This document shows, one piece after another, positions 1 through 64,000 of a stretch of 64,000 nt of DNA. The notes under the pieces were generated by a model. It saw only the letters and a program-made list of their open reading frames with translations, made no database searches and had not been told where the DNA came from. Made by a program: the position numbers and the translations under genes. How positions within the stretch are numbered: the first letter of the stretch is position 1; each line of letters opens with the position of its first letter. Source of the DNA: an uncultured Salinisphaerales bacterium (GTDB taxonomy: Bacteria > Pseudomonadota > Gammaproteobacteria > Nevskiales > CAJXLF01). The stretch is from positions 124,001-188,000 of the forward strand of contig CAJXLF010000005.1 in assembly GCA_913055805.1 (NCBI GenBank). Direction: 5' to 3'.

Positions 1-1
1 A

Positions 2-439
2 CGTCACCCCGAAATCGCCGGCTACATCTGTACGGACTCGGTGGCCGAATCCAGTTATCTGTGCCGCTTCTATCTGAAGCATCGCGGCCTGGAAAACAGC
101 ACCACGGTGCTACCACTCAACCAGCTCGTGGAGGACCCCGGTCGCATTGGCGAGATTGATCTGGTGATCAACGTCCACAGTTTTTCCGAATGCCGTTACG
201 AGGCCATCCGCTGGTGGTTCGACCAGCTTGAGGCCCTGGGACCATTAAAGCTGTTTATCGTACCCAACGACCCCGAGGAATTCCTGGCCACCGAACCCGA
301 CGGCAGCAAGAAAGACTTCCTGCCGCTGATCGAGGAACGCGGCTTCAGGATGACGGCCAAGGAGCCGGTGTTCAGGGACAGTAACGTGCGTGAGCTGCTC
401 AACATCCAGGACCACCAGTTCCTTTTCGAACGCCGTTGA
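2..439 (+). CDS. Putative sugar O-methyltransferase, 3' part only
   Basis: The frame is open to the left edge, so the N-terminus lies outside the window; a GTG at 41 is internal rather than a likely start. The visible 145 residues look like the C-terminal half of the putative sugar O-methyltransferase family: a LVINVHSFSEC stretch resembles the family's acidic/NxxSF segment after the SAM-binding fold, and the protein ends in a short hydrophobic-basic FLFERR tail. It would methylate a sugar hydroxyl in the cytoplasm before polymerisation. Its TGA overlaps the next ATG by one base (TGATG), so it is co-translated with the glycosyltransferase behind it. The family assignment rests on a partial protein and is moderate. 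Confidence 0.6.
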   Translation, partial: RHPEIAGYICTDSVAESSYLCRFYLKHRGLENSTTVLPLNQLVEDPGRIGEIDLVINVHSFSECRYEAIRWWFDQLEALGPLKLFIVPNDPEEFLATEPDGSKKDFLPLIEERGFRMTAKEPVFRDSNVRELLNIQDHQFLFERR

Positions 440-2238
440 TGCAGATCGCACTGGCTGCCAATGAAGCCTATCTGCCGCATGCCGCGGTAGCCATTCGTTC
501 ACTGCTGGATACCCAAACCTCTAATCTGACCATTCACTTGCTGCACAGCCGGCCCTACAGCGAGACTGCGCTGCAGAAGCTCGAACGACTGATGCGCAAC
601 ACGTCAGCTAAATGGCAAAGACATGAGGTCGGTCTGGAACATCTGCAGGGGCTGCCCGGTCTGGGTAGCGGGGAGAATGAATCGGTCGATATGTGGCTTC
701 GTTGCCTGCTGCCCGAACTGCTCCCCGAGCAGGACCGGGTGCTGTATCTGGACTGCGACACTGTGGTCTGCGAACCGCTGGATAATCTTTATGCCCTTGA
801 GATGGGCGATCACGAACTCGCCGCGGTCAGTTCACCCTTCAGTGAAAAACTCAGACACATCCCGCAGACACTGGGGCTGCCGCATGCTCAGGCTTATTTC
901 AACAGCGGTATCCTGCTGCTGAATCTGGAAAAACTGCGCAAATCGGGGCATATGCAGGATGTCATGGCCTATGGCCGGCAGTATCCCGAACGCATGCGCT
1001 GGCAGGATCAGGATGCGCTCAACGTTATTCTCTGGAAAAACCGCCTCGCCCTGCATCCGCGCTACAACGTCATGACCAGCCTGGGCCGGCGGGAAGACGC
1101 CTGTCACGCCCATCCCGAATCCGAACGCCAGTCTGCTATGCGCGTCCCCGCCATCGTGCATTACGAGGGCGGGGCCAAGCCCTGGCAGGCCGGTTGCCCA
1201 CACCCGTTCCGCAACCTGTATTTTCTTTACCTGGCCCGAACCCCATGGGGCAGTATTCGCGACTATCTGCATGCCCCGGCGCGACCCGAAAAACTGCGGG
1301 CAGGCGACCGGCCACCGGTTCTTTCCGCCTATCAACCGGACAGCATCCTCGTATCCGACAATCCCGGCATCTCTGTGGTGATCCCGACACACAATCGCGC
1401 GGACATGCTGGAGCGTGCGATACGCAGCGCCCTGGCGCAAACTCTCAGGCCGCTGGAAATCCTGGTGGTGGACGATGCCTCCACGGATAACACGCACGAA
1501 GTGGTTGAGCGTTTGAGCCGTTTACCGGAAGGTAACATCCTTCATTACTTGCGTAACGAGAAAGGCGGCAGCGCCGCGCGCACTCGCAACCGGGGCGTAA
1601 AAGAGGCGCGTGGTGATTACATCGGTTTTCTGGATGATGACGACGAATGGCTGCCGGAGAAGTTGGAAAAACAGTATGCCCAATTGCGCCGGGACGGGCC
1701 CGCGCTCAACCTGGACGGGTTCTATCAGATCGTGCATGGACAGAGGGAATACGTAGCAGGCACAGACGAGTTTGCCCGCATAGATTACAGCCGCGGGTTT
1801 CACTACTACTACCGACTAATCGCAACCACTGGTTGGCTGGTCAACCGCCAGATTCTTTTGGACGTAGGTATGTTCGATGAGAGTTTCCCTATCTGGGAAG
1901 ATTGGGAGTTGGGCCTGCGCATAAGTCAGCGCTATCCGGTCACCCACAGGCCTGAAGCCTTGCATCTGTACCACCGTGACCGGCCATTCGGTTTGACAGA
2001 AATTCGAAGTGCCTGGTTGCCAACGCTGGAACGGTTGATCGCCAAGCATGGAGCGATGTGGGTAAATGACAACAAGGTGGCGTCACACTATTTTCTGCTT
2101 AAAGCGCAAATGTCACCTCCAGAGAAATCACTTTACAAGCTGCTTTGTCTTGTCCGATCGCTACTGCTCGATCCGAGGAACGCTTACGCCTGGGGCTGGC
2201 TGAGGAAGATGATCAGTCTTCGTGTGTTCAGGGTCTAG
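439..2238 (+). CDS. Bifunctional glycosyltransferase, GT8 domain fused to GT2 domain
   Basis: This protein of about 599 residues carries two complete glycosyltransferase domains. Residues 1-270 are GT8-like: a DCDT metal/nucleotide-sugar motif near residue 102, YFNSG near 153, DQDALN near 190 and HYEGG near 241. Residues 309-560 are GT2-like: SVVIPTHNR, VDDAST near 344, FLDDDDEW near 397 and EDWELG near 487. Both halves resemble stand-alone enzymes in this cluster (3097-4062 and 9529-10503). It probably adds two successive sugars to the lipid-linked repeat unit on the cytoplasmic face; donor and acceptor are unknown. ATG 439 is preferred over TTG 436 because it gives the TGATG coupling with the preceding gene. 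The stop shares CTAG with the convergent gene that follows. Confidence 0.88.
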   Translation: MQIALAANEAYLPHAAVAIRSLLDTQTSNLTIHLLHSRPYSETALQKLERLMRNTSAKWQRHEVGLEHLQGLPGLGSGENESVDMWLRCLLPELLPEQDRVLYLDCDTVVCEPLDNLYALEMGDHELAAVSSPFSEKLRHIPQTLGLPHAQAYFNSGILLLNLEKLRKSGHMQDVMAYGRQYPERMRWQDQDALNVILWKNRLALHPRYNVMTSLGRREDACHAHPESERQSAMRVPAIVHYEGGAKPWQAGCPHPFRNLYFLYLARTPWGSIRDYLHAPARPEKLRAGDRPPVLSAYQPDSILVSDNPGISVVIPTHNRADMLERAIRSALAQTLRPLEILVVDDASTDNTHEVVERLSRLPEGNILHYLRNEKGGSAARTRNRGVKEARGDYIGFLDDDDEWLPEKLEKQYAQLRRDGPALNLDGFYQIVHGQREYVAGTDEFARIDYSRGFHYYYRLIATTGWLVNRQILLDVGMFDESFPIWEDWELGLRISQRYPVTHRPEALHLYHRDRPFGLTEIRSAWLPTLERLIAKHGAMWVNDNKVASHYFLLKAQMSPPEKSLYKLLCLVRSLLLDPRNAYAWGWLRKMISLRVFRV

Positions 2239-3017
2239 TCTGGATCAAGAGGGGAATATCGGGGGCGAGATGCGATCTCAAGCTTGACCTTCAGTTTGCG
2301 GTTACGGAGTTCCGGACGATTGTCAGAGTTGGCGTGATTGTTATTGTAGACATACAGCACTTCATCTATATAGCGAATATGTTTGGCCGTTGCCATTTCA
2401 AGCATCGGGAACCCTGCTGCTGCGTCGCCCGCAGCCCAAAAGTATTCGCCATCGGTATCTCGAAGATCCTCGTCCCGGACCTTGTCCCAGAGAAATTTCC
2501 GGTAAGTGCGCAGGTGGCTGGCGAGGAACGTGTGGTAGCGGAACAGGTTCGTGTCCAGTACAGGCTGGGGATAGGGCTCCGTGCCCTTGACCTGGCGGCC
2601 CAGCAGCCGTGCGCGCCTGGGCCGGTTAAGCAGTTCTGAATTGCCGTAGGTCAGCCACACATCAGGATCGGTATATATCTGCGCAATTTTCTCGAAGACG
2701 CGGTCATGTTTTAGCCAGTCATCGCCATCAACGATCACGATCACATCTTCAGGCGAGTCAGCGGCCTTTTGGGTGGCCATCAGGGTGTTGGCCAACACGA
2801 ATCTTCGTTCTGAGTTTTTAATGACAATAAAGCGCTCATCATCCCCGACTGTTTCCCTGGCTATTTCGTAACTGCGGTCGGAGGAATTGTCATCAACGAC
2901 GACACAGCGGAAATGACGGTAGGTCTGGTTCTGAATGGATTCAAGCGAGCGTTTTATCCATTGTTCGCACTCCCAGACCGGGGTGACGACACCCACATGT
3001 ATGGATGGTTTGTCCAT
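2235..3017 (-). CDS. Family 2 glycosyltransferase (reverse orientation)
   Basis: This is a 260-residue GT-A fold enzyme. Residues 7-110 hold the GT2 hallmarks: VGVVTPVWECE at the start of the Rossmann-like half, VVVDDNSSD near residue 40, and VDGDDW near residue 97 as the DxD metal site. No membrane segment is visible, so it should act in the cytoplasm on a lipid-linked acceptor. It is the only minus-strand gene in the polysaccharide block. It converges on the fusion glycosyltransferase, with the two stop codons sharing the palindrome CTAG, and diverges from the GT8 gene to its right. It must therefore have its own promoter in 3018-3096, where I see no strong consensus. The sugar specificity cannot be read from sequence. 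Confidence 0.88.
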   Translation of the reverse strand: MDKPSIHVGVVTPVWECEQWIKRSLESIQNQTYRHFRCVVVDDNSSDRSYEIARETVGDDERFIVIKNSERRFVLANTLMATQKAADSPEDVIVIVDGDDWLKHDRVFEKIAQIYTDPDVWLTYGNSELLNRPRRARLLGRQVKGTEPYPQPVLDTNLFRYHTFLASHLRTYRKFLWDKVRDEDLRDTDGEYFWAAGDAAAGFPMLEMATAKHIRYIDEVLYVYNNNHANSDNRPELRNRKLKVKLEIASRPRYSPLDPD

Positions 3018-3096
3018 CTACAGTATCCAATCGAGTCGGTGAAATGTGCCACAATCGTGGCGCCATAAATATTCTGTATGTAGTTGTTGCCTCATT

Positions 3097-4062
3097 ATGC
3101 ATGAACCTGACGAGACCTTGGTGGCGCAGACTGAAAAGCGAATACACATTGCTTGCGCCACCGACGACAATTTTGCTCCCTATGCGGCGACCATGCTTCT
3201 CTCGGCATTGCAAAAACATCCTGGGCAGATTGCCGTTCATTATTTGTGTCCTCCGGAATTTTCCGAGATCAACAAGACGAAAATTTCGGGGATGGTGAAA
3301 GAATATTCAAGCAACATTCTGTTTCACCCGATTCCTGATGCCGATGTGGCGAGTCTGCCGCCCATGCGCGGGATATACAGGACAGTATGGTACAGAGTGT
3401 TTCTTCCTGACTTGCTCCCTGAAACAAACAGGGTTCTGTATCTGGATGCAGATACCTTTGTGGCAGGCAGTCTGGATGAAATATGGCAAACCGATTTAGA
3501 AGGTAAGCCGTTAGCGGCGGTGGCGAATATTATCGATCCGCAGTTCCAGAGCGAACAGCAACAAAGATGTGAACTGCCGGCGGATGCGATCTATTTTAAT
3601 AGTGGCGTATTGCTGATGGACCTGGATTTGATGCGTCGCGAGGGCACCATGGAGCAGGTACTGTCCTATACCAGGGCGCACGGGGAAAGATTTATATGGG
3701 GGGATCAGGATGCGCTGAATGCCGTGCTGGCTACCAACTACCTGCAGTTGCATCCCAAGTTCAACAGTCAGTGCAGTCTGTTCTTCTGGTCAGCGTCACA
3801 TGCCCTTTATTCCAGTGATGTTGTGCGAGAAGCCATGCTTGAACCGCAAATTCTTCATTTCGAAGGCGGGGCCGGGGACCATGTGAGGCCCTGGCATTAC
3901 ATGTGCGATCACCCTTTTCGGCACGAGTACCGGAAAATCCTGAGGCAGACACCGTGGCATAGAATCGAACTCAAGGACAGAAATCTGAAGAATATGTTGA
4001 GAAAGTATTTGCCTCTGCCCGTGTACAAGTTTCTTCGTGCACTCAAGAATCGCGTGTACTAG
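3097..4062 (+). CDS. Family 8 glycosyltransferase
   Basis: This 321-residue protein is a GT8 (LgtC/WaaJ-like) retaining transferase. Visible marks are HIACATDDNF at the N-terminus, RVLYLDADTF with the DxD site near residue 114, YFNSGVLLMDL near 166, DQDALN near 205 and HFEGG near 253. It resembles the N-terminal half of the fusion protein at 439-2238, including a shared HPFR...TPW motif near the end. ATG 3097 was chosen because the GT8 fold begins just after it; the frame is open back to a GTG at 3046, which would add 17 unconvincing residues. It most likely adds a hexose to the repeat unit. No gene overlaps it, and about 105 bases separate it from the acyltransferase downstream. Confidence 0.88.
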   Translation: MHEPDETLVAQTEKRIHIACATDDNFAPYAATMLLSALQKHPGQIAVHYLCPPEFSEINKTKISGMVKEYSSNILFHPIPDADVASLPPMRGIYRTVWYRVFLPDLLPETNRVLYLDADTFVAGSLDEIWQTDLEGKPLAAVANIIDPQFQSEQQQRCELPADAIYFNSGVLLMDLDLMRREGTMEQVLSYTRAHGERFIWGDQDALNAVLATNYLQLHPKFNSQCSLFFWSASHALYSSDVVREAMLEPQILHFEGGAGDHVRPWHYMCDHPFRHEYRKILRQTPWHRIELKDRNLKNMLRKYLPLPVYKFLRALKNRVY

Positions 4063-4167
4063 TCGGCAGCACAACATCCATCACCAGGCTGATTCTTTTG
4101 ATTCTTGAGCTTAAATGCCTGAATATCTGATCTCGATAATACAGTTACACCTAGCCGTCAGGCAGGG

Positions 4168-5274
4168 ATGAGCATGCGAGACAGGGAGTTGGACGGTCTT
4201 AGGGGATTTGCGGCCATCGGGGTCGTGATTTTCCATGCCCGCTATGGGGCCGCTTTTGCGTGGATGTGGACACTGGTGGATCTGTTTTTCGTCCTGTCGG
4301 GTTTCGTTATTACGCGCATCATCCTTGATGGCCTGAGTACGGGCGGTTTTTCTTTCAGAAACTTCATGATCAGGCGCGTTCTGCGGATATGGCCGGTTTA
4401 TTATTCCGTGCTCTTGCTATGCCTGTCCTATCTGTTTCTGAAGTTTCTGGTTTCCGGTGCATGGCCGGACGTCACTGGCCTGAAATCCGCGCCCCTGTTC
4501 CTGCAGTTCACGCATCATTACCTTGCGGCAGGGCTGAATGCCGGTGAAGAAAACTTTATTCCCTGGTTTCATCACAGCTGGTCTATTGCTGTCGAGGAGC
4601 AGTTTTATCTGCTGATGCCGTTGTTGTTGGTACTTTTCAGGCGGCAGTTGAATTACGCCGTGTATCTCATAGCAGCACTGGTGCCACTGGCAGTCTTCTT
4701 CCGTTACCAGGAGGCCTATCCATGGTTGCTGGTCAGCCGCATGGATGCTTTGGCTCTCGGCGCTTTGCTGGCTTTCTACTGGCGTTATCTCCAGGGCGGC
4801 GATATGCCTCGGTTGCGTATCAGACCTGCGTACGTTGCTTTGCTGGGGGCTGTGGCGCTGTATATGGCCATGAGCCTGTATTTCGGCCTGTGGATTCCCG
4901 TCGCTTGGCGCTACCCGCTTTCCCTGCTGGGCTTCAACCTGCTCTACGCCTGTGTGATCTTGTGCCTGCTGAGCCAATGGTTGCCATGGCTGGGACGCAT
5001 TTTCCGGTCAAGGGTGATGCTCTTCCTTGGCGCTATCAGCTATGCGCTGTACATGATTCATCTACCGGTGCGTGGTGTGATTCTGTCCCTGACGGACGGC
5101 GATCTGATATCCAACGAGCCGCTGTACATACAGATCGGTTATTTCGGGTTGTCCATACTGGCAGCCTGGCTATCGAAGGTGATTCTTGAGGACCGGGTGA
5201 ACAGGCTGAAACATAAATTCCCGGTTAAGCTGTCCAGTGAGACGGCGGCAGGGCAGGAGGCCGTCGCAAGATGA
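4168..5274 (+). CDS. Acyltransferase 3 family membrane protein (polysaccharide O-acyltransferase)
   Basis: This 368-residue integral membrane protein belongs to the acyltransferase 3 (AT3/OafA-like) family. The N-terminus has the signature RELDGLRGFAAIGVVIFH with its conserved Arg and His, followed by the LFFVLSGF helix. Near residue 143 the family motif EEQFYLLMP appears, and about ten hydrophobic segments run to the C-terminus. Family members move an acyl group, often acetyl, from the cytoplasm to a sugar on the far side of the inner membrane. The intergenic stretch before it (4063-4167) contains a 9-base-period tandem TGATTCTT at 4090-4106 and a GATAAT at 4135, but no convincing -35 box. 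A second AT3 gene follows 42 bases downstream. Confidence 0.93.
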   Translation: MSMRDRELDGLRGFAAIGVVIFHARYGAAFAWMWTLVDLFFVLSGFVITRIILDGLSTGGFSFRNFMIRRVLRIWPVYYSVLLLCLSYLFLKFLVSGAWPDVTGLKSAPLFLQFTHHYLAAGLNAGEENFIPWFHHSWSIAVEEQFYLLMPLLLVLFRRQLNYAVYLIAALVPLAVFFRYQEAYPWLLVSRMDALALGALLAFYWRYLQGGDMPRLRIRPAYVALLGAVALYMAMSLYFGLWIPVAWRYPLSLLGFNLLYACVILCLLSQWLPWLGRIFRSRVMLFLGAISYALYMIHLPVRGVILSLTDGDLISNEPLYIQIGYFGLSILAAWLSKVILEDRVNRLKHKFPVKLSSETAAGQEAVAR

Positions 5275-5316
5275 TGATGCCGGCCCGATAATATCAGAAG
5301 GATTGAGCACAGGAAG

Positions 5317-6447
5317 ATGGGAAACAAGGGACAACGGTTCGCGGAGCTGGATGGCATACGCGGAGTAGGGGCAACACTGGTGGTGCTGGGGCATACCCGG
5401 CCGGATGAGCTTTTCTGGGCAGTGACGCTGATGGACATTTTCTTTGTCTTTTCGGCGTTCATGGTCGGGCGTCTGGTTTTGCTCAAGGTGCATAGCTTCA
5501 AAGGCATGCTGTCCTTCTTTCAGCGGCGTATCGAGCGTCTCTGGCCTGTGTATATGCTGGTGATTGTCGGTATTTTCGCTGGCGATTTTCTTCTGGCGCA
5601 GATATCTCAAACCGCAAAGTTTGATGGCAGCTCGTTCTGGCGATATATCACTTTTTCGCAATTCTCGGAGCTGCTTTTTCATGACCGCTTTTCTTACAAC
5701 TACATCTATCCAGCTGCGCATACCTGGTCACTGGCGGTAGAGGAGCAGTTCTATATTCTTTTCCCAACAATCGTTCTGCTGTGTACCTATATCAGCCGTT
5801 CGCTGATTTTCCCGGCGCTGGTCAGCCTGGTGCTGTTGGGCATTTATACGCGCATGAACGGTGCATTCTTCTCTGTGCTGACTTTCCACATTGACGCCTT
5901 TGCCTGCGGTGGTTTGCTCGCGCTGTGTTACCCGTGGCTGGCTGAAAGACCGGTATTTTCCACGAAGCTGTTTCAATGGATGGTCGTGTTTGGTTTATTT
6001 GGTTTCTGTTATTACACAACTTCGGGCTTTGTTCTGTACTTCTCCGGCTACGAACCCTGGCCGCCGCCCACCGAGATGTTGCTCAGACCGTGGCTGTTTC
6101 TGATTATTCTGCTCTGGACAGGCATCATCGGGCTGGTGGCCGTTAATCCAGAGTCCGAGCGTGGCAGGTTCTGGCGAAAGCCCGGATTGGTCTATCTTGG
6201 CCTGATCAGTTACCCGCTTTACATGGTGCATCTGCCTATCCTGGTTGCTTCGGAGAAGCTGATGTTTCTGGTTTTTGATCTGGAATACACGAACATAAAC
6301 AGGAATTGGTCTCGTGCAGTCTCCTTGCCTCTGGTTTTTCTTGCTGCTCACATTTTGTACGTGTTGATTGACAAGCGTGTGCAACAGAAGGGTACCGGCT
6401 TCATTCGTAAGGAGGCCGCGAAAGTTGAGCCGGACAGTCAGGGTTAA
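5317..6447 (+). CDS. Acyltransferase 3 family membrane protein, second copy
   Basis: This 376-residue AT3 protein has the same layout as its upstream neighbour: FAELDGIRGVGA and VVLGHT at the N-terminus, IFFVFSAF in the next helix, EEQFYILFP near residue 142, and around ten membrane segments. The two are clearly diverged rather than a recent duplication, which suggests different acceptor positions or acyl groups. A short polar C-terminal tail ends in many charged residues. It is probably co-transcribed with the upstream AT3 gene, with only 42 bases between them. Which sugar it modifies, and whether the group is acetyl or succinyl, cannot be told from sequence. Confidence 0.93.
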   Translation: MGNKGQRFAELDGIRGVGATLVVLGHTRPDELFWAVTLMDIFFVFSAFMVGRLVLLKVHSFKGMLSFFQRRIERLWPVYMLVIVGIFAGDFLLAQISQTAKFDGSSFWRYITFSQFSELLFHDRFSYNYIYPAAHTWSLAVEEQFYILFPTIVLLCTYISRSLIFPALVSLVLLGIYTRMNGAFFSVLTFHIDAFACGGLLALCYPWLAERPVFSTKLFQWMVVFGLFGFCYYTTSGFVLYFSGYEPWPPPTEMLLRPWLFLIILLWTGIIGLVAVNPESERGRFWRKPGLVYLGLISYPLYMVHLPILVASEKLMFLVFDLEYTNINRNWSRAVSLPLVFLAAHILYVLIDKRVQQKGTGFIRKEAAKVEPDSQG

Positions 6448-6517
6448 GAAGTGTTTGTTATGTCCCCGGGAGCCGGATGAGTTAATGAAAAATACGGCTC
6501 ATCAATAGTGGTGGTAA

Positions 6518-7379
6518 ATGAAACCCAGTATTAAAGACCGCCTGATAAAGCGGCTGATTGCCCGGCTGCCGGTTGAGAGTCGCTGGCGCAGAAAGCTGCT
6601 TCAGTACTATTGGCGTAGCCATGATATGCCCGTGTTTATGTTGCCGTCCCTTATCGACGCTCTGGACAAACTGCGGCCGGCTCTGCGTTTTATACAGATT
6701 GGCTCCAACGACGTGAGCTACGGCGATCCGTTGAGTTTCCACATGCTGCATAGTGGCTGGTCAGGTATCCTTGTAGAACCGGTTCCTCATGTATTCAGGC
6801 GCTTGCAAGATAAGCTGGGCGGGCGACCGGAAATGATTCTTGAAAATCTCGCTATTGCCGAGCAGAGCGGACATTTTCCTTTCTATCATCTTGCCCCTGA
6901 CGCTAATCCCGATTTGCCCCCCCTGGTACGACCAACTGGGGTCATTCATGCGTGACCATCTGGTCAAGCATGGCGACCGCATACCTGATATCGAAAGCCG
7001 GATAATCGAAACACAGGTGCCATGCGTCCGATTCGATGATTTGTGCAAGAAGCATGATTTTCAAGACTTTGATTTTTTGCATATTGATACCGAAGGGTAC
7101 GATTACGAAATACTGAAAACCATTGATCTGGAAAGATATCAGCCGTTGGCGATTCTGTATGAACACAAGCATTTGGGGGAGCAGGACAGAAACGCGGCAT
7201 TACAGCTTTTACATGGTTTGGGCTATTCGAGCCTGTCAATTTTTGAGGATACGCTGGCTGTAAAACGACATATTCTGGAGAACTGTGCCGGTGTCAGACG
7301 TATCTGGCGACGCTGTCTGAATTATGCTGGCCATGAATACCCGGTTACCCATGCAATTGCTGCTGAACCGATGACGTAA
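6518..7379 (+). pseudogene. FkbM-family methyltransferase, frameshifted at a C7 tract
   Basis: Two overlapping frames together make one FkbM-type SAM methyltransferase of about 286 residues. The first frame (6518-6955) carries the N-terminal half with FIQIGSNDVSYGDP, the SAM-binding start, and ILVEPVPHVF. The second (ending 7379) resumes with WYDQLGSF and carries FDFLHIDTEGYDYEILK, the usual FkbM core, and a C-terminal region. The switch falls at seven consecutive C residues, 6917-6923. Six Cs would give a continuous reading LPPWYDQLGSF; seven give LPPLVRP and termination at 6955. The gene is therefore disrupted, phase-variable, rescued by slippage, or affected by a sequencing error. An intact enzyme would O-methylate a sugar. 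Confidence 0.85.
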
Positions 7380-7401
7380 CAACGGCTGATACCTTGATTG
7401 A

Positions 7402-8616
7402 ATGAAAATAGCTGTTCTGACCAAGCGATTCCCAAGTGTTTCAGAGACTTTCGTAGTCGATCATGTGCGTGAGCTTGCTCGGGCAGGACATGAAGTGCAT
7501 GTATACGCCAATGAATCCGAGTTTGATGCGGCCGATCTGAATATGGCTGCAGACGGCAAGGTGGCGATTTATCTTTTGCCGGAAACGACCATTCGTCTTG
7601 TCAGGAAGTTATCTATATTTATCCGGCTGCTGCTAACAATGCCCTGGTGGCGATTGACACCCTTACTGCATCTGAAGAGTACTTCCAGGCTTTATGCCAT
7701 GATGCGGACCAGGCAGTTTCTGGAGAACGGTCATGTTTATGATCTTTACCACGGGCATTTCGCGCATGCGGGTGATGAGCTCGGGTGTCTGAAGCAGGCT
7801 GGCATCATCTCGGGGCCAGTAGTTGTATCCTTGCATGGCTATGATGTGAACCGCACTCCTGATGCCGGAGGGGCAGAGTATCATCACCTCTTCGAGCATT
7901 GTGAAAGATATCTGGTAACCACCCGTTTTATGGCCGGGCAAGCGAAAAAACTGGGTTGCGATACAGACAAAATCACGATCCTCCCCACCGGGATTCATTC
8001 ACAGAAATTCCAACCGCGTAGAGTCAGAACCGCTGCGGACTCGGCGATAGAATTGCTTACTGTGGCGCGGCTGGTTAGCCAGAAGGGCCTGGATTATGGA
8101 TTGCGTGCCGTTGCAAGGCTGCTTGGTGAAGGCTGTCGGGTCCATTACCGCATTATTGGTGAAGGCCCGCTGTTGAATGATTTGATGGCGTTGGCTACTG
8201 AACTGGAAATCGCGGATTCGGTCACATTTGACGGGGCGCAGCCTCACGCCTCTGTTGTGCAGGCGCTTCAGACAGCAGATGTTTTTCTTTTTCCGACTAT
8301 TCGTAGCGAAGAGGGTGACGAGGAAGCGCAGGGTATCGTATTGCTTGAAGCGCAGGCTTCCGGAGTGCCTGTTGTAGCAACCGATTGTGGCGGCGTGCCG
8401 GAGGTTGTGAGAACAGATGCTTCGGCAATTCTGGTGACGGAACGTGATGTGTCAGCTTTGTCGGAGGCTGTCAAAACCGTCGTGTCAGGCAATCGCTGGC
8501 AGGAGATGTCAGAGTCCGGGCCGCCCTTTATTCGGGAAAATTTCGATATTCACCGGCAGATGGAAAAAATGATCGATCTTTATGGGCAGTTGGTCTCCAA
8601 CAAGGTGAGTCCGTGA
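7402..8616 (+). CDS. Family 4 glycosyltransferase (WcaL/AmsK-like)
   Basis: This 404-residue GT-B enzyme starts with KIAVLTKRFPSVSETFV, the N-terminal signature of WcaL/AmsK-type colanic acid and amylovoran glycosyltransferases. VSLHGYDV lies near residue 142 and HGHFAH near 116. The C-terminal nucleotide-sugar domain has LTVARLVSQKGLDYGL near 218, GEGPLLNDL near 253, and the EX7E-type segment EEAQGIVLLEAQASGVP near 307. It lacks membrane helices and should work on the cytoplasmic face on undecaprenyl-linked sugars. Its TGA overlaps the GTG of the next gene by four bases (GTGA), indicating translational coupling. The sugar is unknown, though the closest named families transfer hexoses. Confidence 0.93.
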   Translation: MKIAVLTKRFPSVSETFVVDHVRELARAGHEVHVYANESEFDAADLNMAADGKVAIYLLPETTIRLVRKLSIFIRLLLTMPWWRLTPLLHLKSTSRLYAMMRTRQFLENGHVYDLYHGHFAHAGDELGCLKQAGIISGPVVVSLHGYDVNRTPDAGGAEYHHLFEHCERYLVTTRFMAGQAKKLGCDTDKITILPTGIHSQKFQPRRVRTAADSAIELLTVARLVSQKGLDYGLRAVARLLGEGCRVHYRIIGEGPLLNDLMALATELEIADSVTFDGAQPHASVVQALQTADVFLFPTIRSEEGDEEAQGIVLLEAQASGVPVVATDCGGVPEVVRTDASAILVTERDVSALSEAVKTVVSGNRWQEMSESGPPFIRENFDIHRQMEKMIDLYGQLVSNKVSP

Positions 8617-9521
8617 GGCAAGCATCCGTGCCCCGGGTATCTGTAATCATTCCCGTCTACCGTGACTGGCAGAGTCTGCAGGCGTGCCTTGATGCATTGA
8701 GGACGCAAACACTGGCGACAGGGGAATTTGAGGTCTTGATTGTTGATAATGACGAGTCCTCTCCCGGGCCTGTTCCGCAGCTGCCGAATTCACTATATAT
8801 CCACGCACCGGAAGGTTTTTCCTATGCCGCCAGAAATGCGGGTATCAGGCAGGCAAAAGCACCGGTGCTGGCCTTTACCGATGCGGACTGCGTGCCGGAT
8901 CCGGAATGGTTAGAGCAGGGGCTGCAGGCGCTGCGTGTGGAATCGGCGGATATCCTCGGGGGGCACATCGAAATGTATTCCGTCGAGGGAAGCTGGGCCG
9001 GCCGTTACGATCTGTGTTTCGGCCTTGATCAAGAGGAATTTCTGCGCAGTTTCAATGCAGTGACCACGGCAAACCTGTTCGTGAAAAGGGAAGTGGTCGA
9101 GTGCCTGGAGGGCTTTAATGCAGCTTTGCAATCAGGAGGGGATTTTGATTTCTGTTATCGTGCATCCGCTCAGGGATATCGTATTGGCTATTCGGACTTG
9201 GCAAAGATCAAACACCATACGCGGGACAGTTTTGACGAATTGATCCGAAAAACCCGGCGCATTGCGGGGGGTGTTACGGATATGTCGTTTTCAGACATCT
9301 CGGGTAAAGAGATTTTGACAACATGGCGGTACTGGCGGGCCTTCGTTTTTCCTCATTTGGGGGACTGGTGGCGTACACTGTCGGGCCGGAATGGTTCAAA
9401 GTTTGTGCCGTTTTGGCAACGCCCGGCTTTGATGCTGTTGCGTGTGTATTTTCAGTACCTCCTTGCCTGGCAAATATTGCGCGTCGCGGGGCAGTCGCAG
9501 CGCAACAAGACAGTATGGTGA
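8613..9521 (+). CDS. Family 2 glycosyltransferase
   Basis: This 302-residue GT2 protein has the GT-A layout: RVSVIIPVYRDW at the N-terminus, VLIVDNDESS near residue 45, YAARNAGIRQAK near 72, and AFTDADCVPDPEW near 89 as the DxD site. The distal part has a hydrophobic segment, ALMLLRVYFQYLLAWQIL, near the end that may anchor it to the membrane. The start is GTG 8613, which overlaps the previous stop as GTGA and sits immediately before the conserved SVIIP strand. It resembles the GT2 family of rhamnosyl- or hexosyltransferases used in polysaccharide assembly. The next gene begins seven bases after its stop. Confidence 0.92.
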   Translation: MRQASVPRVSVIIPVYRDWQSLQACLDALRTQTLATGEFEVLIVDNDESSPGPVPQLPNSLYIHAPEGFSYAARNAGIRQAKAPVLAFTDADCVPDPEWLEQGLQALRVESADILGGHIEMYSVEGSWAGRYDLCFGLDQEEFLRSFNAVTTANLFVKREVVECLEGFNAALQSGGDFDFCYRASAQGYRIGYSDLAKIKHHTRDSFDELIRKTRRIAGGVTDMSFSDISGKEILTTWRYWRAFVFPHLGDWWRTLSGRNGSKFVPFWQRPALMLLRVYFQYLLAWQILRVAGQSQRNKTVW

Positions 9522-9528
9522 ACTCTGC

Positions 9529-10503
9529 ATGACGGAAGCACAGTCAACTGGCAGACCTTCTGTATCGGTAGTGATTCCGACGCGAAACAGACCAGAGCAT
9601 GTGATTGGAGCGGCAGAAAGCGTTTTGTCGCAGACTTTTCCCGTGACGGAGCTTTTACTGGTCGATGATGCATCTGATGATCCGAACGTGGTGAAGACAC
9701 TGGAGAAACTGGCTGTCCAGGATCAGCGTGTCAGAGTCATCAGCCGGGAAACTCAGGGCGGTGTCAGCGCGGCACGAAATACCGGGGTTCGACAGGCATG
9801 TGGTGACTACCTGGCCTTTCTGGATGATGATGACCGTTGGCATGCAGAGAAGCTGGCGGCACAGATCGATCTGCTGGATGAACTCGGCAATGACTGCCTG
9901 TTTGTGGCCTGCGGCCTGGAGCGCACTTCTTTTGATGGTCAGAAGATCTATTTTAATTGGCCACATGTAGCAGGGGAGCGCTGGATTTCATATGAACTTT
10001 TTGTGCAAAGTCTTTGTGCCTTTGTGCAGACGGTGCTGGTTCATCGCTCTCTCCTGACTGAGGACGGTTTGTTCAGTGAAGACATTCCAGTGATGGAAGA
10101 CTTCGAATGGTCATTACGCCTGTTGCAGAAAACCCGTGGTGCCCTGGTTGACCGGCCGTTGGTGTTTTCGCAGGAGCTAATGGACGGGCTGACTGTGAAA
10201 TATCACCTCAGAGCAGAAGCCATACAGCGTATTCTTGAGCGACACGCCGGGTTGCTGTCTGCATACCCGCGAGCGCTTTCGACGCTGTACTACGAACAGG
10301 CGAAGTCTTTGACTATGACAGGTAAGCGTCTGCCGGCATTGAAAAAACTGTGGTCGGCATGGCGGAACAACCCCACGGACCCTAGAATATACGGCATGCT
10401 GTTGCCCGCAATGCTGGGCCATAAGGCCTTCATGTTCGCTCGTGCGATTTATCGGTTATTTGTGAAAAACCCGATCAAGCATATCAACGGCACTGTTGGG
10501 TAA
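9529..10503 (+). CDS. Family 2 glycosyltransferase
   Basis: This 324-residue GT2 enzyme has SVSVVIPTRNRPEHV at residues 11-25, LLVDDASDD near 45, GGVSAARNTG near 78 and FLDDDDRW near 97, with EDFEWSLRL near 190 as the probable base-bearing segment. It is strikingly similar in order and spacing to residues 309-560 of the fusion enzyme at 439-2238, so the two are paralogues. The frame is open back to 9442, but ATG 9529 places the start just before the conserved fold and just after the preceding stop. The last residues extend into the start region of the membrane protein downstream, so the cluster remains tightly packed here. Confidence 0.92.
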   Translation: MTEAQSTGRPSVSVVIPTRNRPEHVIGAAESVLSQTFPVTELLLVDDASDDPNVVKTLEKLAVQDQRVRVISRETQGGVSAARNTGVRQACGDYLAFLDDDDRWHAEKLAAQIDLLDELGNDCLFVACGLERTSFDGQKIYFNWPHVAGERWISYELFVQSLCAFVQTVLVHRSLLTEDGLFSEDIPVMEDFEWSLRLLQKTRGALVDRPLVFSQELMDGLTVKYHLRAEAIQRILERHAGLLSAYPRALSTLYYEQAKSLTMTGKRLPALKKLWSAWRNNPTDPRIYGMLLPAMLGHKAFMFARAIYRLFVKNPIKHINGTVG

Positions 10504-10507
10504 GTTA

Positions 10508-11794
10508 ATGCGCAATCTCAGTCACAGCCTGCCCAGACGCCCCATGGATGCGCCGGAGTCCAGACTCTTTCTGTCTGAATTCCTGTTGACCCTGCCGATC
10601 TTGCTTGCAGTGGTGCTGAGTTCCATGAATGAGTTGCGTCTGTTGGCGCATATGACACCGGCCGATCTGGCACTTTTGTTTGCTGTGATGTCGGTGGTAA
10701 TCAGGGCGCTGATCACAGGGAAAACTGTCCAGGTACCTGTGGTTTTCTTTTTACCGGGTCTACTCATGTTGCTGCCAGCGCTTTTGCAGGTTGCCTTGTA
10801 TCAGAACGTTGCCAGCTTTGTAGGTCTGCTGTTTTATCTAGTTGCGTCCACTGCTGTACCGCTGGTCATATACTGGTCGGCTCAGGGGAACTCCAGGCTT
10901 TTGCTGCTGCTGGCCATTGGGTGGTTGGCTGGTCATCTTTTCAGCATCATGGTCGGGATCACCACTCATCACGGAATCTGGTTTTTCGGGTTACATGACG
11001 AGTCGGCACTTAATGCCTGGGGCGGTTACCGTATTTCGGGGTTATCGACCCACCCGAATATGCTGGCAACTTTTACCACGATCATGCTGCCATTTCTGGT
11101 GGTCATGGCTTTCGCTCTCAAACGTTGGCTGTTCAGGTTTGTCGCAGTGTTGGTGGCCGTGATTTTCTTCTATGCCCTGGACTTGACCGGATCAAGGGCG
11201 GGCATGGCGGCCGTACTTGTGGCTGTACCTGTGGTGTTATGGATATGTGTGGGGTTCACGGGCAAGGGTAAGCGCATTCCCTATCTCATAATTATCGTAG
11301 GCATGCTGGGCCTGAGCTGGATTGCCACGGATATGCTCAGCGGTAAATATGAATCAGCCTCGGCCATAGAAAGGATACTCGGCGGCGGGGATAGCGAAAG
11401 ATCCGATTCAGAGCGCAAGAGTATAAGAAAGGCGACCTTTGAAAGAATTGACAAGGCTCCGGTTCTGGGCAGTGGGTACCAGGATCTGCGCCAGGCGCAT
11501 AATTTTTTCCTCCAGTTCCTTCAGTGTGGCGGCGCCCTGGGTTTGCTGGGCTTTGTCATCTACATCGGGTTGCTGGCTTATTGGTCGGCAGGTGCTTATG
11601 CGATGAGCCTTTCCCACTCAGTGACTATCCAGATGGCAGTCATTGCAGTTTCAGCCGGTTTGTTGAGTTGGTTAATGATGGGCATGTTCCAGAATGCCGT
11701 TACCGAGCGGCCCATCTACGTGGCAGTGGGTATTTTGCTGACACTTTATTATGGCTTGAAGAATGGGGATTTTACTCCGGACCGTCAGGCCTGA
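10508..11794 (+). CDS. O-antigen polymerase/ligase-like membrane protein (Wzy/WaaL type), first copy
   Basis: This 428-residue protein has about ten to twelve hydrophobic segments and a larger periplasmic loop late in the sequence, the plan of Wzy polymerases and WaaL ligases. RISGLSTHPNMLATF near residue 178, DLTGSRAGMAAVL near 225, and AHNFFLQFLQCGGALGLLGF near 330 match the conserved Wzy_C pattern, in which the loop His/Asn and Arg residues are functional. ATG 10508 is preferred to a TTG at 10496; both follow closely on the previous stop. It would join lipid-linked repeat units or transfer chain in the periplasm. A second protein of this class lies at 19231-20616; sequence alone does not say which one is the polymerase. 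Confidence 0.88.
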   Translation: MRNLSHSLPRRPMDAPESRLFLSEFLLTLPILLAVVLSSMNELRLLAHMTPADLALLFAVMSVVIRALITGKTVQVPVVFFLPGLLMLLPALLQVALYQNVASFVGLLFYLVASTAVPLVIYWSAQGNSRLLLLLAIGWLAGHLFSIMVGITTHHGIWFFGLHDESALNAWGGYRISGLSTHPNMLATFTTIMLPFLVVMAFALKRWLFRFVAVLVAVIFFYALDLTGSRAGMAAVLVAVPVVLWICVGFTGKGKRIPYLIIIVGMLGLSWIATDMLSGKYESASAIERILGGGDSERSDSERKSIRKATFERIDKAPVLGSGYQDLRQAHNFFLQFLQCGGALGLLGFVIYIGLLAYWSAGAYAMSLSHSVTIQMAVIAVSAGLLSWLMMGMFQNAVTERPIYVAVGILLTLYYGLKNGDFTPDRQA

Positions 11795-11807
11795 CCTCTG
11801 AGCAACG

Positions 11808-13037
11808 ATGCGCATCATTCTGGCTAATGACTATGCTTATCCTAACGGTGGTGCGAGCCAGGTAGCCTTGTCTCAGGCCGCTGATCTGGTCAAGAGAGGG
11901 CATGAAGTCGTTCTGTTTGCCGGAATGCTCTCTGCCGATGATCCCGGAACTCCGGGAATGATCCGCCATCCTGAACTTGGATTGCCCGTTTATATAACCG
12001 GCCAATGGGATCTTCGCGGAAACCCGAGCAAGATTTCGGCCTTCGCTCAGGGTCTGTGGAACAGGGATATCCGCTTCGCGCTCAAGAAAGTAATTGCGAG
12101 CATGTCCGGGCCACCGGATGTCCTGTTACTGCATACATGGGTGAAAACGCTCTCCCCGAGCATATTTCATGCTGCGGCGGCGGAAGCGATCCCTGTTGTC
12201 GTAATGCTGCATGACTATTTCATCGGCTGCCCGAATGGGGCTTATCAGGACTTCGTACAGGGTGAGCATTGTTCGCGCAAACCCCTCTCCCTGAGCTGTG
12301 TGGTGGCTAATTGTGATCGTACCTCGCGCCTGGAAAAATACTGGCGTGTGGCGCGGCAGTTTATTACCCGCGACTTTGCACGGGTCATGAGCAGGATGGA
12401 TGCGGTGATTTACGTCTCTGAGTATCAAGCGAGCATTATCAGGCCCTGGCTACCCGCTCATCTTCCACAGTTTGTCCTGCCGAATCGTGTTACTGATCCG
12501 GGTGATGAACGGAGGGTCGATGCATCCGGCAATCGTTTATTTGTCTATTTGGGCCGCCTTGCCAAGGACAAGGGTGTGGCAGAACTGGCTAAGGCCGCAA
12601 GAGATGCCGATGTTCCGCTTCTTTACATCGGCGATGGAGAGGAGCGCGTCACTATCAAGCGCATCTATCCACAAGCTGAAATTGCCGGTTGGAAAAGTAG
12701 AGAAGAAATATATGAATTATTGCGTGACGCCCGTGCCCTGGTGGCGCCCAGCCTGTGGCATGAAACCTTTGGGCTGTCTGTTTACGAGGCTGCTTCACTG
12801 GGTGTTCCGGCCGTAATACCGCAGGACTGCGCCATGAAAGATTTTGTAATTCACGGTGAAAATGGTATTCAATATGCAACACAAGATGCGTTAAAAGAAG
12901 CTTTACTAGAGCTGAAATGGGATGATGCTCTGGTAGCACGGCTCGGTCGTGAAGCGCGCAACTCCTTCAATAAATTTAAAAAAACGAACGAAAGCTATTA
13001 TTTGGAATTGGAGAGAGTGTTAGAACTGGCAGGTTGA
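11808..13037 (+). CDS. Family 4 glycosyltransferase
   Basis: This 409-residue GT-B enzyme begins RIILANDYAYPNGGASQVALSQ; the Gly-rich acceptor-domain loop is typical of GT4. LLHTW and MLHDYFIGCPNG lie near residues 105-140, followed by a Cys-containing segment CSRKPLSLSCVVANCDR near 157. The donor-binding half has FVYLGRLAKDKGVAEL near 244, YIGDGEER near 272 and APSLWHETFGLSVYEAASLGVP near 311, which contains the EX7E pair. Base composition falls sharply in patches near the 3' end. The gene starts 13 bases after the polymerase-like gene and its stop overlaps an in-frame TTG of the next frame. The sugar donor is unknown. Confidence 0.93.
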   Translation: MRIILANDYAYPNGGASQVALSQAADLVKRGHEVVLFAGMLSADDPGTPGMIRHPELGLPVYITGQWDLRGNPSKISAFAQGLWNRDIRFALKKVIASMSGPPDVLLLHTWVKTLSPSIFHAAAAEAIPVVVMLHDYFIGCPNGAYQDFVQGEHCSRKPLSLSCVVANCDRTSRLEKYWRVARQFITRDFARVMSRMDAVIYVSEYQASIIRPWLPAHLPQFVLPNRVTDPGDERRVDASGNRLFVYLGRLAKDKGVAELAKAARDADVPLLYIGDGEERVTIKRIYPQAEIAGWKSREEIYELLRDARALVAPSLWHETFGLSVYEAASLGVPAVIPQDCAMKDFVIHGENGIQYATQDALKEALLELKWDDALVARLGREARNSFNKFKKTNESYYLELERVLELAG

Positions 13038-13058
13038 TTGCTTTGGAGGCAGACAGGG

Positions 13059-14495
13059 ATGTATCAAAGACGCGGACTCATCCGCAGAAACAGCCACTAC
13101 CTGGTCGCTGCGGTGGTGTTGCTTGATACATCAGTCGTTTTTTTCAGCGCCTATGTATCGTGCCTGACAACCAATTTTTACCATACCGGTCGTCTTGAGT
13201 ATGGCTGGCCACAACACTTTCAGACCGCGGCGCTACTCGGCGCAGTTATAGCGCCTTTACTCTTCTCCAATCTGGGCATGTACCGTGATTTACGCGGCAG
13301 TACCCTCCTGCAGGAGTTTTTGCGCCTGTTTAGCGGATGGTCGATTATGGCCGTCGGGCTGATTGTTCTGGCCGCTTTGCTGAAAATAACTGCGGATTAT
13401 TCCCGCCTCTGGTTTGTGCTGTGGTTCGGTTCAAGTCTGTTCCTGCATTTCCTGTTGCGTTTTCTGATTATTTCCACGCTCTGGCGGATTCGTCAGACGG
13501 GGGCAGATATCAAAAGCGTGTTTCTGATCGGGGGTGGGGATTGTGCAAGCAGGGTAGTGCGGGCCCTGCATGAGCATCCACAAACCGGTTATCGAATTGC
13601 AGGTTATTTTGCCGCCAGGCCGATGAGCAGTCCGGACACTCTTTCTTTACGCTATCTGGGTCCTGTGCAGGAAATCTCCAGCACGCTGGATGCTTCAGCA
13701 AACGCTTCAGATGAGGTGTGGGTTGCCTTGTCACCAGAGGAAAGCGAGGCGCACAAGGTCGCCATGGAACAACTGAAAAACATTGTGATTGATGTGCGTC
13801 TGATTCCTCATCTGTATCAGTACCGTATGCTGAATGCTTCGTTCGTGGAGGTTGCGGGTTTGCCGGTGGTAAATATCAGCCGTAGCCCTATTGTAGGCTT
13901 TAACCGCGTCCTTAAGAGGCTGGAGGATGTATCGGTGGCAAGTGTTGCAATGCTGCTCTGTGCCCCAGTCATGTTGCTGATCAGTATCGCGATCAAACTC
14001 ACCAGCAGGGGGCCGATTTTATATATGCAGAGCCGGCATGGCCTTAGTGGGGAAGAGTTCACGGTTTATAAGTTCAGGACGCTGTATCACAGCACAGAGG
14101 ATGATGAGCAGGTCGCCCTTGTCAGGGGGCGTGATGATCCTCGAATTACTCCATTGGGCAAGATTTTGCGCCGTACCAGTCTTGACGAGTTGCCACAGCT
14201 CCTGAACGTGCTGCAGGGCAACATGTCAATTGTTGGGCCGCGACCTTATAAAGTAACAATGAATGATGAGTACCGCCCCGTGGTCGAAAGCTATGTTCGG
14301 CGGCATAAGGTCAAACCCGGGATTACAGGATGGGCCCAGGTCAATGGCCTGCGCGGCGAACTGCTCAGTGTGGACGAGATGACAAGCCGTATTGAACATG
14401 ATCTCTACTACATCGAAAATTGGTCGATATGGCTTGATATGCAGATCATCATCATGACTGTCTTTAGCGGCTTTTCCAGTCCGCGGGCTTATTAG
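13059..14495 (+). CDS. Undecaprenyl-phosphate sugar phosphotransferase (WcaJ/WbaP family), priming enzyme
   Basis: This 478-residue polyprenyl glycosylphosphotransferase catalyses the first membrane step: it moves a sugar-1-phosphate, often glucose or galactose, from a UDP-sugar to undecaprenyl phosphate. Four N-terminal membrane segments span residues 12-150, then a Rossmann-like domain begins at [16 protein letters not shown] near 150, then a fifth hydrophobic helix near 300. The catalytic C-terminal domain has [13 protein letters not shown] near 322, [23 protein letters not shown] near 370 and [13 protein letters not shown] 13059 is chosen over TTG 13038 because GGAGG sits nine bases before it. 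It precedes the export genes and is the committed step for this locus. Confidence 0.95.
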
Positions 14496-14508
14496 TATGA
14501 CGGGTGGG

Positions 14509-14526
14509 TTCGTGTATACTCACGAA
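14509..14526. promoter_or_regulatory. Inverted repeat over a possible -10 box ahead of the export genes
   Basis: The arms TTCGTG and CACGAA are exact reverse complements six bases apart, and the centre reads TATACT, a good -10 hexamer. A weak -35 (TTAGTA) lies 17 bases before it at 14492. The element is 38 bases before the GTG of the beta-barrel gene and just past the priming enzyme's stop, where a sub-operon promoter with an operator would be expected. Promoter activity and any regulator are inference. Confidence 0.4.
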
Positions 14527-14563
14527 AACTATTTGGTCGGGGCAGGAGAAGAGGAGAACAAGG

Positions 14564-15778
14564 GTGAGTTCTGTAACGAATATCGCATGGATAGCGAGAT
14601 ATGCCGGCGTATCGGCAATGCTGTCAATTCTGGTGTCTACTCCCGGGTATGCCGATGAGGGTCGTGCCGCAGGTGGAGTGAACTATTCCGGTAGCCTGAA
14701 ATTAAGCGCCGGACATATCGATAACATGTATTACAGCGGCGATGGTGAGGAAGTCGAATCAGACGTCTGGTTGCTGGCGCCGCGGCTGGGTGTGTCCCTT
14801 GCCCGCGGGACCGGGCGTTATTCCCTGGACTATTATGGCGAGGTCGGTGAGTTCGATATCAGCTCGGAAGATGACTATTTCGACCATACGATTGAGGCCA
14901 AGGCCGATATAAGGCCTTTAACCCGACACAGTTTCAATATTTCCCTGAAGGCTGAGGATCAACACGATGAATACGGGTTCAACCGTACTCTGGGTGATCC
15001 CGTTATCGCCGACCGGGAATTGGATCAGTACCGGCAGGGTACCTTCTTTTTGAAGTACAACTACGGAAGTGAAACAGGTCGTCTGCAGCCCTATCTTGCA
15101 CTGCGCGCATTGGACAAGAACTACTACACAAACGAAGACGATACGCAGTTTCTCGATCATCAGTCACTCGGTGGTTCGGCCGGGCTGATCTATCGTTGGC
15201 GTCCGAAAGTGCATTTCCTTGGTCAGGTCCTGGTTGGCCAGATCGAGTACGACGAGACCATACCCGGTCTGCCCAGTTTCGATGGTGATTTTACCCAATA
15301 CCTGGTCGGTGGGCAGTGGGAAGCGACGGCGAAGACCACGGGCCGTATCCTGGTGGGCTATTTTTCCCGTGAATTCGATGATGTCGACCGGGTTGAACTG
15401 GACGGCGCCAGCTGGGAAGTGGAGTTGGGCTGGACGCCAAAAAGTTATTCGCGCGTGTTTTTCCGTTCCGGCCAGTCCGTAAAAGAACAGATTCTCCAGG
15501 GCGAAAATTCCATCAATACCGAGTTCTATGCGCTTGGTTGGCGGCATAACTGGACGCAGCGATTTTATACTGAATTTGAAGTCGAGCAGTTTGACTACGA
15601 ATTTGCGGGTATTGGACGTGATGACGACAGCCTGAGGTTCGAAGCTGCGCTCGGCTATCAGTTCTACGAAAGATACAAGGTCCGGCTGGCGTTCGACAGT
15701 CTTGACTATGATTCCAGTATTCCTGCAGTACCTTCCGAGCGCAACAAGATATTTCTTTCCATAGAAGCATCGATTTAA
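14564..15778 (+). CDS. Outer-membrane beta-barrel protein of the polysaccharide export module
   Basis: This 404-residue protein starts with a signal peptide (hydrophobic core AGVSAMLSILVSTPGYA, likely cut before DEG). The rest has alternating hydrophobic/aromatic strands with charged turns and many Tyr, Phe and Asp residues, as in beta-barrel porin 2 (BBP2/EpsL-like) proteins of exopolysaccharide clusters. GTG 14564 is preferred over GTG 14504 because GAGGAG lies about ten bases before it and the signal peptide then begins at the N-terminus. The C-terminus SIEASI lacks the terminal Phe common in barrels. It sits directly before the OPX gene, four bases apart, which suggests it provides or lines the outer-membrane exit for the polymer. 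The fold call is by pattern only. Confidence 0.75.
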   Translation: MSSVTNIAWIARYAGVSAMLSILVSTPGYADEGRAAGGVNYSGSLKLSAGHIDNMYYSGDGEEVESDVWLLAPRLGVSLARGTGRYSLDYYGEVGEFDISSEDDYFDHTIEAKADIRPLTRHSFNISLKAEDQHDEYGFNRTLGDPVIADRELDQYRQGTFFLKYNYGSETGRLQPYLALRALDKNYYTNEDDTQFLDHQSLGGSAGLIYRWRPKVHFLGQVLVGQIEYDETIPGLPSFDGDFTQYLVGGQWEATAKTTGRILVGYFSREFDDVDRVELDGASWEVELGWTPKSYSRVFFRSGQSVKEQILQGENSINTEFYALGWRHNWTQRFYTEFEVEQFDYEFAGIGRDDDSLRFEAALGYQFYERYKVRLAFDSLDYDSSIPAVPSERNKIFLSIEASI

Positions 15779-15782
15779 CTTA

Positions 15783-16340
15783 ATGATCCGGATATCGAAT
15801 GCGCAGGGACTGCGCAGATTCATCTGCCTTATCTGTTTAGTAATCGCGCCAGCGGGCTGGGCTGATAATGAGCTTGTCGCCAAAGACTACCTTATTGGGG
15901 TAGGCGACCTTGTTGAAATCAAGGTTCACGGCGAAGACGATCTGACAGTGCAGGCCAGAATCGAGGAGCGGGGCACCGTGGATTTCCCGCTTCTCGGAGA
16001 AATGCGAGTTGCGGGTCTTACCGCGGAGCAGGTTTCCACAAGACTGGAAGATGGCCTCAGGGGAGATTATCTGATTGAACCTGATGTGCAGGTGATAGTC
16101 AGGGAATATCGGCCGTTCTATGTTCACGGCTTTGTGTTCAGGCCCGGTAGTTATCCCTATCGTCCAGGGCTGAATATCCGGACTGCGACAACTATTGCGG
16201 GTGGCTTAACTGAAAGGGCCTCCGAGGGGAAGATTTATATCGTGCGTGAGGGGGATCTTAAGCACGAAAGGGAGAAGGCAACACTGGAAACTCCTGTGTA
16301 TCCAGGTGACACCATCATTGTAGAGGAAGGCTTGTTTTGA
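15783..16340 (+). CDS. Polysaccharide export protein, short Wza/OPX family
   Basis: This 185-residue secreted protein has a signal peptide (FICLICLVIAPAGWA, cut before DNE) and no lipobox Cys. Residues 32-110 are the Poly_export domain: DYLIGVGDLVEIKVHGEDDL and RGTVDFPLLGEMRVAGLTAEQ. Residues 115-185 form a SLBB-like beta-grasp domain with YVHGFVFRPGSYPYRPGLN. It lacks the long C-terminal helix region by which Wza crosses the outer membrane, so it is a short OPX that would form only the periplasmic ring. A separate outer-membrane pore is then needed, and the beta-barrel gene just upstream is the obvious candidate. Its stop overlaps the next TTG start (TTGA). Confidence 0.93.
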   Translation: MIRISNAQGLRRFICLICLVIAPAGWADNELVAKDYLIGVGDLVEIKVHGEDDLTVQARIEERGTVDFPLLGEMRVAGLTAEQVSTRLEDGLRGDYLIEPDVQVIVREYRPFYVHGFVFRPGSYPYRPGLNIRTATTIAGGLTERASEGKIYIVREGDLKHEREKATLETPVYPGDTIIVEEGLF

Positions 16341-18538
16341 GCGGCGACCAACCTTTTCCCACCAACTACCAGGACCCGGGCGAAAAACGTAACCCCGAAC
16401 TGGTTGACCTTTTTCAGCTGATCGGTGTTTTCTGGGAAGCCAAATGGCACATCATGGGACTGACTTTTGTCGGCATCATGCTTGTCAGCCTGTACCTGAT
16501 CAAGGCTGATTCCATCTACCGGGCTACGGTGCGGATGATTATCGAGCCAGACGCCTACAATGTCCTGGAAATTGAAAAGCTCTATAACCGTGAGCAGGCA
16601 AGCTACCTCTATTTCATGACTGAGGCGCAGATTCTTCAGTCCAGGGAGATGGCAGCTCGTGTGGTGAATCGGCTGGATCTACTGGACAACGAAATTTTCT
16701 ATGAGCCGCCCAAGGAAGATAAAAAGCGGCGCATCGATGTCTATCTTGACGAGTTCCGCACATTGCTTGGCAGTGCGCCGGAGCCGGAAATTGAAAGAAC
16801 GCCACTGCAGCAGGCCGTCGATACTTTTCTTGAGGCTATCAGTGTTGAATTCGTACCGAGCACGAATCTGATGGATTTGCATGTGGATCTCGAGGATCCC
16901 GTGCTGGCGGCAGAAATCGCCAATGTCCTGTCTGACGAGTATCTGCGTTACGGTCTGGAAGAGCAGCTGAAACTCTCAAGTGAGGCTTCAGACTGGCTGG
17001 ATCAGCGTTTGCAGGAGGCCCGAGGTGATTTGCGCGAATCAGAGAGTGCGCTCTTGCAGTTTTATGATCAGGAGGAGCTTGTCAGCGTAAAAGCTGCGAG
17101 GGGAATCCTGGAAAGTGAACTGGCCGACAATGCGCATCGCTATCGAGAAGCCGTGCGCAAGAAGGCCGAACTGGAAAACGTCTACCGCCTGATCGTCAAG
17201 GCAGGCGGAGACTGGGAACTGCTGCAGGGTGTGCCCCGGGTTCAAGATGAACCCCTGGTTATCCAGACCAAAACCAGTTTTCTCAAGGCCCGTGAACTGG
17301 TCAGCCAGCTTTCTGCGCGCTATGGGCCCAAGCATCCGCGCATGATAACCGCACAGGCGCAACTGGATGAAGCAAGAGATGCCTACAAGAAACAGTTGGT
17401 GATCGCGGCTGAGGGTATACGTTCTGATTATGAAATAGCCAGCGAAACGGCATCAGCACTGCAATCAATTACTGATAAGTCCAGATCCCAGATCAAATCA
17501 CTGGATCGAAATCAGGCCGAGCTCGAGTCTCTTGAGCGTGATGTAGAGGCCAATCGCGAGTTATATCAGACGCTTTTCTCACGCATGAAAGAAACAGGCG
17601 TAGCAGACAAGCTGGATTTCAAGACCGCCCGGGTGATTGATGAAGCAACGCCTCCGGTGAAGCCGATAAAACCCAATGCGGCGCTGGTTCTCATGATGGG
17701 ATCCATCGGCGGCTTTATCTTTGGCGTTCTGCTGGCCCTATTGAGATTCCTGTTGAACAACACGATCCTGGACCCGGAAGACCTGGAACGTCTGAGCGGC
17801 CGGCCGTTACTGAGTGTATTGCCTTACGAACGTTCTGGCGTGGGTCATCCTGGCCGCATGGCGAAAATGGAAGTTGAGCACAGTAACACTGCATTTTCCG
17901 AAGGCATCAGGAACATCCGCACCAGCATACTTCTGGCGGATGATGCCAAGAAGAACAAGAAGGTCATGATTACCTCTTCTGTACCTTCGGAAGGCAAGAC
18001 CAGTGTGGCGATCAATCTGGCGATCGCCATGGGCAAGATGGAGAAGGTTCTGCTGGTGGAAACAGACCTGCGCCGGCCCAGTATCACCAAATGTCTCAAT
18101 ATCGTCACTCAGGGAAATGGTATTTTCACCCTGATGGCGCAGAAAGCGCAGCTTTCGGAATGTATTACCCGTTATGAGGAGGGGGGGATTGATGTGTTGC
18201 CTGCGGGTAGGGGCGGTCACAACCCTGCGGAACTGATTGCTTCGCTTCGATTCAGGCACCTGGTGGATATTCTCGAATCACAGTACGACCGCATCATTTT
18301 CGACTCTGCGCCTTGTCAGGCCGTCAGCGACCCTCTCATGCTTTCCAGAGTCAGTGACGCGGTCATATTCCTGGTCAGGGCGGACGATACCAAAACAGAT
18401 CTCGTACTCGACTCGATCAAGAAGATCAGAATGGCGCAGGCCAATCTTCTCGGTACGGTGCTGAATCAGTACGTGCCCAAGCGCGGCCAGGATTACCGGT
18501 ACCAGTATTACCGGGAGTACTACAGCGCAGCGACCTGA
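16337..18538 (+). CDS. Wzc-type polysaccharide co-polymerase and tyrosine autokinase
   Basis: This 733-residue inner-membrane protein controls chain length and export. It has the Wzz domain with its first membrane segment near residues 35-55, a long coiled-coil periplasmic region (about 190-440), a second membrane segment near 450-475, and a cytoplasmic BY-kinase domain. The Walker A-type TSSVPSEGKTS is near 548, Walker A' LLVETDLRRP near 574 (Glu where Asp is usual), and Walker B IIFDSAP near 653. The C-terminus carries a tyrosine cluster (YRYQYYREYY), the autophosphorylation tail that regulates oligomer assembly. It starts at TTG 16337, overlapping the OPX stop. Its TGA overlaps the next ATG by one base. 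Confidence 0.95.
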   Translation: MSGDQPFPTNYQDPGEKRNPELVDLFQLIGVFWEAKWHIMGLTFVGIMLVSLYLIKADSIYRATVRMIIEPDAYNVLEIEKLYNREQASYLYFMTEAQILQSREMAARVVNRLDLLDNEIFYEPPKEDKKRRIDVYLDEFRTLLGSAPEPEIERTPLQQAVDTFLEAISVEFVPSTNLMDLHVDLEDPVLAAEIANVLSDEYLRYGLEEQLKLSSEASDWLDQRLQEARGDLRESESALLQFYDQEELVSVKAARGILESELADNAHRYREAVRKKAELENVYRLIVKAGGDWELLQGVPRVQDEPLVIQTKTSFLKARELVSQLSARYGPKHPRMITAQAQLDEARDAYKKQLVIAAEGIRSDYEIASETASALQSITDKSRSQIKSLDRNQAELESLERDVEANRELYQTLFSRMKETGVADKLDFKTARVIDEATPPVKPIKPNAALVLMMGSIGGFIFGVLLALLRFLLNNTILDPEDLERLSGRPLLSVLPYERSGVGHPGRMAKMEVEHSNTAFSEGIRNIRTSILLADDAKKNKKVMITSSVPSEGKTSVAINLAIAMGKMEKVLLVETDLRRPSITKCLNIVTQGNGIFTLMAQKAQLSECITRYEEGGIDVLPAGRGGHNPAELIASLRFRHLVDILESQYDRIIFDSAPCQAVSDPLMLSRVSDAVIFLVRADDTKTDLVLDSIKKIRMAQANLLGTVLNQYVPKRGQDYRYQYYREYYSAAT

Positions 18539-19227
18539 TGGCCTGGGTCGGTCGCTTCGTTTTAGCTTTTGCCGTTGCGGCACTCTTTGGCGCACTGGCA
18601 TTTCAGAACTGGCAAAACCTCGATGCTGAGCGACATTATCTGAAGGCCGGTCGTGCCCTGATCGCCGGCAATAATCATGTTGCCCGGGACCATGCCGAGC
18701 AAGCTGTGCTCGGGAACAATAAGAATGCTGATTATTGGGGCAGGCTGGCGGAGGCCGAATGGCGACTCGAACGCTATCGCATGGCGCTTTTTGCGCTGGA
18801 GAGAGCAACGAAGGTAAATCCCGAGTGGCCAACTTACTGGGGACATCTTGCATTCCGGCGTGCCTTGCTGGGGTTGGGCGTTGGTGAGGCCTGGGACAGG
18901 GCGTTCCGGAGCGGGCGCACCTTGCCCAGCGTGCAATTGAGTCTCGCGCTGGCCGCTGTGATCGACAGCAGTGAACAAGAAGGGGAAGAAGCACTGATTC
19001 GTGAAGTCTGGCAGGGAAACCTTGCCAGACAGTTCCTGATTGTTGTCTCTCGATTTGGTCTCGACACCAGAGTTTGCACAGCTTATCCGGGCCTTATGGA
19101 ACTCACACTGGATTACTGCACCAAGGCACGCGCTTTCCGCCAGATATGCGCCCGGGCCGACGCTTCCGAGAAGGCCCGGGAGGTATGCCGGGCGGGTATG
19201 GAATTCATCTACGGCACGGGTAACTGA
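18538..19227 (+). CDS. Membrane-anchored TPR-like protein of unknown role in the polysaccharide cluster
   Basis: This 229-residue protein begins with a single hydrophobic segment (residues 5-23, FVLAFAVAALFGALAF) that is probably an N-terminal anchor leaving the rest in the periplasm. Residues 30-115 contain helix pairs in the TPR pattern: AERHYLKAGRALIAGNNHVA, AEAEWRLERYRMALFALERATKVNPEWP. The C-terminal part has five Cys residues (near 180-225) that could form disulphides. I do not recognise a named family. Its position between the co-polymerase/kinase and a polymerase/ligase, with TGATG coupling to the former, suggests a scaffold for the assembly or export complex. That function is inference from context only. 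Confidence 0.8.
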   Translation: MAWVGRFVLAFAVAALFGALAFQNWQNLDAERHYLKAGRALIAGNNHVARDHAEQAVLGNNKNADYWGRLAEAEWRLERYRMALFALERATKVNPEWPTYWGHLAFRRALLGLGVGEAWDRAFRSGRTLPSVQLSLALAAVIDSSEQEGEEALIREVWQGNLARQFLIVVSRFGLDTRVCTAYPGLMELTLDYCTKARAFRQICARADASEKAREVCRAGMEFIYGTGN

Positions 19228-19230
19228 ACT

Positions 19231-20616
19231 ATGACGGATTCAGTGCGCAAATCACAGATACTGGAGCGGCTTTTATATGGTCTGCTTCTTATAGGTATTT
19301 TCTGGGCGCCTTTACCCTTTGGCAGCAATACTCCCTGGGCCGAGAGCTTGCTGGGTATTTATTTCACAGGTCTTTGCTGTGCATTCCTTGTTTTTGTGTC
19401 TTTGGGATGGGCCCGTTTCGCCAGTTGGAATGGGCGGGTCTGGGTATTCCTTCTGATCTATCTGCTCTGGGCGCTATGGGTCTCGGTGCCATTGCTGGTA
19501 CACAAGGGTTACATTGATGCGCCTGCTCTGAATGCAGTGGATTATGCCGCCACTCGAAGTGCCTGGTTACTCACTCTGACCTATTTGGCAGCGATGCTGC
19601 TGGTGCTGGGCCTGGTGTCCAGTTCCAGAAGAGTGCGCGGTATTCTCTGGGTCATTGTGATCGGCGGTGTGTTGCAGGCAGTGTACGGGGTTTATATGGT
19701 GACAACCGGCACGGAGTACAGCTTTTTCCGTCCAAAGCAGGCTTATTTCGGCGTCGCCACGGGAACATTCGTTAACCGGAATCACTTCGCCGGCTATCTG
19801 GAACTCAGCCTTGCAGCTGCCTCTGGCCTGGTATTGCCTACCCTTACCACTTATATGCCGGTGAACTGGCGTCGGCGGTTACTGTCGTTTCTGAACTTTT
19901 TCTATGGCCAGAAAGTTTATGTGCGCATGCTCATGATATTGATGGTCATAGGACTTCTTTTATCGCAATCCCGCATGGGTAATACAGCTTTCGTTGCCGC
20001 ACTGCTAACTGCGGCTATTGTGTATCTTTTCGCACGGCGTATGCGGCCTTCGGGTCTGGTTCTGGTCCTGATTGCGAGTGTGCTGATCGTTGATATTTTC
20101 CTGATAGGCCAGTGGTATGGTCTGGAAAAAGTGGCCGAGCGTATTGAACAGACGCGTTTTGAAGCTGAAGCCCGTACCTATCTGACTGCCGAGGTTATGG
20201 ATACTTGGGAGCATCACTCTCCCTATGGAGTCGGGCTGGGCGGATTTACTACAGTATTTCAGCACCATAGGCAGTTACCATCCCCACGCTTCTGGGACCA
20301 TGCGCATAATGACTATTTGCAGTTCCTCATCGAGACCGGATGGCCAGGTGTGGCGTTTCTTGGGGTACTGGTGCTGTACTCGGCTTTTCATGCGTTCAGG
20401 GTGCTCGTGACAAGAAGACGATCCCATAATATGGCCATTGGTTTTGCTGCGATTATGGCCATGGTGAGTATTGGCTTGCACAGTCTGGTTGATTTTAATT
20501 TGCAGATTCCGGCCAATGCGCTGACTCTGCTGGTGCTCATGACCGCTGCCATGGCAGTAAAAGTGAGAAAAAACATACATTTGTCAAAAAACAGGACACC
20601 TCGGGAAACGATGTGA
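19231..20616 (+). CDS. O-antigen ligase/polymerase family membrane protein, second copy
   Basis: This 461-residue protein has about eleven membrane segments and the Wzy_C/WaaL signature. FVNRNHFAGYLELSL near residue 178 is the highly conserved Arg-Asn-His segment of O-antigen ligase-family proteins, SQSRMGNTAFVAALL near 245 is typical of the following helix, and WDHAHNDYLQFLIETGWPGV near 350 contains the periplasmic-loop His thought to be catalytic. It starts three bases after the TPR gene. The RNHFAG form occurs in WaaL ligases and in Wzy enzymes of exopolysaccharide loci; with no lipid A-core genes nearby, a polymerase role is more likely here. It differs greatly from the first copy at 10508-11794. 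Confidence 0.92.
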   Translation: MTDSVRKSQILERLLYGLLLIGIFWAPLPFGSNTPWAESLLGIYFTGLCCAFLVFVSLGWARFASWNGRVWVFLLIYLLWALWVSVPLLVHKGYIDAPALNAVDYAATRSAWLLTLTYLAAMLLVLGLVSSSRRVRGILWVIVIGGVLQAVYGVYMVTTGTEYSFFRPKQAYFGVATGTFVNRNHFAGYLELSLAAASGLVLPTLTTYMPVNWRRRLLSFLNFFYGQKVYVRMLMILMVIGLLLSQSRMGNTAFVAALLTAAIVYLFARRMRPSGLVLVLIASVLIVDIFLIGQWYGLEKVAERIEQTRFEAEARTYLTAEVMDTWEHHSPYGVGLGGFTTVFQHHRQLPSPRFWDHAHNDYLQFLIETGWPGVAFLGVLVLYSAFHAFRVLVTRRRSHNMAIGFAAIMAMVSIGLHSLVDFNLQIPANALTLLVLMTAAMAVKVRKNIHLSKNRTPRETM

Positions 20617-20622
20617 GATAAT
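20614..20622 (+). promoter_or_regulatory. Possible extended -10 promoter before the FecR-domain gene
   Basis: The sequence TGAGATAAT fits an extended -10 (TGn plus GATAAT). It overlaps the end of the upstream polymerase/ligase gene and lies 30 bases before the next ATG. No good -35 is present at 17 bases, which is acceptable for extended -10 promoters. It would allow separate expression of the FecR-domain protein. The call is tentative. Confidence 0.3.
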
Positions 20623-20651
20623 CGCGTGGCACTTAGCAATAGGGGCAGGAG

Positions 20652-21455
20652 ATGGAGCAGATGATAAGGAAATTAGCTCTGGCAGCGGCGTTATTCATGG
20701 CAAGTGGTTATGCTGCTGCCTACGCACAGGATGCGGCGGGCTATACATTACACAAGCGCGGGCATGCTGAGGTTCAGCGTAATGCCCAGGCTATCGGTGT
20801 TAGTGAGGGCGATCCTATCGTTACAGGTGACAGATTGGTCACGCTTTTCGATGGTTACCTGGAAGCACTTCTTGCGGATGAATCTGCAATGGTGATGAGG
20901 CCTTCGTCCGAGCTTTCTGTCCTGGCAAACAATTATTCACCAGAATCACAAAAAGGTGACATTCGCCTGGCCTTGAGCAAGGGAGGCGTACGCATAGTTT
21001 CCGGGTCGGCAAGTCACTCCGGGCAAAGCCGATTTGTGATTGAAACGAGTCAGGGTGCAGTGAGTCCGCAGGGTACGGATTTCATCAGTTTCATCTGTGC
21101 CGGGGATTGCGCTGCCATTGATGAATCGATGGCCGATGGTTTGTATGTGAGTGTCGCTGAAGGGGCGGTGCAGCTGGTTAACAGCGCCGGTTCCTTGTCG
21201 GTGCCTGCGGGCAGTGTTGCTTTTGCCGCGAATGATCAAACGGCGCCGGCGATAGTCAATATCAATCTCGCGGCTCTTGAAGGTGAATATGACTTCACGT
21301 TTGGAGGATTCGCCTCGGGTGTGGAAGTGTATCCTGAGTTGACCAACGGAATACCTAACCGACCCATTAATCCGCCCGGACCACCTAACAACCCACCTCC
21401 CAACAATCCGCCGCCGGTGATTCCGCCGCCGGATCCACCTGCAAGTCCATCCTGA
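20652..21455 (+). CDS. Secreted FecR-domain protein with proline-rich C-terminus
   Basis: This 267-residue protein has a signal peptide (LALAAALFMASGYAAAYA, cut before QDA) and then a FecR-like domain from about residue 50 to 160: GDPIVTGDRLVTLFDGYLEALLADES, a run of alternating beta strands, and SRFVIETSQGAVSPQGTDF. The C-terminal 30 residues are almost all Pro and Asn with little else (NPPGPPNNPPP type), a flexible tail. It has no membrane helix, so it is not a sigma-factor regulator of the usual FecR kind, and no sigma gene is next to it. Secreted FecR proteins occur in exopolysaccharide loci, but the role is unknown. ATG 20652 follows GGCAGGAG; an in-frame ATG lies nine bases further in. 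Confidence 0.85.
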   Translation: MEQMIRKLALAAALFMASGYAAAYAQDAAGYTLHKRGHAEVQRNAQAIGVSEGDPIVTGDRLVTLFDGYLEALLADESAMVMRPSSELSVLANNYSPESQKGDIRLALSKGGVRIVSGSASHSGQSRFVIETSQGAVSPQGTDFISFICAGDCAAIDESMADGLYVSVAEGAVQLVNSAGSLSVPAGSVAFAANDQTAPAIVNINLAALEGEYDFTFGGFASGVEVYPELTNGIPNRPINPPGPPNNPPPNNPPPVIPPPDPPASPS

Positions 21456-21476
21456 ATGGAGAAGTAGGAATCTGAT

Positions 21477-21553
21477 TGGTCGGGGTGAGAGGATTCGAAC
21501 CTCCGGCCCCTGCCTCCCGAAGACAGTGCTCTACCAGGCTGAGCTACACCCCG
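21477..21553 (-). tRNA. tRNA-Pro (anticodon CGG)
   Basis: Read on the minus strand, the 77 bases fold into a full cloverleaf: acceptor CGGGGTG pairing with CACCCCG, D arm with AGCCTGGTAGA, anticodon stem CTGTC/GGCAG around loop TTCGGGA (anticodon CGG), and T arm with GGTTCGAATCC. Discriminator A and an encoded 3' CCA are present. The 5' end is two bases from the ispB stop, so the tRNA is probably processed from the ispB transcript. The 3' end faces the FecR gene 21 bases away, with no clear terminator between. Confidence 0.97.
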
Positions 21554-21555
21554 TT

Positions 21556-22524
21556 CTAGAAAGTACGTGAAACAGCGAAGCGGGCCAGGTCGGCCAGCGA
21601 AGATTTGCAAGGCGATTCGGGAATCGGCGCGAGGGCGGCGATAGCCTTGTCTGCTTCCTGTTCGGCGCGGGCGGAAGTGTACGCGATTGCCCCAGTGGAT
21701 TCAATCGCCTCGAGCACTTCCTGCATGCGTTCACGGCTACCGTTGCGAATGGCTTCCTGAACCAGGGAAACCTGTGCCGTGGTGCCGTGTTGCATGACGT
21801 GAATCAGGGGAAGCGTAGGTTTGCCTTCGGCCAGGTCATCCCCCAGATTTTTGCCCAGATTCTTGACGTCCGCGTTGTAATCCAATGCGTCGTCTATCAG
21901 CTGAAACGCAGTGCCCAGATGCAACCCATAATCGGCCATGGCCTTTTGCAGCGATTCATCCGCTCCTGCCAAATGTGCGCCCAGTCGGGTGCCAGCCTGG
22001 AACAGAACAGCGGTCTTGCGCCAGACAACTTCCATATAGCGCGTTTCATCGACCTCGGGATCATGCACATTCAATAGCTGAAGAACCTCGCCCTCGGCAA
22101 TGGTGTTGGTGGTATCGGCCAGTGTCTTCATCACCGCCATGCTTTCCAGATCCACCATCATCTGGAAAGCCCGTGAATAGAGGAAGTCGCCGGTCAATAC
22201 GCTCGCTTCATTGCCCCACAAGGCATTGGCCGTGTCCTTGCCCCGGCGCAGGTCAGATCCGTCTACGACATCGTCGTGCAGAAGTGTCGCCGTATGGATG
22301 AATTCGATCACCGCGGCAAGCAGTGCGTGTTGTTGATCCTGCTGCCCACATGCCCTGGCGGCCAGCAGGACAATGGCAGGCCTGAGTCGTTTGCCGCCAC
22401 TGTTGACGATGTACTCGCCAAGTTGGTTGATCAATACGACGTCTGAGCAAAGACGATTGCGAATAATCGCATCAACCAGCTGCATGTCCTCGGCGATGGG
22501 GGAGAGGATGCTTTTAAGGTCCAT
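21556..22524 (-). CDS. ispB: Octaprenyl diphosphate synthase
   Basis: This 322-residue trans-polyprenyl synthase extends farnesyl diphosphate with isopentenyl diphosphate to make the ubiquinone side chain. GGKRLRP near residue 43 binds diphosphate; the first Asp-rich motif is HDDVVD near 84 and the second is QLIDDALDYN near 210; KPTLPLI follows near 234. The length is typical for IspB. Several families make C40 to C50 chains, and the chain length is not certain from sequence. It is transcribed away from the HhH gene; a promoter with -35 TTGACG and -10 TAGCAT lies about 70 bases before its ATG. The usual neighbours rplU-rpmA are not here. Confidence 0.95.
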   Translation of the reverse strand: MDLKSILSPIAEDMQLVDAIIRNRLCSDVVLINQLGEYIVNSGGKRLRPAIVLLAARACGQQDQQHALLAAVIEFIHTATLLHDDVVDGSDLRRGKDTANALWGNEASVLTGDFLYSRAFQMMVDLESMAVMKTLADTTNTIAEGEVLQLLNVHDPEVDETRYMEVVWRKTAVLFQAGTRLGAHLAGADESLQKAMADYGLHLGTAFQLIDDALDYNADVKNLGKNLGDDLAEGKPTLPLIHVMQHGTTAQVSLVQEAIRNGSRERMQEVLEAIESTGAIAYTSARAEQEADKAIAALAPIPESPCKSSLADLARFAVSRTF

Positions 22525-22593
22525 AATTCTTTAGTCCATCGGTGTGGAACGAGGCCCCGGCCTCTGCAGCGATTGCGTAAGTTCTGCGGCGCG

Positions 22594-22622
22594 ATGCTAG
22601 GCAAGGATTGGCATACCGTCAA
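22594..22622 (-). promoter_or_regulatory. Probable ispB promoter
   Basis: On the minus strand, TTGACG (22622-22617) is followed at exactly 17 bases by TAGCAT (22599-22594). It matches sigma-70 at five of six and four of six positions. The predicted start is about 60 bases before the ispB ATG. The -35 box is one arm of an inverted repeat, so a regulator could bind here. Confidence 0.55.
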
Positions 22623-22637
22623 GCACACGGTTGACGG
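22616..22637. repeat. Inverted repeat CCGTCAA-N8-TTGACGG between ispB and the HhH gene
   Basis: The two seven-base arms are exact reverse complements with eight bases between them. Each arm contains a TTGACG hexamer pointing outward: the left arm is the -35 of the ispB promoter, and the right arm could be the -35 for the gene on the other strand, with a weak GATAAC at 22652 at a short 15-base spacing. It may simply be two back-to-back promoters or a shared operator. Confidence 0.6.
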
Positions 22638-22712
22638 CAAGGCCTGGAATAGATAACTTCAGTCATGCCAATAACGGCATCTCATAGAACCAAGATAATA
22701 CGAGGAAACAAA

Positions 22713-22970
22713 ATGAAAGTTATTCGTAATCTATTTGTTGTTATCTCCCTGTTTTTCGCCGCTGCCGCATGGGCTGAGGCCATTAACATCAATACGGCTG
22801 ATGCCGCGACACTCGAGGGTCTGAATGGAATCGGCCCTGCAAAAGCACAGGCGATTATCGAGTACCGTGAGCAAAACGGGCCTTTTGAGTCTGTAGATCA
22901 ACTGGCTGAAGTCGAAGGCATAGGTGGTAAAACCCTGGAAATGCTCAAACCTGAAATCACTATTCAGTAG
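22713..22970 (+). CDS. Small secreted ComEA-type helix-hairpin-helix protein
   Basis: This 85-residue protein has a signal peptide (NLFVVISLFFAAAAWA, cut before EAI) followed by one ComEA-like domain made of two helix-hairpin-helix motifs: ININTADAATLEGLNGIGPAKAQAII and FESVDQLAEVEGIGGKTLEML. Such short proteins bind double-stranded DNA in the periplasm and in some bacteria help pull in DNA during transformation. ATG 22713 follows CGAGG at a proper distance; the frame is open further upstream but the signal peptide starts here. It has its own terminator immediately downstream. No other competence genes are in the window, so a role in DNA uptake is by family only. Confidence 0.92.
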   Translation: MKVIRNLFVVISLFFAAAAWAEAININTADAATLEGLNGIGPAKAQAIIEYREQNGPFESVDQLAEVEGIGGKTLEMLKPEITIQ

Positions 22971-22991
22971 CTATTGCTTCTGTGTTGACTG

Positions 22992-23018
22992 AAAGCCCCG
23001 CCCAGGCGGGGCTTTTTT
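22992..23018 (+). terminator. Intrinsic terminator after the HhH gene
   Basis: AAAGCCCCGCC and GGCGGGGCTTT form an 11-pair stem that runs into a T6 tract. It ends the HhH transcript 20 bases after its stop and insulates the tRNA-Ser gene. Confidence 0.9.
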
Positions 23019-23091
23019 GTGCCTGTTGCAGGTTCAGAAAGGCTATCGAACTGGCCTTGAATGGGTGCTTCAGGTATCCTTAGCGCCCCTC

Positions 23092-23179
23092 GGAGAGGTG
23101 GCTGAGTGGTTGAAAGCGGCGGTCTTGAAAACCGTTAACCCGCAAGGGTTCGGGGGTTCGAATCCCTCCCTCTCCGCCA
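23092..23179 (+). tRNA. tRNA-Ser (anticodon TGA)
   Basis: The 88-base gene has acceptor GGAGAGG pairing with CCTCTCC, a D arm with GGCTGAGTGGTTGAAAG, anticodon loop CTTGAAA (anticodon TGA, reading UCA and related codons), and the long class II variable arm (CCCGCAAGGG region) diagnostic of serine. The T arm has GGTTCGAATCC, with discriminator G and encoded CCA. It stands alone between the HhH terminator and the aldolase gene. Confidence 0.98.
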
Positions 23180-23257
23180 GAGAAATGTTAAGTAAGGTGC
23201 GATACTTCCCAGCGTCACACCGCAGGGTATTCAGATTAGATCCATGGAGTTGAAAAA

Positions 23258-24277
23258 ATGAACGCGCAGACCTTGATCGATACCGCACGCGCGATGGTCG
23301 CCCCGGGTAAAGGTATTCTTGCTGCTGACGAAAGCACGCCGACTATCAAGAAGCGTTTTGACAGTATCGGCGTCGAATCCACTGAAGAGAGCCGTCGAGC
23401 CTACCGTGAAATGCTTTTCACCACGGCAGAGATGGAAAATCATATCAGTGGCGTGATCATGTATGAGGAAACGCTGTTCCAGAGCGCGGCTGACGGAGTT
23501 CCGTTCAGCAAGCTTCTGGCAGACAAGGGTGTTATTCCGGGCATCAAGGTGGATAAGGGCGCCAAGCCACTGGCGGGCGCTGGCGAGGAAAAGGTAACCG
23601 AAGGTCTGGACGGACTTCGCGACCGCTTGATTGAATACCGTAACGCTGGAGCACGCTTTGCCAAATGGCGCGCGGTGATTACCATTGGTGATGGCATTCC
23701 CAGTGATTATTGTATTGCGGCCAATGCCCATGCCCTGGCCCGTTATGCAGCGCTGTGTCAGGAACAGGACATCGTGCCGATCGTGGAACCGGAAGTCCTG
23801 ATGGATGCCGATAACAGCATTGAGGTTTGCCAGGACGTGACGGATCGTACCTTGCAGGCGGTGTTCAACGAGTTGCACACCCAGCGTGTCCTGCTTGAAG
23901 GCATTGTGCTCAAGCCCAATATGGTTATTTCCGGCAAGCAGTGTCCGTCGCAGGCAGGTGTAGAAGAGGTGGCCGCCCGTACTGTGGAAACACTCAAGCG
24001 TCATGTGCCGGCTGCCGTTCCGGGTATTGCCTTCCTTTCAGGCGGGCAGAGCGATGAATTGGCAACTGCGCACCTGAATGCCATGAACCAGCTCGGGCCA
24101 CTGCCATGGTCGCTGACTTTCTCTTACGGGCGTGCCCTGCAGGCACCTGCCCTGAAAGCCTGGGGCGGCAGCGCCGAGAAACTGGGCGCGGGCCAGTTGG
24201 CATTCCAGCACCGCGCGCGTTGTAACGGCGCCGCGGCCGAGGGTGAGTACTCCGACGCTATGGAGAAGGCTGCCTAG
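23258..24277 (+). CDS. Class I fructose-bisphosphate aldolase
   Basis: This 339-residue cytoplasmic enzyme interconverts fructose 1,6-bisphosphate with glyceraldehyde 3-phosphate and dihydroxyacetone phosphate through a Schiff base. It is the eukaryotic-type class I form: [10 protein letters not shown] near residue 18, RFAKWRAVI near 133, and VEPEVLMD near 172. The Schiff-base Lys is in GIVLKPNMV near 218, with FLSGGQSDE near 258 and SYGRALQ near 287 as further signatures. The metal-binding class II motifs are absent. GGAG lies nine bases before the ATG, and a strong terminator follows, so it is probably a single-gene unit. Such aldolases occur in many chemoautotrophic and phototrophic gammaproteobacteria; carbon fixation is not shown by this window. 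Confidence 0.96.
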
Positions 24278-24300
24278 GCCCCGAGTGCTGAAAAGTCTGG

Positions 24301-24337
24301 AAAAAGGCCCCGCCGGCATTGCCTGCGGGGCCTTTTT
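24301..24337 (+). terminator. Intrinsic terminator after the aldolase gene
   Basis: AAAAAGGCCCCGC and GCGGGGCCTTTTT are complementary over 13 bases with an 11-base loop and end in five Ts. It lies 24 bases after the aldolase stop. Confidence 0.92.
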
Positions 24338-24354
24338 CGTTCTAATTTGCATCT

Positions 24355-26160
24355 ATGGATAAAATTCAGGCACTCAAGGGTAGCGAACTCTTTGCTGACC
24401 TCGGCGACAAGGCGCTGGCTGAGTTGTCGGAGCGCGCGCAATGGGTCGAGCTCAAGAGTGGCATGGCGCTGTACAAGCTTGGTGATGAAGGGGACGCACT
24501 CTATCTGATTGCCAATGGCCGCCTGAGTGTGAACACGCTGCGTGAGAACAGTAATGAGGAGCAGCGGCTGTCTGAGCTGGGCCGCTATGAAATCGTCGGT
24601 GAGATTGCCCTGATTACGGGCGAGCGTCGTTCGGTCACAGTCCGGGCAGTGCGAGACAGCGCCTTGATCCGCATTTCCAAAGAGGATTTCAGTGGCCTGA
24701 TGGTTCAGCATCCGCAGGCAGGTCTGCGGGTTATGCGGCATATTGTTGAGCGCCTCAGACGGCCACGCACCAGTCGTTCAAGGGATGCGATGCTTTCCAG
24801 CCGGACGATGGCAGTGATTCCCGCGCATGAAGGCTTGCCCTATCGGGAATTCGCCAAGGGAATAACGGATGCGCTGGGCGATCGCGGCGCGAGCCTGAGG
24901 CTGGATGCCGAACGCGTCGACTCCGCATTGGGCAAGGGCGCCGCGCAGATTGTCTTTGAGGACAGTGATCGTAACGAAACGCTATACAGCTGGTTGAATG
25001 CCCTGGAGGGGCAATATCGCTATGTAGTGTACGAGGGAGATTGCAATACCGAGGCCTGGACGCGTCGCTGTCTTAGGCAGGCCGACCGCATCCTGCTGCT
25101 GGTGGATGCACGCCGTGAGCCGGGCATGACGTCGATATTGCAGTGCATTCTTGAGAACAGAATCAAGGCGCCGATCGAGGTGGTTCTGCTTCATGGTGAC
25201 GATTACCATTCGGCAACCGAGCCCTATGGCTGGCGTGATCTGCTGAACAGTCGCAGACATCATCAGCATGTGGGAGGTTATGACCGTCAGGCGCTTTCAC
25301 ATATTGCCCGCATGATCAGCGGTCATGCACTAGGTCTTGTGCTGGGAGGCGGCGGCGCGCGCGGCTTTGCGCACCTGGGCCTGATTCGGGCCTTGGAGGA
25401 ACGCAATATACCTATCGACCTGGTCGGCGGCACAAGTATTGGTGCATTGGTAGGCGCGTTGTGCGCAACGGGTTACCGCTTTGATGAGATTTTCCGCATC
25501 ATGCGTGAAACTTTCGTAGACCAGAATTACCTGAATGATTTCACCCTGTCACGGATTTCACTGATACGTGGCCGCAAACTGCTGCATCGGCTGGAGGATG
25601 TATTTGGCGATACACGTATCGAGCAGCTTTCCAGGCAGTTTTTCTGCATCAGCACGAATCTGACACGCGATGAGCAAATCGTGCATCAGCGGGGGTTCCT
25701 GAGCGACTGGGTGAGCACGAGTATGTCAGTACCGGGCATCGCCCCCCCGTTTGTCTATCACGGCGAATTGCTGGTGGATGGTGGATTGCTCAATAACCTG
25801 CCGACTGATGTCATGGCTGGTTACGGGCGTGGCCCCGTGATTGCCTCGGACGTGAGCAGCAAGACCGAACTCAAGGTTGAGGAAATGCAGGGCAGGGAGC
25901 GGCCATATCAGCTCTATCGCAGCCGTAGCGAGTCAGTCAGTCTGAATATGTTCACCATCCTGTACCAGACAGCGACCATGACCAGTGAAGAGGAGATTCT
26001 CAAACAGAGGGACAGTGCCGATCTTTACATCAGCATGCCGGTACAGGACGTAGGTATGTTTGACTGGCACAGCATGGACGAAACGCTCTACCGGGGTTAT
26101 CACCATGCCACCGAACTGCTTGAGCAGGCCATAGCCGATGGCGTGCTCGGGGCGATCTGA
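24355..26160 (+). CDS. Patatin-like phospholipase with N-terminal cyclic-nucleotide-binding domain
   Basis: This 601-residue protein resembles the neuropathy target esterase group. Residues 8-125 are a CRP-like cNMP-binding domain (YKLGDEGDALYLIANGRLSV, GEIALITGERRSVTVRA). Residues 140-310 form a linker with a nucleotide-binding look. Residues 325-485 are the patatin hydrolase: oxyanion loop GGGGARGFAHLG near 330, nucleophile GTSIGA near 361, and catalytic Asp in DGGLLNNLP near 474. It should hydrolyse phospholipid or lysophospholipid ester bonds, perhaps under nucleotide control. No signal peptide is visible. It lies alone after the aldolase terminator and converges on dapE with five bases between stop codons. 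The ligand and substrate are unproven. Confidence 0.92.
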   Translation: MDKIQALKGSELFADLGDKALAELSERAQWVELKSGMALYKLGDEGDALYLIANGRLSVNTLRENSNEEQRLSELGRYEIVGEIALITGERRSVTVRAVRDSALIRISKEDFSGLMVQHPQAGLRVMRHIVERLRRPRTSRSRDAMLSSRTMAVIPAHEGLPYREFAKGITDALGDRGASLRLDAERVDSALGKGAAQIVFEDSDRNETLYSWLNALEGQYRYVVYEGDCNTEAWTRRCLRQADRILLLVDARREPGMTSILQCILENRIKAPIEVVLLHGDDYHSATEPYGWRDLLNSRRHHQHVGGYDRQALSHIARMISGHALGLVLGGGGARGFAHLGLIRALEERNIPIDLVGGTSIGALVGALCATGYRFDEIFRIMRETFVDQNYLNDFTLSRISLIRGRKLLHRLEDVFGDTRIEQLSRQFFCISTNLTRDEQIVHQRGFLSDWVSTSMSVPGIAPPFVYHGELLVDGGLLNNLPTDVMAGYGRGPVIASDVSSKTELKVEEMQGRERPYQLYRSRSESVSLNMFTILYQTATMTSEEEILKQRDSADLYISMPVQDVGMFDWHSMDETLYRGYHHATELLEQAIADGVLGAI

Positions 26161-26165
26161 CGCGG

Positions 26166-27308
26166 TCAGACCAGGAGGTGTTTGAGTATGTTTCTGTATA
26201 CCCGACTCAGGGCCTCCAGATCGTCTACGCGCACAGATTCGTTAACCTTGTGAATGGTGGCATTGACCGGGCCGAGTTCTGCTACCTCTGCACCGGTAGG
26301 CGCAATGAAGCGCCCGTCCGAGGTACCCCCCGCAGTCGATAAACAGGGTGTTACGCCGGTGCACTCCTGCACGGCTGACTGCATGGCATCCACCAGCTTG
26401 CCCGGAGGGGTGATGAACGGCTCGCCGGAGTGACGCCATTGCAACTCGTATTGCAATTGATGACTCTCCAGGACGGCGGTTACTTTTTCACGGATTAAGT
26501 CAGCGTTCAGGGCGGGGGAGTAGCGCAGGTTGAACATGACTTCGGCATGCCCGGGTATGACATTGTCGGCGCCTGTACCGCTATGCAGGTTGGTGATCTG
26601 AAAACTGGTAGGCGGGAAATGTTCATCTCCCTCATCCCATTGTATGGCGCATAACTCCGCCAGCGCGGGCGTCAGTCGATGAAGCGGATTGTCCGCCAGA
26701 TGCGGATAAGCCACATGTCCCTGACGCCCATGTACGCGGAGTAATGCGCCCAGCGAGCCGCGCCTGCCATTTTTGATGGTATCGCCCAGGTGCTCGGCAC
26801 TGGAGGGCTCGCCGACTACACAGAGGTCGATCTTCTCGCCGCGCTCAGTGAGCGTTTCCATCACTTGCCGGGTGCCGTGAACAGCCGGGCCTTCTTCGTC
26901 GCTTGTGATCAGGAAAGCAATGCTGCCCGCGTGATCAGGATGCTGCGAAACGAATGCCTCGACAGCCGTCACCATGGCGGCCAGACTGCCCTTCATGTCC
27001 GCAGCGCCGCGACCATAGAGGTAACCATCCCGTATCTCCGGCTCGAAGGGCGGGGACTGCCAGTCTTCCAGAGGTCCCGGCGGGACCACATCGGTATGCC
27101 CGGCGAATACAAACAGAGGCGCGCTGGAGCCGCGCCGGGCCCATAGATTGGAAACCTCGCCAAAAGCCAGGAACTCTATCTCGAAACCCGCTTTTCGCAG
27201 GCGCTCGGCCATAAGCGCCTGACAGCCGGCGTCTTCAGGCGTTACGGATGACCTGCGGATGAGTTCACAAGCAAGCTCTAGCGTGGCATCTGTATCGCCC
27301 ATCACCAT
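26166..27308 (-). CDS. dapE: Succinyl-diaminopimelate desuccinylase
   Basis: This 380-residue zinc aminopeptidase-family (M20) enzyme removes succinate from N-succinyl-LL-diaminopimelate to give LL-diaminopimelate for lysine and peptidoglycan. The first metal His is in GHTDVVPPG at residue 71, the bridging Asp in GAADMKGS at 104, and the catalytic and metal Glu pair in SDEEGPA at 137-138. A dimerisation domain runs from about 180 to 290 ([24 protein letters not shown]), and the C-terminal TSDGRF and [12 protein letters not shown] hold the remaining ligand. It is the last gene of the minus-strand map-glnD-dapC-dapD unit, 14 bases after the ArsC/Spx-like gene. Confidence 0.97.
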
Positions 27309-27322
27309 TCCTTAATTGCCGA

Positions 27323-27679
27323 CTAGTCGGCGCCGGCCAGTATGACCTCGTATTTTGCCGTGCTGAAGCCCGCTGCAACACCCGCCGGATACTCCAGTAC
27401 GGGTCTTTTTATCAGTGTGGGTTGTGACAGCATAAGCTTTGTCGCCAGTTTTTCGTCCAGCGGTTCGCGTTCTTCCACGGACAGCATGCGCCAGGTTGTG
27501 CTGCGCCGGTTGAGCAGCGTTTCCCATCCCAGGGATTCGATCCATTGCGTCAGGCGCCTGGATTCCAGACCATCGGTGCGCAGATCATGAAAACGATACT
27601 CGATGCCCTGGCTGTCCAGCCATTTGCAGGCCTTGCGGCAGGTATCGCAGTTCTTCAGGCCGTAGAGCGTGAAAGGCAT
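27323..27679 (-). CDS. ArsC/Spx-like thioredoxin-fold protein (YffB family)
   Basis: This 118-residue protein has the ArsC/Spx fold: TLYGLKNCDTCRKACKWL at the N-terminus with CxxC at residues 11 and 14, then FHDLRTDGL, and a C-terminal PTLIKRPVLEYPAG segment with the cis-Pro and Arg of the family. The length and order match YffB, which lies next to dapE in Escherichia coli too. Its substrate is not known; YffB-like proteins interact with glutathione rather than reduce arsenate. It begins two bases after the dapD stop and is surely co-transcribed. Why a thiol protein sits among lysine genes is not evident. Confidence 0.92.
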   Translation of the reverse strand: MPFTLYGLKNCDTCRKACKWLDSQGIEYRFHDLRTDGLESRRLTQWIESLGWETLLNRRSTTWRMLSVEEREPLDEKLATKLMLSQPTLIKRPVLEYPAGVAAGFSTAKYEVILAGAD

Positions 27680-27681
27680 GT

Positions 27682-28512
27682 CTAGTCGATGTTGCGCAGC
27701 AGTTCGTTGATACCCACCTTGCCGCGGGTGCGCGCATCGACACGCTTGACGATAATTGCGCAGTTCAGATTGTAGGGGCCGGCAGGGCCGTTCTTCGGTA
27801 GGGAGCCCGCAACAACCACGCTGCCTGCAGGGACGCGGCCATAACTGATGTCACCGGTTTCGCGATCAAAGATAGGCGTGCTCTGACTGATGAAAACACC
27901 CATCGAAATGACCGTTCCTTCCTCCACAACGACGCCTTCAACCACCTCGGAGCGGGCGCCGATAAAGCAATCGTCCTCGATGATTGTGGGGTTGGCCTGC
28001 AGGGGCTCAAGTACGCCGCCGATGCCAACGCCGCCAGATAGATGAACGTTCTTGCCTATCTGGGCGCAGGAGCCAACGGTGGCCCAGGTATCGACCATGG
28101 ATCCACTGTCAACATAGGCGCCGATATTGACGTAGGAGGGCATCAGCACCGCGTTAGCTGCGATATACGAGCCCTTGCGGACTGAGGCAGGGGGTACGAC
28201 CCGCGCACCTTGCCGGGCAAAGCGCTCTGCGTCGAAATCTGCAAATTTGCTGGGGACCTTGTCGAAATAGCGCGTTTCAGCACCGTCGATGACGACATTG
28301 TCGTGCAGGCGGAAATAGAGCAGTACAGCTTTCTTCAACCACTGATTGACCTGCCACTCGCCCGAAACTTTTTCCGCTACCCGCGCCCTGCCGTCATCCA
28401 GCTGTTCAATAGCCTCGAGCACTGCGTTGCGCACGTCATCCGGGCAATTGCGGGGGCTGAACTGGTCGCGGTTTTCAAAGGCTTGCTCAATTATCGACTG
28501 CAGGTCACTCAT
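27682..28512 (-). CDS. dapD: Tetrahydrodipicolinate N-succinyltransferase
   Basis: This 276-residue enzyme transfers succinate from succinyl-CoA to tetrahydrodipicolinate, opening the ring in the succinylase lysine pathway. A helical N-terminal domain (about 1-100) is followed by a left-handed beta-helix of hexapeptide repeats ([49 protein letters not shown]), with the substrate-binding [13 protein letters not shown] near 235. The size equals the family norm. The gap of 109 bases after dapC holds no strong promoter or terminator on the minus strand, so it may be read through from map-glnD-dapC or have a weak start of its own. Confidence 0.98.
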
Positions 28513-28621
28513 CGTACTCTCGGTATTTCTCTTGTTGGCAATAAGGTTTCAAGGGGCCGAATTGTACTATTGTCCTTGCCCCTGTGCTTGGAGCTTCGGC
28601 TCAAGACGCCATATGTGTTGG

Positions 28622-29812
28622 CTAGGCCAGCAGGGCGCGTATGCGTCGTGCCGCTTCAGTGCATTCCTCGACACTGGCCACGAGCGACATGCGCACATGA
28701 TTCTGGCCCGGATTGTGTCCGCCGACCTCGCGTGAGAGAAAACTGCCGGGTACCACACGAACATTCTGTTCACGCAGCAGGCGCCGGGTAAATTCGCAGT
28801 CATCCATCGGCAGGCGAGGCCATAGATAAAAGCTGCCGTCAGGCGCCTGACAATCGAGCATGTCGCCGGTAATTTCCAGGAAGGCTTCAAATTTCCGGCG
28901 ATACAGGGAACGATTCTCCTGGACATGCAGTTCATCATTCCAGGCAGCGATGCTGGCGGTCTGGACAGCGGGGCTCATCGTGCAGCCATGGTAAGTGCGG
29001 TAGCGGCGGAAAGCCTCGAGTGCGGCGGCATCGCCTGCGACAAAACCTGAACGGATGCCAGGTACATTGGAACGCTTGGACAGGCTGTGAAATACCACGC
29101 AGCGGTCAAAACCCTGCAGACCCATGGCCGAGGCCGCCTGTAACAAGCCGGGCGGAGGGCGGGCTTCGTCCAGATAGATTTCGCTATAGCACTCGTCGCT
29201 GGCAATGATGAAGTCATGTTGCTGGGCCAGGCCGATCAGTTTTTGCAGAGTTTCCACTGGCATAACGGCGCCAGTGGGGTTGCCGGGACTGCAGAGGTAC
29301 AGTAGTTGGCAGTCATTCCAGACAGCATCACTCACGGCATCGAAATCGGGAAGCAGGCCATTGTCATCAGTGCAGGCAAGGTAATGGGGGCTTGCTCCCG
29401 CCAGCAGGGCGGCACCTTCGTAGATCTGATAACAGGGATTGGGCATCAGCACCTTCGCGTTTGGACGGCGCTCAACGATGGTTTGCGCGAAAGCAAACAG
29501 GGCTTCGCGCGTGCCGCTCACGGGCAGTATATGGCGGTCGGGATCGATTTCGTCTTCTGCAATACCGAAGCGGCGCCCGAGCCAGCCTGCGATCGCGTGC
29601 CTGAGTTCGGGTTTTCCCAGCGTATTGGGATACTGGCCGATTTCTTCAAGCGCGCCCTGATAACTTTCCAGAATGATCCGGGGAACAGGATGTTTAGGCT
29701 CGCCGATGGTCAATGCAATGGGTGCAAGACCTTCGGGAGGCCTGATGTCGGCCACCAGTGCTGCCAGTTTTTCGAACGGGTAGGGTTGCAGCCTGTTGAG
29801 ATCGGGATTCAA
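28622..29812 (-). CDS. dapC: N-succinyldiaminopimelate aminotransferase
   Basis: This 396-residue class I/II PLP aminotransferase makes N-succinyl-LL-2,6-diaminopimelate from the DapD product with glutamate as donor. TIGEPKHPVPRII near residue 37, YPNTLGKPELR near 61 and ASDECYSEIY near 200 bind cofactor; the Schiff-base Lys is in FHSLSKRSNVPG near 245, and the carboxylate-binding Arg is in the C-terminal NHVRMSLV. Its neighbours dapD and dapE support the DapC assignment over other aminotransferases. The start is TTG 29812, overlapping the glnD stop as TTGA, so translation is coupled. Confidence 0.95.
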   Translation of the reverse strand: MNPDLNRLQPYPFEKLAALVADIRPPEGLAPIALTIGEPKHPVPRIILESYQGALEEIGQYPNTLGKPELRHAIAGWLGRRFGIAEDEIDPDRHILPVSGTREALFAFAQTIVERRPNAKVLMPNPCYQIYEGAALLAGASPHYLACTDDNGLLPDFDAVSDAVWNDCQLLYLCSPGNPTGAVMPVETLQKLIGLAQQHDFIIASDECYSEIYLDEARPPPGLLQAASAMGLQGFDRCVVFHSLSKRSNVPGIRSGFVAGDAAALEAFRRYRTYHGCTMSPAVQTASIAAWNDELHVQENRSLYRRKFEAFLEITGDMLDCQAPDGSFYLWPRLPMDDCEFTRRLLREQNVRVVPGSFLSREVGGHNPGQNHVRMSLVASVEECTEAARRIRALLA

Positions 29813-32553
29813 ATCGTGACCTCGACGGTGGTTCTGTTGCCGTTGCTGTCTTCTTTGTAATCAAGTTCCTGTGCCAGCTCGGAACGAATCTGGTTGAAGA
29901 CGGCTTCATCTTCCAGCATGCGATTCTGGTGGTTGGTGATAAAGAATACGTCTTCTGCACGCTCGCCAATGGTTCCGATCTTGGCGTCATGCACCAGTAT
30001 CTGATGACGGCGGAAGGCCTCGCCAACGGTTGACAACAATCCGGGCCGATCCGCGGTTACCAGCTCCATGACTGTGCGGTTACGGTCCATATCCTGCTGG
30101 AAATGGACCTGGGTAGGTACGGAGAAATGACGAACCTGGCGGGATGCCCGCCGACTGACCCGCATCTTGTCGCTGTCAGGGTGTTCTATCGCTGCAGCCA
30201 GACGACTCTCGATTTCCCTGACACGGGCCGGGTCCACGATGGAGCGCCCGTCTTCCTCGGAAACCACATAGGTATCGAGAGTGAAGTCGTCCATGGTTTC
30301 GGAAATGCGGGCATCCAGGATGTTCAGGCCCATCTGCGATAACACGCCGGTCATCAGGCCAAACAGGTAGTCCACATCCCGCGTATAGACAAAGACCGAG
30401 GTGCCACGACTGGTGTGCGGCTCAACGAGCACGAGGGTCTGCGTAGGATCGTCCAGGCCGGCCACGCCTTCGGTATAGGCAGTGATTTCATCGGGAGTGA
30501 AGCGCCGGAAACTGTCATCAGGGAAGCGTTGCCAGACAGCGTCGATTTGTTTGTCCTGCAAGCCGCGGTTGTGCAGCAGGGCGCGCGCGCGCGCCTGACT
30601 TTCGCTGATCAGTTCCTGCTCGCGTATCGGGTCATCCAGGCCACGCTCCAGACTGCGTTTTGCCGAGCGGTAGAGGTTAACCAGCAGACTTTCCCGCCAG
30701 GAATTCCACAGGCTTGGGTTGGTGGCGCGAATGTCGGCTACGGTCAGGAGGAAAAGATAATCGAGCCGCCGGCTGTCACCGACCTTCAAGGCAAAATTGT
30801 GGATGATTTCGGGGTCGGAAATATCCTGGCGCTGGGCCGTCATCGACATAAGCAGATGTTGTTTGACCAGCCAGGCAACCAGTTCACTGTCATAACCGGA
30901 CAGGCCGTGCTGCAGACAGAAGTCCCTGGCCAGTTCGGCGCCGATTTCTGAATGATCGCCGCCTTTGCCCTTGCCGATATCGTGAAAAAAACCGGCCAGA
31001 TATAGCAGTTCGGGTTTGGGGATGCTGTCCATCACTTCGCTGGCGAAGGGGAGTTCATCGCGGAAGCGTTCCATGGCGGCGCGTCTGAGGTTGCGTACCA
31101 CGAAAATCGTGTGTTCGTCGACGGTCAGCGTATGGAACAGGTCATACTGCATGCGCCCGATCACCTGTCCGAAGTCCGGAACATAACGACCCAGTACGCC
31201 ATAGCGGTTCATGCGACGCAGTGCCCGCGTCAGCCCCTGTGGAGCACGCAGGATTTCCATGAAGAAGCTGCGGGCCCGGATGTCTTCGCGGAAATCTTCG
31301 TCGATCAGGTGGCGCTCGCGACGGATAAGGCGCAGTGTTTCGGCGCGAATACCGGTCAGTTTCGAATCCTGCTGCATGAGATAGAAAATCTCCAGCAGGG
31401 CAAAGGGGTTCTGATTGAATACGTCCTGGTGACTGACCTCGATAAAACCGTGGCGCGACTGGAATCGGCGGTTGATAGGTTCTGGAGGCGTGTCGTCATC
31501 AGCATGCAGGATGGCTTCCTCGAAGAGCTGCAGTAGCAGGTCGTTCAGGCAGGACAACGACTTGATTGTCCGGTAATAGCGCTGCATGAACTGCTCGACG
31601 GCCAGGTTGTGGCTTTTGTCCGTATAGCCGAAAAGCTTGGCGACTTTGAGCTGATGATCGAAAAGTAAGCGATCTTCGCGTCGGTTGGTCAGCATGTGCA
31701 GGGCAAAACGAACCTGCCACAGAAAGGACTGACCATTGGCCAGATCCTGATATTCCTGCTCAGTCAGAAAGCCATGGTCGACCAGATCATGCAGTGTGGT
31801 TGCGTTGAAATGTCGTTTGGCTACCCAGGCAATGGTCTGGATGTCACGCAGTCCGCCCGGGCTTTCCTTGACGTTGGGCTCCAACTTGTAGGCAGTATCT
31901 TCAAATTTGGCGTGGCGTTGTTCCTGTTCGGCCTTCTTGCCGTGGAAAAAGTCGGCCACCGGCCAGAGATGCTCTGTGGACAGCCCCTCCTGCATCGCGT
32001 TGAAAAGCGCCGTATTGCCGGTAACCAGGCGGGTTTCCAGCAGATTGGTCATGATGGTCAGATCAGCCCGCGCCTGCTCGGTACAGTCCTGCACTGTGCG
32101 CACACTGTGTCCGACCTCCAGGCCCACATCCCAGAGGAAGGTCAGGAACTGCTGCAGAGGTGTTTCATTCCTGCCGAGATCACCATCCGGTATCAGTATC
32201 AGAAGGTCGACATCGGAGTGGGGCAGTAATTCACTACGCCCGTATCCACCCGCGGCGATCAGTGCCAGTTCGTCAGACGCATCCCCGAAATGCTGCTGCC
32301 AGGTGGTAACCAGAAGACGATCAACAAAATAAGCCTTGGTCTGTACAAGATCGACAGGGGTCATGCCGTTGGCAAAGCCGGAATACAGGGTTTCGCGCAC
32401 CCAGTTGACCAGCTCCCGAACACTGCCCAGCTCGAATTGTTCTGTGATTTGCCCGATGCGTCGATCAATCTGCTGGTGCAGATTGTGGGCAAACAGGTCC
32501 TGTGAGGCGTCTGTGCTACTGCCGGAGGTCAGCGAGCCTTCTATGCCGCTCAT
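29809..32553 (-). CDS. glnD: PII uridylyltransferase / uridylyl-removing enzyme
   Basis: This 914-residue bifunctional enzyme senses glutamine and adds or removes UMP on PII proteins. The nucleotidyltransferase domain has AGGYGRSELLPHSDVDLLIL at residues 101-120, with the metal Asp pair at 114 and 116. A PII-uridylyltransferase helical domain follows, then an HD hydrolase domain (LAGFFHDIGKGKGGDHSE near 517) for uridylyl removal. Two ACT domains lie near the end: VFVYTRDVDYLFGLM near 725 and VMELVTADRPGLLSTVG near 835, which bind glutamine. The size is close to family average. It overlaps map upstream and dapC downstream by four bases each. The partner glnB is not in the window. Confidence 0.98.
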   Translation of the reverse strand: MSGIEGSLTSGSSTDASQDLFAHNLHQQIDRRIGQITEQFELGSVRELVNWVRETLYSGFANGMTPVDLVQTKAYFVDRLLVTTWQQHFGDASDELALIAAGGYGRSELLPHSDVDLLILIPDGDLGRNETPLQQFLTFLWDVGLEVGHSVRTVQDCTEQARADLTIMTNLLETRLVTGNTALFNAMQEGLSTEHLWPVADFFHGKKAEQEQRHAKFEDTAYKLEPNVKESPGGLRDIQTIAWVAKRHFNATTLHDLVDHGFLTEQEYQDLANGQSFLWQVRFALHMLTNRREDRLLFDHQLKVAKLFGYTDKSHNLAVEQFMQRYYRTIKSLSCLNDLLLQLFEEAILHADDDTPPEPINRRFQSRHGFIEVSHQDVFNQNPFALLEIFYLMQQDSKLTGIRAETLRLIRRERHLIDEDFREDIRARSFFMEILRAPQGLTRALRRMNRYGVLGRYVPDFGQVIGRMQYDLFHTLTVDEHTIFVVRNLRRAAMERFRDELPFASEVMDSIPKPELLYLAGFFHDIGKGKGGDHSEIGAELARDFCLQHGLSGYDSELVAWLVKQHLLMSMTAQRQDISDPEIIHNFALKVGDSRRLDYLFLLTVADIRATNPSLWNSWRESLLVNLYRSAKRSLERGLDDPIREQELISESQARARALLHNRGLQDKQIDAVWQRFPDDSFRRFTPDEITAYTEGVAGLDDPTQTLVLVEPHTSRGTSVFVYTRDVDYLFGLMTGVLSQMGLNILDARISETMDDFTLDTYVVSEEDGRSIVDPARVREIESRLAAAIEHPDSDKMRVSRRASRQVRHFSVPTQVHFQQDMDRNRTVMELVTADRPGLLSTVGEAFRRHQILVHDAKIGTIGERAEDVFFITNHQNRMLEDEAVFNQIRSELAQELDYKEDSNGNRTTVEVTI

Positions 32554-33323
32554 GCAGCCTGTTTTTCCTCGCTGCGCAGGGTCATGACCTCGAAGCTGTC
32601 TTCAGTCACCAGTATTGTGTGTTCCCATTGTGCAGAAAGGCGGTGATCCTTGGTGACTACGGTCCATCCATCCGGTAGCAATTTCACCTCTTTGCGGCCG
32701 GCATTAATCATGGGCTCGATGGTAAAGGTCATGCCGGGCTCCAGTGTGAGGCCGGTGCCGGGCTTGCCATAATGGAGTACCTGGGGATCCTCATGAAATT
32801 CGCGTCCGATCCCATGGCCGCAGTATTCGCGGACAACCGAGAAACCCTGTTTTTCTGCGAATTGCTGGATGGTGGCGCCAATATCACCCAGCCGTGTGCC
32901 AGGGCGGACTTTCTCGATGCCGAGCCACATGGCATCGTAAGCGGACTGCACAATCCGCTTGGCCAGGACGCTGGTTTCGCCTACGTGAAACATCTTGCTG
33001 GTATCACCGTGGAAGCCGTCCTTGATAACGGTGACGTCGATGTTGACGATATCGCCTTTCTTGAGCTTCTTGGGGCCGGGAATCCCGTGACAGACCACGT
33101 GGTTGACCGAAGTGCATACTGATTTGGGAAAACCACGGTAATTCAGGCAGGCGGGAATGGCTTGCTGTCGGTTCACAATATGATCGTGACAGATAGCGTC
33201 CAGTTCATCGGTGGTGATGCCGGGCTGAACGTGCTCGCCGATCATCTCCAGCACTTCGGCGGCGAGACGTCCGGCTTCACGCATGCTCTGCTGTTCTTCC
33301 GGGCTCTTGATTGTAACGGCCAT
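32550..33323 (-). CDS. map: Type I methionine aminopeptidase
   Basis: This 257-residue enzyme removes the initiator Met from nascent proteins. The five metal ligands of the pita-bread fold are visible: Asp in VNIDVTVI at residue 96, Asp in HGDTSKMF at 107, His in CGHGIGREFHEDP near 170, Glu in FTIEPMI near 203 and Glu in SAQWEHTILVTE near 234. His79 in VVCHGIP is the substrate-binding His. The length is typical of the bacterial type Ia form without an N-terminal extension. It is divergent from rpsB, as in many gammaproteobacteria, and its ATGA overlap couples glnD to it. Possible minus-strand -10 boxes lie in 33340-33350 but are weak. Confidence 0.98.
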   Translation of the reverse strand: MAVTIKSPEEQQSMREAGRLAAEVLEMIGEHVQPGITTDELDAICHDHIVNRQQAIPACLNYRGFPKSVCTSVNHVVCHGIPGPKKLKKGDIVNIDVTVIKDGFHGDTSKMFHVGETSVLAKRIVQSAYDAMWLGIEKVRPGTRLGDIGATIQQFAEKQGFSVVREYCGHGIGREFHEDPQVLHYGKPGTGLTLEPGMTFTIEPMINAGRKEVKLLPDGWTVVTKDHRLSAQWEHTILVTEDSFEVMTLRSEEKQAA

Positions 33324-33392
33324 GAATGTTCCGTAATGGTGGGCGAATTATCTGTCAGATCGCCTGATCCCCTCATGATGCAGGGCTAAGGG

Positions 33393-33425
33393 GGTAAAGA
33401 CAATTCAAAACTGGTAAGGACAATT
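33393..33425. repeat. Direct repeat GGTAARGACAATT, two copies 20 bases apart
   Basis: Copy one is 33393-33405 (GGTAAAGACAATT) and copy two 33413-33425 (GGTAAGGACAATT), differing at one base. The 20-base period is near two helical turns, as for tandem protein-binding sites. The second copy ends over the first two bases of the rpsB -35 box, and both lie between divergent map and rpsB. Confidence 0.6.
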
Positions 33426-33452
33426 GTCGAAAAAGGCGCGTTAGGGTATTAT
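33424..33452 (+). promoter_or_regulatory. rpsB-tsf promoter
   Basis: TTGTCG (33424-33429) and TATTAT (33447-33452) are 17 bases apart, close to consensus for sigma-70. GCGCGCC follows the -10, a GC-rich discriminator often found at growth-rate and ppGpp-controlled promoters. The predicted start near 33459 leaves a leader of about 130 bases before rpsB. Confidence 0.75.
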
Positions 33453-33458
33453 GCGCGC

Positions 33459-33591
33459 CCTCGATTTTCAATTTCATTAACGCCACACACATATCGCAAC
33501 CTGTCACTGGGTGCCCGGATTTTTCAAAGCGGGTGGTGAGCGGGGATATGTGGAGGAAGGTCCTCGGACCTTAATTAACCCGGAGTAAAAA
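33459..33591 (+). promoter_or_regulatory. rpsB mRNA leader (candidate S2 autoregulatory region)
   Basis: The roughly 130-base untranslated leader contains a stable hairpin just before the ribosome-binding site (AAGGTC/GACCTT with loop CTCG, 33557-33572), then GGAG at 33582 seven bases ahead of the ATG. In Escherichia coli, S2 represses its own operon through a structured rpsB leader of similar length and position. No full secondary structure match was computed, so the regulatory role is inferred from position and the hairpin. Confidence 0.5.
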
Positions 33592-34497
33592 ATGAGTGAA
33601 GTAAGTATGCGCCAGTTGCTGGAAGCAGGTGTTCATTTTGGCCACCGCACCCGTTACTGGAACCCCAAGATGGCTCCTTATATCTTCGGCCATCGCAATC
33701 AGATCCACATTATCAATCTTGAAGAAACCCTGCCGCTGATCAAGGAAGCGTATAACTATGCTTCACGCCTGGCGGCCAGCGGCGGCAAGATCCTGTTTGT
33801 CGGCACCAAGCGTGCGGCTCGTGACACCATCGCGGCCGAAGCCGAACGCTGTGGTATGCCCTATGTCAACCAGCGCTGGCTGGGCGGCATGCTGACCAAC
33901 TTCAAGACCATCAAACAGTCCATCAAGCGCCTGACCGACATCGAACAGATGAGAGAGGACGGCAGCATTCATCGGCTGACCAAGAAAGAGCAGCTCAATC
34001 TGAGTCGTGAACTGGAGAAGCTGAACAAGAGCCTGGGTGGCATCAAGGACATGCACAGCCTGCCCGACGCGCTGTTTGTTATTGACGTCAACTACGAGAA
34101 AATCGCCATTGCCGAAGCCAACAAGCTGGGTATTCCGGTAATTGCCGTTGTGGATACCAATTGTTCTCCTGACGGTATTGATGTGGTTATTCCCGGCAAC
34201 GATGACGCAATCCGCGCCATACGTGTCTATTGCCAGATCATGGCCGACGCCGCGCTGACCGGCCGCGCTTCCGTGACCACGCGCACCAAGGAAGGCGATT
34301 TCGTTGAAGTGGCCGACGAAGCTGAAACCAAGCCGAAAGCCAAGGTGCGTACCCGCAAGGCCAAGGCCAAGAGCGATGAGGCTGAGGAAGCTGCAGAAGC
34401 CACAGCAGAGGCTGAAGCAACCGGCGAGACTGAAGAGGCGCCTGCCCAGGAAGCCGAGGCTCCCGCTGAGGACGCCGCCGCCGAAGAGGCCAAGTAA
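33592..34497 (+). CDS. rpsB: 30S ribosomal protein S2, with long C-terminal extension
   Basis: This 301-residue protein starts as a normal S2: [58 protein letters not shown] and [20 protein letters not shown], all within residues 5-215. S2 from most gammaproteobacteria is about 240 residues; here about 60 more follow from residue 238, first basic ([14 protein letters not shown]), then almost entirely Ala, Glu and a few Thr and Pro. The tail is low in complexity, and base composition gives no sign of a frameshift. The protein sits on the back of the small subunit and is needed for S1 binding. tsf follows after 35 bases. Confidence 0.98.
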
Positions 34498-34532
34498 GAC
34501 ACCCATTCGACTGATTAAACGAGGTTTATCTC

Positions 34533-35414
34533 ATGGCGATTACCGCAGCCTTAGTGAAAGAACTGCGTGAGCGCAGTGGCGCCGGCATGATGGAATGCAA
34601 GCGTGCCCTGGAAGCGACCAATGGTGATATCGAAGCGGCCATTGAGAAGATGCGTATGGAAGGCCAGGCCAAGGCCGACAAGAAAGCTGATCGCACCGCG
34701 GCGGAAGGCGTCGTTGTAGTCAAGACTACTGCCGACAACAAAGAAGCCGTCATTGTCGAAGTGAACTGCGAAACTGACTTCGTTGGCAAGGACGAAAACT
34801 TTGTCGGCTTTGCCAATGCCGTTGCTCAGGCAGCTTTGGACAAGGCGCCTGCCGATATCGAGGCGCTTCAGGCCGAAAGCGTTGAGGGCGGCACTGTCGA
34901 TGAAGCGCGTCGCGCCCTTATCGCAAAATTGGGCGAGAACATGTCTGTTCGCCGCTTCAGCCGTCTGAATGCCGGGGAAGGCCAGCTCGCGAGCTATCTG
35001 CATGGCAGCCGTATCGGTGTTGTCATTGCCGTTAACGGTGGTGACGAAGAGCTGGCGCGTGATCTTGCCATGCATATTGCTGCCAGCAACCCTCAGTATG
35101 TTTCTGCGGATGACGTGCCGGAGGATACGCGTGCCAAGGAACGTGAAATCCTGATTGCACAGGCAGCTGACAGCGGCAAGCCCCAGGACATCATCGAAAA
35201 AATGGTGGAAGGACGCTTGCGCAAGTTCCTGGCTGAAATCACTTTGCTGGGCCAGCCTTTTGTCAAGGATCCGGACCAGTCGGTTGAGAAGCTGCTCAAG
35301 TCCAAAGGTGCCAGTGTGGCCGGCTTTGTTCGCTACGAAGTGGGTGAGGGCATCGAGAAGGAAGAAGTCAACTTTGCTGATGAGGTCAAGGCCCAGGCCA
35401 AAGCCGCAGGCTAA
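34533..35414 (+). CDS. tsf: Elongation factor Ts
   Basis: This 293-residue guanine nucleotide exchange factor regenerates EF-Tu-GTP. The N-terminal UBA-like domain contains [20 protein letters not shown] and [11 protein letters not shown] (residues 5-45), and the core has [16 protein letters not shown] near 74, with the Asp-Phe pair that displaces Mg from EF-Tu. The C-terminal part holds [16 protein letters not shown] near 244 and a coiled region. The length is typical. It lies behind rpsB in the usual order and ends at a strong terminator, so rpsB-tsf is a closed unit separate from pyrH-frr. Confidence 0.98.
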
Positions 35415-35432
35415 CCTCTTGGCCAATACTTG

Positions 35433-35460
35433 AAATGAGCCCCGTTCGCGGGGCTCATTT
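35433..35460 (+). terminator. Intrinsic terminator after tsf
   Basis: AAATGAGCCCCG and CGGGGCTCATTT are exact complements closed by a TTCG tetraloop, ending in three Ts. It lies 19 bases after tsf and makes pyrH depend mainly on its own promoter. The short T tract may allow some readthrough. Confidence 0.88.
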
Positions 35461-35535
35461 GTATCTGCGCCATACGGGTCAGTCCATGTACAATGTGCGG
35501 CATTTGCTGTCCGCTACAGGGAAATAACAACGACT

Positions 35536-36258
35536 ATGTCAGGTTCTAAGCAAGCAGTACGCAGAATTCTCCTCAAACTCAGTGGCGAGGCTTTGATGGG
35601 GGAAGCGGATTACGGCATTGATCCGGCCGTGATTAACCGACTTGCAGAAGAAGTGAAGGAAGTCGTTCAGAGCGGTGTGGAAGTGGCTATCGTGGTCGGT
35701 GGCGGCAATATTTTTCGCGGCGCGGGGCTGGCCGGTGCTGGCATGGACCGCGTGACCGGCGACCAGATGGGCATGTTGGCCACCGTCATGAACGGTCTGG
35801 CCATGCAGGATGCGCTGGAACGAATCGGGATCGCTACCCGGGTGATGTCGGCTTTGAGGATTAATCAGGTCTGCGAGGAGTACATCCGCCGCCGTGCAGA
35901 GCGCCATCTTGAAAAAGGCCGCGTCGTTGTATGCGTGGCTGGTACCGGCAACCCGTTCTTCACGACTGACTCTGCCGCCAGCCTGAGAGCCGTTGAAATC
36001 GGTGCTGACTTGTTGCTGAAGGCCACCAAGGTTGACGGTGTCTATGATGCCGACCCCATGAAGGATTCTGCAGCCAGGAAGTACGAGCGGCTCAGCTATC
36101 AGGAAGTGCTGGATCGACGCCTCGGTGTCATGGATGCCACGGCCATAGTGCTGTGCAGGGATAACAAGCTGCCCTTGCGCGTGTTCAATATGAACCAGGC
36201 GGGAGCACTGAAGCAGATAGTAACGGGCGCCGAGGAAGTCGGCACTCTGGTCAGTTGA
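35536..36258 (+). CDS. pyrH: UMP kinase
   Basis: This 240-residue enzyme phosphorylates UMP to UDP for nucleotide and UDP-sugar synthesis. The amino-acid kinase fold signatures are [13 protein letters not shown] near residue 10, [15 protein letters not shown] near 54, [17 protein letters not shown] near 137 and [13 protein letters not shown] near 165. The length matches bacterial hexameric UMP kinases, which are activated by GTP and inhibited by UTP. A TACAAT at 35489-35494, between the tsf terminator and the ATG, could be its -10, but no matching -35 is visible. frr follows after nine bases. Confidence 0.98.
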
Positions 36259-36267
36259 GGAAAACTT

Positions 36268-36825
36268 ATGATTGACGATATAACCAAGGACGCAGACAAA
36301 CGGATGCAAAAAAGCCTGGAGTCGCTGCGCGCCGAGTTTTCCAAGATTCGTACGGGCAGGGCACACACCAGTCTGCTGGACCACGTCATGGTCGAATATT
36401 ACGGTTCAGAGGTGCCTCTTAATCAGGTGGCCAACCTGTCGGTAGAGGATGCCCGTACGCTGAGTGTGACACCCTGGGAAAAGCCGATGGTGCCGGTGGT
36501 TGAAAAGGCCATTATGACTTCAGATCTGGGACTGAATCCCTCCACTGCCGGCCAGGTGATACGTATTGTACTGCCGCCGCTGACAGAGGAAAGACGTCGT
36601 GAACTTGTCCGTGTGGTGCGTCAAGAGGCAGAAAATGCCCGTGTGGCCATTCGCAATATCAGGCGTGACGCCAACCAGGACCTGAAGGACCTGGAGAAGG
36701 AAAAGGAAATTTCCGAAGACGATCAGCGTCGTGCGGAACAGAATATCCAGGAAATTACAGACCGTCATGTGGGTGCCGTTGACAGCCTTTTGGAAGATAA
36801 AGAAAAAGAAATGATGTCGGTGTAG
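36268..36825 (+). CDS. frr: Ribosome recycling factor
   Basis: This 185-residue protein, with EF-G, splits the post-termination ribosome. The helical domain I has [21 protein letters not shown] at residues 12-32 and the long C-terminal helices with [27 protein letters not shown] near 110; the domain II beta part ([20 protein letters not shown]) lies near 42. The length is exactly the family norm. It follows pyrH in the usual order and is 23 bases ahead of uppS, so it is probably in the same transcript. Confidence 0.98.
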
Positions 36826-36848
36826 CGCCGCATCGGGAGCAGAAGGCT

Positions 36849-37601
36849 ATGGGGGGCAATCAGTCGGTCTCGGAGGAGATCAGGCCAAGGCACATCGCCA
36901 TTATCATGGACGGCAACGGGCGTTGGGCACAGCAGCGCAATAAGTCCCGCAGTGCGGGTCATCGGGCTGGAGGACGTGCCGTACGCCAGATTATCGAGGC
37001 CGCCTACAGGCTGAAAATTCCCTGTCTTACGTTTTTTGCCTTCAGTAGCGAGAATTGGCAGCGACCTCAGAAAGAAGTCGACCTGCTAATGGAATTATTC
37101 ATGCGCGCACTCAGGCGCGAGATCAATGAGTTGCATGATCAGCAGGTGAGAATCCGCTTTATCGGTGAGCGTAGTGACTTCTCCCGCCCTCTGCAGGAGG
37201 CCATGAGAGAGGCCGAGAACTTAACGCTGAAGAATGATGAGCTGCTGGTACAGATTGCAGTGGGCTACGGTGGGCGCTGGGATATTACGCAGGCCTGCCG
37301 CACAATAGCCGGGGAGGTGGCCAGCGGACAACTGCAGGCCGATAAGATCGATGAGAATATGCTGGCTCAGAAACTCAGTTTCCATGATGCGGAAACGGGC
37401 ATGCAGATACCCGATCCAGATTTGCTTATACGTACCGGGGGAGAGAAACGCATAAGCAATTTTCTGCTTTGGCAAATGGCCTATACGGAGCTGTATTTCT
37501 GTGACACTCTCTGGCCGGATTTTAATGCCCAAGGTCTTGATCAGGCACTGGCATGGTTCGCTGGCCGGCAACGCCGTTTCGGTAAAGTGCTGGATACCTG
37601 A
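36849..37601 (+). CDS. uppS: Undecaprenyl diphosphate synthase
   Basis: This 250-residue cis-prenyltransferase extends farnesyl diphosphate to the C55 carrier used for peptidoglycan, O-antigen and the polysaccharide made by the first third of this window. HIAIIMDGNGRWAQQR contains the catalytic Asp at residue 21; GHRAGGRAVRQII, FFAFSSENWQRP and the C-terminal PDLLIRTGGEKRISNFLLWQ and LYFCDTLWPDF segments bind the diphosphates. The length is typical. It stands in the conserved frr-uppS-cdsA-dxr-rseP-bamA order. Confidence 0.98.
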   Translation: MGGNQSVSEEIRPRHIAIIMDGNGRWAQQRNKSRSAGHRAGGRAVRQIIEAAYRLKIPCLTFFAFSSENWQRPQKEVDLLMELFMRALRREINELHDQQVRIRFIGERSDFSRPLQEAMREAENLTLKNDELLVQIAVGYGGRWDITQACRTIAGEVASGQLQADKIDENMLAQKLSFHDAETGMQIPDPDLLIRTGGEKRISNFLLWQMAYTELYFCDTLWPDFNAQGLDQALAWFAGRQRRFGKVLDT

Positions 37602-37641
37602 TGAGTAACCTTTCTGGCAGGACCAGATCCTAGGAAAGACA

Positions 37642-38460
37642 ATGAAAACCCGAATTTTGACCGCCGTCATTGCGTTGCCGCTGGCTCTGGCAGCCGTTTT
37701 CTACCTGCCCATGGAAGGTTTCGCTGTGCTCTGTATGGCCATGCTCGGTGTCGGTGCCTGGGAGTGGGGCGGATTTTTACGTGTCAGTGTAGCGGCCAGG
37801 GTTTTCTATCTGGCACTGTGTTTTTCCGGATTCATATTTCTCTGGTGTTTGCTGGAAACCCCGCAAGTCCTGGATGCAACGTTATTGATAGCGGCCATAT
37901 GGTGGTTAATGGCTTCGGTCTGGGTAGTTATTTACCCCAGGGGTTTCGGTGACGGCGCACCCGATCGGTTAATGGTGGCAGTGACTGGCCTGTTGGTGCT
38001 GTTGCCAACTTTTGTTGCGATGGTGACTCTGCAGGCCAGGGAGCCCAATGGTCCGCTGCAGTTACTTGTTGTGCTGGCGATGATCTGGGCGGCAGACAGC
38101 GGCGCCTATTTTGCCGGGCGTTTTCTCGGACGGCATAAACTGGCGCCCAAGGTCAGTCCGGGTAAAACCTGGGAAGGTGCAGTAGGAGGCTTTGTAGCCG
38201 GCATGCTGGTGGTGTTGGGCGGTGGCTTGTGGGTCTATGAACTCCAGGCAACGGTTTTGCAGCAGTATCTTGTGCTGGGCGCACTCGTGGTGGCGCTTTC
38301 GATTGTCGGAGACCTGACGGAAAGCATGTTCAAGCGGGCCACCAACATTAAGGATAGTGGCAGTCTGTTTCCCGGCCATGGCGGTATCATGGACCGTATC
38401 GACAGTCTGACCGCAGCTGCGCCCTGTTATTTGCTGGGTTTGCATTACCTGGCGATCTGA
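37642..38460 (+). CDS. cdsA: Phosphatidate cytidylyltransferase
   Basis: This 272-residue inner-membrane enzyme makes CDP-diacylglycerol from phosphatidate and CTP for all phospholipids. About eight hydrophobic segments are seen. The signature near the C-terminus, SMFKRATNIKDSGSLFPGHGG followed by IMDRID, holds the metal-binding Asp residues. KVSPGKTWEGAVGGF near residue 170 is also typical. GGAAAGACA before the ATG serves as a ribosome-binding site. It is 40 bases after uppS and 31 before dxr. Confidence 0.97.
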   Translation: MKTRILTAVIALPLALAAVFYLPMEGFAVLCMAMLGVGAWEWGGFLRVSVAARVFYLALCFSGFIFLWCLLETPQVLDATLLIAAIWWLMASVWVVIYPRGFGDGAPDRLMVAVTGLLVLLPTFVAMVTLQAREPNGPLQLLVVLAMIWAADSGAYFAGRFLGRHKLAPKVSPGKTWEGAVGGFVAGMLVVLGGGLWVYELQATVLQQYLVLGALVVALSIVGDLTESMFKRATNIKDSGSLFPGHGGIMDRIDSLTAAAPCYLLGLHYLAI

Positions 38461-38491
38461 ACGCATTCAATGACATCGTCCACCTGAACGT

Positions 38492-39685
38492 ATGCAGCAA
38501 CTCGTTATTCTGGGAGCGACCGGCACCATAGGCCGTAACACACTTGACGTTGCCGAACGGCACCCCGAGCGTTTCACGATCTTTGCCCTGACAGCGCACA
38601 GGGACGTGGCGGGCATGCGCGAACTCTGCCTGATTCACAAACCTGCCTATGCCGTTATGGCAGACGGCCATGCGGCAGCCACACTGCGCAGCAATCTCCA
38701 GGATGCCGGCCTGAAGACCGAGGTCCTGGAAGGTATGGACGGTATCCAGGCCGTTGTTTCGATGCCGGAAGCCGACCAGATCGTGGCGGGCATCGTGGGT
38801 GCCGCCGGACTCTTGCCTGTACTGCGGGCCATAGAGCATGACAAACGGGTGTTGCTGGCCAATAAGGAGCCTTTGGTCATGGCCGGGGCGCTGGTTATGC
38901 AGGCACTGTCCCGTAGCCGGGCCGAAATTATTCCGCTGGACAGTGAGCACAACGCTGTATTTCAGTGTCTGCCCGGTGGGTATCGCTGTGGTCAGGCGCC
39001 TGCCGGGGTGGTCCGTATTCTGTTGACGGCTTCTGGTGGCCCGTTCCGTAATACGCCGCTGGCGGAACTGGAAAATGTGACGCCGGCACAGGCGGTTGCA
39101 CATCCGAACTGGAACATGGGGCGCAAGATATCGGTGGACTCTGCCACCATGATGAACAAGGGACTGGAGACCATCGAGGCGGCCTGGTTGTTCGGTCTGG
39201 GCCCTGAGCAGATTGAGGTTGTCCTGCACCCGCAGAGCCTGGTGCATTCTTTTGTAGAGTACCGCGACAGTTCCGTACTGGCGCAGCTGGGACAGCCGGA
39301 TATGCGCACGCCGATTGCCCAGGCGCTGGCCTCGCCTGAACGTATCGATTCCGGGGTCAGTCCGCTGTCTCTTCAGCGTCTGGGGCAGCTCGATTTTGAA
39401 GATGTTGATCTTGAACGCTATCCCTGTCTTGCACTGGCCAATGAGGCCGCGGAAGCAGGTGGTCACTATCCGAATGTGCTGAACGCGGCCAACGAAGTGG
39501 CAGTGGACGCTTTCCTGCAGGGAGAAATACCCTATCTGGTGATACCGTCGCTTATCCGGCGTTGCCTGGATACCGTGCATGAGAGCCCCGCCGAAGGTGC
39601 ATCCCTGATGGAACTGGAGGCGGTTCTGGCGGTCGATGATTGGGCACGTGGGCAGGCTCGTGCCATCATGTCGGACCTCATATGA
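38492..39685 (+). CDS. dxr: 1-deoxy-D-xylulose 5-phosphate reductoisomerase
   Basis: This 397-residue NADPH-dependent enzyme makes MEP in the non-mevalonate pathway; ispD and ispF of the same pathway lie 20 kb downstream. ILGATGTIGRNTLDV at residues 5-19 is the NADPH fold, LLANKEPLVMAG near 125 and PLDSEHNAVFQCL near 148 carry the metal-binding Asp and Glu, and TASGGPFRNTPL near 177 and HPNWNMGRKISVDSATMMNKG near 205 contain the substrate loop and further ligands. The length is typical. A gap of 60 bases separates it from rseP. Confidence 0.98.
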   Translation: MQQLVILGATGTIGRNTLDVAERHPERFTIFALTAHRDVAGMRELCLIHKPAYAVMADGHAAATLRSNLQDAGLKTEVLEGMDGIQAVVSMPEADQIVAGIVGAAGLLPVLRAIEHDKRVLLANKEPLVMAGALVMQALSRSRAEIIPLDSEHNAVFQCLPGGYRCGQAPAGVVRILLTASGGPFRNTPLAELENVTPAQAVAHPNWNMGRKISVDSATMMNKGLETIEAAWLFGLGPEQIEVVLHPQSLVHSFVEYRDSSVLAQLGQPDMRTPIAQALASPERIDSGVSPLSLQRLGQLDFEDVDLERYPCLALANEAAEAGGHYPNVLNAANEVAVDAFLQGEIPYLVIPSLIRRCLDTVHESPAEGASLMELEAVLAVDDWARGQARAIMSDLI

Positions 39686-39745
39686 ATCTGAACCCGGGTT
39701 TCCAAGTGAAAAAACCGTTGCCACTTCCTGCGGGGAATCACGATC

Positions 39746-41101
39746 ATGCCTGACTGGCTGCTCTCGATACCCGCTTTTATCATTGCTATTGGCGTGCTGG
39801 TGGCAGTGCATGAGTATGGCCATTTCTGGGTGGCCAGACGGCTGGGTGTGCGGGTCTTGCGGTTTTCCATAGGCTTCGGCCCCAGAATCTGGGGCACCAG
39901 TCGTGGCGGTACAGAATACTGGCTTGCGGCCATACCGCTCGGCGGTTACGTGAAGATGCTCGATGAACGGGAAGGGCCGGTGGCCCGTGAAGAGCGGCAT
40001 CGGGCATTTAACCGGCAACCTCCCTGGAAACGCATACTCATCGTTGCCGCGGGTCCGGCGGTCAATTTTCTCTTTGCGGTTTTCGCCTACTGGTGGGTCT
40101 TCAGTATGGGGGTGCCGGGTATGCAACCCCTTCTGGCCGAGCCTGAGCCCGGAACTGTGGCCGCGGAGGTTGGTGTCCAGGCGCAAGAGCGCGTGATCAG
40201 TCTTGACGGACGTTTGACGCCTACCTGGCATGAGTTACGGCTGGCGGCGATGAAGCAGGCGCTGTTCAATGATGAACTGAAACTGCAGATTGAAGATGCT
40301 GCCGGCGCTGTACGCAGCGTGAGCCTGCCAATGGATGGCATTGGCCTGGATCCGCAGCAGCTGTTCCCCGGCCTGGGTTTGATGCCCTATCGCCCGCCGG
40401 TTGCTCCTGTCCTGGCAGAAATATTGCCTGGTGAATCTGCTGAACAGGCAGGTTTGCAGGCAGGCGACCGGGTGCTGTCCTTTAACGGGCAGCAAACAAC
40501 GGACTGGTCCCGGCTGGTGGCCCTGATCGCGAAGCATCCCGAAAAGGATGTTGTTCTCGAAATCGAGCGCGGTGAGGAAGTCATACAGCGGACTGTTCAC
40601 CTGGGGTCGGTCGTGCAGAACGAGGAATTACGCGGCCGCCTCGGGGCTGGCGTAGAAGTAGACCCCGGCTTGTGGCAGGATTTGCGCGCTGAGTATGCGC
40701 CCGGCGTACTGGGTGCGCTGCCGGCCGCGGTACAGCGCACCTGGGATATGTCGATTTTGACGCTGGGCATGCTAGGCCACATGCTGGTAGGCGACGTTTC
40801 ATGGCGAAACGTCAGCGGACCGGTGCAGATTGCCAGTTTTGCCGGGCAAAGCGCGAATATCGGTCTGGATGTGTACCTGGCATTTCTTGCATTGGTAAGC
40901 GTCAGTTTGGGGGTGCTCAATCTGTTGCCGATACCGGTGCTGGACGGTGGGCATCTGCTGTATTACACCGTTGAACTGTTGCGCGGCCGCCCGCTCTCCG
41001 AGAGAGTGCAGGCTGCGGGCCAGCGACTCGGCCTGGCTATGTTGGCGGTGCTGATGACTGTGGCCTTGTATAACGATTTTCTTCATTTATTTGGTGGCTA
41101 G
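39746..41101 (+). CDS. rseP: Regulator of sigma-E protease
   Basis: This 451-residue site-2 metalloprotease cuts inside the membrane to release sigma-E under envelope stress and also clears signal peptides. HEYGH at residues 22-26 is the zinc motif in the first membrane helix; a second metal ligand Asp is in VLDGGHLLYYTVE near residue 395. Two periplasmic PDZ domains lie between (GVQAQERVISLDG near 140 and GLQAGDRVLSFNGQQ near 235), followed by two more membrane helices. The size matches the E. coli protein. It precedes bamA by 16 bases. Confidence 0.97.
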   Translation: MPDWLLSIPAFIIAIGVLVAVHEYGHFWVARRLGVRVLRFSIGFGPRIWGTSRGGTEYWLAAIPLGGYVKMLDEREGPVAREERHRAFNRQPPWKRILIVAAGPAVNFLFAVFAYWWVFSMGVPGMQPLLAEPEPGTVAAEVGVQAQERVISLDGRLTPTWHELRLAAMKQALFNDELKLQIEDAAGAVRSVSLPMDGIGLDPQQLFPGLGLMPYRPPVAPVLAEILPGESAEQAGLQAGDRVLSFNGQQTTDWSRLVALIAKHPEKDVVLEIERGEEVIQRTVHLGSVVQNEELRGRLGAGVEVDPGLWQDLRAEYAPGVLGALPAAVQRTWDMSILTLGMLGHMLVGDVSWRNVSGPVQIASFAGQSANIGLDVYLAFLALVSVSLGVLNLLPIPVLDGGHLLYYTVELLRGRPLSERVQAAGQRLGLAMLAVLMTVALYNDFLHLFGG

Positions 41102-41117
41102 TTAGGGGTTCGAAGGC

Positions 41118-43418
41118 GTGAAAAAAAGATTCCAGCAATGGCTGGTAGGGGCGGTGCTGGCCTGCGTGTGCGGCAGTGCCCTGGCCTTTGAAAGCTTTGT
41201 TGTTCGCGACATCCGGGTCGAGGGGTTGCGGCGTCTGGAACTGGGCACGGTGCTTACCTATCTGCCTTTTTCGATAGGCGATGAGCTGAATGAGCGCAGC
41301 AGCCGGCAAGGGATTCGTGCGCTGTATGACACCGGGTTGTTCCAGGATGTGGCTTTCGGGCGCGACGGTGAGGTGCTTGTTGTCAGTGTCAGGGAGCGCC
41401 CGGCCATTTCCAGCTTTGAAATTGAAGGCAACAAGAAGCTTGGCGGCGATGAACTCAAGGAAGGGCTGAAAGAGGCCGGGCTGGCGGAAGGCGAGTTGTA
41501 CCGGCGTGACCTGCTGGACGGCGTCGAGCAGGAGCTGCGGCGTCAGTATTATGCCAACGGCTACTACAGCGTACGTATCGACACCCAGGTCACGGAAGAG
41601 GGCGACAACAGCGTTGCCATCAAGATCGATGTGAGCGAGGGGCCGGTTGCCAAGATCAGCAACGTAAATATCGTCGGTAACACCAAGTTCGAAGAAGACG
41701 ATCTCATGGACGACTTCGAGCTGCGCCCGACACGCTGGATTTCCCTGTTTCAGACCAGTAACCGTTACTCCAAGGAAAAACTGCTGGGTGATCTCGAGCG
41801 GCTGACCTCCTACTACCAGGACCGCGGTTACCTGCGCTTCGAGGTTTCCTCGGTGCAGGTTGCCTTGAGCACCAACCGGCGCGATATCTCGATTACGATT
41901 AATGTGGCCGAAGGCGACATCTATACAGTCGAGGATTACCAGCTGGCAGGCGAACTGGTGGTCGAAAAGGATTATCTGAATCGCCTGGTGCTTGTGCGCG
42001 AGGGGCAGACCTTTTCCCGCAAGCTGGTGACCGAAACCGGCAATCTCATCAGTCGCCGCCTTGCTGACGAGGGCTATGCCTTTGCCAAGGTCGAGCCGCT
42101 ACCGCGTATCGACGATGAGGCCAGGACTGTTCACCTGACTTTCAACGTCGATTCCGGCAATCGGGTGTATGTACGGCAGATCAACTTTGCCGGTAATACC
42201 TCTACCAATGACGAAACCCTGCGGCGTGAAATGCGTCAGCTCGAAGGTTCAAGCTTCTCACGAGCCGCGGTAGAGCGTTCACGCGAGCGCCTTCAGCGTC
42301 TGCCGTTCCTGCAGGAGGTTACGGTGGAAACCGAGCCGGTGCCGGGTACGGATGATCTGGTAGATGTCGATTACAAGGTGGAGGAGCGGCCCGCCGGCTC
42401 GGTACAGGTAGGTGTGGGTTTCTCTGATGCCTCCGGCTTCCTGATCAATGGTGCACTGTCACATACCAATTTCAGGGGTACAGGCGACCGTATCCAGTTG
42501 CAGGCGGAACGTAACGAGTTTGCGGAATACCTGAACCTGTCGTGGACAGATCCCTATGCCACCGATGACGGTATCAGTCGCACGATATCAGCCTTTTTCC
42601 GCAATTCCGACCAGGTAGTACGCTTCAGTTCCGGTTTCGATACCAATTCGCTGGGCGCGGCATTGACTTATGGTTTGCCGATGTCGGAATACAGCTCCTT
42701 GCGACTTGGCGTGGGTGTAGATCGAACCGCCGTCAATGCTTTCGCGGGGGGGAGTTCCAATGAGGTGCTGGAATTCCTGCTGAACAATGGCACGCGGTTT
42801 ACCAATTTCGAGCTGCGCACCGGTTGGACGCGTGATACACGTGACCGCACCATATTCCCGCGCCGCGGCATGCTGAATCGATTTACCTTTGATATTACCG
42901 TGCCAGGCAGTGATCTGGAGTTCTATCGCACCGCCTATGTGCATCAGCAACTCCTGCCTCTGGGCCGTAGCTGGGCCCTCCAGTTCAATGGCAATATTTC
43001 CTACGGTGACGGCTACGGTGACGGTGAAGACATTCCACCCTATGAACGGTTCTTCGCCGGGGGTGCGGATTCGGTCCGTGGTTTCCGTGACGGCACGGTG
43101 GGGCCGCGGGATACGCCGTTCAACAATCCGTTCGGCGGCAAGCTGAAAACCACGCTGCAATCCGAACTGATTGTACCCATGCCGTTTCTTGAAAGTGACC
43201 AGAAAACCACACGTCTGGCGCTTTTCTATGACGTCGGTGGCGCCTTCAATGACACAGACAGTTTTGAGTCGGATGAGCTCAGGAGCTCGGCGGGTGTGGC
43301 CTTCTCCTGGTTTACGCCGTTCTTTGGTCTGCTGAAATTGAGTTATGGCCTTCCCATTGATGAACAGCCTGAAGATGAGATCGACCGCTTCCAGATTTCA
43401 TTCGGGCTGGGTTTCTGA
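41118..43418 (+). CDS. bamA: Outer-membrane protein assembly factor BamA
   Basis: This 766-residue protein inserts beta-barrel proteins into the outer membrane. A signal peptide (WLVGAVLACVCGSALA, cut before FES) is followed by five POTRA domains to about residue 425 (first: FVVRDIRVEGLRRLELGTV; third: NVNIVGNTKFEEDDL; fifth: RQINFAGNTSTNDETLRRE). The C-terminal barrel has the conserved GGADSVRGFRDGTVGP near 645-660, with VRGF of loop 6, and ends in Phe (QISFGLGF). A 12-base tandem (43002-43025) encodes YGDGYGDG just before loop 6. The start is GTG 41118; AGGGG precedes it. It will also assemble the polysaccharide export barrel at 14564. Confidence 0.98.
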   Translation: MKKRFQQWLVGAVLACVCGSALAFESFVVRDIRVEGLRRLELGTVLTYLPFSIGDELNERSSRQGIRALYDTGLFQDVAFGRDGEVLVVSVRERPAISSFEIEGNKKLGGDELKEGLKEAGLAEGELYRRDLLDGVEQELRRQYYANGYYSVRIDTQVTEEGDNSVAIKIDVSEGPVAKISNVNIVGNTKFEEDDLMDDFELRPTRWISLFQTSNRYSKEKLLGDLERLTSYYQDRGYLRFEVSSVQVALSTNRRDISITINVAEGDIYTVEDYQLAGELVVEKDYLNRLVLVREGQTFSRKLVTETGNLISRRLADEGYAFAKVEPLPRIDDEARTVHLTFNVDSGNRVYVRQINFAGNTSTNDETLRREMRQLEGSSFSRAAVERSRERLQRLPFLQEVTVETEPVPGTDDLVDVDYKVEERPAGSVQVGVGFSDASGFLINGALSHTNFRGTGDRIQLQAERNEFAEYLNLSWTDPYATDDGISRTISAFFRNSDQVVRFSSGFDTNSLGAALTYGLPMSEYSSLRLGVGVDRTAVNAFAGGSSNEVLEFLLNNGTRFTNFELRTGWTRDTRDRTIFPRRGMLNRFTFDITVPGSDLEFYRTAYVHQQLLPLGRSWALQFNGNISYGDGYGDGEDIPPYERFFAGGADSVRGFRDGTVGPRDTPFNNPFGGKLKTTLQSELIVPMPFLESDQKTTRLALFYDVGGAFNDTDSFESDELRSSAGVAFSWFTPFFGLLKLSYGLPIDEQPEDEIDRFQISFGLGF

Positions 43419-43451
43419 TTTTTTAGTGTGCGAATTAACCAGGTAGACATT

Positions 43452-43970
43452 ATGCGAATTTCCGTGTTTTCTTCCCGTCTTGTGGCTGTTGCCACCCTGA
43501 TTCTGGCGCTCGCGGCGGCGATGCCCGCCCAGGCCGCCGACCTGAAGATCGTGGTCGTCAACTTGCCATATATTCTGGCCAAGTCTCCCCAGGCCACTGC
43601 TGCGCGCAGTCGCATGGAAAAAGATTTTTCTGCCCGCCGTAACCGGCTTGAAGCCATGCAGAAAAAATTTGTCTCCGATGCCGAAAAAATCCAGCGTGAC
43701 GCCGCCACCATGAGTGCCGAGGCTCGCGCCAAGGCAGAAGACGATCTGCGTGGACAGCAACGTGAGTTCCGTCGTCTGCAGGATGAGTACAACGAAGACG
43801 TGGCCCGGGCGGAGCGCGAAGAAATGAACAAGCTGCGCGAAGTGATCAAGGAAGTCATCAGCAAGATGGTCAAGGAAAAGAAATACGACCTGGTGCTGAC
43901 GGAAGGCATTCTGCATGCTTCCGATGCGGTCGACATTACAGACGAAGTGCTCGGGCGCATGGGTAAGTAG
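43452..43970 (+). CDS. skp: Periplasmic chaperone Skp/OmpH
   Basis: This 172-residue protein keeps unfolded outer-membrane proteins soluble on their way to BamA. The signal peptide (RLVAVATLILALAAAMPAQA) is cut before ADLK. The mature part starts with a short strand (IVVVNLPYIL), then a long basic and acidic heptad-like helix with the central region rich in Arg, Lys, Glu and Gln (RMEKDFSARRNRLEAMQKKF), the tentacle of the trimer, and returns with the strand YDLVLTEGILHASDAVDIT. ATG 43452 is preferred over GTG 43428 because the signal peptide follows directly. Confidence 0.95.
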   Translation: MRISVFSSRLVAVATLILALAAAMPAQAADLKIVVVNLPYILAKSPQATAARSRMEKDFSARRNRLEAMQKKFVSDAEKIQRDAATMSAEARAKAEDDLRGQQREFRRLQDEYNEDVARAEREEMNKLREVIKEVISKMVKEKKYDLVLTEGILHASDAVDITDEVLGRMGK

Positions 43971-43987
43971 CCGCGGCGGATACATCG

Positions 43988-45001
43988 ATGGGTTATCGTC
44001 TGACCGAACTGGCTGAACGTTTCAAACTGGAGCTGGATGGCGATGCCGGTATTGTCGTAGATGGCGTCGGCAGTCTGAAAAGCGGCCAGGCGGGGCAGCT
44101 GGGATTTCTGGCGGAATCCCGTTATAGCGGCGACCTGGCAGGTAGTCGCTTGAGCGCCGTTATCCTCAGATCAAGCGACCGACCAGCCTGGGCTGGTGCA
44201 GCGCTGATCAGTAAAAATCCGCAGGCGGATTTTGCACGTATTGCCGGCCTGTTTGATCCCATCCAGCGCCCTCCTGCCGGTATTCATCCAACCGCCTGGG
44301 TATCCGAGGGTGCCGAGCTTGCCGATGGTGTTGCCGTTGGACCCAGGGCTATTGTGGAATCCGGGGCGCGTATAGGCGCGGATACCGTGATTGGCCCGGG
44401 CTGCTATGTTGGCGAACACGTCACTGTAGGCGAAGAGAGTTGGCTGACTGCCAATGTCACGCTCTACCACCGAGTCACCTTAGGTGCGAGGGTGCATGCC
44501 CAGCCGGGCAGCGTCGTAGGGGGGCGGGGCTTCGGCCTGGCGCCGGAAAACGGCCACTGGGTTGAGGTGCCTCAGCTTGGCAGCGTGATAATTGGTGATG
44601 ATGTCGAGATTGGCGCCAATACCTGTATTGACCGCGGCGCACTCGGCGACACCGTGATTGGGGACGGTGTGAAACTGGATAACCTGGTACAGGTGGGCCA
44701 CAACACGCGTATCGGCGAGCATACGGCTATTGCCGGCTGTGTGGGTATTGCCGGCAGCTGTGAAATCGGCGCCCGCTGTCAGATTGGCGGTGCGGCAGGC
44801 ATTCTCGGCCACCTGCGTATTGCTGATGATGTAGTGGTTACGGCTTTCAGTCTGGTGTCGTCATCAATTGAGACTGCAGGGCTGTATTCGGCGAGTCTGC
44901 CAGTGGCGCCAGCCAGAGAATGGCGCCGCCAGGTGGCGAGATTAAGAAATATTGATGATCTTGCAAAGAGAGTGAAGAATCTCGAGAAAGATCAGGGGTA
45001 A
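43988..45001 (+). CDS. lpxD: UDP-3-O-acylglucosamine N-acyltransferase
   Basis: This 337-residue enzyme adds the second hydroxy-acyl chain to the lipid A precursor. An N-terminal uridine-binding domain (residues 1-100, GQLGFLAESRYSGDL) is followed by a left-handed beta-helix of hexapeptides from residue 105 (IHPTAWVSEGAELADGVAVG onward). The catalytic His is in VQVGHNTRIGEHT near 237, and a C-terminal helix ends the protein. The length is typical of LpxD trimers. fabZ starts three bases after its stop. Confidence 0.98.
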   Translation: MGYRLTELAERFKLELDGDAGIVVDGVGSLKSGQAGQLGFLAESRYSGDLAGSRLSAVILRSSDRPAWAGAALISKNPQADFARIAGLFDPIQRPPAGIHPTAWVSEGAELADGVAVGPRAIVESGARIGADTVIGPGCYVGEHVTVGEESWLTANVTLYHRVTLGARVHAQPGSVVGGRGFGLAPENGHWVEVPQLGSVIIGDDVEIGANTCIDRGALGDTVIGDGVKLDNLVQVGHNTRIGEHTAIAGCVGIAGSCEIGARCQIGGAAGILGHLRIADDVVVTAFSLVSSSIETAGLYSASLPVAPAREWRRQVARLRNIDDLAKRVKNLEKDQG

Positions 45002-45004
45002 AAG

Positions 45005-45481
45005 ATGAAAAAATTATTGTTCAGGGGAAACTCCACGGAAGCGGATATTGGCAGCATTCTGGCGAATGTCCCGCATCGTTACCCTTTCCTTCTGGTCGAC
45101 AGGGTCAAGGACTGTACCCCCGGCAAGGAGATCGTGGCGATCAAGAACGTGACCATCAATGAGCCGTTTTTCCCTGGGCATTTTCCCGGGCACCCGGTAA
45201 TGCCCGGGGTGTTGATTCTCGAGGCTCTGGCGCAGGCTTCCTTGTTGCTGGGTATTGCTTCCACCGAGCAGGATCAGGAGAACATGCTTTATTACTTTGT
45301 CGGCATCGACAAAGCGCGTTTCAAGCGTCCTGTTGTGCCAGGCGATCAACTGGTACTGCACTCCAGGCTCCTCAAGAGCAGGGCGGCCATGTGGAAGTTC
45401 TCCACCGAGGCCAGGGTCGATGGCCAGCTGGCCTGTACAGCAGATATGATGGCGGCTCCGAGGAGTGTTGCCGATGATTGA
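45005..45481 (+). CDS. fabZ: 3-hydroxyacyl-ACP dehydratase
   Basis: This 158-residue hot-dog-fold enzyme removes water from 3-hydroxyacyl-ACP in fatty acid elongation and shares its substrate pool with Lpx[12 protein letters not shown] at residues 24-34 starts the fold; the catalytic His59 is in [14 protein letters not shown] and Glu73 in LILEALAQA. The C-terminus is normal. Its last eight bases overlap the lpxA start, so the two are translated together, which fits the competition between saturated lipid A and phospholipid synthesis. Confidence 0.98.
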
Positions 45482-46244
45482 CCAACGCGCGGTCGTACAT
45501 GAGGGCGCCAGGCTGGGCAAAGATGTAGAGATCGGCCCGTTTACAGTGATTGGCCCTGATGTTGAGATCGGCGACCGTTGCAGGATTGGGCCGCATGTGG
45601 TCATCAACGGCTGGACCCGCATTGGTAACGATTGCCAGATTTTCCAGTTCAGTTCCATTGGTGAAGAGCCGCAGCACAAGGGCTACAAAGGCGAAGCCAC
45701 CAGGGTGGAAATCGGTGACCGCAATGTGCTGCGTGAATTCGTCACTGTTCATCGTGGCACCCTGTTTGACGAGGGCATCACCAGTATTGGCAATGACAAT
45801 ATGATCATGTCCTATTGTCATATCGCTCACGATGCGCGCGTGGGCAGCCATGTCACCATGGCCAACGGAGCCAGCATGGCCGGCCATGCCCATGTTGGTG
45901 ATCATGCGATTCTGGGTGGCTTTGCCCTGGTTTATCAGTTCTGCCGTATCGGGGCTCACAGTTATCTGGGTTACGGTAGTGGCGTCAGCAAGGATGTACC
46001 ACCCTTCGTCATGGTATCCGGTTATCCGGCGCATCCTCATGGCGTTAACAGTGAAGGCATGCGTCGCCGGGGATTTGCCAAAGAGGATATAGCCGGCATT
46101 CGCGAATGCTACAAATTGCTTTATCGCAGCAATCTCAGACTGGTGGAGGCCAGGGAAAAACTGGCTGAACTGGCAAAAGGCAACGAAACCGTTGCCATGT
46201 TCAGTGAGTTCCTGTCCGACTCCAAGCGGAGCATCATCCGCTAG
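45474..46244 (+). CDS. lpxA: UDP-N-acetylglucosamine acyltransferase
   Basis: This 256-residue enzyme begins lipid A synthesis by acylating UDP-GlcNAc with 3-hydroxyacyl-ACP. [20 protein letters not shown] starts a left-handed beta-helix of hexapeptide repeats that runs to about residue 190, with the catalytic His in [12 protein letters not shown] near 121. [15 protein letters not shown] near 190 begins the helical C-terminal domain. ATG 45474 gives the standard N-terminus; a TTG nine bases upstream is unlikely. It overlaps fabZ by eight bases and ends 13 bases before lpxB. Confidence 0.98.
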
Positions 46245-46257
46245 CGGGCCGCTCTCC

Positions 46258-47460
46258 ATGCCTGATTCCGCGGACGCAGCCATACAAGACCCTGCCCATG
46301 TTCCACTCAGGATAGCCCTGCTCGCCGGCGAGGAGTCCGGAGATGTCCTCGGCGCACCCTTGATAGAGGCACTGCGCGAACGTTATCCGGATGCGCAGTT
46401 TGCTGGAGTGGTAGGTCCGCGTATGCAAGCTGCTGGCTGTCAGCCAATGGAAAGCATCGACGTGCTTTCCCTGTTCGGCATAGGGGAGGTGATTGCTGAA
46501 CTGCCGAGGTTGTTCAAGCTGCGGAACAGTCTTTTTCAACGCCTGATTGACTGGCAGCCGGATGTTTTCATCGGCATAGATGCGCCCAGTTTCAATCTGG
46601 GTCTGGAGAAACGTCTCAGGCAGGCGGGTATACCTACGGTGCACTATGTGAGTCCAACGGTCTGGGCCTGGCGGGAAGGGCGTATCAAGGGAATTCGCGA
46701 GTCCGTGGATCTCATGCTGACCCTGATGCCTTTCGAGGCGGAGTTCTACCGGGAGCATGGCGTGGATGTGCGTTTTGTCGGCCATCCACTGGCAGATGAG
46801 TTGCCCCTTGAGCCGGACCGTGAGGCGGCACGCGATGCCCTGGATCTGGCGCCCGAGGCAGGCAAGCCCTATGTGGCGGTATTGCCAGGTAGTCGTCGCA
46901 GCGAAGTAGGCAAGCTGGCCACGCCCTTTCTTGAGACCATGCGCTGGTTGCACAAGCGGCTGCCTGACGTCGGTTTTCTCGTGCCCCTGGCCAATGCCGC
47001 TGTGCGGGAGATATTCGAGTCGGCCATGCAGGGAGGCCACTACGCCGGTCTAGATATAAAGTTGCTTGATGGTCAGTCCCATCAGGCGATGACTGCCGCC
47101 AATGCGGTGCTCCTGGCGTCGGGTACTGCTGCGCTAGAAGCCTGCCTGCTCAAGCGGCCTGCGGTGGCGGCTTACCGGTTGTCGCCTTTCACGCACTGGT
47201 TGTTACGTGGCATTGGCATGCTGAAAGTGGCGAATGTGACCCTGCCAAATCATCTGGCTACCCGCCCCATCGTTCCGGAATACATTCAGGATGCCGTCAG
47301 CCCCGAGGCGTTGGGGCCTCATCTGTATCGTTGGCTGACGCGGCCCTGGAGTGCTGACCCCATTGTGGCCGAATGCGTGAGTATTCACCGTCAATTACGT
47401 CAGGATGCGAGTCATCACGCCGCCGAGGCTGTGGCTGATTTACTGGAGAAGCACACATGA
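46258..47460 (+). CDS. lpxB: Lipid-A-disaccharide synthase
   Basis: This 400-residue GT19 glycosyltransferase joins lipid X to UDP-diacyl-glucosamine. [20 protein letters not shown] near residue 16 is the conserved opening segment; [12 protein letters not shown] near 105, [15 protein letters not shown] near 125 and LPGSRRSEV near 205 follow; [23 protein letters not shown] near 280 binds the UDP-sugar. ATG 46258 is taken because upstream residues in the frame overlap lpxA and resemble nothing. A short extra N-terminal segment rich in Asp and Ala precedes the fold. The TGA overlaps rnhB by four bases (ATGA). Confidence 0.97.
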
Positions 47461-48041
47461 GTCCGTACTGGATCGCCGGTGTGGACGAGGTAGGCCGTGG
47501 ACCTCTGGCCGGTCCGGTAGTGACGGCAGCGGTCATACTGGACCCGGAGCGGCCTATCGAGGGTCTGCGTGATTCGAAGAAACTCGCTGAAAAACGCCGT
47601 GAAGCGTTGGCCGAGGAAATACGTGACAAAGCCCTGGCCTGGGCCATGGGCCGCGCCGATCATCATGAAATCGATCAGTTGAATATCCTGCAGGCCTCTC
47701 TGCTGGCAATGAAGCGCGCCGTAGAGGCGCTGGCGGTGCGTCCCAGCGAGGTGCTGGTTGATGGCAACCGGCTGCCCACCATTGATATACCTGCCCGTGC
47801 CATTATCGGCGGTGATGACAGCGTTGCCGAAATCAGTGCGGCCTCGATACTGGCCAAGGTTGTGCGTGATCGCGAGATGAGTGACTACGACCTGACTTAC
47901 CCGGGCTATGGATTCGCCCGCCACAAGGGTTATCCGACGGCGCAGCACATGCAGGCCCTGCGGGAGCAGGGGCCTTGCGAAATACATCGTATGAGTTTCG
48001 GCCCCTGTCAGCAGTCTCATCTCGATCTGCAAACGCGCTAA
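47457..48041 (+). CDS. rnhB: Ribonuclease HII
   Basis: This 194-residue nuclease cuts RNA in RNA-DNA hybrids and single ribonucleotides in [26 protein letters not shown] holds the first catalytic Asp and Glu at residues 10-11; [12 protein letters not shown] near 41, VDGNRLP near 101 and [13 protein letters not shown] near 130 hold the others. The length is typical. It lies between lpxB and dnaE as in E. coli, and overlaps lpxB. Confidence 0.97.
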
Positions 48042-48083
48042 TATGATTCATCGCCTGATTCGAACAGACTGTGCCTGCGAACC

Positions 48084-51000
48084 ATGACTGCTGATTTCGT
48101 ACATCTCCGTGTACATACCGAGTATTCGCTCGTGGACGGTATAGTGCGTATTCCGGAGTTGATGGCGGCAACACGCGACAAGGGCATGCCTGCCGTCGCT
48201 GTGACGGATCAGTCAAATCTGTTCGGCATGGTCAAGTTTTACCGCTCCGCGCTGAACACCGGCATCAAGCCCCTGGTGGGCGTGGATGCCTGGGTGGCGG
48301 AGGCGGATGCCGAAGAAGAGCCTGCGCGATTAACCCTGTTGTGCCAGAACGATGCCGGCTATCACAACTTGACCCGACTGGTGACCCGCAGCTATATGGA
48401 GGGCCAGAACCGGGGTCGCGCTGTCATGCAGAAGGACTGGTTCGCCGGGGCCAGTGAAGGGCTCATCGTGCTGTCCGGTGGTCTGCATGGGTCTGTTGGC
48501 CGACGTTTACTGGCAGGTCATGAGGATCAGGCCAGTGAGGAAGCAGCCTGGTGGGCTGCGCAGTTTCCGGATCGTTATTACCTGGAAGTACAGCGTTGTG
48601 GCAGACCCCAGGACGAAGCCTATGTCTCTGCGGCGGTTGCGCTTTCCCTGCAGGCGGATCTGCCCCTGGTTGCAACCAATGATGTGCGTTTCCTTGCCCA
48701 GGAGGATTTTGAAGCTCACGAGGTGCGGGTCTGTATCCATGATGGCTATACCCTCAATGACAACAGGCGTCCCAGGCACTACACGGCTGAGCAATATCTG
48801 AAAACTCCGCAGCAGATGGCCGTCCTGTTTGCGGACTTGCCCGAAGCTCTGGAAAACACGGTCGCCATTGCCCAACGCTGTAATCTTGAACTTGAATTTG
48901 GCAAGAATTATCTGCCCGACTTTCCGGTGCCCGAGGGTCATACAGCCGCCAGCTGGCTGCGTGAGGAGTCTGCAACAGGCCTGAAAGAGCGTTTGTCGCA
49001 GATCGAGACCGAGGACGTCGCCGCTTACGAGCAGCGCCTGCAAATTGAACTTGATGTCATCGAGGGCATGGGATTCCCCGGTTACTTCCTGATTGTGGCG
49101 GATTTTATTGCCTGGGCGCGTAATAACGGAGTGCCGGTAGGCCCGGGCCGCGGTTCGGGTGCGGGGTCGCTGGTTGCCTATGTGCTTGGTATCACGGATC
49201 TGGACCCGATCGCCTACGACCTTCTGTTCGAACGATTTCTTAATCCGGAGCGTATTTCCATGCCGGATTTCGATATCGACTTCTGCATGGAAGGCCGTGA
49301 CCGCGTGATTGAGTACGTGGCCCAGCGCTATGGCTCGGAAAAGGTTTCGCAGATCATTACCTATGGCTCCATGGCCGCGAAAGCCGTCGTGCGTGACGTA
49401 GGACGCGTGCTCGGCCAGCCCTATGGATTCTGTGACCGTATCGCCAAGATGATCCCCTTCGAAGTCGGAATGACCCTTATGCGGGCCATCACCGGCATGG
49501 AAAAGGACGTATACAAGGACGCCCTGGCTGCCGGCAAGACAGATGGCGAACTGATTGCAGCAGCGGATACGGAACTGGCGCAGGCCTATCGTGAGGACGA
49601 AGCCGTGGCCGCCGTGCTTGATATGGCGCTTTCCCTTGAGGGACTGGCGCGTAATGCCGGCAAACATGCCGGGGGTGTGGTAATCGCGCCCAGCGCGCTG
49701 ACAGATTTCACGCCGCTTTACTGTGAACCCAGTGGGCAGAGTCTGGTCACCCAGTTCGACAAGGACGATGTGGAAGCCGTGGGCCTGGTCAAGTTCGACT
49801 TTCTTGGCCTGCGGACCCTCACGATCATCGACAAAGCGGTCAATATCCTGAACCAGGTGCGTGAGCGGAAAGGCGAAGCGCAGCTGGACATTCGGGATAT
49901 CCAGCTGGACGACAGTCGGGTCTTCGAGCTTTTGCAAAGTGGCGAAACACACGCGGTATTCCAGCTTGAATCCTCGGGCATGCGGCGCTTGATCAAGGAG
50001 CTTAAGCCTGACAAGTTTGAGGATATTGTCGCCCTGGTAGCGTTATTCCGTCCCGGACCCTTGCAGTCAGGCATGGTGGCGGATTTCATTGACCGCAAGC
50101 ACGGACGCGCTGAACTGGTTTACCCGCATCCTTCACTGGAGCCGATACTGGAACCCACCTACGGTGTGATTCTGTATCAGGAACAGGTGATGCAGATCGC
50201 CCAGGTGCTTTCCGGTTATTCACTCGGCGGGGCCGATTTGCTGCGCCGGGCCATGGGCAAGAAAAAAGCCGAAATCATGGCCAGGGAGCGTTCAACTTTC
50301 GTTGATGGCGCCGTGGCCAATGACATTGATGGCGGTCTGGCCGGCGATATCTTCGACCTGATCGAAAAATTTGCCGGTTACGGGTTCAACAAATCGCATT
50401 CTGCTGCCTATGCGCTGGTCTCATACCAGACTGCCTGGCTGAAGACGTACTATCCAGCTGCATTCATGTGCTCGGTGCTCTCCGCCGACATGGATCACAC
50501 CGACAAGGTCGTGGGCATGATCGACGAATGCCGCCGCATGGGTCTGGAAGTACAGCCGCCGGACGTGAATGCCTCGGCCTACAGCTTTTCCGTGGAAGAC
50601 GAGGCGCATATCCGCTATGGCCTGGGGGCGATCAAGGGCGTCGGGCAGGGCGCCATCGAAGTCATGCTCGGCGAGCGCGACAGCCATGGTCCTTTCCAGA
50701 ACCTGCATGACCTTTGCCGGCGGGTGGATTTGCGCAAGCTGAATCGTCGCGTGCTGGAGGCCCTGATTGCGGCCGGCGCCATGGATGAACTGGGTGAGCA
50801 TCGTGCCGCCCTGATGGCGGAGCTGCCGGGCGCGCTGGCCGCCGCCGAACAGGTAGGTCAGGCGCTGAGAGTCGGACAGAGTGACATGTTCGGGCTTGGT
50901 GGCGCAGAGCAGGAAGCCCCGGTTGAAATGCCCCGGGTACAAGCGGCGGTATGGCCCGACCTGGAGCGGCTACGCCGGGAAAAAGAGTCGCTCGGCCTCT

Positions 51001-51662
51001 ATCTCACGGGTCATCCCTTTGAAGCCTACGCTGAAGAGCTGAAAGCGCTGACCAGCGGCAGAATCAGTGACCTCATGGCTGAGGCGGGGTCCGGGGGTAA
51101 TGAACCTAACCCGCGTCGAAACGGTCGTGGCGGGGGCAGGGAAGTGACTGCAGCAGGCCTGGTGGTAGATCTGCGGCGCTTTGGCGGGCGTACCATTCTG
51201 ACTCTGGATGACAAGAGCGGACGCATTGACTGCATGTGCTTTGAGCGCACCGCCGAAGCCTGCGCGCGCTATCTGCAAAAGGACGAAGTCCTGTTGGTGA
51301 AAGGGCGCATAAGCTATGACGACTTTTCGGAAAACTACCGCATCACCGCAGATGATCTGATGGATGTGGAGCAGGCGAGGATGCGCTACGGACGCCGAAT
51401 CCTGCTAAAGTTACCGCAGGGGAAATCACCTGATGTCGAGGCTCTGGAAATGGTCCTGAGCCGTTACCGCAGTGATAGCGGTTGTGTTGTCAGTATGAGT
51501 TACAGCAATGATCAGGCAAAAGCCTGGCTGAACTTCCACGAGGACTGGCGCGTCCAGCCTTGTGACGCCCTGCTGCAGGAAATTGAGCAGCAACTCGGCA
51601 GCGGGTCAGCCCAGGTATTGTGCCGTACCGGTACGCCGGCCAACGCGGCGGCGAATGGATAA
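48084..51662 (+). CDS. dnaE: DNA polymerase III alpha subunit
   Basis: This 1192-residue protein is the replicative polymerase. The N-terminal PHP domain has VHLRVHTEYSLVDGIVRI-like residues and LVGVDAWVAE. The polymerase core has PVGPGRGSGAGSLVAYVLGI near residue 355 and SMPDFDIDFCMEGRDRV near 394, with two of the three catalytic Asp residues, then KHAGGVVIAP near 530. A helix-hairpin-helix and an OB fold follow (VTAAGLVVDLRRFGGRT near 1022). It lies between rnhB and accA as in many gammaproteobacteria. The size is that of DnaE1. Confidence 0.98.
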   Translation: MTADFVHLRVHTEYSLVDGIVRIPELMAATRDKGMPAVAVTDQSNLFGMVKFYRSALNTGIKPLVGVDAWVAEADAEEEPARLTLLCQNDAGYHNLTRLVTRSYMEGQNRGRAVMQKDWFAGASEGLIVLSGGLHGSVGRRLLAGHEDQASEEAAWWAAQFPDRYYLEVQRCGRPQDEAYVSAAVALSLQADLPLVATNDVRFLAQEDFEAHEVRVCIHDGYTLNDNRRPRHYTAEQYLKTPQQMAVLFADLPEALENTVAIAQRCNLELEFGKNYLPDFPVPEGHTAASWLREESATGLKERLSQIETEDVAAYEQRLQIELDVIEGMGFPGYFLIVADFIAWARNNGVPVGPGRGSGAGSLVAYVLGITDLDPIAYDLLFERFLNPERISMPDFDIDFCMEGRDRVIEYVAQRYGSEKVSQIITYGSMAAKAVVRDVGRVLGQPYGFCDRIAKMIPFEVGMTLMRAITGMEKDVYKDALAAGKTDGELIAAADTELAQAYREDEAVAAVLDMALSLEGLARNAGKHAGGVVIAPSALTDFTPLYCEPSGQSLVTQFDKDDVEAVGLVKFDFLGLRTLTIIDKAVNILNQVRERKGEAQLDIRDIQLDDSRVFELLQSGETHAVFQLESSGMRRLIKELKPDKFEDIVALVALFRPGPLQSGMVADFIDRKHGRAELVYPHPSLEPILEPTYGVILYQEQVMQIAQVLSGYSLGGADLLRRAMGKKKAEIMARERSTFVDGAVANDIDGGLAGDIFDLIEKFAGYGFNKSHSAAYALVSYQTAWLKTYYPAAFMCSVLSADMDHTDKVVGMIDECRRMGLEVQPPDVNASAYSFSVEDEAHIRYGLGAIKGVGQGAIEVMLGERDSHGPFQNLHDLCRRVDLRKLNRRVLEALIAAGAMDELGEHRAALMAELPGALAAAEQVGQALRVGQSDMFGLGGAEQEAPVEMPRVQAAVWPDLERLRREKESLGLYLTGHPFEAYAEELKALTSGRISDLMAEAGSGGNEPNPRRNGRGGGREVTAAGLVVDLRRFGGRTILTLDDKSGRIDCMCFERTAEACARYLQKDEVLLVKGRISYDDFSENYRITADDLMDVEQARMRYGRRILLKLPQGKSPDVEALEMVLSRYRSDSGCVVSMSYSNDQAKAWLNFHEDWRVQPCDALLQEIEQQLGSGSAQVLCRTGTPANAAANG

Positions 51663-51685
51663 TCGGCGCCTGACAGAGAAGATCA

Positions 51686-52642
51686 ATGAATCTGGATTAT
51701 TTGGATTTTGAGCAGCCGATTGCAGAGCTGCAGCAGAAAATCGAAGAGCTGCGTCATGTGGCGACAGGGAGCGAGGTCAATCTCAGTGAGGAGATCGGCC
51801 GCCTGGAGTCCAAGAGCCGCAGTCTGACCGAAGATATCTTCGGCAAGCTGACCTCATGGCAGGTTGCCCAGGTTGCCCGTCATCCACGGCGTCCCTACAC
51901 GCTGGACTATATCGAGGCGATCTTTACCGACTTCACGGAACTCCACGGTGATCGTGCGTTTCGTGATGATCCTGCCATCGTAGGTGGCCTGGCGCGTCTG
52001 GATGGACGCGCCGTCATGGTAATCGGCCAACAGAAGGGGCGTGACACCAAGGACAAGCTGCATCGCAACTTTGGTATGCCCAAACCCGAGGGTTATCGCA
52101 AGGCGCTGCGGCTGATGAAACTGGCCGAACGTTTTCGTGTGCCTATTATTACTTTCATCGACACCCCGGGCGCCTACCCCGGCATAGGCGCTGAAGAGCG
52201 TAACCAGAGCGAGGCAATTGCCAGGAACCTGTTCGAACTGGCGCGTCTGCGTACTCCAGTTATCAGTGTGGTGATTGGCGAAGGGGGCTCTGGCGGCGCG
52301 CTGGCTATCGGCGTGGCAGATCATCTGGCGATGCTTCAGTACAGCATTTACTCGGTTATCTCCCCGGAAGGCTGTGCCTCGATTCTCTACCGGAGTGCCG
52401 AAAAGGCGGCCGAGGCGGCAGATGCCATGGGCGTAACCTCGTCACGTATCTATGAATTGGGCCTGATTGACGAAATCATCCCCGAACCACTGGGCGGTGC
52501 GCATCGCGACCCGCAGGCAACTGCCAACAACATCCGCAGCCGGCTGCTCTCCAATCTGGAACGGCTTTCCCAGGTTTCTGGTAACAAGCTGGTTGAAGCG
52601 CGCTACGACCGACTTATGCGGCATGGCCGCTTCAAGGAATAA
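51686..52642 (+). CDS. accA: Acetyl-CoA carboxylase carboxyltransferase subunit alpha
   Basis: This 318-residue protein with AccD transfers carboxyl from biotin to acetyl-CoA to make malonyl-CoA, the first step in fatty acid synthesis. [19 protein letters not shown] at residues 4-22 is the helical start, [12 protein letters not shown] near 69 and [19 protein letters not shown] near 85 follow, and [22 protein letters not shown]-type sequence lies near 125. [19 protein letters not shown] near 160 and [15 protein letters not shown] near 195 form the oxyanion and CoA sites. It lies 23 bases after dnaE and 15 before tilS. accD is elsewhere. Confidence 0.98.
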
Positions 52643-52657
52643 CCGGAGTCAACAGGC

Positions 52658-55688
<3,031 letters not shown>

Positions 55689-55714
55689 TCTTTCATCTGG
55701 GACAAGGAACCCGA

Positions 55715-56557
55715 ATGCAAGTTTGTGATTTCGAGGTTGGGCTCGATAAACCCTTTTTCCTGATTGCCGGTCCCGACACGCTGGAGAGTGAGGCGCTGGC
55801 GCTGGAAGTGGCAGGTCATTTGAAAGAATTGACCGCCCGGCTGGGTATTCCTTACGTCTTCAAAGGCTCTTTTGACAAGGCCAATCGTTCCTCGGGGGCC
55901 AGTTACCGGGGCCCGGGGATAGAGGAAGGTCTGCGTATTCTGTCTGAGGTCAAGCGCCAGATCGGTGTCCCGGTATTGACCGATGTGCATGAAGATACGC
56001 CACTGGATCCGGTGGCTGAAGTGATCGATGTGGTGCAGACACCGGCGTTTCTGTGTCGTCAGACCAATTTCATCCAGAACGTCGCGCGCATGGGTCTGCC
56101 GGTGAACCTCAAGAAGGGCCAGTTCATGTCGCCCTGGGAAATGGGTAACGTGGTGGAAAAGGCCAAGGCGGCGGGTAACGACCGCATCATCCTTTGTGAG
56201 CGCGGGTTCTCCTTTGGCTATAACAACCTTGTGTCTGACATGCGTGGACTGGCTGCCATGCGCGCCTACGCGCCCGTGGTATTTGACTGCACACATTCCG
56301 TACAGCTGCCTGGCGGGCAGGGCAGCAGTTCCGGTGGTCAGCGTGAATTCATTCCGGTGCTGGCGCGCGCTGCTATCGGGGCGGGTGTGTCCGGCCTGTT
56401 CATGGAGACGCATCCGAAACCCGATGAAGCACTTTGTGACGGCCCCAATTCCTGGCCCCTGAAGCTTGCCGAGCCGCTTCTGGAGCAGCTCAAGGCGCTG
56501 GATGAGGTGGTCAAGGCACAGGGACCGGTAGAAGAGCGATTTAAGTCCGAACTTTAG
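55715..56557 (+). CDS. kdsA: 3-deoxy-8-phosphooctulonate (KDO-8-P) synthase, unusual metal-site residue
   Basis: This 280-residue enzyme condenses phosphoenolpyruvate with arabinose 5-phosphate to form KDO 8-phosphate for lipid A-core. [12 protein letters not shown] near residue 49, [11 protein letters not shown] near 113, [17 protein letters not shown] near 129, [12 protein letters not shown] near 192 and [19 protein letters not shown] near 229 are all present; THSVQLPGG and METHP resemble the metal-dependent (Aquifex-type) class. In that class the residue after AGP is the metal-binding Cys, and in E. coli-type enzymes it is Asn. Here it is Asp21 (IAGPDTLES, codon GAC). The metal requirement is therefore unclear. 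ATG 55715 fits the family start. Confidence 0.96.
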
Positions 56558-56570
56558 AAATTAGTTTTAA

Positions 56571-57881
<1,311 letters not shown>

Positions 57882-57902
57882 ACATTTCAAGAAAACACTA
57901 GG

Positions 57903-58226
57903 GTGTTCCGCTTCTTCATCATAGCTCTGGTTCTGCTGCTGCTGGCGCTGCAGTACAGGCTGTGGGTGGGCGCGGGTGGCCGTGCCGACGTACACCGGTT
58001 GCGCGGCGAGATTGCGGTCATGGATGCCGAGAACAGTCAGTTGCGTGCCCGCAATGCGGCTCTGGAAGCGGAAATAGAAGACCTGAAGCAGGGTGAAGAG
58101 GCCATGGAAGAGCGTGCCCGTACCGATCTGGGCATGGTCAAGGACGGTGAGACCTTCTACCTGATTGTGGAACCCAAAAAATCCGAAAATCCGCCTCAGG
58201 CGCCTGCCGAGGGCGGCGGAGAGTAG
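57903..58226 (+). CDS. ftsB: Cell division protein FtsB
   Basis: This 107-residue protein is a bitopic divisome part that binds FtsL and FtsQ. A membrane helix at residues 2-19 (FRFFIIALVLLLLALQY) is followed by LWVGAGGRADVHRLRGEI, then a coiled coil with Asn-Leu heptads (ENSQLRARNAALEAEIEDLKQG) to about residue 68, ending in ERARTDLGMVKDGETFYLIVE, the conserved globular end. The C-terminal 20 residues are Pro, Lys and Glu rich and may be flexible. The start is GTG 57903. It lies between eno and ispD, as usual. Confidence 0.96.
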   Translation: MFRFFIIALVLLLLALQYRLWVGAGGRADVHRLRGEIAVMDAENSQLRARNAALEAEIEDLKQGEEAMEERARTDLGMVKDGETFYLIVEPKKSENPPQAPAEGGGE

Positions 58227-58230
58227 CGCG

Positions 58231-58935
58231 ATGTGGGCGATCCTGGTGGCAGCAGGCCGGGGGGCGCGTATGGGCGGTGATCTGCCCAAGCAGTACCAGC
58301 TCCTGGCGGGCAAGCCGATAATCGAGCGCAGCCTGCGTGCCCTGGAGGCTGCGCAGGCGGTTAACGGCATCATGGTGGTGCTCGGGCAGAACGATGAACA
58401 CTGGGACAAACTTAAGCTGCGCTGCAGTAAACCGCTGAAAACCGTGTTGGGTGGGGCAGAACGCGCCGATTCGGTATTGTCCGGCCTTGATGCCCTGGCC
58501 AGTGAATGTGGCAAGGACGACTGGGTGATGGTGCACGATGCCGCGCGGCCCTGTCTGGATCCTGCCCTGGTAGACCGGCTGGAGGCGGCGCTGATGGGGC
58601 ACCCCTGTGGTGGACTGCTGGCGATACCGGTGCGCGACACCCTCAAGCAGGTTCGGGAGGGTGAGGTCGTGGCAACCCTGGACCGCGCACAGCTGTGGCA
58701 GGCCCAGACACCCCAGGTGTATCGTTATGACCTGCTCAGGCAGGCGCTGCTGCAGGCCAGCGACAAGGGCGTCCAGGTGACTGATGAAACCATGGCCATG
58801 GAGCTCGCCGGCTATCATCCCAGGATCGTTGAGGGGGCGGCCGGCAACATCAAGATTACTGTACCCGAGGATATGCTCCTGGCCGAGTTTCTGCTCGACC
58901 GGGCAGGCATGGACCCGCTGGAACTGGATCTCTGA
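58231..58935 (+). CDS. ispD: 2-C-methyl-D-erythritol 4-phosphate cytidylyltransferase
   Basis: This 234-residue enzyme adds CMP to MEP, the third step of the non-mevalonate pathway. WAILVAAGRGARMGGDLPKQ at residues 2-21 is the nucleotide loop; VLGGAERADSVLSGL near 74, VMVHDAARPCLDP near 99 and PVRDTLKQV near 134 follow; WQAQTPQVYRYDLL and KITVPEDMLLAE complete the family pattern. ATG 58231 is chosen because the residues upstream in this frame overlap ftsB and lie outside the fold. Its stop overlaps ispF by one base (TGATG). Confidence 0.97.
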   Translation: MWAILVAAGRGARMGGDLPKQYQLLAGKPIIERSLRALEAAQAVNGIMVVLGQNDEHWDKLKLRCSKPLKTVLGGAERADSVLSGLDALASECGKDDWVMVHDAARPCLDPALVDRLEAALMGHPCGGLLAIPVRDTLKQVREGEVVATLDRAQLWQAQTPQVYRYDLLRQALLQASDKGVQVTDETMAMELAGYHPRIVEGAAGNIKITVPEDMLLAEFLLDRAGMDPLELDL

Positions 58936-59408
58936 TGCGCATAGGGCATGGCTACGATGTTCACCGTTTCGGTCCGGGCGACCATGTCATGTTGGCCGGC
59001 GTCAGTGTGCCCTGCGAATTTGGCGTGATCGCACACTCCGATGGCGATGTGCTGCTGCATGCGCTCTGTGATGCCCTGCTAGGTGCGTCCGGGCTCGGGG
59101 ATATTGGCCAGCATTTTCCGGACAGTGATCCGGCCTGGAAAGGTGCGGATAGCCGTCAACTGCTGGCTCAGGTACTGATGATGCTGACGGCACAGGGTTT
59201 CAGGCCGGGCAATGTGGATCTCACCCTGGTCGCGCAGACGCCGCGGGTGGCGGATTATATTGCCGTCATGCGCAAAACCCTGGCAGCTGATCTGTCTCTG
59301 TCGGAGTCACGGGTCAATATCAAGGCGACAACCACGGAGGGCCTGGGTCCGTTTGGACGCAAGGAAGGTCTGGCGGCGCATGCGGTCGTCTTGCTGGAAG
59401 ATAGCTAG
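58935..59408 (+). CDS. ispF: 2-C-methyl-D-erythritol 2,4-cyclodiphosphate synthase
   Basis: This 157-residue trimeric enzyme makes the cyclic diphosphate of the MEP pathway. RIGHGYDVHRFG has the zinc-binding Asp8 and His10, and GVIAHSDGDVLLHALCDALLGA has the third zinc His near 42. GDIGQHFPDSDPAWKGADSR near 56 and a late IKATTTEGLGPFGRKEGLAAHA segment complete the active site. The length is typical. It is coupled to ispD by TGATG. In many gammaproteobacteria truD follows here; instead a minus-strand Smr gene converges with nine bases between stops. Confidence 0.98.
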   Translation: MRIGHGYDVHRFGPGDHVMLAGVSVPCEFGVIAHSDGDVLLHALCDALLGASGLGDIGQHFPDSDPAWKGADSRQLLAQVLMMLTAQGFRPGNVDLTLVAQTPRVADYIAVMRKTLAADLSLSESRVNIKATTTEGLGPFGRKEGLAAHAVVLLEDS

Positions 59409-59417
59409 TCTGGTCCA

Positions 59418-59999
59418 TCACTGTCTGGGGCCGCGAAGCAGAACATAGACCGCGCCCGTGCCCCCGTCCTCCGGTCGGGCGCTGCAAAACGCCATGACCT
59501 CACTCCGTTGCCGTAGCCAGTAATCCACTCGTGCCTTGAGTACGGGTCCGCGATTGCCTGATCCGCGGCCCTTGCCATGAATAATGCGTACACAACGCCA
59601 GGACGCCTGCTCACAGTGCTGCAGAAATTCCGTTAATGCCGGGCGTGCGGTTTCTACTGTGCAGCCATGCAGATCCAGTTCACCCTGTAGCCGATACTGG
59701 CCGCGACGCAGCTTGCGCAGGGTGCTGATCTGTACGCCGTTATAGCGGTAGCTGAGTTCTTCTCCGCTTTCCATATCGAAGTCGTCAAGCCATTCCGGAG
59801 GTGGATCAAGCAGTTGCTCCATGACCGCGACATCGTCCGCTTCGCGCATGCGTGCCTGTGGTCTGGGTGGGCGCTTGCGCACATGGTGGCGGTTGCTGGC
59901 GCGCAGGGGCGCGGCATCAGCCACGGCCTGACGAAACAGTGCGCTATCTTCCTCGCCGGAAGAGCCGGAGGGGGATTCCGGTGTTTTTTTACGGGCCAT
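59418..59999 (-). CDS. Smr-domain protein (SmrA/SmrB-like)
   Basis: This 193-residue protein has a variable, charged N-terminal half (1-95, with many Arg, Asp and Pro) and a C-terminal Smr domain. GELDLHGCTVETARPALTEFL near residue 107 is the first hallmark (LDLHG), VRIIHGKGRGSGNRGPVLK near 137 the second (HGKG), and AFCSARPEDGGTGAVYVLL near 171 the third. Smr domains are nucleases; SmrB cuts mRNA at collided ribosomes in E. coli, while SmrA acts on nucleic acid. Which group this belongs to is not settled by eye. It is on its own on the minus strand, divergent from surE with 86 bases between starts. Confidence 0.93.
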   Translation of the reverse strand: MARKKTPESPSGSSGEEDSALFRQAVADAAPLRASNRHHVRKRPPRPQARMREADDVAVMEQLLDPPPEWLDDFDMESGEELSYRYNGVQISTLRKLRRGQYRLQGELDLHGCTVETARPALTEFLQHCEQASWRCVRIIHGKGRGSGNRGPVLKARVDYWLRQRSEVMAFCSARPEDGGTGAVYVLLRGPRQ

Positions 60000-60048
60000 C
60001 AGCAGGAAACTCTACGGCTTGTGCATGGATATAGGGTAAGATGACGGC

Positions 60049-60067
60049 ACGCACGGGTCGAGTGCGT
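60049..60067. repeat. Inverted repeat in the surE leader
   Basis: ACGCAC and GTGCGT are exact complements seven bases apart, 19 bases before the surE ATG and just downstream of a TAAGAT hexamer at 60037. It could be a small leader hairpin or operator. Chance cannot be excluded at this length. Confidence 0.35.
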
Positions 60068-60085
60068 AAAACTCTAAGTAGCAAT

Positions 60086-60832
60086 ATGCACATCCTGGTA
60101 AGTAACGACGACGGCTACGAGTCATCGGGCATTCGTTGCCTGATGAAAGCTCTGAGGCCGATGGGCAAAATCACGGTAGTGGCACCAGAGCGTAATCGCA
60201 GTGGTGCCAGTAATTCCCTTACTCTGGATATGCCGCTGCGCATCCGGCGTCATGCCGATGCTGTCGTCAGCGTTGATGGTACGCCTACCGATTGCGTACA
60301 CCTGGCCATTACGGGGTTGCTGGACGAAGAGCCTGACATGGTGGTCTCAGGCATTAACGAGGGCGCCAACCTTGGCGACGATGTCCTCTATTCCGGCACT
60401 GTGGCTGCCGCGACCGAAGGACGTTTTCTGGGATTACCGGCCATCGCCATCTCCAATGTTTCACTCAAGCCCAGGCATATGGGGACGGCCGGCAAAGTGG
60501 CGTCCCGCCTTGTCGAAATGCTGGCTGAGCACCCGTTGCCCGCGGACAGCATTCTGAATGTGAACGTCCCTGATCTACCCTGGGAGGCTATTCGGGGTTA
60601 CAAGGCCACCCGTCTGGGGCATCGACACAGGGCAGAGCCTGTGATCAAGGACAGCGATCCGCGTGGACGCCCGATTTACTGGATCGGTCCAGCCGGGGAG
60701 GAACAGGATGCCGGCCCGGATACCGATTTTCATGCCGTACGCGAAGGCTATGTGTCGATCACACCCCTGAAGATTGACCTCACCCGGCATGACGCCTTGC
60801 CTTCGATCCGTGACTGGATAGAGCAGATATGA
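60086..60832 (+). CDS. surE: 5'/3'-nucleotidase SurE
   Basis: This 248-residue metal-dependent phosphatase removes phosphate from nucleoside monophosphates and is tied to stationary-phase survival. [18 protein letters not shown] at residues 2-19 has the metal-binding Asp pair; [17 protein letters not shown] near 31 has the phosphate-binding Ser, and [26 protein letters not shown] near 88 the Asn ligand. ATG 60086 gives the family N-terminus. It leads the surE-pcm-(VTT)-nlpD-rpoS unit, in which adjacent genes overlap or nearly touch. Confidence 0.97.
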
Positions 60833-61518
60833 GTCTGCTGCATCATCATGTGCTGGGACGTGGCATGGCCTCGGACCGCAGCCGCGCGCGCCTGGTCAAG
60901 GAATTGAAACGTGAAGGAATCATTCATTCGGACGTGCTCGAGGCTATTGGTACTGTACCGCGGCATGCTTTTGTCGATGAAGCGCTGACCAGTCGCGCTT
61001 ATGACAATACCGCGCTGCCGATCGGGCATGGGCAGACGATTTCCCAGCCTTACGTGGTCGCGCTTATGACGGAGCTGCTCATCGCCGAGTCCGATCTGCC
61101 AAAGTACGTGCTGGAAGTAGGTACCGGCAGCGGTTATCAGACAGCGGTACTGGCGGAACTGGGCATGACGGTTTATACGGTGGAACGCCTGGAGCCTTTG
61201 TACCAGCAGGCGCGGCAACGGTTGCGAGCAATGGGCTATCAGAAAGTACGTTGCCGTTTGAGCGACGGTAGTTGGGGCCTGCCGGATTACGCGCCCTTCG
61301 AGGCGATTATGGTGACGGCCGGAGGCGCCGAAGTGCCGCAGGCACTGAAGGAACAGTTAAGTGACGGCGGGCGCCTGGTAATGCCGGTAGGGCCACAGGG
61401 AAGCCAGCGCCTGGTGGTGCTGACACGCCGCGGTGACGTTTTCGAGGAAGAGCAACTCGACTGGGTGACATTTGTGCCTCTGGTGCGCGACGAGAATCAC
61501 AATGGGGCAAAAACCTGA
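60829..61518 (+). CDS. pcm: Protein-L-isoaspartate O-methyltransferase
   Basis: This 229-residue SAM enzyme methylates isoaspartyl residues in aged proteins for repair. A short variable N-terminus precedes [20 protein letters not shown] and [37 protein letters not shown] near 65 is the substrate region, and [19 protein letters not shown] near 94 is SAM motif [17 protein letters not shown] near 161 completes the fold. ATGA overlap with surE, as in E. coli, indicates coupling. The C-terminal DENHNGAKT tail is a little shorter than usual. Confidence 0.97.
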
Positions 61519-62090
61519 TGTGGCGACGCCTGTATGACTGGACTCTGAGTCTTTCCGCGCATCCGCACGCGGTTTTCTGGCTGGCTGTTGTGGCCGTTGC
61601 AGAGGCTTCCTTCTTTCCCATCCCGCCCGAAGTACTGCTGGCGCCGATGGTGATGGCGCAGCGCGACCGTACATTGCGTTTGGCCATGATTACCACGGTA
61701 TTTTCCGTTATCGGTGGTGTTATCGGCTTCGCCATCGGTTATTTCCTGATTGACGTAATCACCCCCTGGCTACATAGCCTGAATTACTGGGATTACTACC
61801 TGCGTGTTCAGGAGTGGTATGCGGAATGGGGGTTCTGGGCAACCTTCCTGGCGGGTTTTACGCCGGTGCCTTACAAGATATTTACCATCGCTGCCGGCGC
61901 CGCCCATATGAACCTGCCGTTGTTCATACTCGCGTCATTGTTGAGTCGGGGTGCCCGTTATGCGTTGGTGGCGTATCTGGTACGCTGGGCCGGTCCGGCC
62001 ATGGAGCAGAGGCTGATCAAGTACATTGATGTGATCGGTTGGTTGCTGGTGGCACTGATTGTAATCGCCGTAGTCGTACACCAATGGTAG
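61518..62090 (+). CDS. VTT/DedA-like membrane protein (YqaA type)
   Basis: This 190-residue inner-membrane protein has a VTT (SNARE-associated/DedA) domain. VVAVAEASFFPIPPEVLLAPM at residues 24-44 is the re-entrant loop typical of the family, with Glu and Pro in the membrane, and a second loop, FLAGFTPVPYKIFTIAAGAA near 112-132, carries the other conserved half; about four membrane helices are seen. DedA-family members are linked to phospholipid or undecaprenyl phosphate recycling, but this YqaA subgroup has no proven substrate. Its position between pcm and nlpD, with TGATG overlap to pcm, matches the yqaA-like gene found in several gammaproteobacteria. Confidence 0.92.
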   Translation: MWRRLYDWTLSLSAHPHAVFWLAVVAVAEASFFPIPPEVLLAPMVMAQRDRTLRLAMITTVFSVIGGVIGFAIGYFLIDVITPWLHSLNYWDYYLRVQEWYAEWGFWATFLAGFTPVPYKIFTIAAGAAHMNLPLFILASLLSRGARYALVAYLVRWAGPAMEQRLIKYIDVIGWLLVALIVIAVVVHQW

Positions 62091-62098
62091 AGCTCAGG

Positions 62099-63028
62099 AT
62101 GCGGATTGCAGTTTTCACACTGCTGACCTGGATAGGCCTGCTGGCCGCATGCAGCACAACTTATTCGCCATTCCCGAAAACCGAGGAACATATTGTCGGT
62201 TCCGGGGATACACTCTATTCCATCGCCTTCGAGTACGATCTGGATTATCGCGATCTTGCTCGCTGGAATGGCATCAACCGTCCGTACAAAATCTACACCG
62301 GCCAGATGCTGGTGTTGCACCCCTATCATCCACTGGCGCGCAACAGTGTTTATGAGAGTGAGAGCGAGCAAAAGGCTGAGAAAACGCGCGGAAACAAGGT
62401 AGCGACCAAGCCGCTTGAAACGCGCAGTTCAGGTTCCGTTCGCGAAATCGAGGTAAAACCTGTCACGCCTCTGCCTCCGCCAGTCGCTACTTCGACTGAG
62501 CGGGTAGTGCAGGTCACACCCGGACAACAGGCCAGCGAAGAGGCAACGGCGGATGTGCCGCAAGAGGTGATGCCGGCTGAGCCGGCGGTCCCGCCACCGG
62601 AGCAGGTTGCCAAAGCCGAGCCGGTAGTGGCCACGCCTTCCTACAAGCAGACGGTAATCCCGGAATATGACGATCCCTGGATCTGGCCCATCCAGGGCAA
62701 GGTGCTGGACGCGTTTTCCGGCACCAACAAGGGTCTGGATATAGCCGGTCAGCCGGGTTCGCCGATACGTGCGACATCAGGCGGCAAGGTGGTTTACGCA
62801 GGTGAGGGGCTCAAGGGTTATGGGCTGTTGCTGATTATCAAGCATGACGATACTTATCTCAGCGCCTATGGCCACAATGAACGCTTGCTGGTTGTACAGG
62901 GTGAAAGCGTCAAACAGGGACAGCATATAGCCACGGTTGGCCGCGGACCGGAAAACCAGCCCATGGTGCATTTCGAGATCCGCCGCAATGGCAAGCCTGT
63001 CGACCCCAGCACGCTCTTGCCCAAATAG
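62099..63028 (+). CDS. nlpD: Murein hydrolase activator NlpD (LysM and degenerate M23 domain lipoprotein)
   Basis: This 309-residue outer-membrane lipoprotein has a lipobox (IGLLAAC, Cys near residue 18) after a short signal peptide. A LysM domain near residues 32-80 (HIVGSGDTLYSIAFEYDLDYRDL) binds peptidoglycan. A Pro/Lys/Val-rich linker follows, then an M23 (LytM) domain from about 205. In the domain NKGLDIAG replaces the catalytic HxGxD with Asn, so it should be inactive as a peptidase, as in E. coli NlpD, which activates AmiC during cell separation. ATG 62099 is used. rpoS lies 42 bases downstream; in E. coli its main promoter is inside nlpD. Confidence 0.95.
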   Translation: MRIAVFTLLTWIGLLAACSTTYSPFPKTEEHIVGSGDTLYSIAFEYDLDYRDLARWNGINRPYKIYTGQMLVLHPYHPLARNSVYESESEQKAEKTRGNKVATKPLETRSSGSVREIEVKPVTPLPPPVATSTERVVQVTPGQQASEEATADVPQEVMPAEPAVPPPEQVAKAEPVVATPSYKQTVIPEYDDPWIWPIQGKVLDAFSGTNKGLDIAGQPGSPIRATSGGKVVYAGEGLKGYGLLLIIKHDDTYLSAYGHNERLLVVQGESVKQGQHIATVGRGPENQPMVHFEIRRNGKPVDPSTLLPK

Positions 63029-63070
63029 CCCGAGCTAGGCGACAAACCACAGTATTGGTAGTCTGTAGCC

Positions 63071-63955
63071 ATGGTTGCCAAGTCCGGAAACAAGGGGAAA
63101 CAGCGTGGCAGGGCGGATTTCTCGCCTGACGCGACACAGCTGTATCTCAACGAAATAGGCTTTTCAGCGCTGTTAACGCCTGAGGAAGAAATCCAGCTGG
63201 GAAAACGCGTGCAGCAGGGAGATCCTCAGGCACGCAAGCGCATGATCGAAAGCAATCTGCGTCTGGTGGTACGTATAGCCCGAAACTATCTGGGCCGTGG
63301 TTTGCCGCTGCTGGATCTGGTGGAAGAGGGCAATCTGGGGTTGATACGCGCCGTCGAGAAGTTTGATCCCGAACTTGGTTTCCGTTTTTCCACCTATGCC
63401 ACCTGGTGGATTCGTCAAAGCATAGAGCGTGGTCTGATCAACCAGTCCCGCACCGTGCGATTGCCGATCCACGTGGTCAAGGAATTGCATTCCTTTATCC
63501 GTACCGACCGGCGTCTGGCCCAAACCCTGGAGCGCGAGCCCAGCCTTGAGGAACTGGCCAACGCTTTCCATAGTTCGCTGCCCGATGTGCAGCGTATGCG
63601 CTCGTTGCGCGAGCCCATTACCTCCGCCGATGCGAGTCTGGATCAGGATTCCGAGCACAATCTGCTTGATGCGCTGGCGGACGAACACGCCCATATGCCT
63701 GATGCCTATCTTGAAGTGGACGATATGCGTGATGTCCTGCATCGCTGGCTCAAACAGCTGCCGGACAAGCAGCGTGTGGTCATCATGCGCCGCTTCGGGC
63801 TTGAGCGTGGCGAGATTGCCACCCTGGAACAACTGGGGGAAGAGCTGGGCGTGACGCGTGAGCGCGTACGCCAGATTCAGACTGAAGCACTGAAGCGCCT
63901 GCGCAAATTCATCAAGCGGGCAGGGCTGAACCAGGATCAGCTGCTCGACGGTTAA
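63071..63955 (+). CDS. rpoS: RNA polymerase sigma factor RpoS, short form
   Basis: This 294-residue group 2 sigma factor directs the general stress and stationary-phase response. Region 1.2 starts [21 protein letters not shown]; region 2 has [39 protein letters not shown] and [17 protein letters not shown] for -10 recognition and melting; region 4 has [21 protein letters not shown] for the -35. It is about 36 residues shorter than the 330-residue E. coli protein, mostly at the N-terminus. ATG 63071 is the only good start before the conserved block. It follows nlpD, which supports RpoS over RpoD or RpoH. The last 45 bases of the window after it show nothing recognisable. Confidence 0.97.
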
Positions 63956-64000
63956 AAGAAGGCCGCAAGCGTCTGAAATCGCTGCAAACCTCCCCCTTGA

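Follow-up and report, generated by a model that had tools for sequence, protein, structure and literature searches.

Organization of the exopolysaccharide cluster

The analysed DNA, a stretch of 64,000 nucleotides from an uncultured Salinisphaerales bacterium (hereafter, the window), holds an exopolysaccharide gene cluster on the plus strand, in which glycosyltransferase genes begin at position 7402. Glycosyltransferases of the Pfam GT1/GT2 families are encoded at 7402, 8613, 9442, and 11808 (7402..13037), and among them lies the first of two genes for Wzy_C family membrane proteins (10496..11794; PF04932, E 8.7e-11). The initiating enzyme, an undecaprenyl-phosphate glucose phosphotransferase of the WcaJ type (13038..14495; TIGR03023, 480.8 bits against a cut-off of 410.75), is followed by a predicted outer membrane beta-barrel protein (14564..15778), a short OPX protein (15783..16340), and a 733-aa Wzc-like polysaccharide co-polymerase (PCP) fused to a tyrosine autokinase (16337..18538; Wzz, GNVR, and AAA_31 domains; TIGR01007, 119.9 bits against a cut-off of 108.05). 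Further downstream on the same strand are genes for a TPR-like protein of 229 aa, whose TPR matches are all sub-threshold (18538..19227), for the second membrane protein of the Wzy_C/O-antigen ligase-polymerase family (19231..20616; PF04932, E 1.6e-23), which is the probable polymerase and has a relative downstream of the PCP in many related genomes, and for a secreted FecR-domain protein with a proline-rich tail (20652..21455; PF04773, E 1.4e-8), where the cluster ends. A minus-strand tRNA-Pro gene (21477-21553) lies beyond the latter, and elsewhere in the window, at 436-2238, a single ORF combines glycosyltransferases of families 8 and 2. Searches with PF01943 and PF13440 detected no Wzx-type flippase on the contig of the window, all matches to these families in the genome being on contigs C4 and C6; the flippase step may depend on a gene located elsewhere or on a protein that escapes these two families.

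Predicted structures of the barrel and OPX proteins

The 14564 ORF encodes a secreted protein of 404 aa from a GTG start with a GGAG-type ribosome site immediately 5′ of it; a start at an alternative GTG in the same frame, at 14504, would lengthen it by 20 aa. Residues 27-401 match PF10082 (BBP2_2, putative beta-barrel porin 2; E 1.7e-22), and Wzi is absent from the Pfam matches of this protein. An AlphaFold model built from the window protein and 11 relatives (12 sequences in all) has 18 strands, each 11 to 21 residues long (pLDDT 82.0, pTM 0.78), with a low-confidence signal region at residues 1-35. No solved structure was related to the protein by sequence at E values up to 1. By structure, AlgE entries head the VIA-align 2 list (Z 21.0, rmsd 4.3, 305 residues aligned), with the 18-strand substrate-specific Occ porins about tied (Z about 19-20) and level with AlgE in Foldseek. 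AlgE is an exopolysaccharide porin; since the Occ porins match about equally well, the fold indicates an 18-strand barrel and not its cargo. The model thus supports the assignment of the 14564 protein as an 18-strand outer membrane barrel, a VpsM/Wzp-like candidate for the outer membrane pore, while the fold alone does not prove what it carries.

The OPX ORF starts with an ATG four bases after the barrel stop codon and overlaps the kinase ORF by four bases. Its product, a D1D2 (class-3) OPX protein of 185 aa, carries a Poly_export domain (PF02563, residues 33-106, E 1.5e-20) and an SLBB domain (residues 112-155, E 9.1e-8); no Wza_C match was found in Pfam, and the chain stops after the second domain with the residues EEGLF. 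The N terminus is a hydrophobic Sec signal that, judged by eye, ends at AGWA and is followed by DN. Inspection by eye also revealed no canonical lipobox, as Ile, and not Gly, Ala, or Ser, precedes each early Cys; among 13 aligned OPX relatives, a lipobox-like Cys is found in some and missing in others. The AlphaFold model (13 sequences, pLDDT 87.1) consists of D1 and one SLBB/D2 domain and closes with a strand at residues 177-182 followed by G-L-F, without a C-terminal helix. Among solved structures, Foldseek gives its best E-value to 9n9a, which is the class-3 OPX protein WzaB of Myxococcus xanthus, with Wza entries next; 9n9a also ranks first by sequence (E 3.3e-18).

These results bear out an earlier sequence-only reading, which had described a 185-residue OPX protein lacking both a lipobox and the C-terminal region of Wza, placed right after a secreted barrel-like protein, and had proposed structure prediction of the individual proteins as a check. 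The same reading had named two findings that would speak against a two-part channel, namely, a 14564 protein not predicted as a barrel and a full-length Wza gene in the locus. Neither was observed: 18 strands are predicted, and a whole-genome Poly_export search returned two genes, of which the second lies outside the locus on contig C2 (position 50942) and encodes a protein of 569 aa with Poly_export and several SLBB domains.

Conservation of the barrel-OPX gene pair

A set of 62 OPX loci was read in detail, comprising the window, 39 order-level loci, four plasmid loci, and 18 loci from a scan of genome contigs. A barrel relative was located directly upstream of the OPX gene on the same strand in 27 of the 62 loci (24 without three contigs that had been fetched twice), a proportion that is not an unbiased rate, as the order-level loci were chosen partly for a known BBP2_2 neighbour. 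In all but one of these 27 loci (26/27), the gene immediately after the OPX gene encodes a PCP of 690 aa or more. Across 85 genomes of the order, 41 BBP2_2 matches were identified, and the 13 strongest all directly adjoin a Poly_export match; the other 28 are weaker and mostly partial, and several of these are situated kilobases from an OPX gene in the same cluster. Within the genome-contig scan, the barrel gene lies directly upstream in ten of the 18 loci and is divergent in one, two loci are remote matches in longer proteins, and five loci from Granulosicoccaceae/Chromatiales with D1D2D2 OPX proteins (L090 and L092-L095) have no barrel gene in flanks of about 6 kb (2.4 kb upstream for L092). 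The divergent case, from an Erythrobacter-labelled bin (L087, 4350-6444), has its barrel gene upstream of the OPX gene in the opposite orientation and not in the same operon.

The adjacency of barrel and OPX genes is not due to chance, and the functional pairing is backed by the retention of the barrel-OPX-PCP order in other gammaproteobacteria. A Wzc-like kinase gene follows the barrel and OPX genes in Vibrio, Pseudoalteromonas, Solimonas, Nevskiaceae, and Spongiibacteraceae, and the full order PGT-barrel-OPX-PCP was read in Vibrio furnissii, V. cincinnatiensis, V. hannami, Pseudoalteromonas, Nevskiaceae, and Stenotrophobium, the Vibrio loci being L076, L077, L086, L088, L089, and L091. The compact succession of WcaJ, barrel, short OPX, and Wzc-like kinase is an arrangement common to the window, Vibrio, Pseudoalteromonas, and others. 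Public annotation of Pseudoalteromonas sp. THAF3 and of an Escherichia coli plasmid likewise lists a phosphotransferase, an outer membrane beta-barrel protein, and a polysaccharide export protein. On the E. coli plasmid pKTa005_2 (L078), the WcaJ, barrel, and OPX genes are followed by a PCP gene cut short to a 359-aa ORF, with an IS26 gene just 3′ of it.

The expectation that a barrel gene always stands beside a short OPX gene was upheld only in part: it fails for the five D1D2D2 loci without a barrel in their flanks and for other short-OPX types, in which the barrel gene is kilobases away within the same cluster. Such types pair with other barrels: two short OPX genes in XrtA-type loci (L035 and L037) have a gene for a TIGR03016 outer membrane protein, scoring above the cut-off, three genes on. 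PF10082 also occurs in many alphaproteobacterial-looking proteins that have none of the OPX matches listed beside them.

Relation to known export systems

In Vibrio cholerae, also a gammaproteobacterium, the barrel gene lies beside that of the short OPX protein (VpsM/VpsN), and the window shares this arrangement; the order PGT-barrel-OPX-PCP was read in relatives of V. cholerae within Vibrio. The sequence identity of the window barrel to its relatives in Vibrio is low, at 20-24%.

In PMC9601211 (Schwabe et al. 2022), 453 OPX/barrel couples from 10 phyla are reported, VpsN/VpsM of V. cholerae being named, and genetic and pulldown evidence is published for EpsX/EpsY. The couples are defined by an OPX protein with a Poly_export (PES) motif and at most 280 aa and by a barrel of at least 16 strands encoded within five genes, mutual binding and stabilization of the two proteins being a further trait of the system. 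PSORTb and PRED-TMBB2 were used there for the outer membrane location of the barrel, for which the window protein offers a signal sequence, judged by eye, and the barrel model. The window OPX protein has the PF02563 domain, a length of 185 aa, and no C-terminal helix in its model, the barrel of 18 strands is encoded by the adjacent gene, and the pair is surrounded by genes for WcaJ, the Wzc-like kinase, Wzy_C proteins, and glycosyltransferases; it agrees with all of the defining criteria of PMC9601211 that were tested. The C-terminal, outer membrane-spanning Wza_C helix that defines class 1 OPX proteins (Wza) is absent from the window protein. The pair is therefore an ordinary addition to a known two-part system, which it confirms in another gammaproteobacterial order. 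The suggestion of the sequence-only reading that the pair may be a gammaproteobacterial version of a barrel/short-OPX channel is supported, but its occurrence in gammaproteobacteria is not new, given that VpsN/VpsM are already included in PMC9601211.

Class-3 OPX proteins and Wzp barrels are described in PMC9603273, which reports relatives of the Myxococcus barrels only from myxobacteria. The M. xanthus systems EpsX/EpsY and WzpX, WzpS, and WzpB with WzaX, WzaS, and WzaB resemble the window pair in having an 18-strand barrel adjoining a D1D2 OPX protein, with AlgE as a close structural match of the barrel and with WzaB (9n9a) as the best PDB match of the window OPX model. A difference is that PMC9601211 gives the majority of their D1D2 OPX proteins as predicted lipoproteins, whereas inspection by eye showed no lipobox in the window protein. 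Compared with Wza of E. coli, the D1 and D2 domains align with the window OPX protein, which lacks D3 and the outer membrane-spanning C-terminal helix D4.

Proposed export mechanism and alternative explanations

The domain content, predicted folds, and gene order, together with the conservation of that order, make it highly likely that the barrel and OPX genes encode a composite D1D2-OPX/beta-barrel translocon, like VpsN/VpsM (EpsY/EpsX, WzaX/WzpX), that serves a Wzy-type exopolysaccharide pathway; the barrel and the short OPX protein very probably export a sugar polymer from the cell jointly. In the proposed pathway, a repeat unit would be started by WcaJ, lengthened by the glycosyltransferases of the cluster, and polymerized in the periplasm by a Wzy-type enzyme, which we infer to be the 19231 protein. 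The Wzc-like PCP would pass the chain to a ring formed by the OPX protein, and this ring, having no outer membrane helix of its own, would dock beneath the 18-strand barrel by direct contact, so that the polymer would leave through the barrel as the actual outer membrane pore. Points that weigh against this reading are the near tie of AlgE and Occ porins as structural matches, the unlengthened residue spacing of the PCP, the PF10082 proteins that have no OPX match listed beside them, and the lack of a Wzx-type match on the contig.

Assigning the exit to the barrel competes with an explanation in which this protein is an accessory surface component, such as a Wzi-like holdfast or a polymer-modifying porin, and the polymer leaves the cell otherwise. 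Barrels of the Wzi type frequently have their genes close to those of OPX proteins (Table 1 of PMC9603273), and the predicted fold cannot separate an exit pore from other 18-strand porins. However, the OPX protein has no outer membrane-spanning part, the contig encodes no other OPX protein, the barrel-OPX adjacency is tight and conserved, and the barrel has no Wzi among its Pfam matches, all of which leave an accessory role improbable. Even less probable is a Wza-like pore formed by the short OPX protein alone, with the barrel as a mere genomic neighbour: homology to D1-D2 of Wza speaks for such a pore, but the chain ends at residue 185 without a C-terminal helix, and 24 distinct loci have a barrel gene as neighbour.

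Membership in an exosortase (PEP-CTERM/XrtA or XrtB) export locus was also considered, as the best NCBIfam matches of the pair are EpsE, XrtA export protein, and EpsL. These matches all fall far below their cut-offs (TIGR03027 on the window OPX protein, 73.4 bits against 180). XrtA-type loci such as L035 and L037 resemble the window in combining a short OPX protein with a barrel, the TIGR03016 outer membrane protein, in the same cluster, and differ from it in barrel family, gene order, and exosortase. With no exosortase (PF09721) match in the whole genome, the assembly of which is about 96% complete, this assignment was rejected as having a negligible probability.

Transmembrane spacing of the partner PCP

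A PCP with an extended periplasmic part has been proposed for D1D2 OPX proteins, although it is not strictly defining (PMC9601211). By hydropathy, the two transmembrane segments of the window PCP are 411 residues apart. The median spacing was 416 residues for the barrel-adjacent loci (n=23) and 418 for those with full-length Wza (n=17; Mann-Whitney p 0.44). Three loci with a misassigned first segment (L080, L110, and L117) were included in this comparison and removed in a second one, which gave medians of 416 (n=22) and 419 (n=15) with p 0.18 and left the conclusion unchanged. Excluded from the PCP data were the duplicate contigs L081-L083 (of L043, L046, and L055), L078 with its broken PCP, L026, which repeats part of L111, L050 and L070, where the PCP was far off or in a spurious frame, and the second of the PCPs in L103.

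The transmembrane spacing of the PCP is thus no longer here than beside full-length Wza, while the arrangement of its helices could differ; in the group compared, no added residues compensate for the missing OPX domain. A longer PCP making up for a short OPX protein is accordingly not seen in residue spacing, although a residue count does not equal height. Unlengthened residue spacing in the partner PCP misfits the simplest form of the published idea on how short OPX proteins bridge the periplasm.

A terminal aromatic residue in OPX proteins without a C-terminal helix

The C terminus of the window OPX protein, encoded at 16332-16340, was compared with those of the OPX proteins of L002-L177. 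Once identical ends were collapsed, 146 distinct proteins remained; in 112 the chain ends directly behind the last SLBB strand, and in 34 it continues. Of the 112, 16, with a DD-type and not a GD sequence before the last strand, were sorted by reading their ends. Phe or Trp is the exact last residue in 106 of the 112 distinct helix-less proteins versus two of the 34 others, counts that are not independent events, as the sequences are kin. For comparison, Phe or Trp is the last residue in 4.4% of 1786 other ORFs of 250 aa or longer, which were called mechanically and include some spurious ones.

VVVP is the end of four of the 112 helix-less proteins. One of them, L123, still has a TIGR03016-like outer membrane protein, scoring below the cut-off, nearby, so that the presence of a barrel does not strictly require the aromatic residue. 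The notion of a terminal aromatic as a prerequisite for barrel pairing was not upheld, given the existence of such VVVP-ending proteins. It is a tentative and rather doubtful proposal that this terminal residue (Phe or, in certain lineages, Trp) would take the place of the Wza helix as a conserved docking end, by which the outer membrane-facing SLBB domain would hold on to the barrel or to the outer membrane on its inner face; alternatively, the residue may merely close the SLBB fold. No statement on a terminal phenylalanine of OPX proteins was found in the available parts of PMC9603273, PMC9601211, and PMC11845990, which is no proof of its absence from print. The near-invariant terminal aromatic residue, which occurs in both D1D2 and D1D2D2 OPX proteins, is a useful by-product of the comparison.
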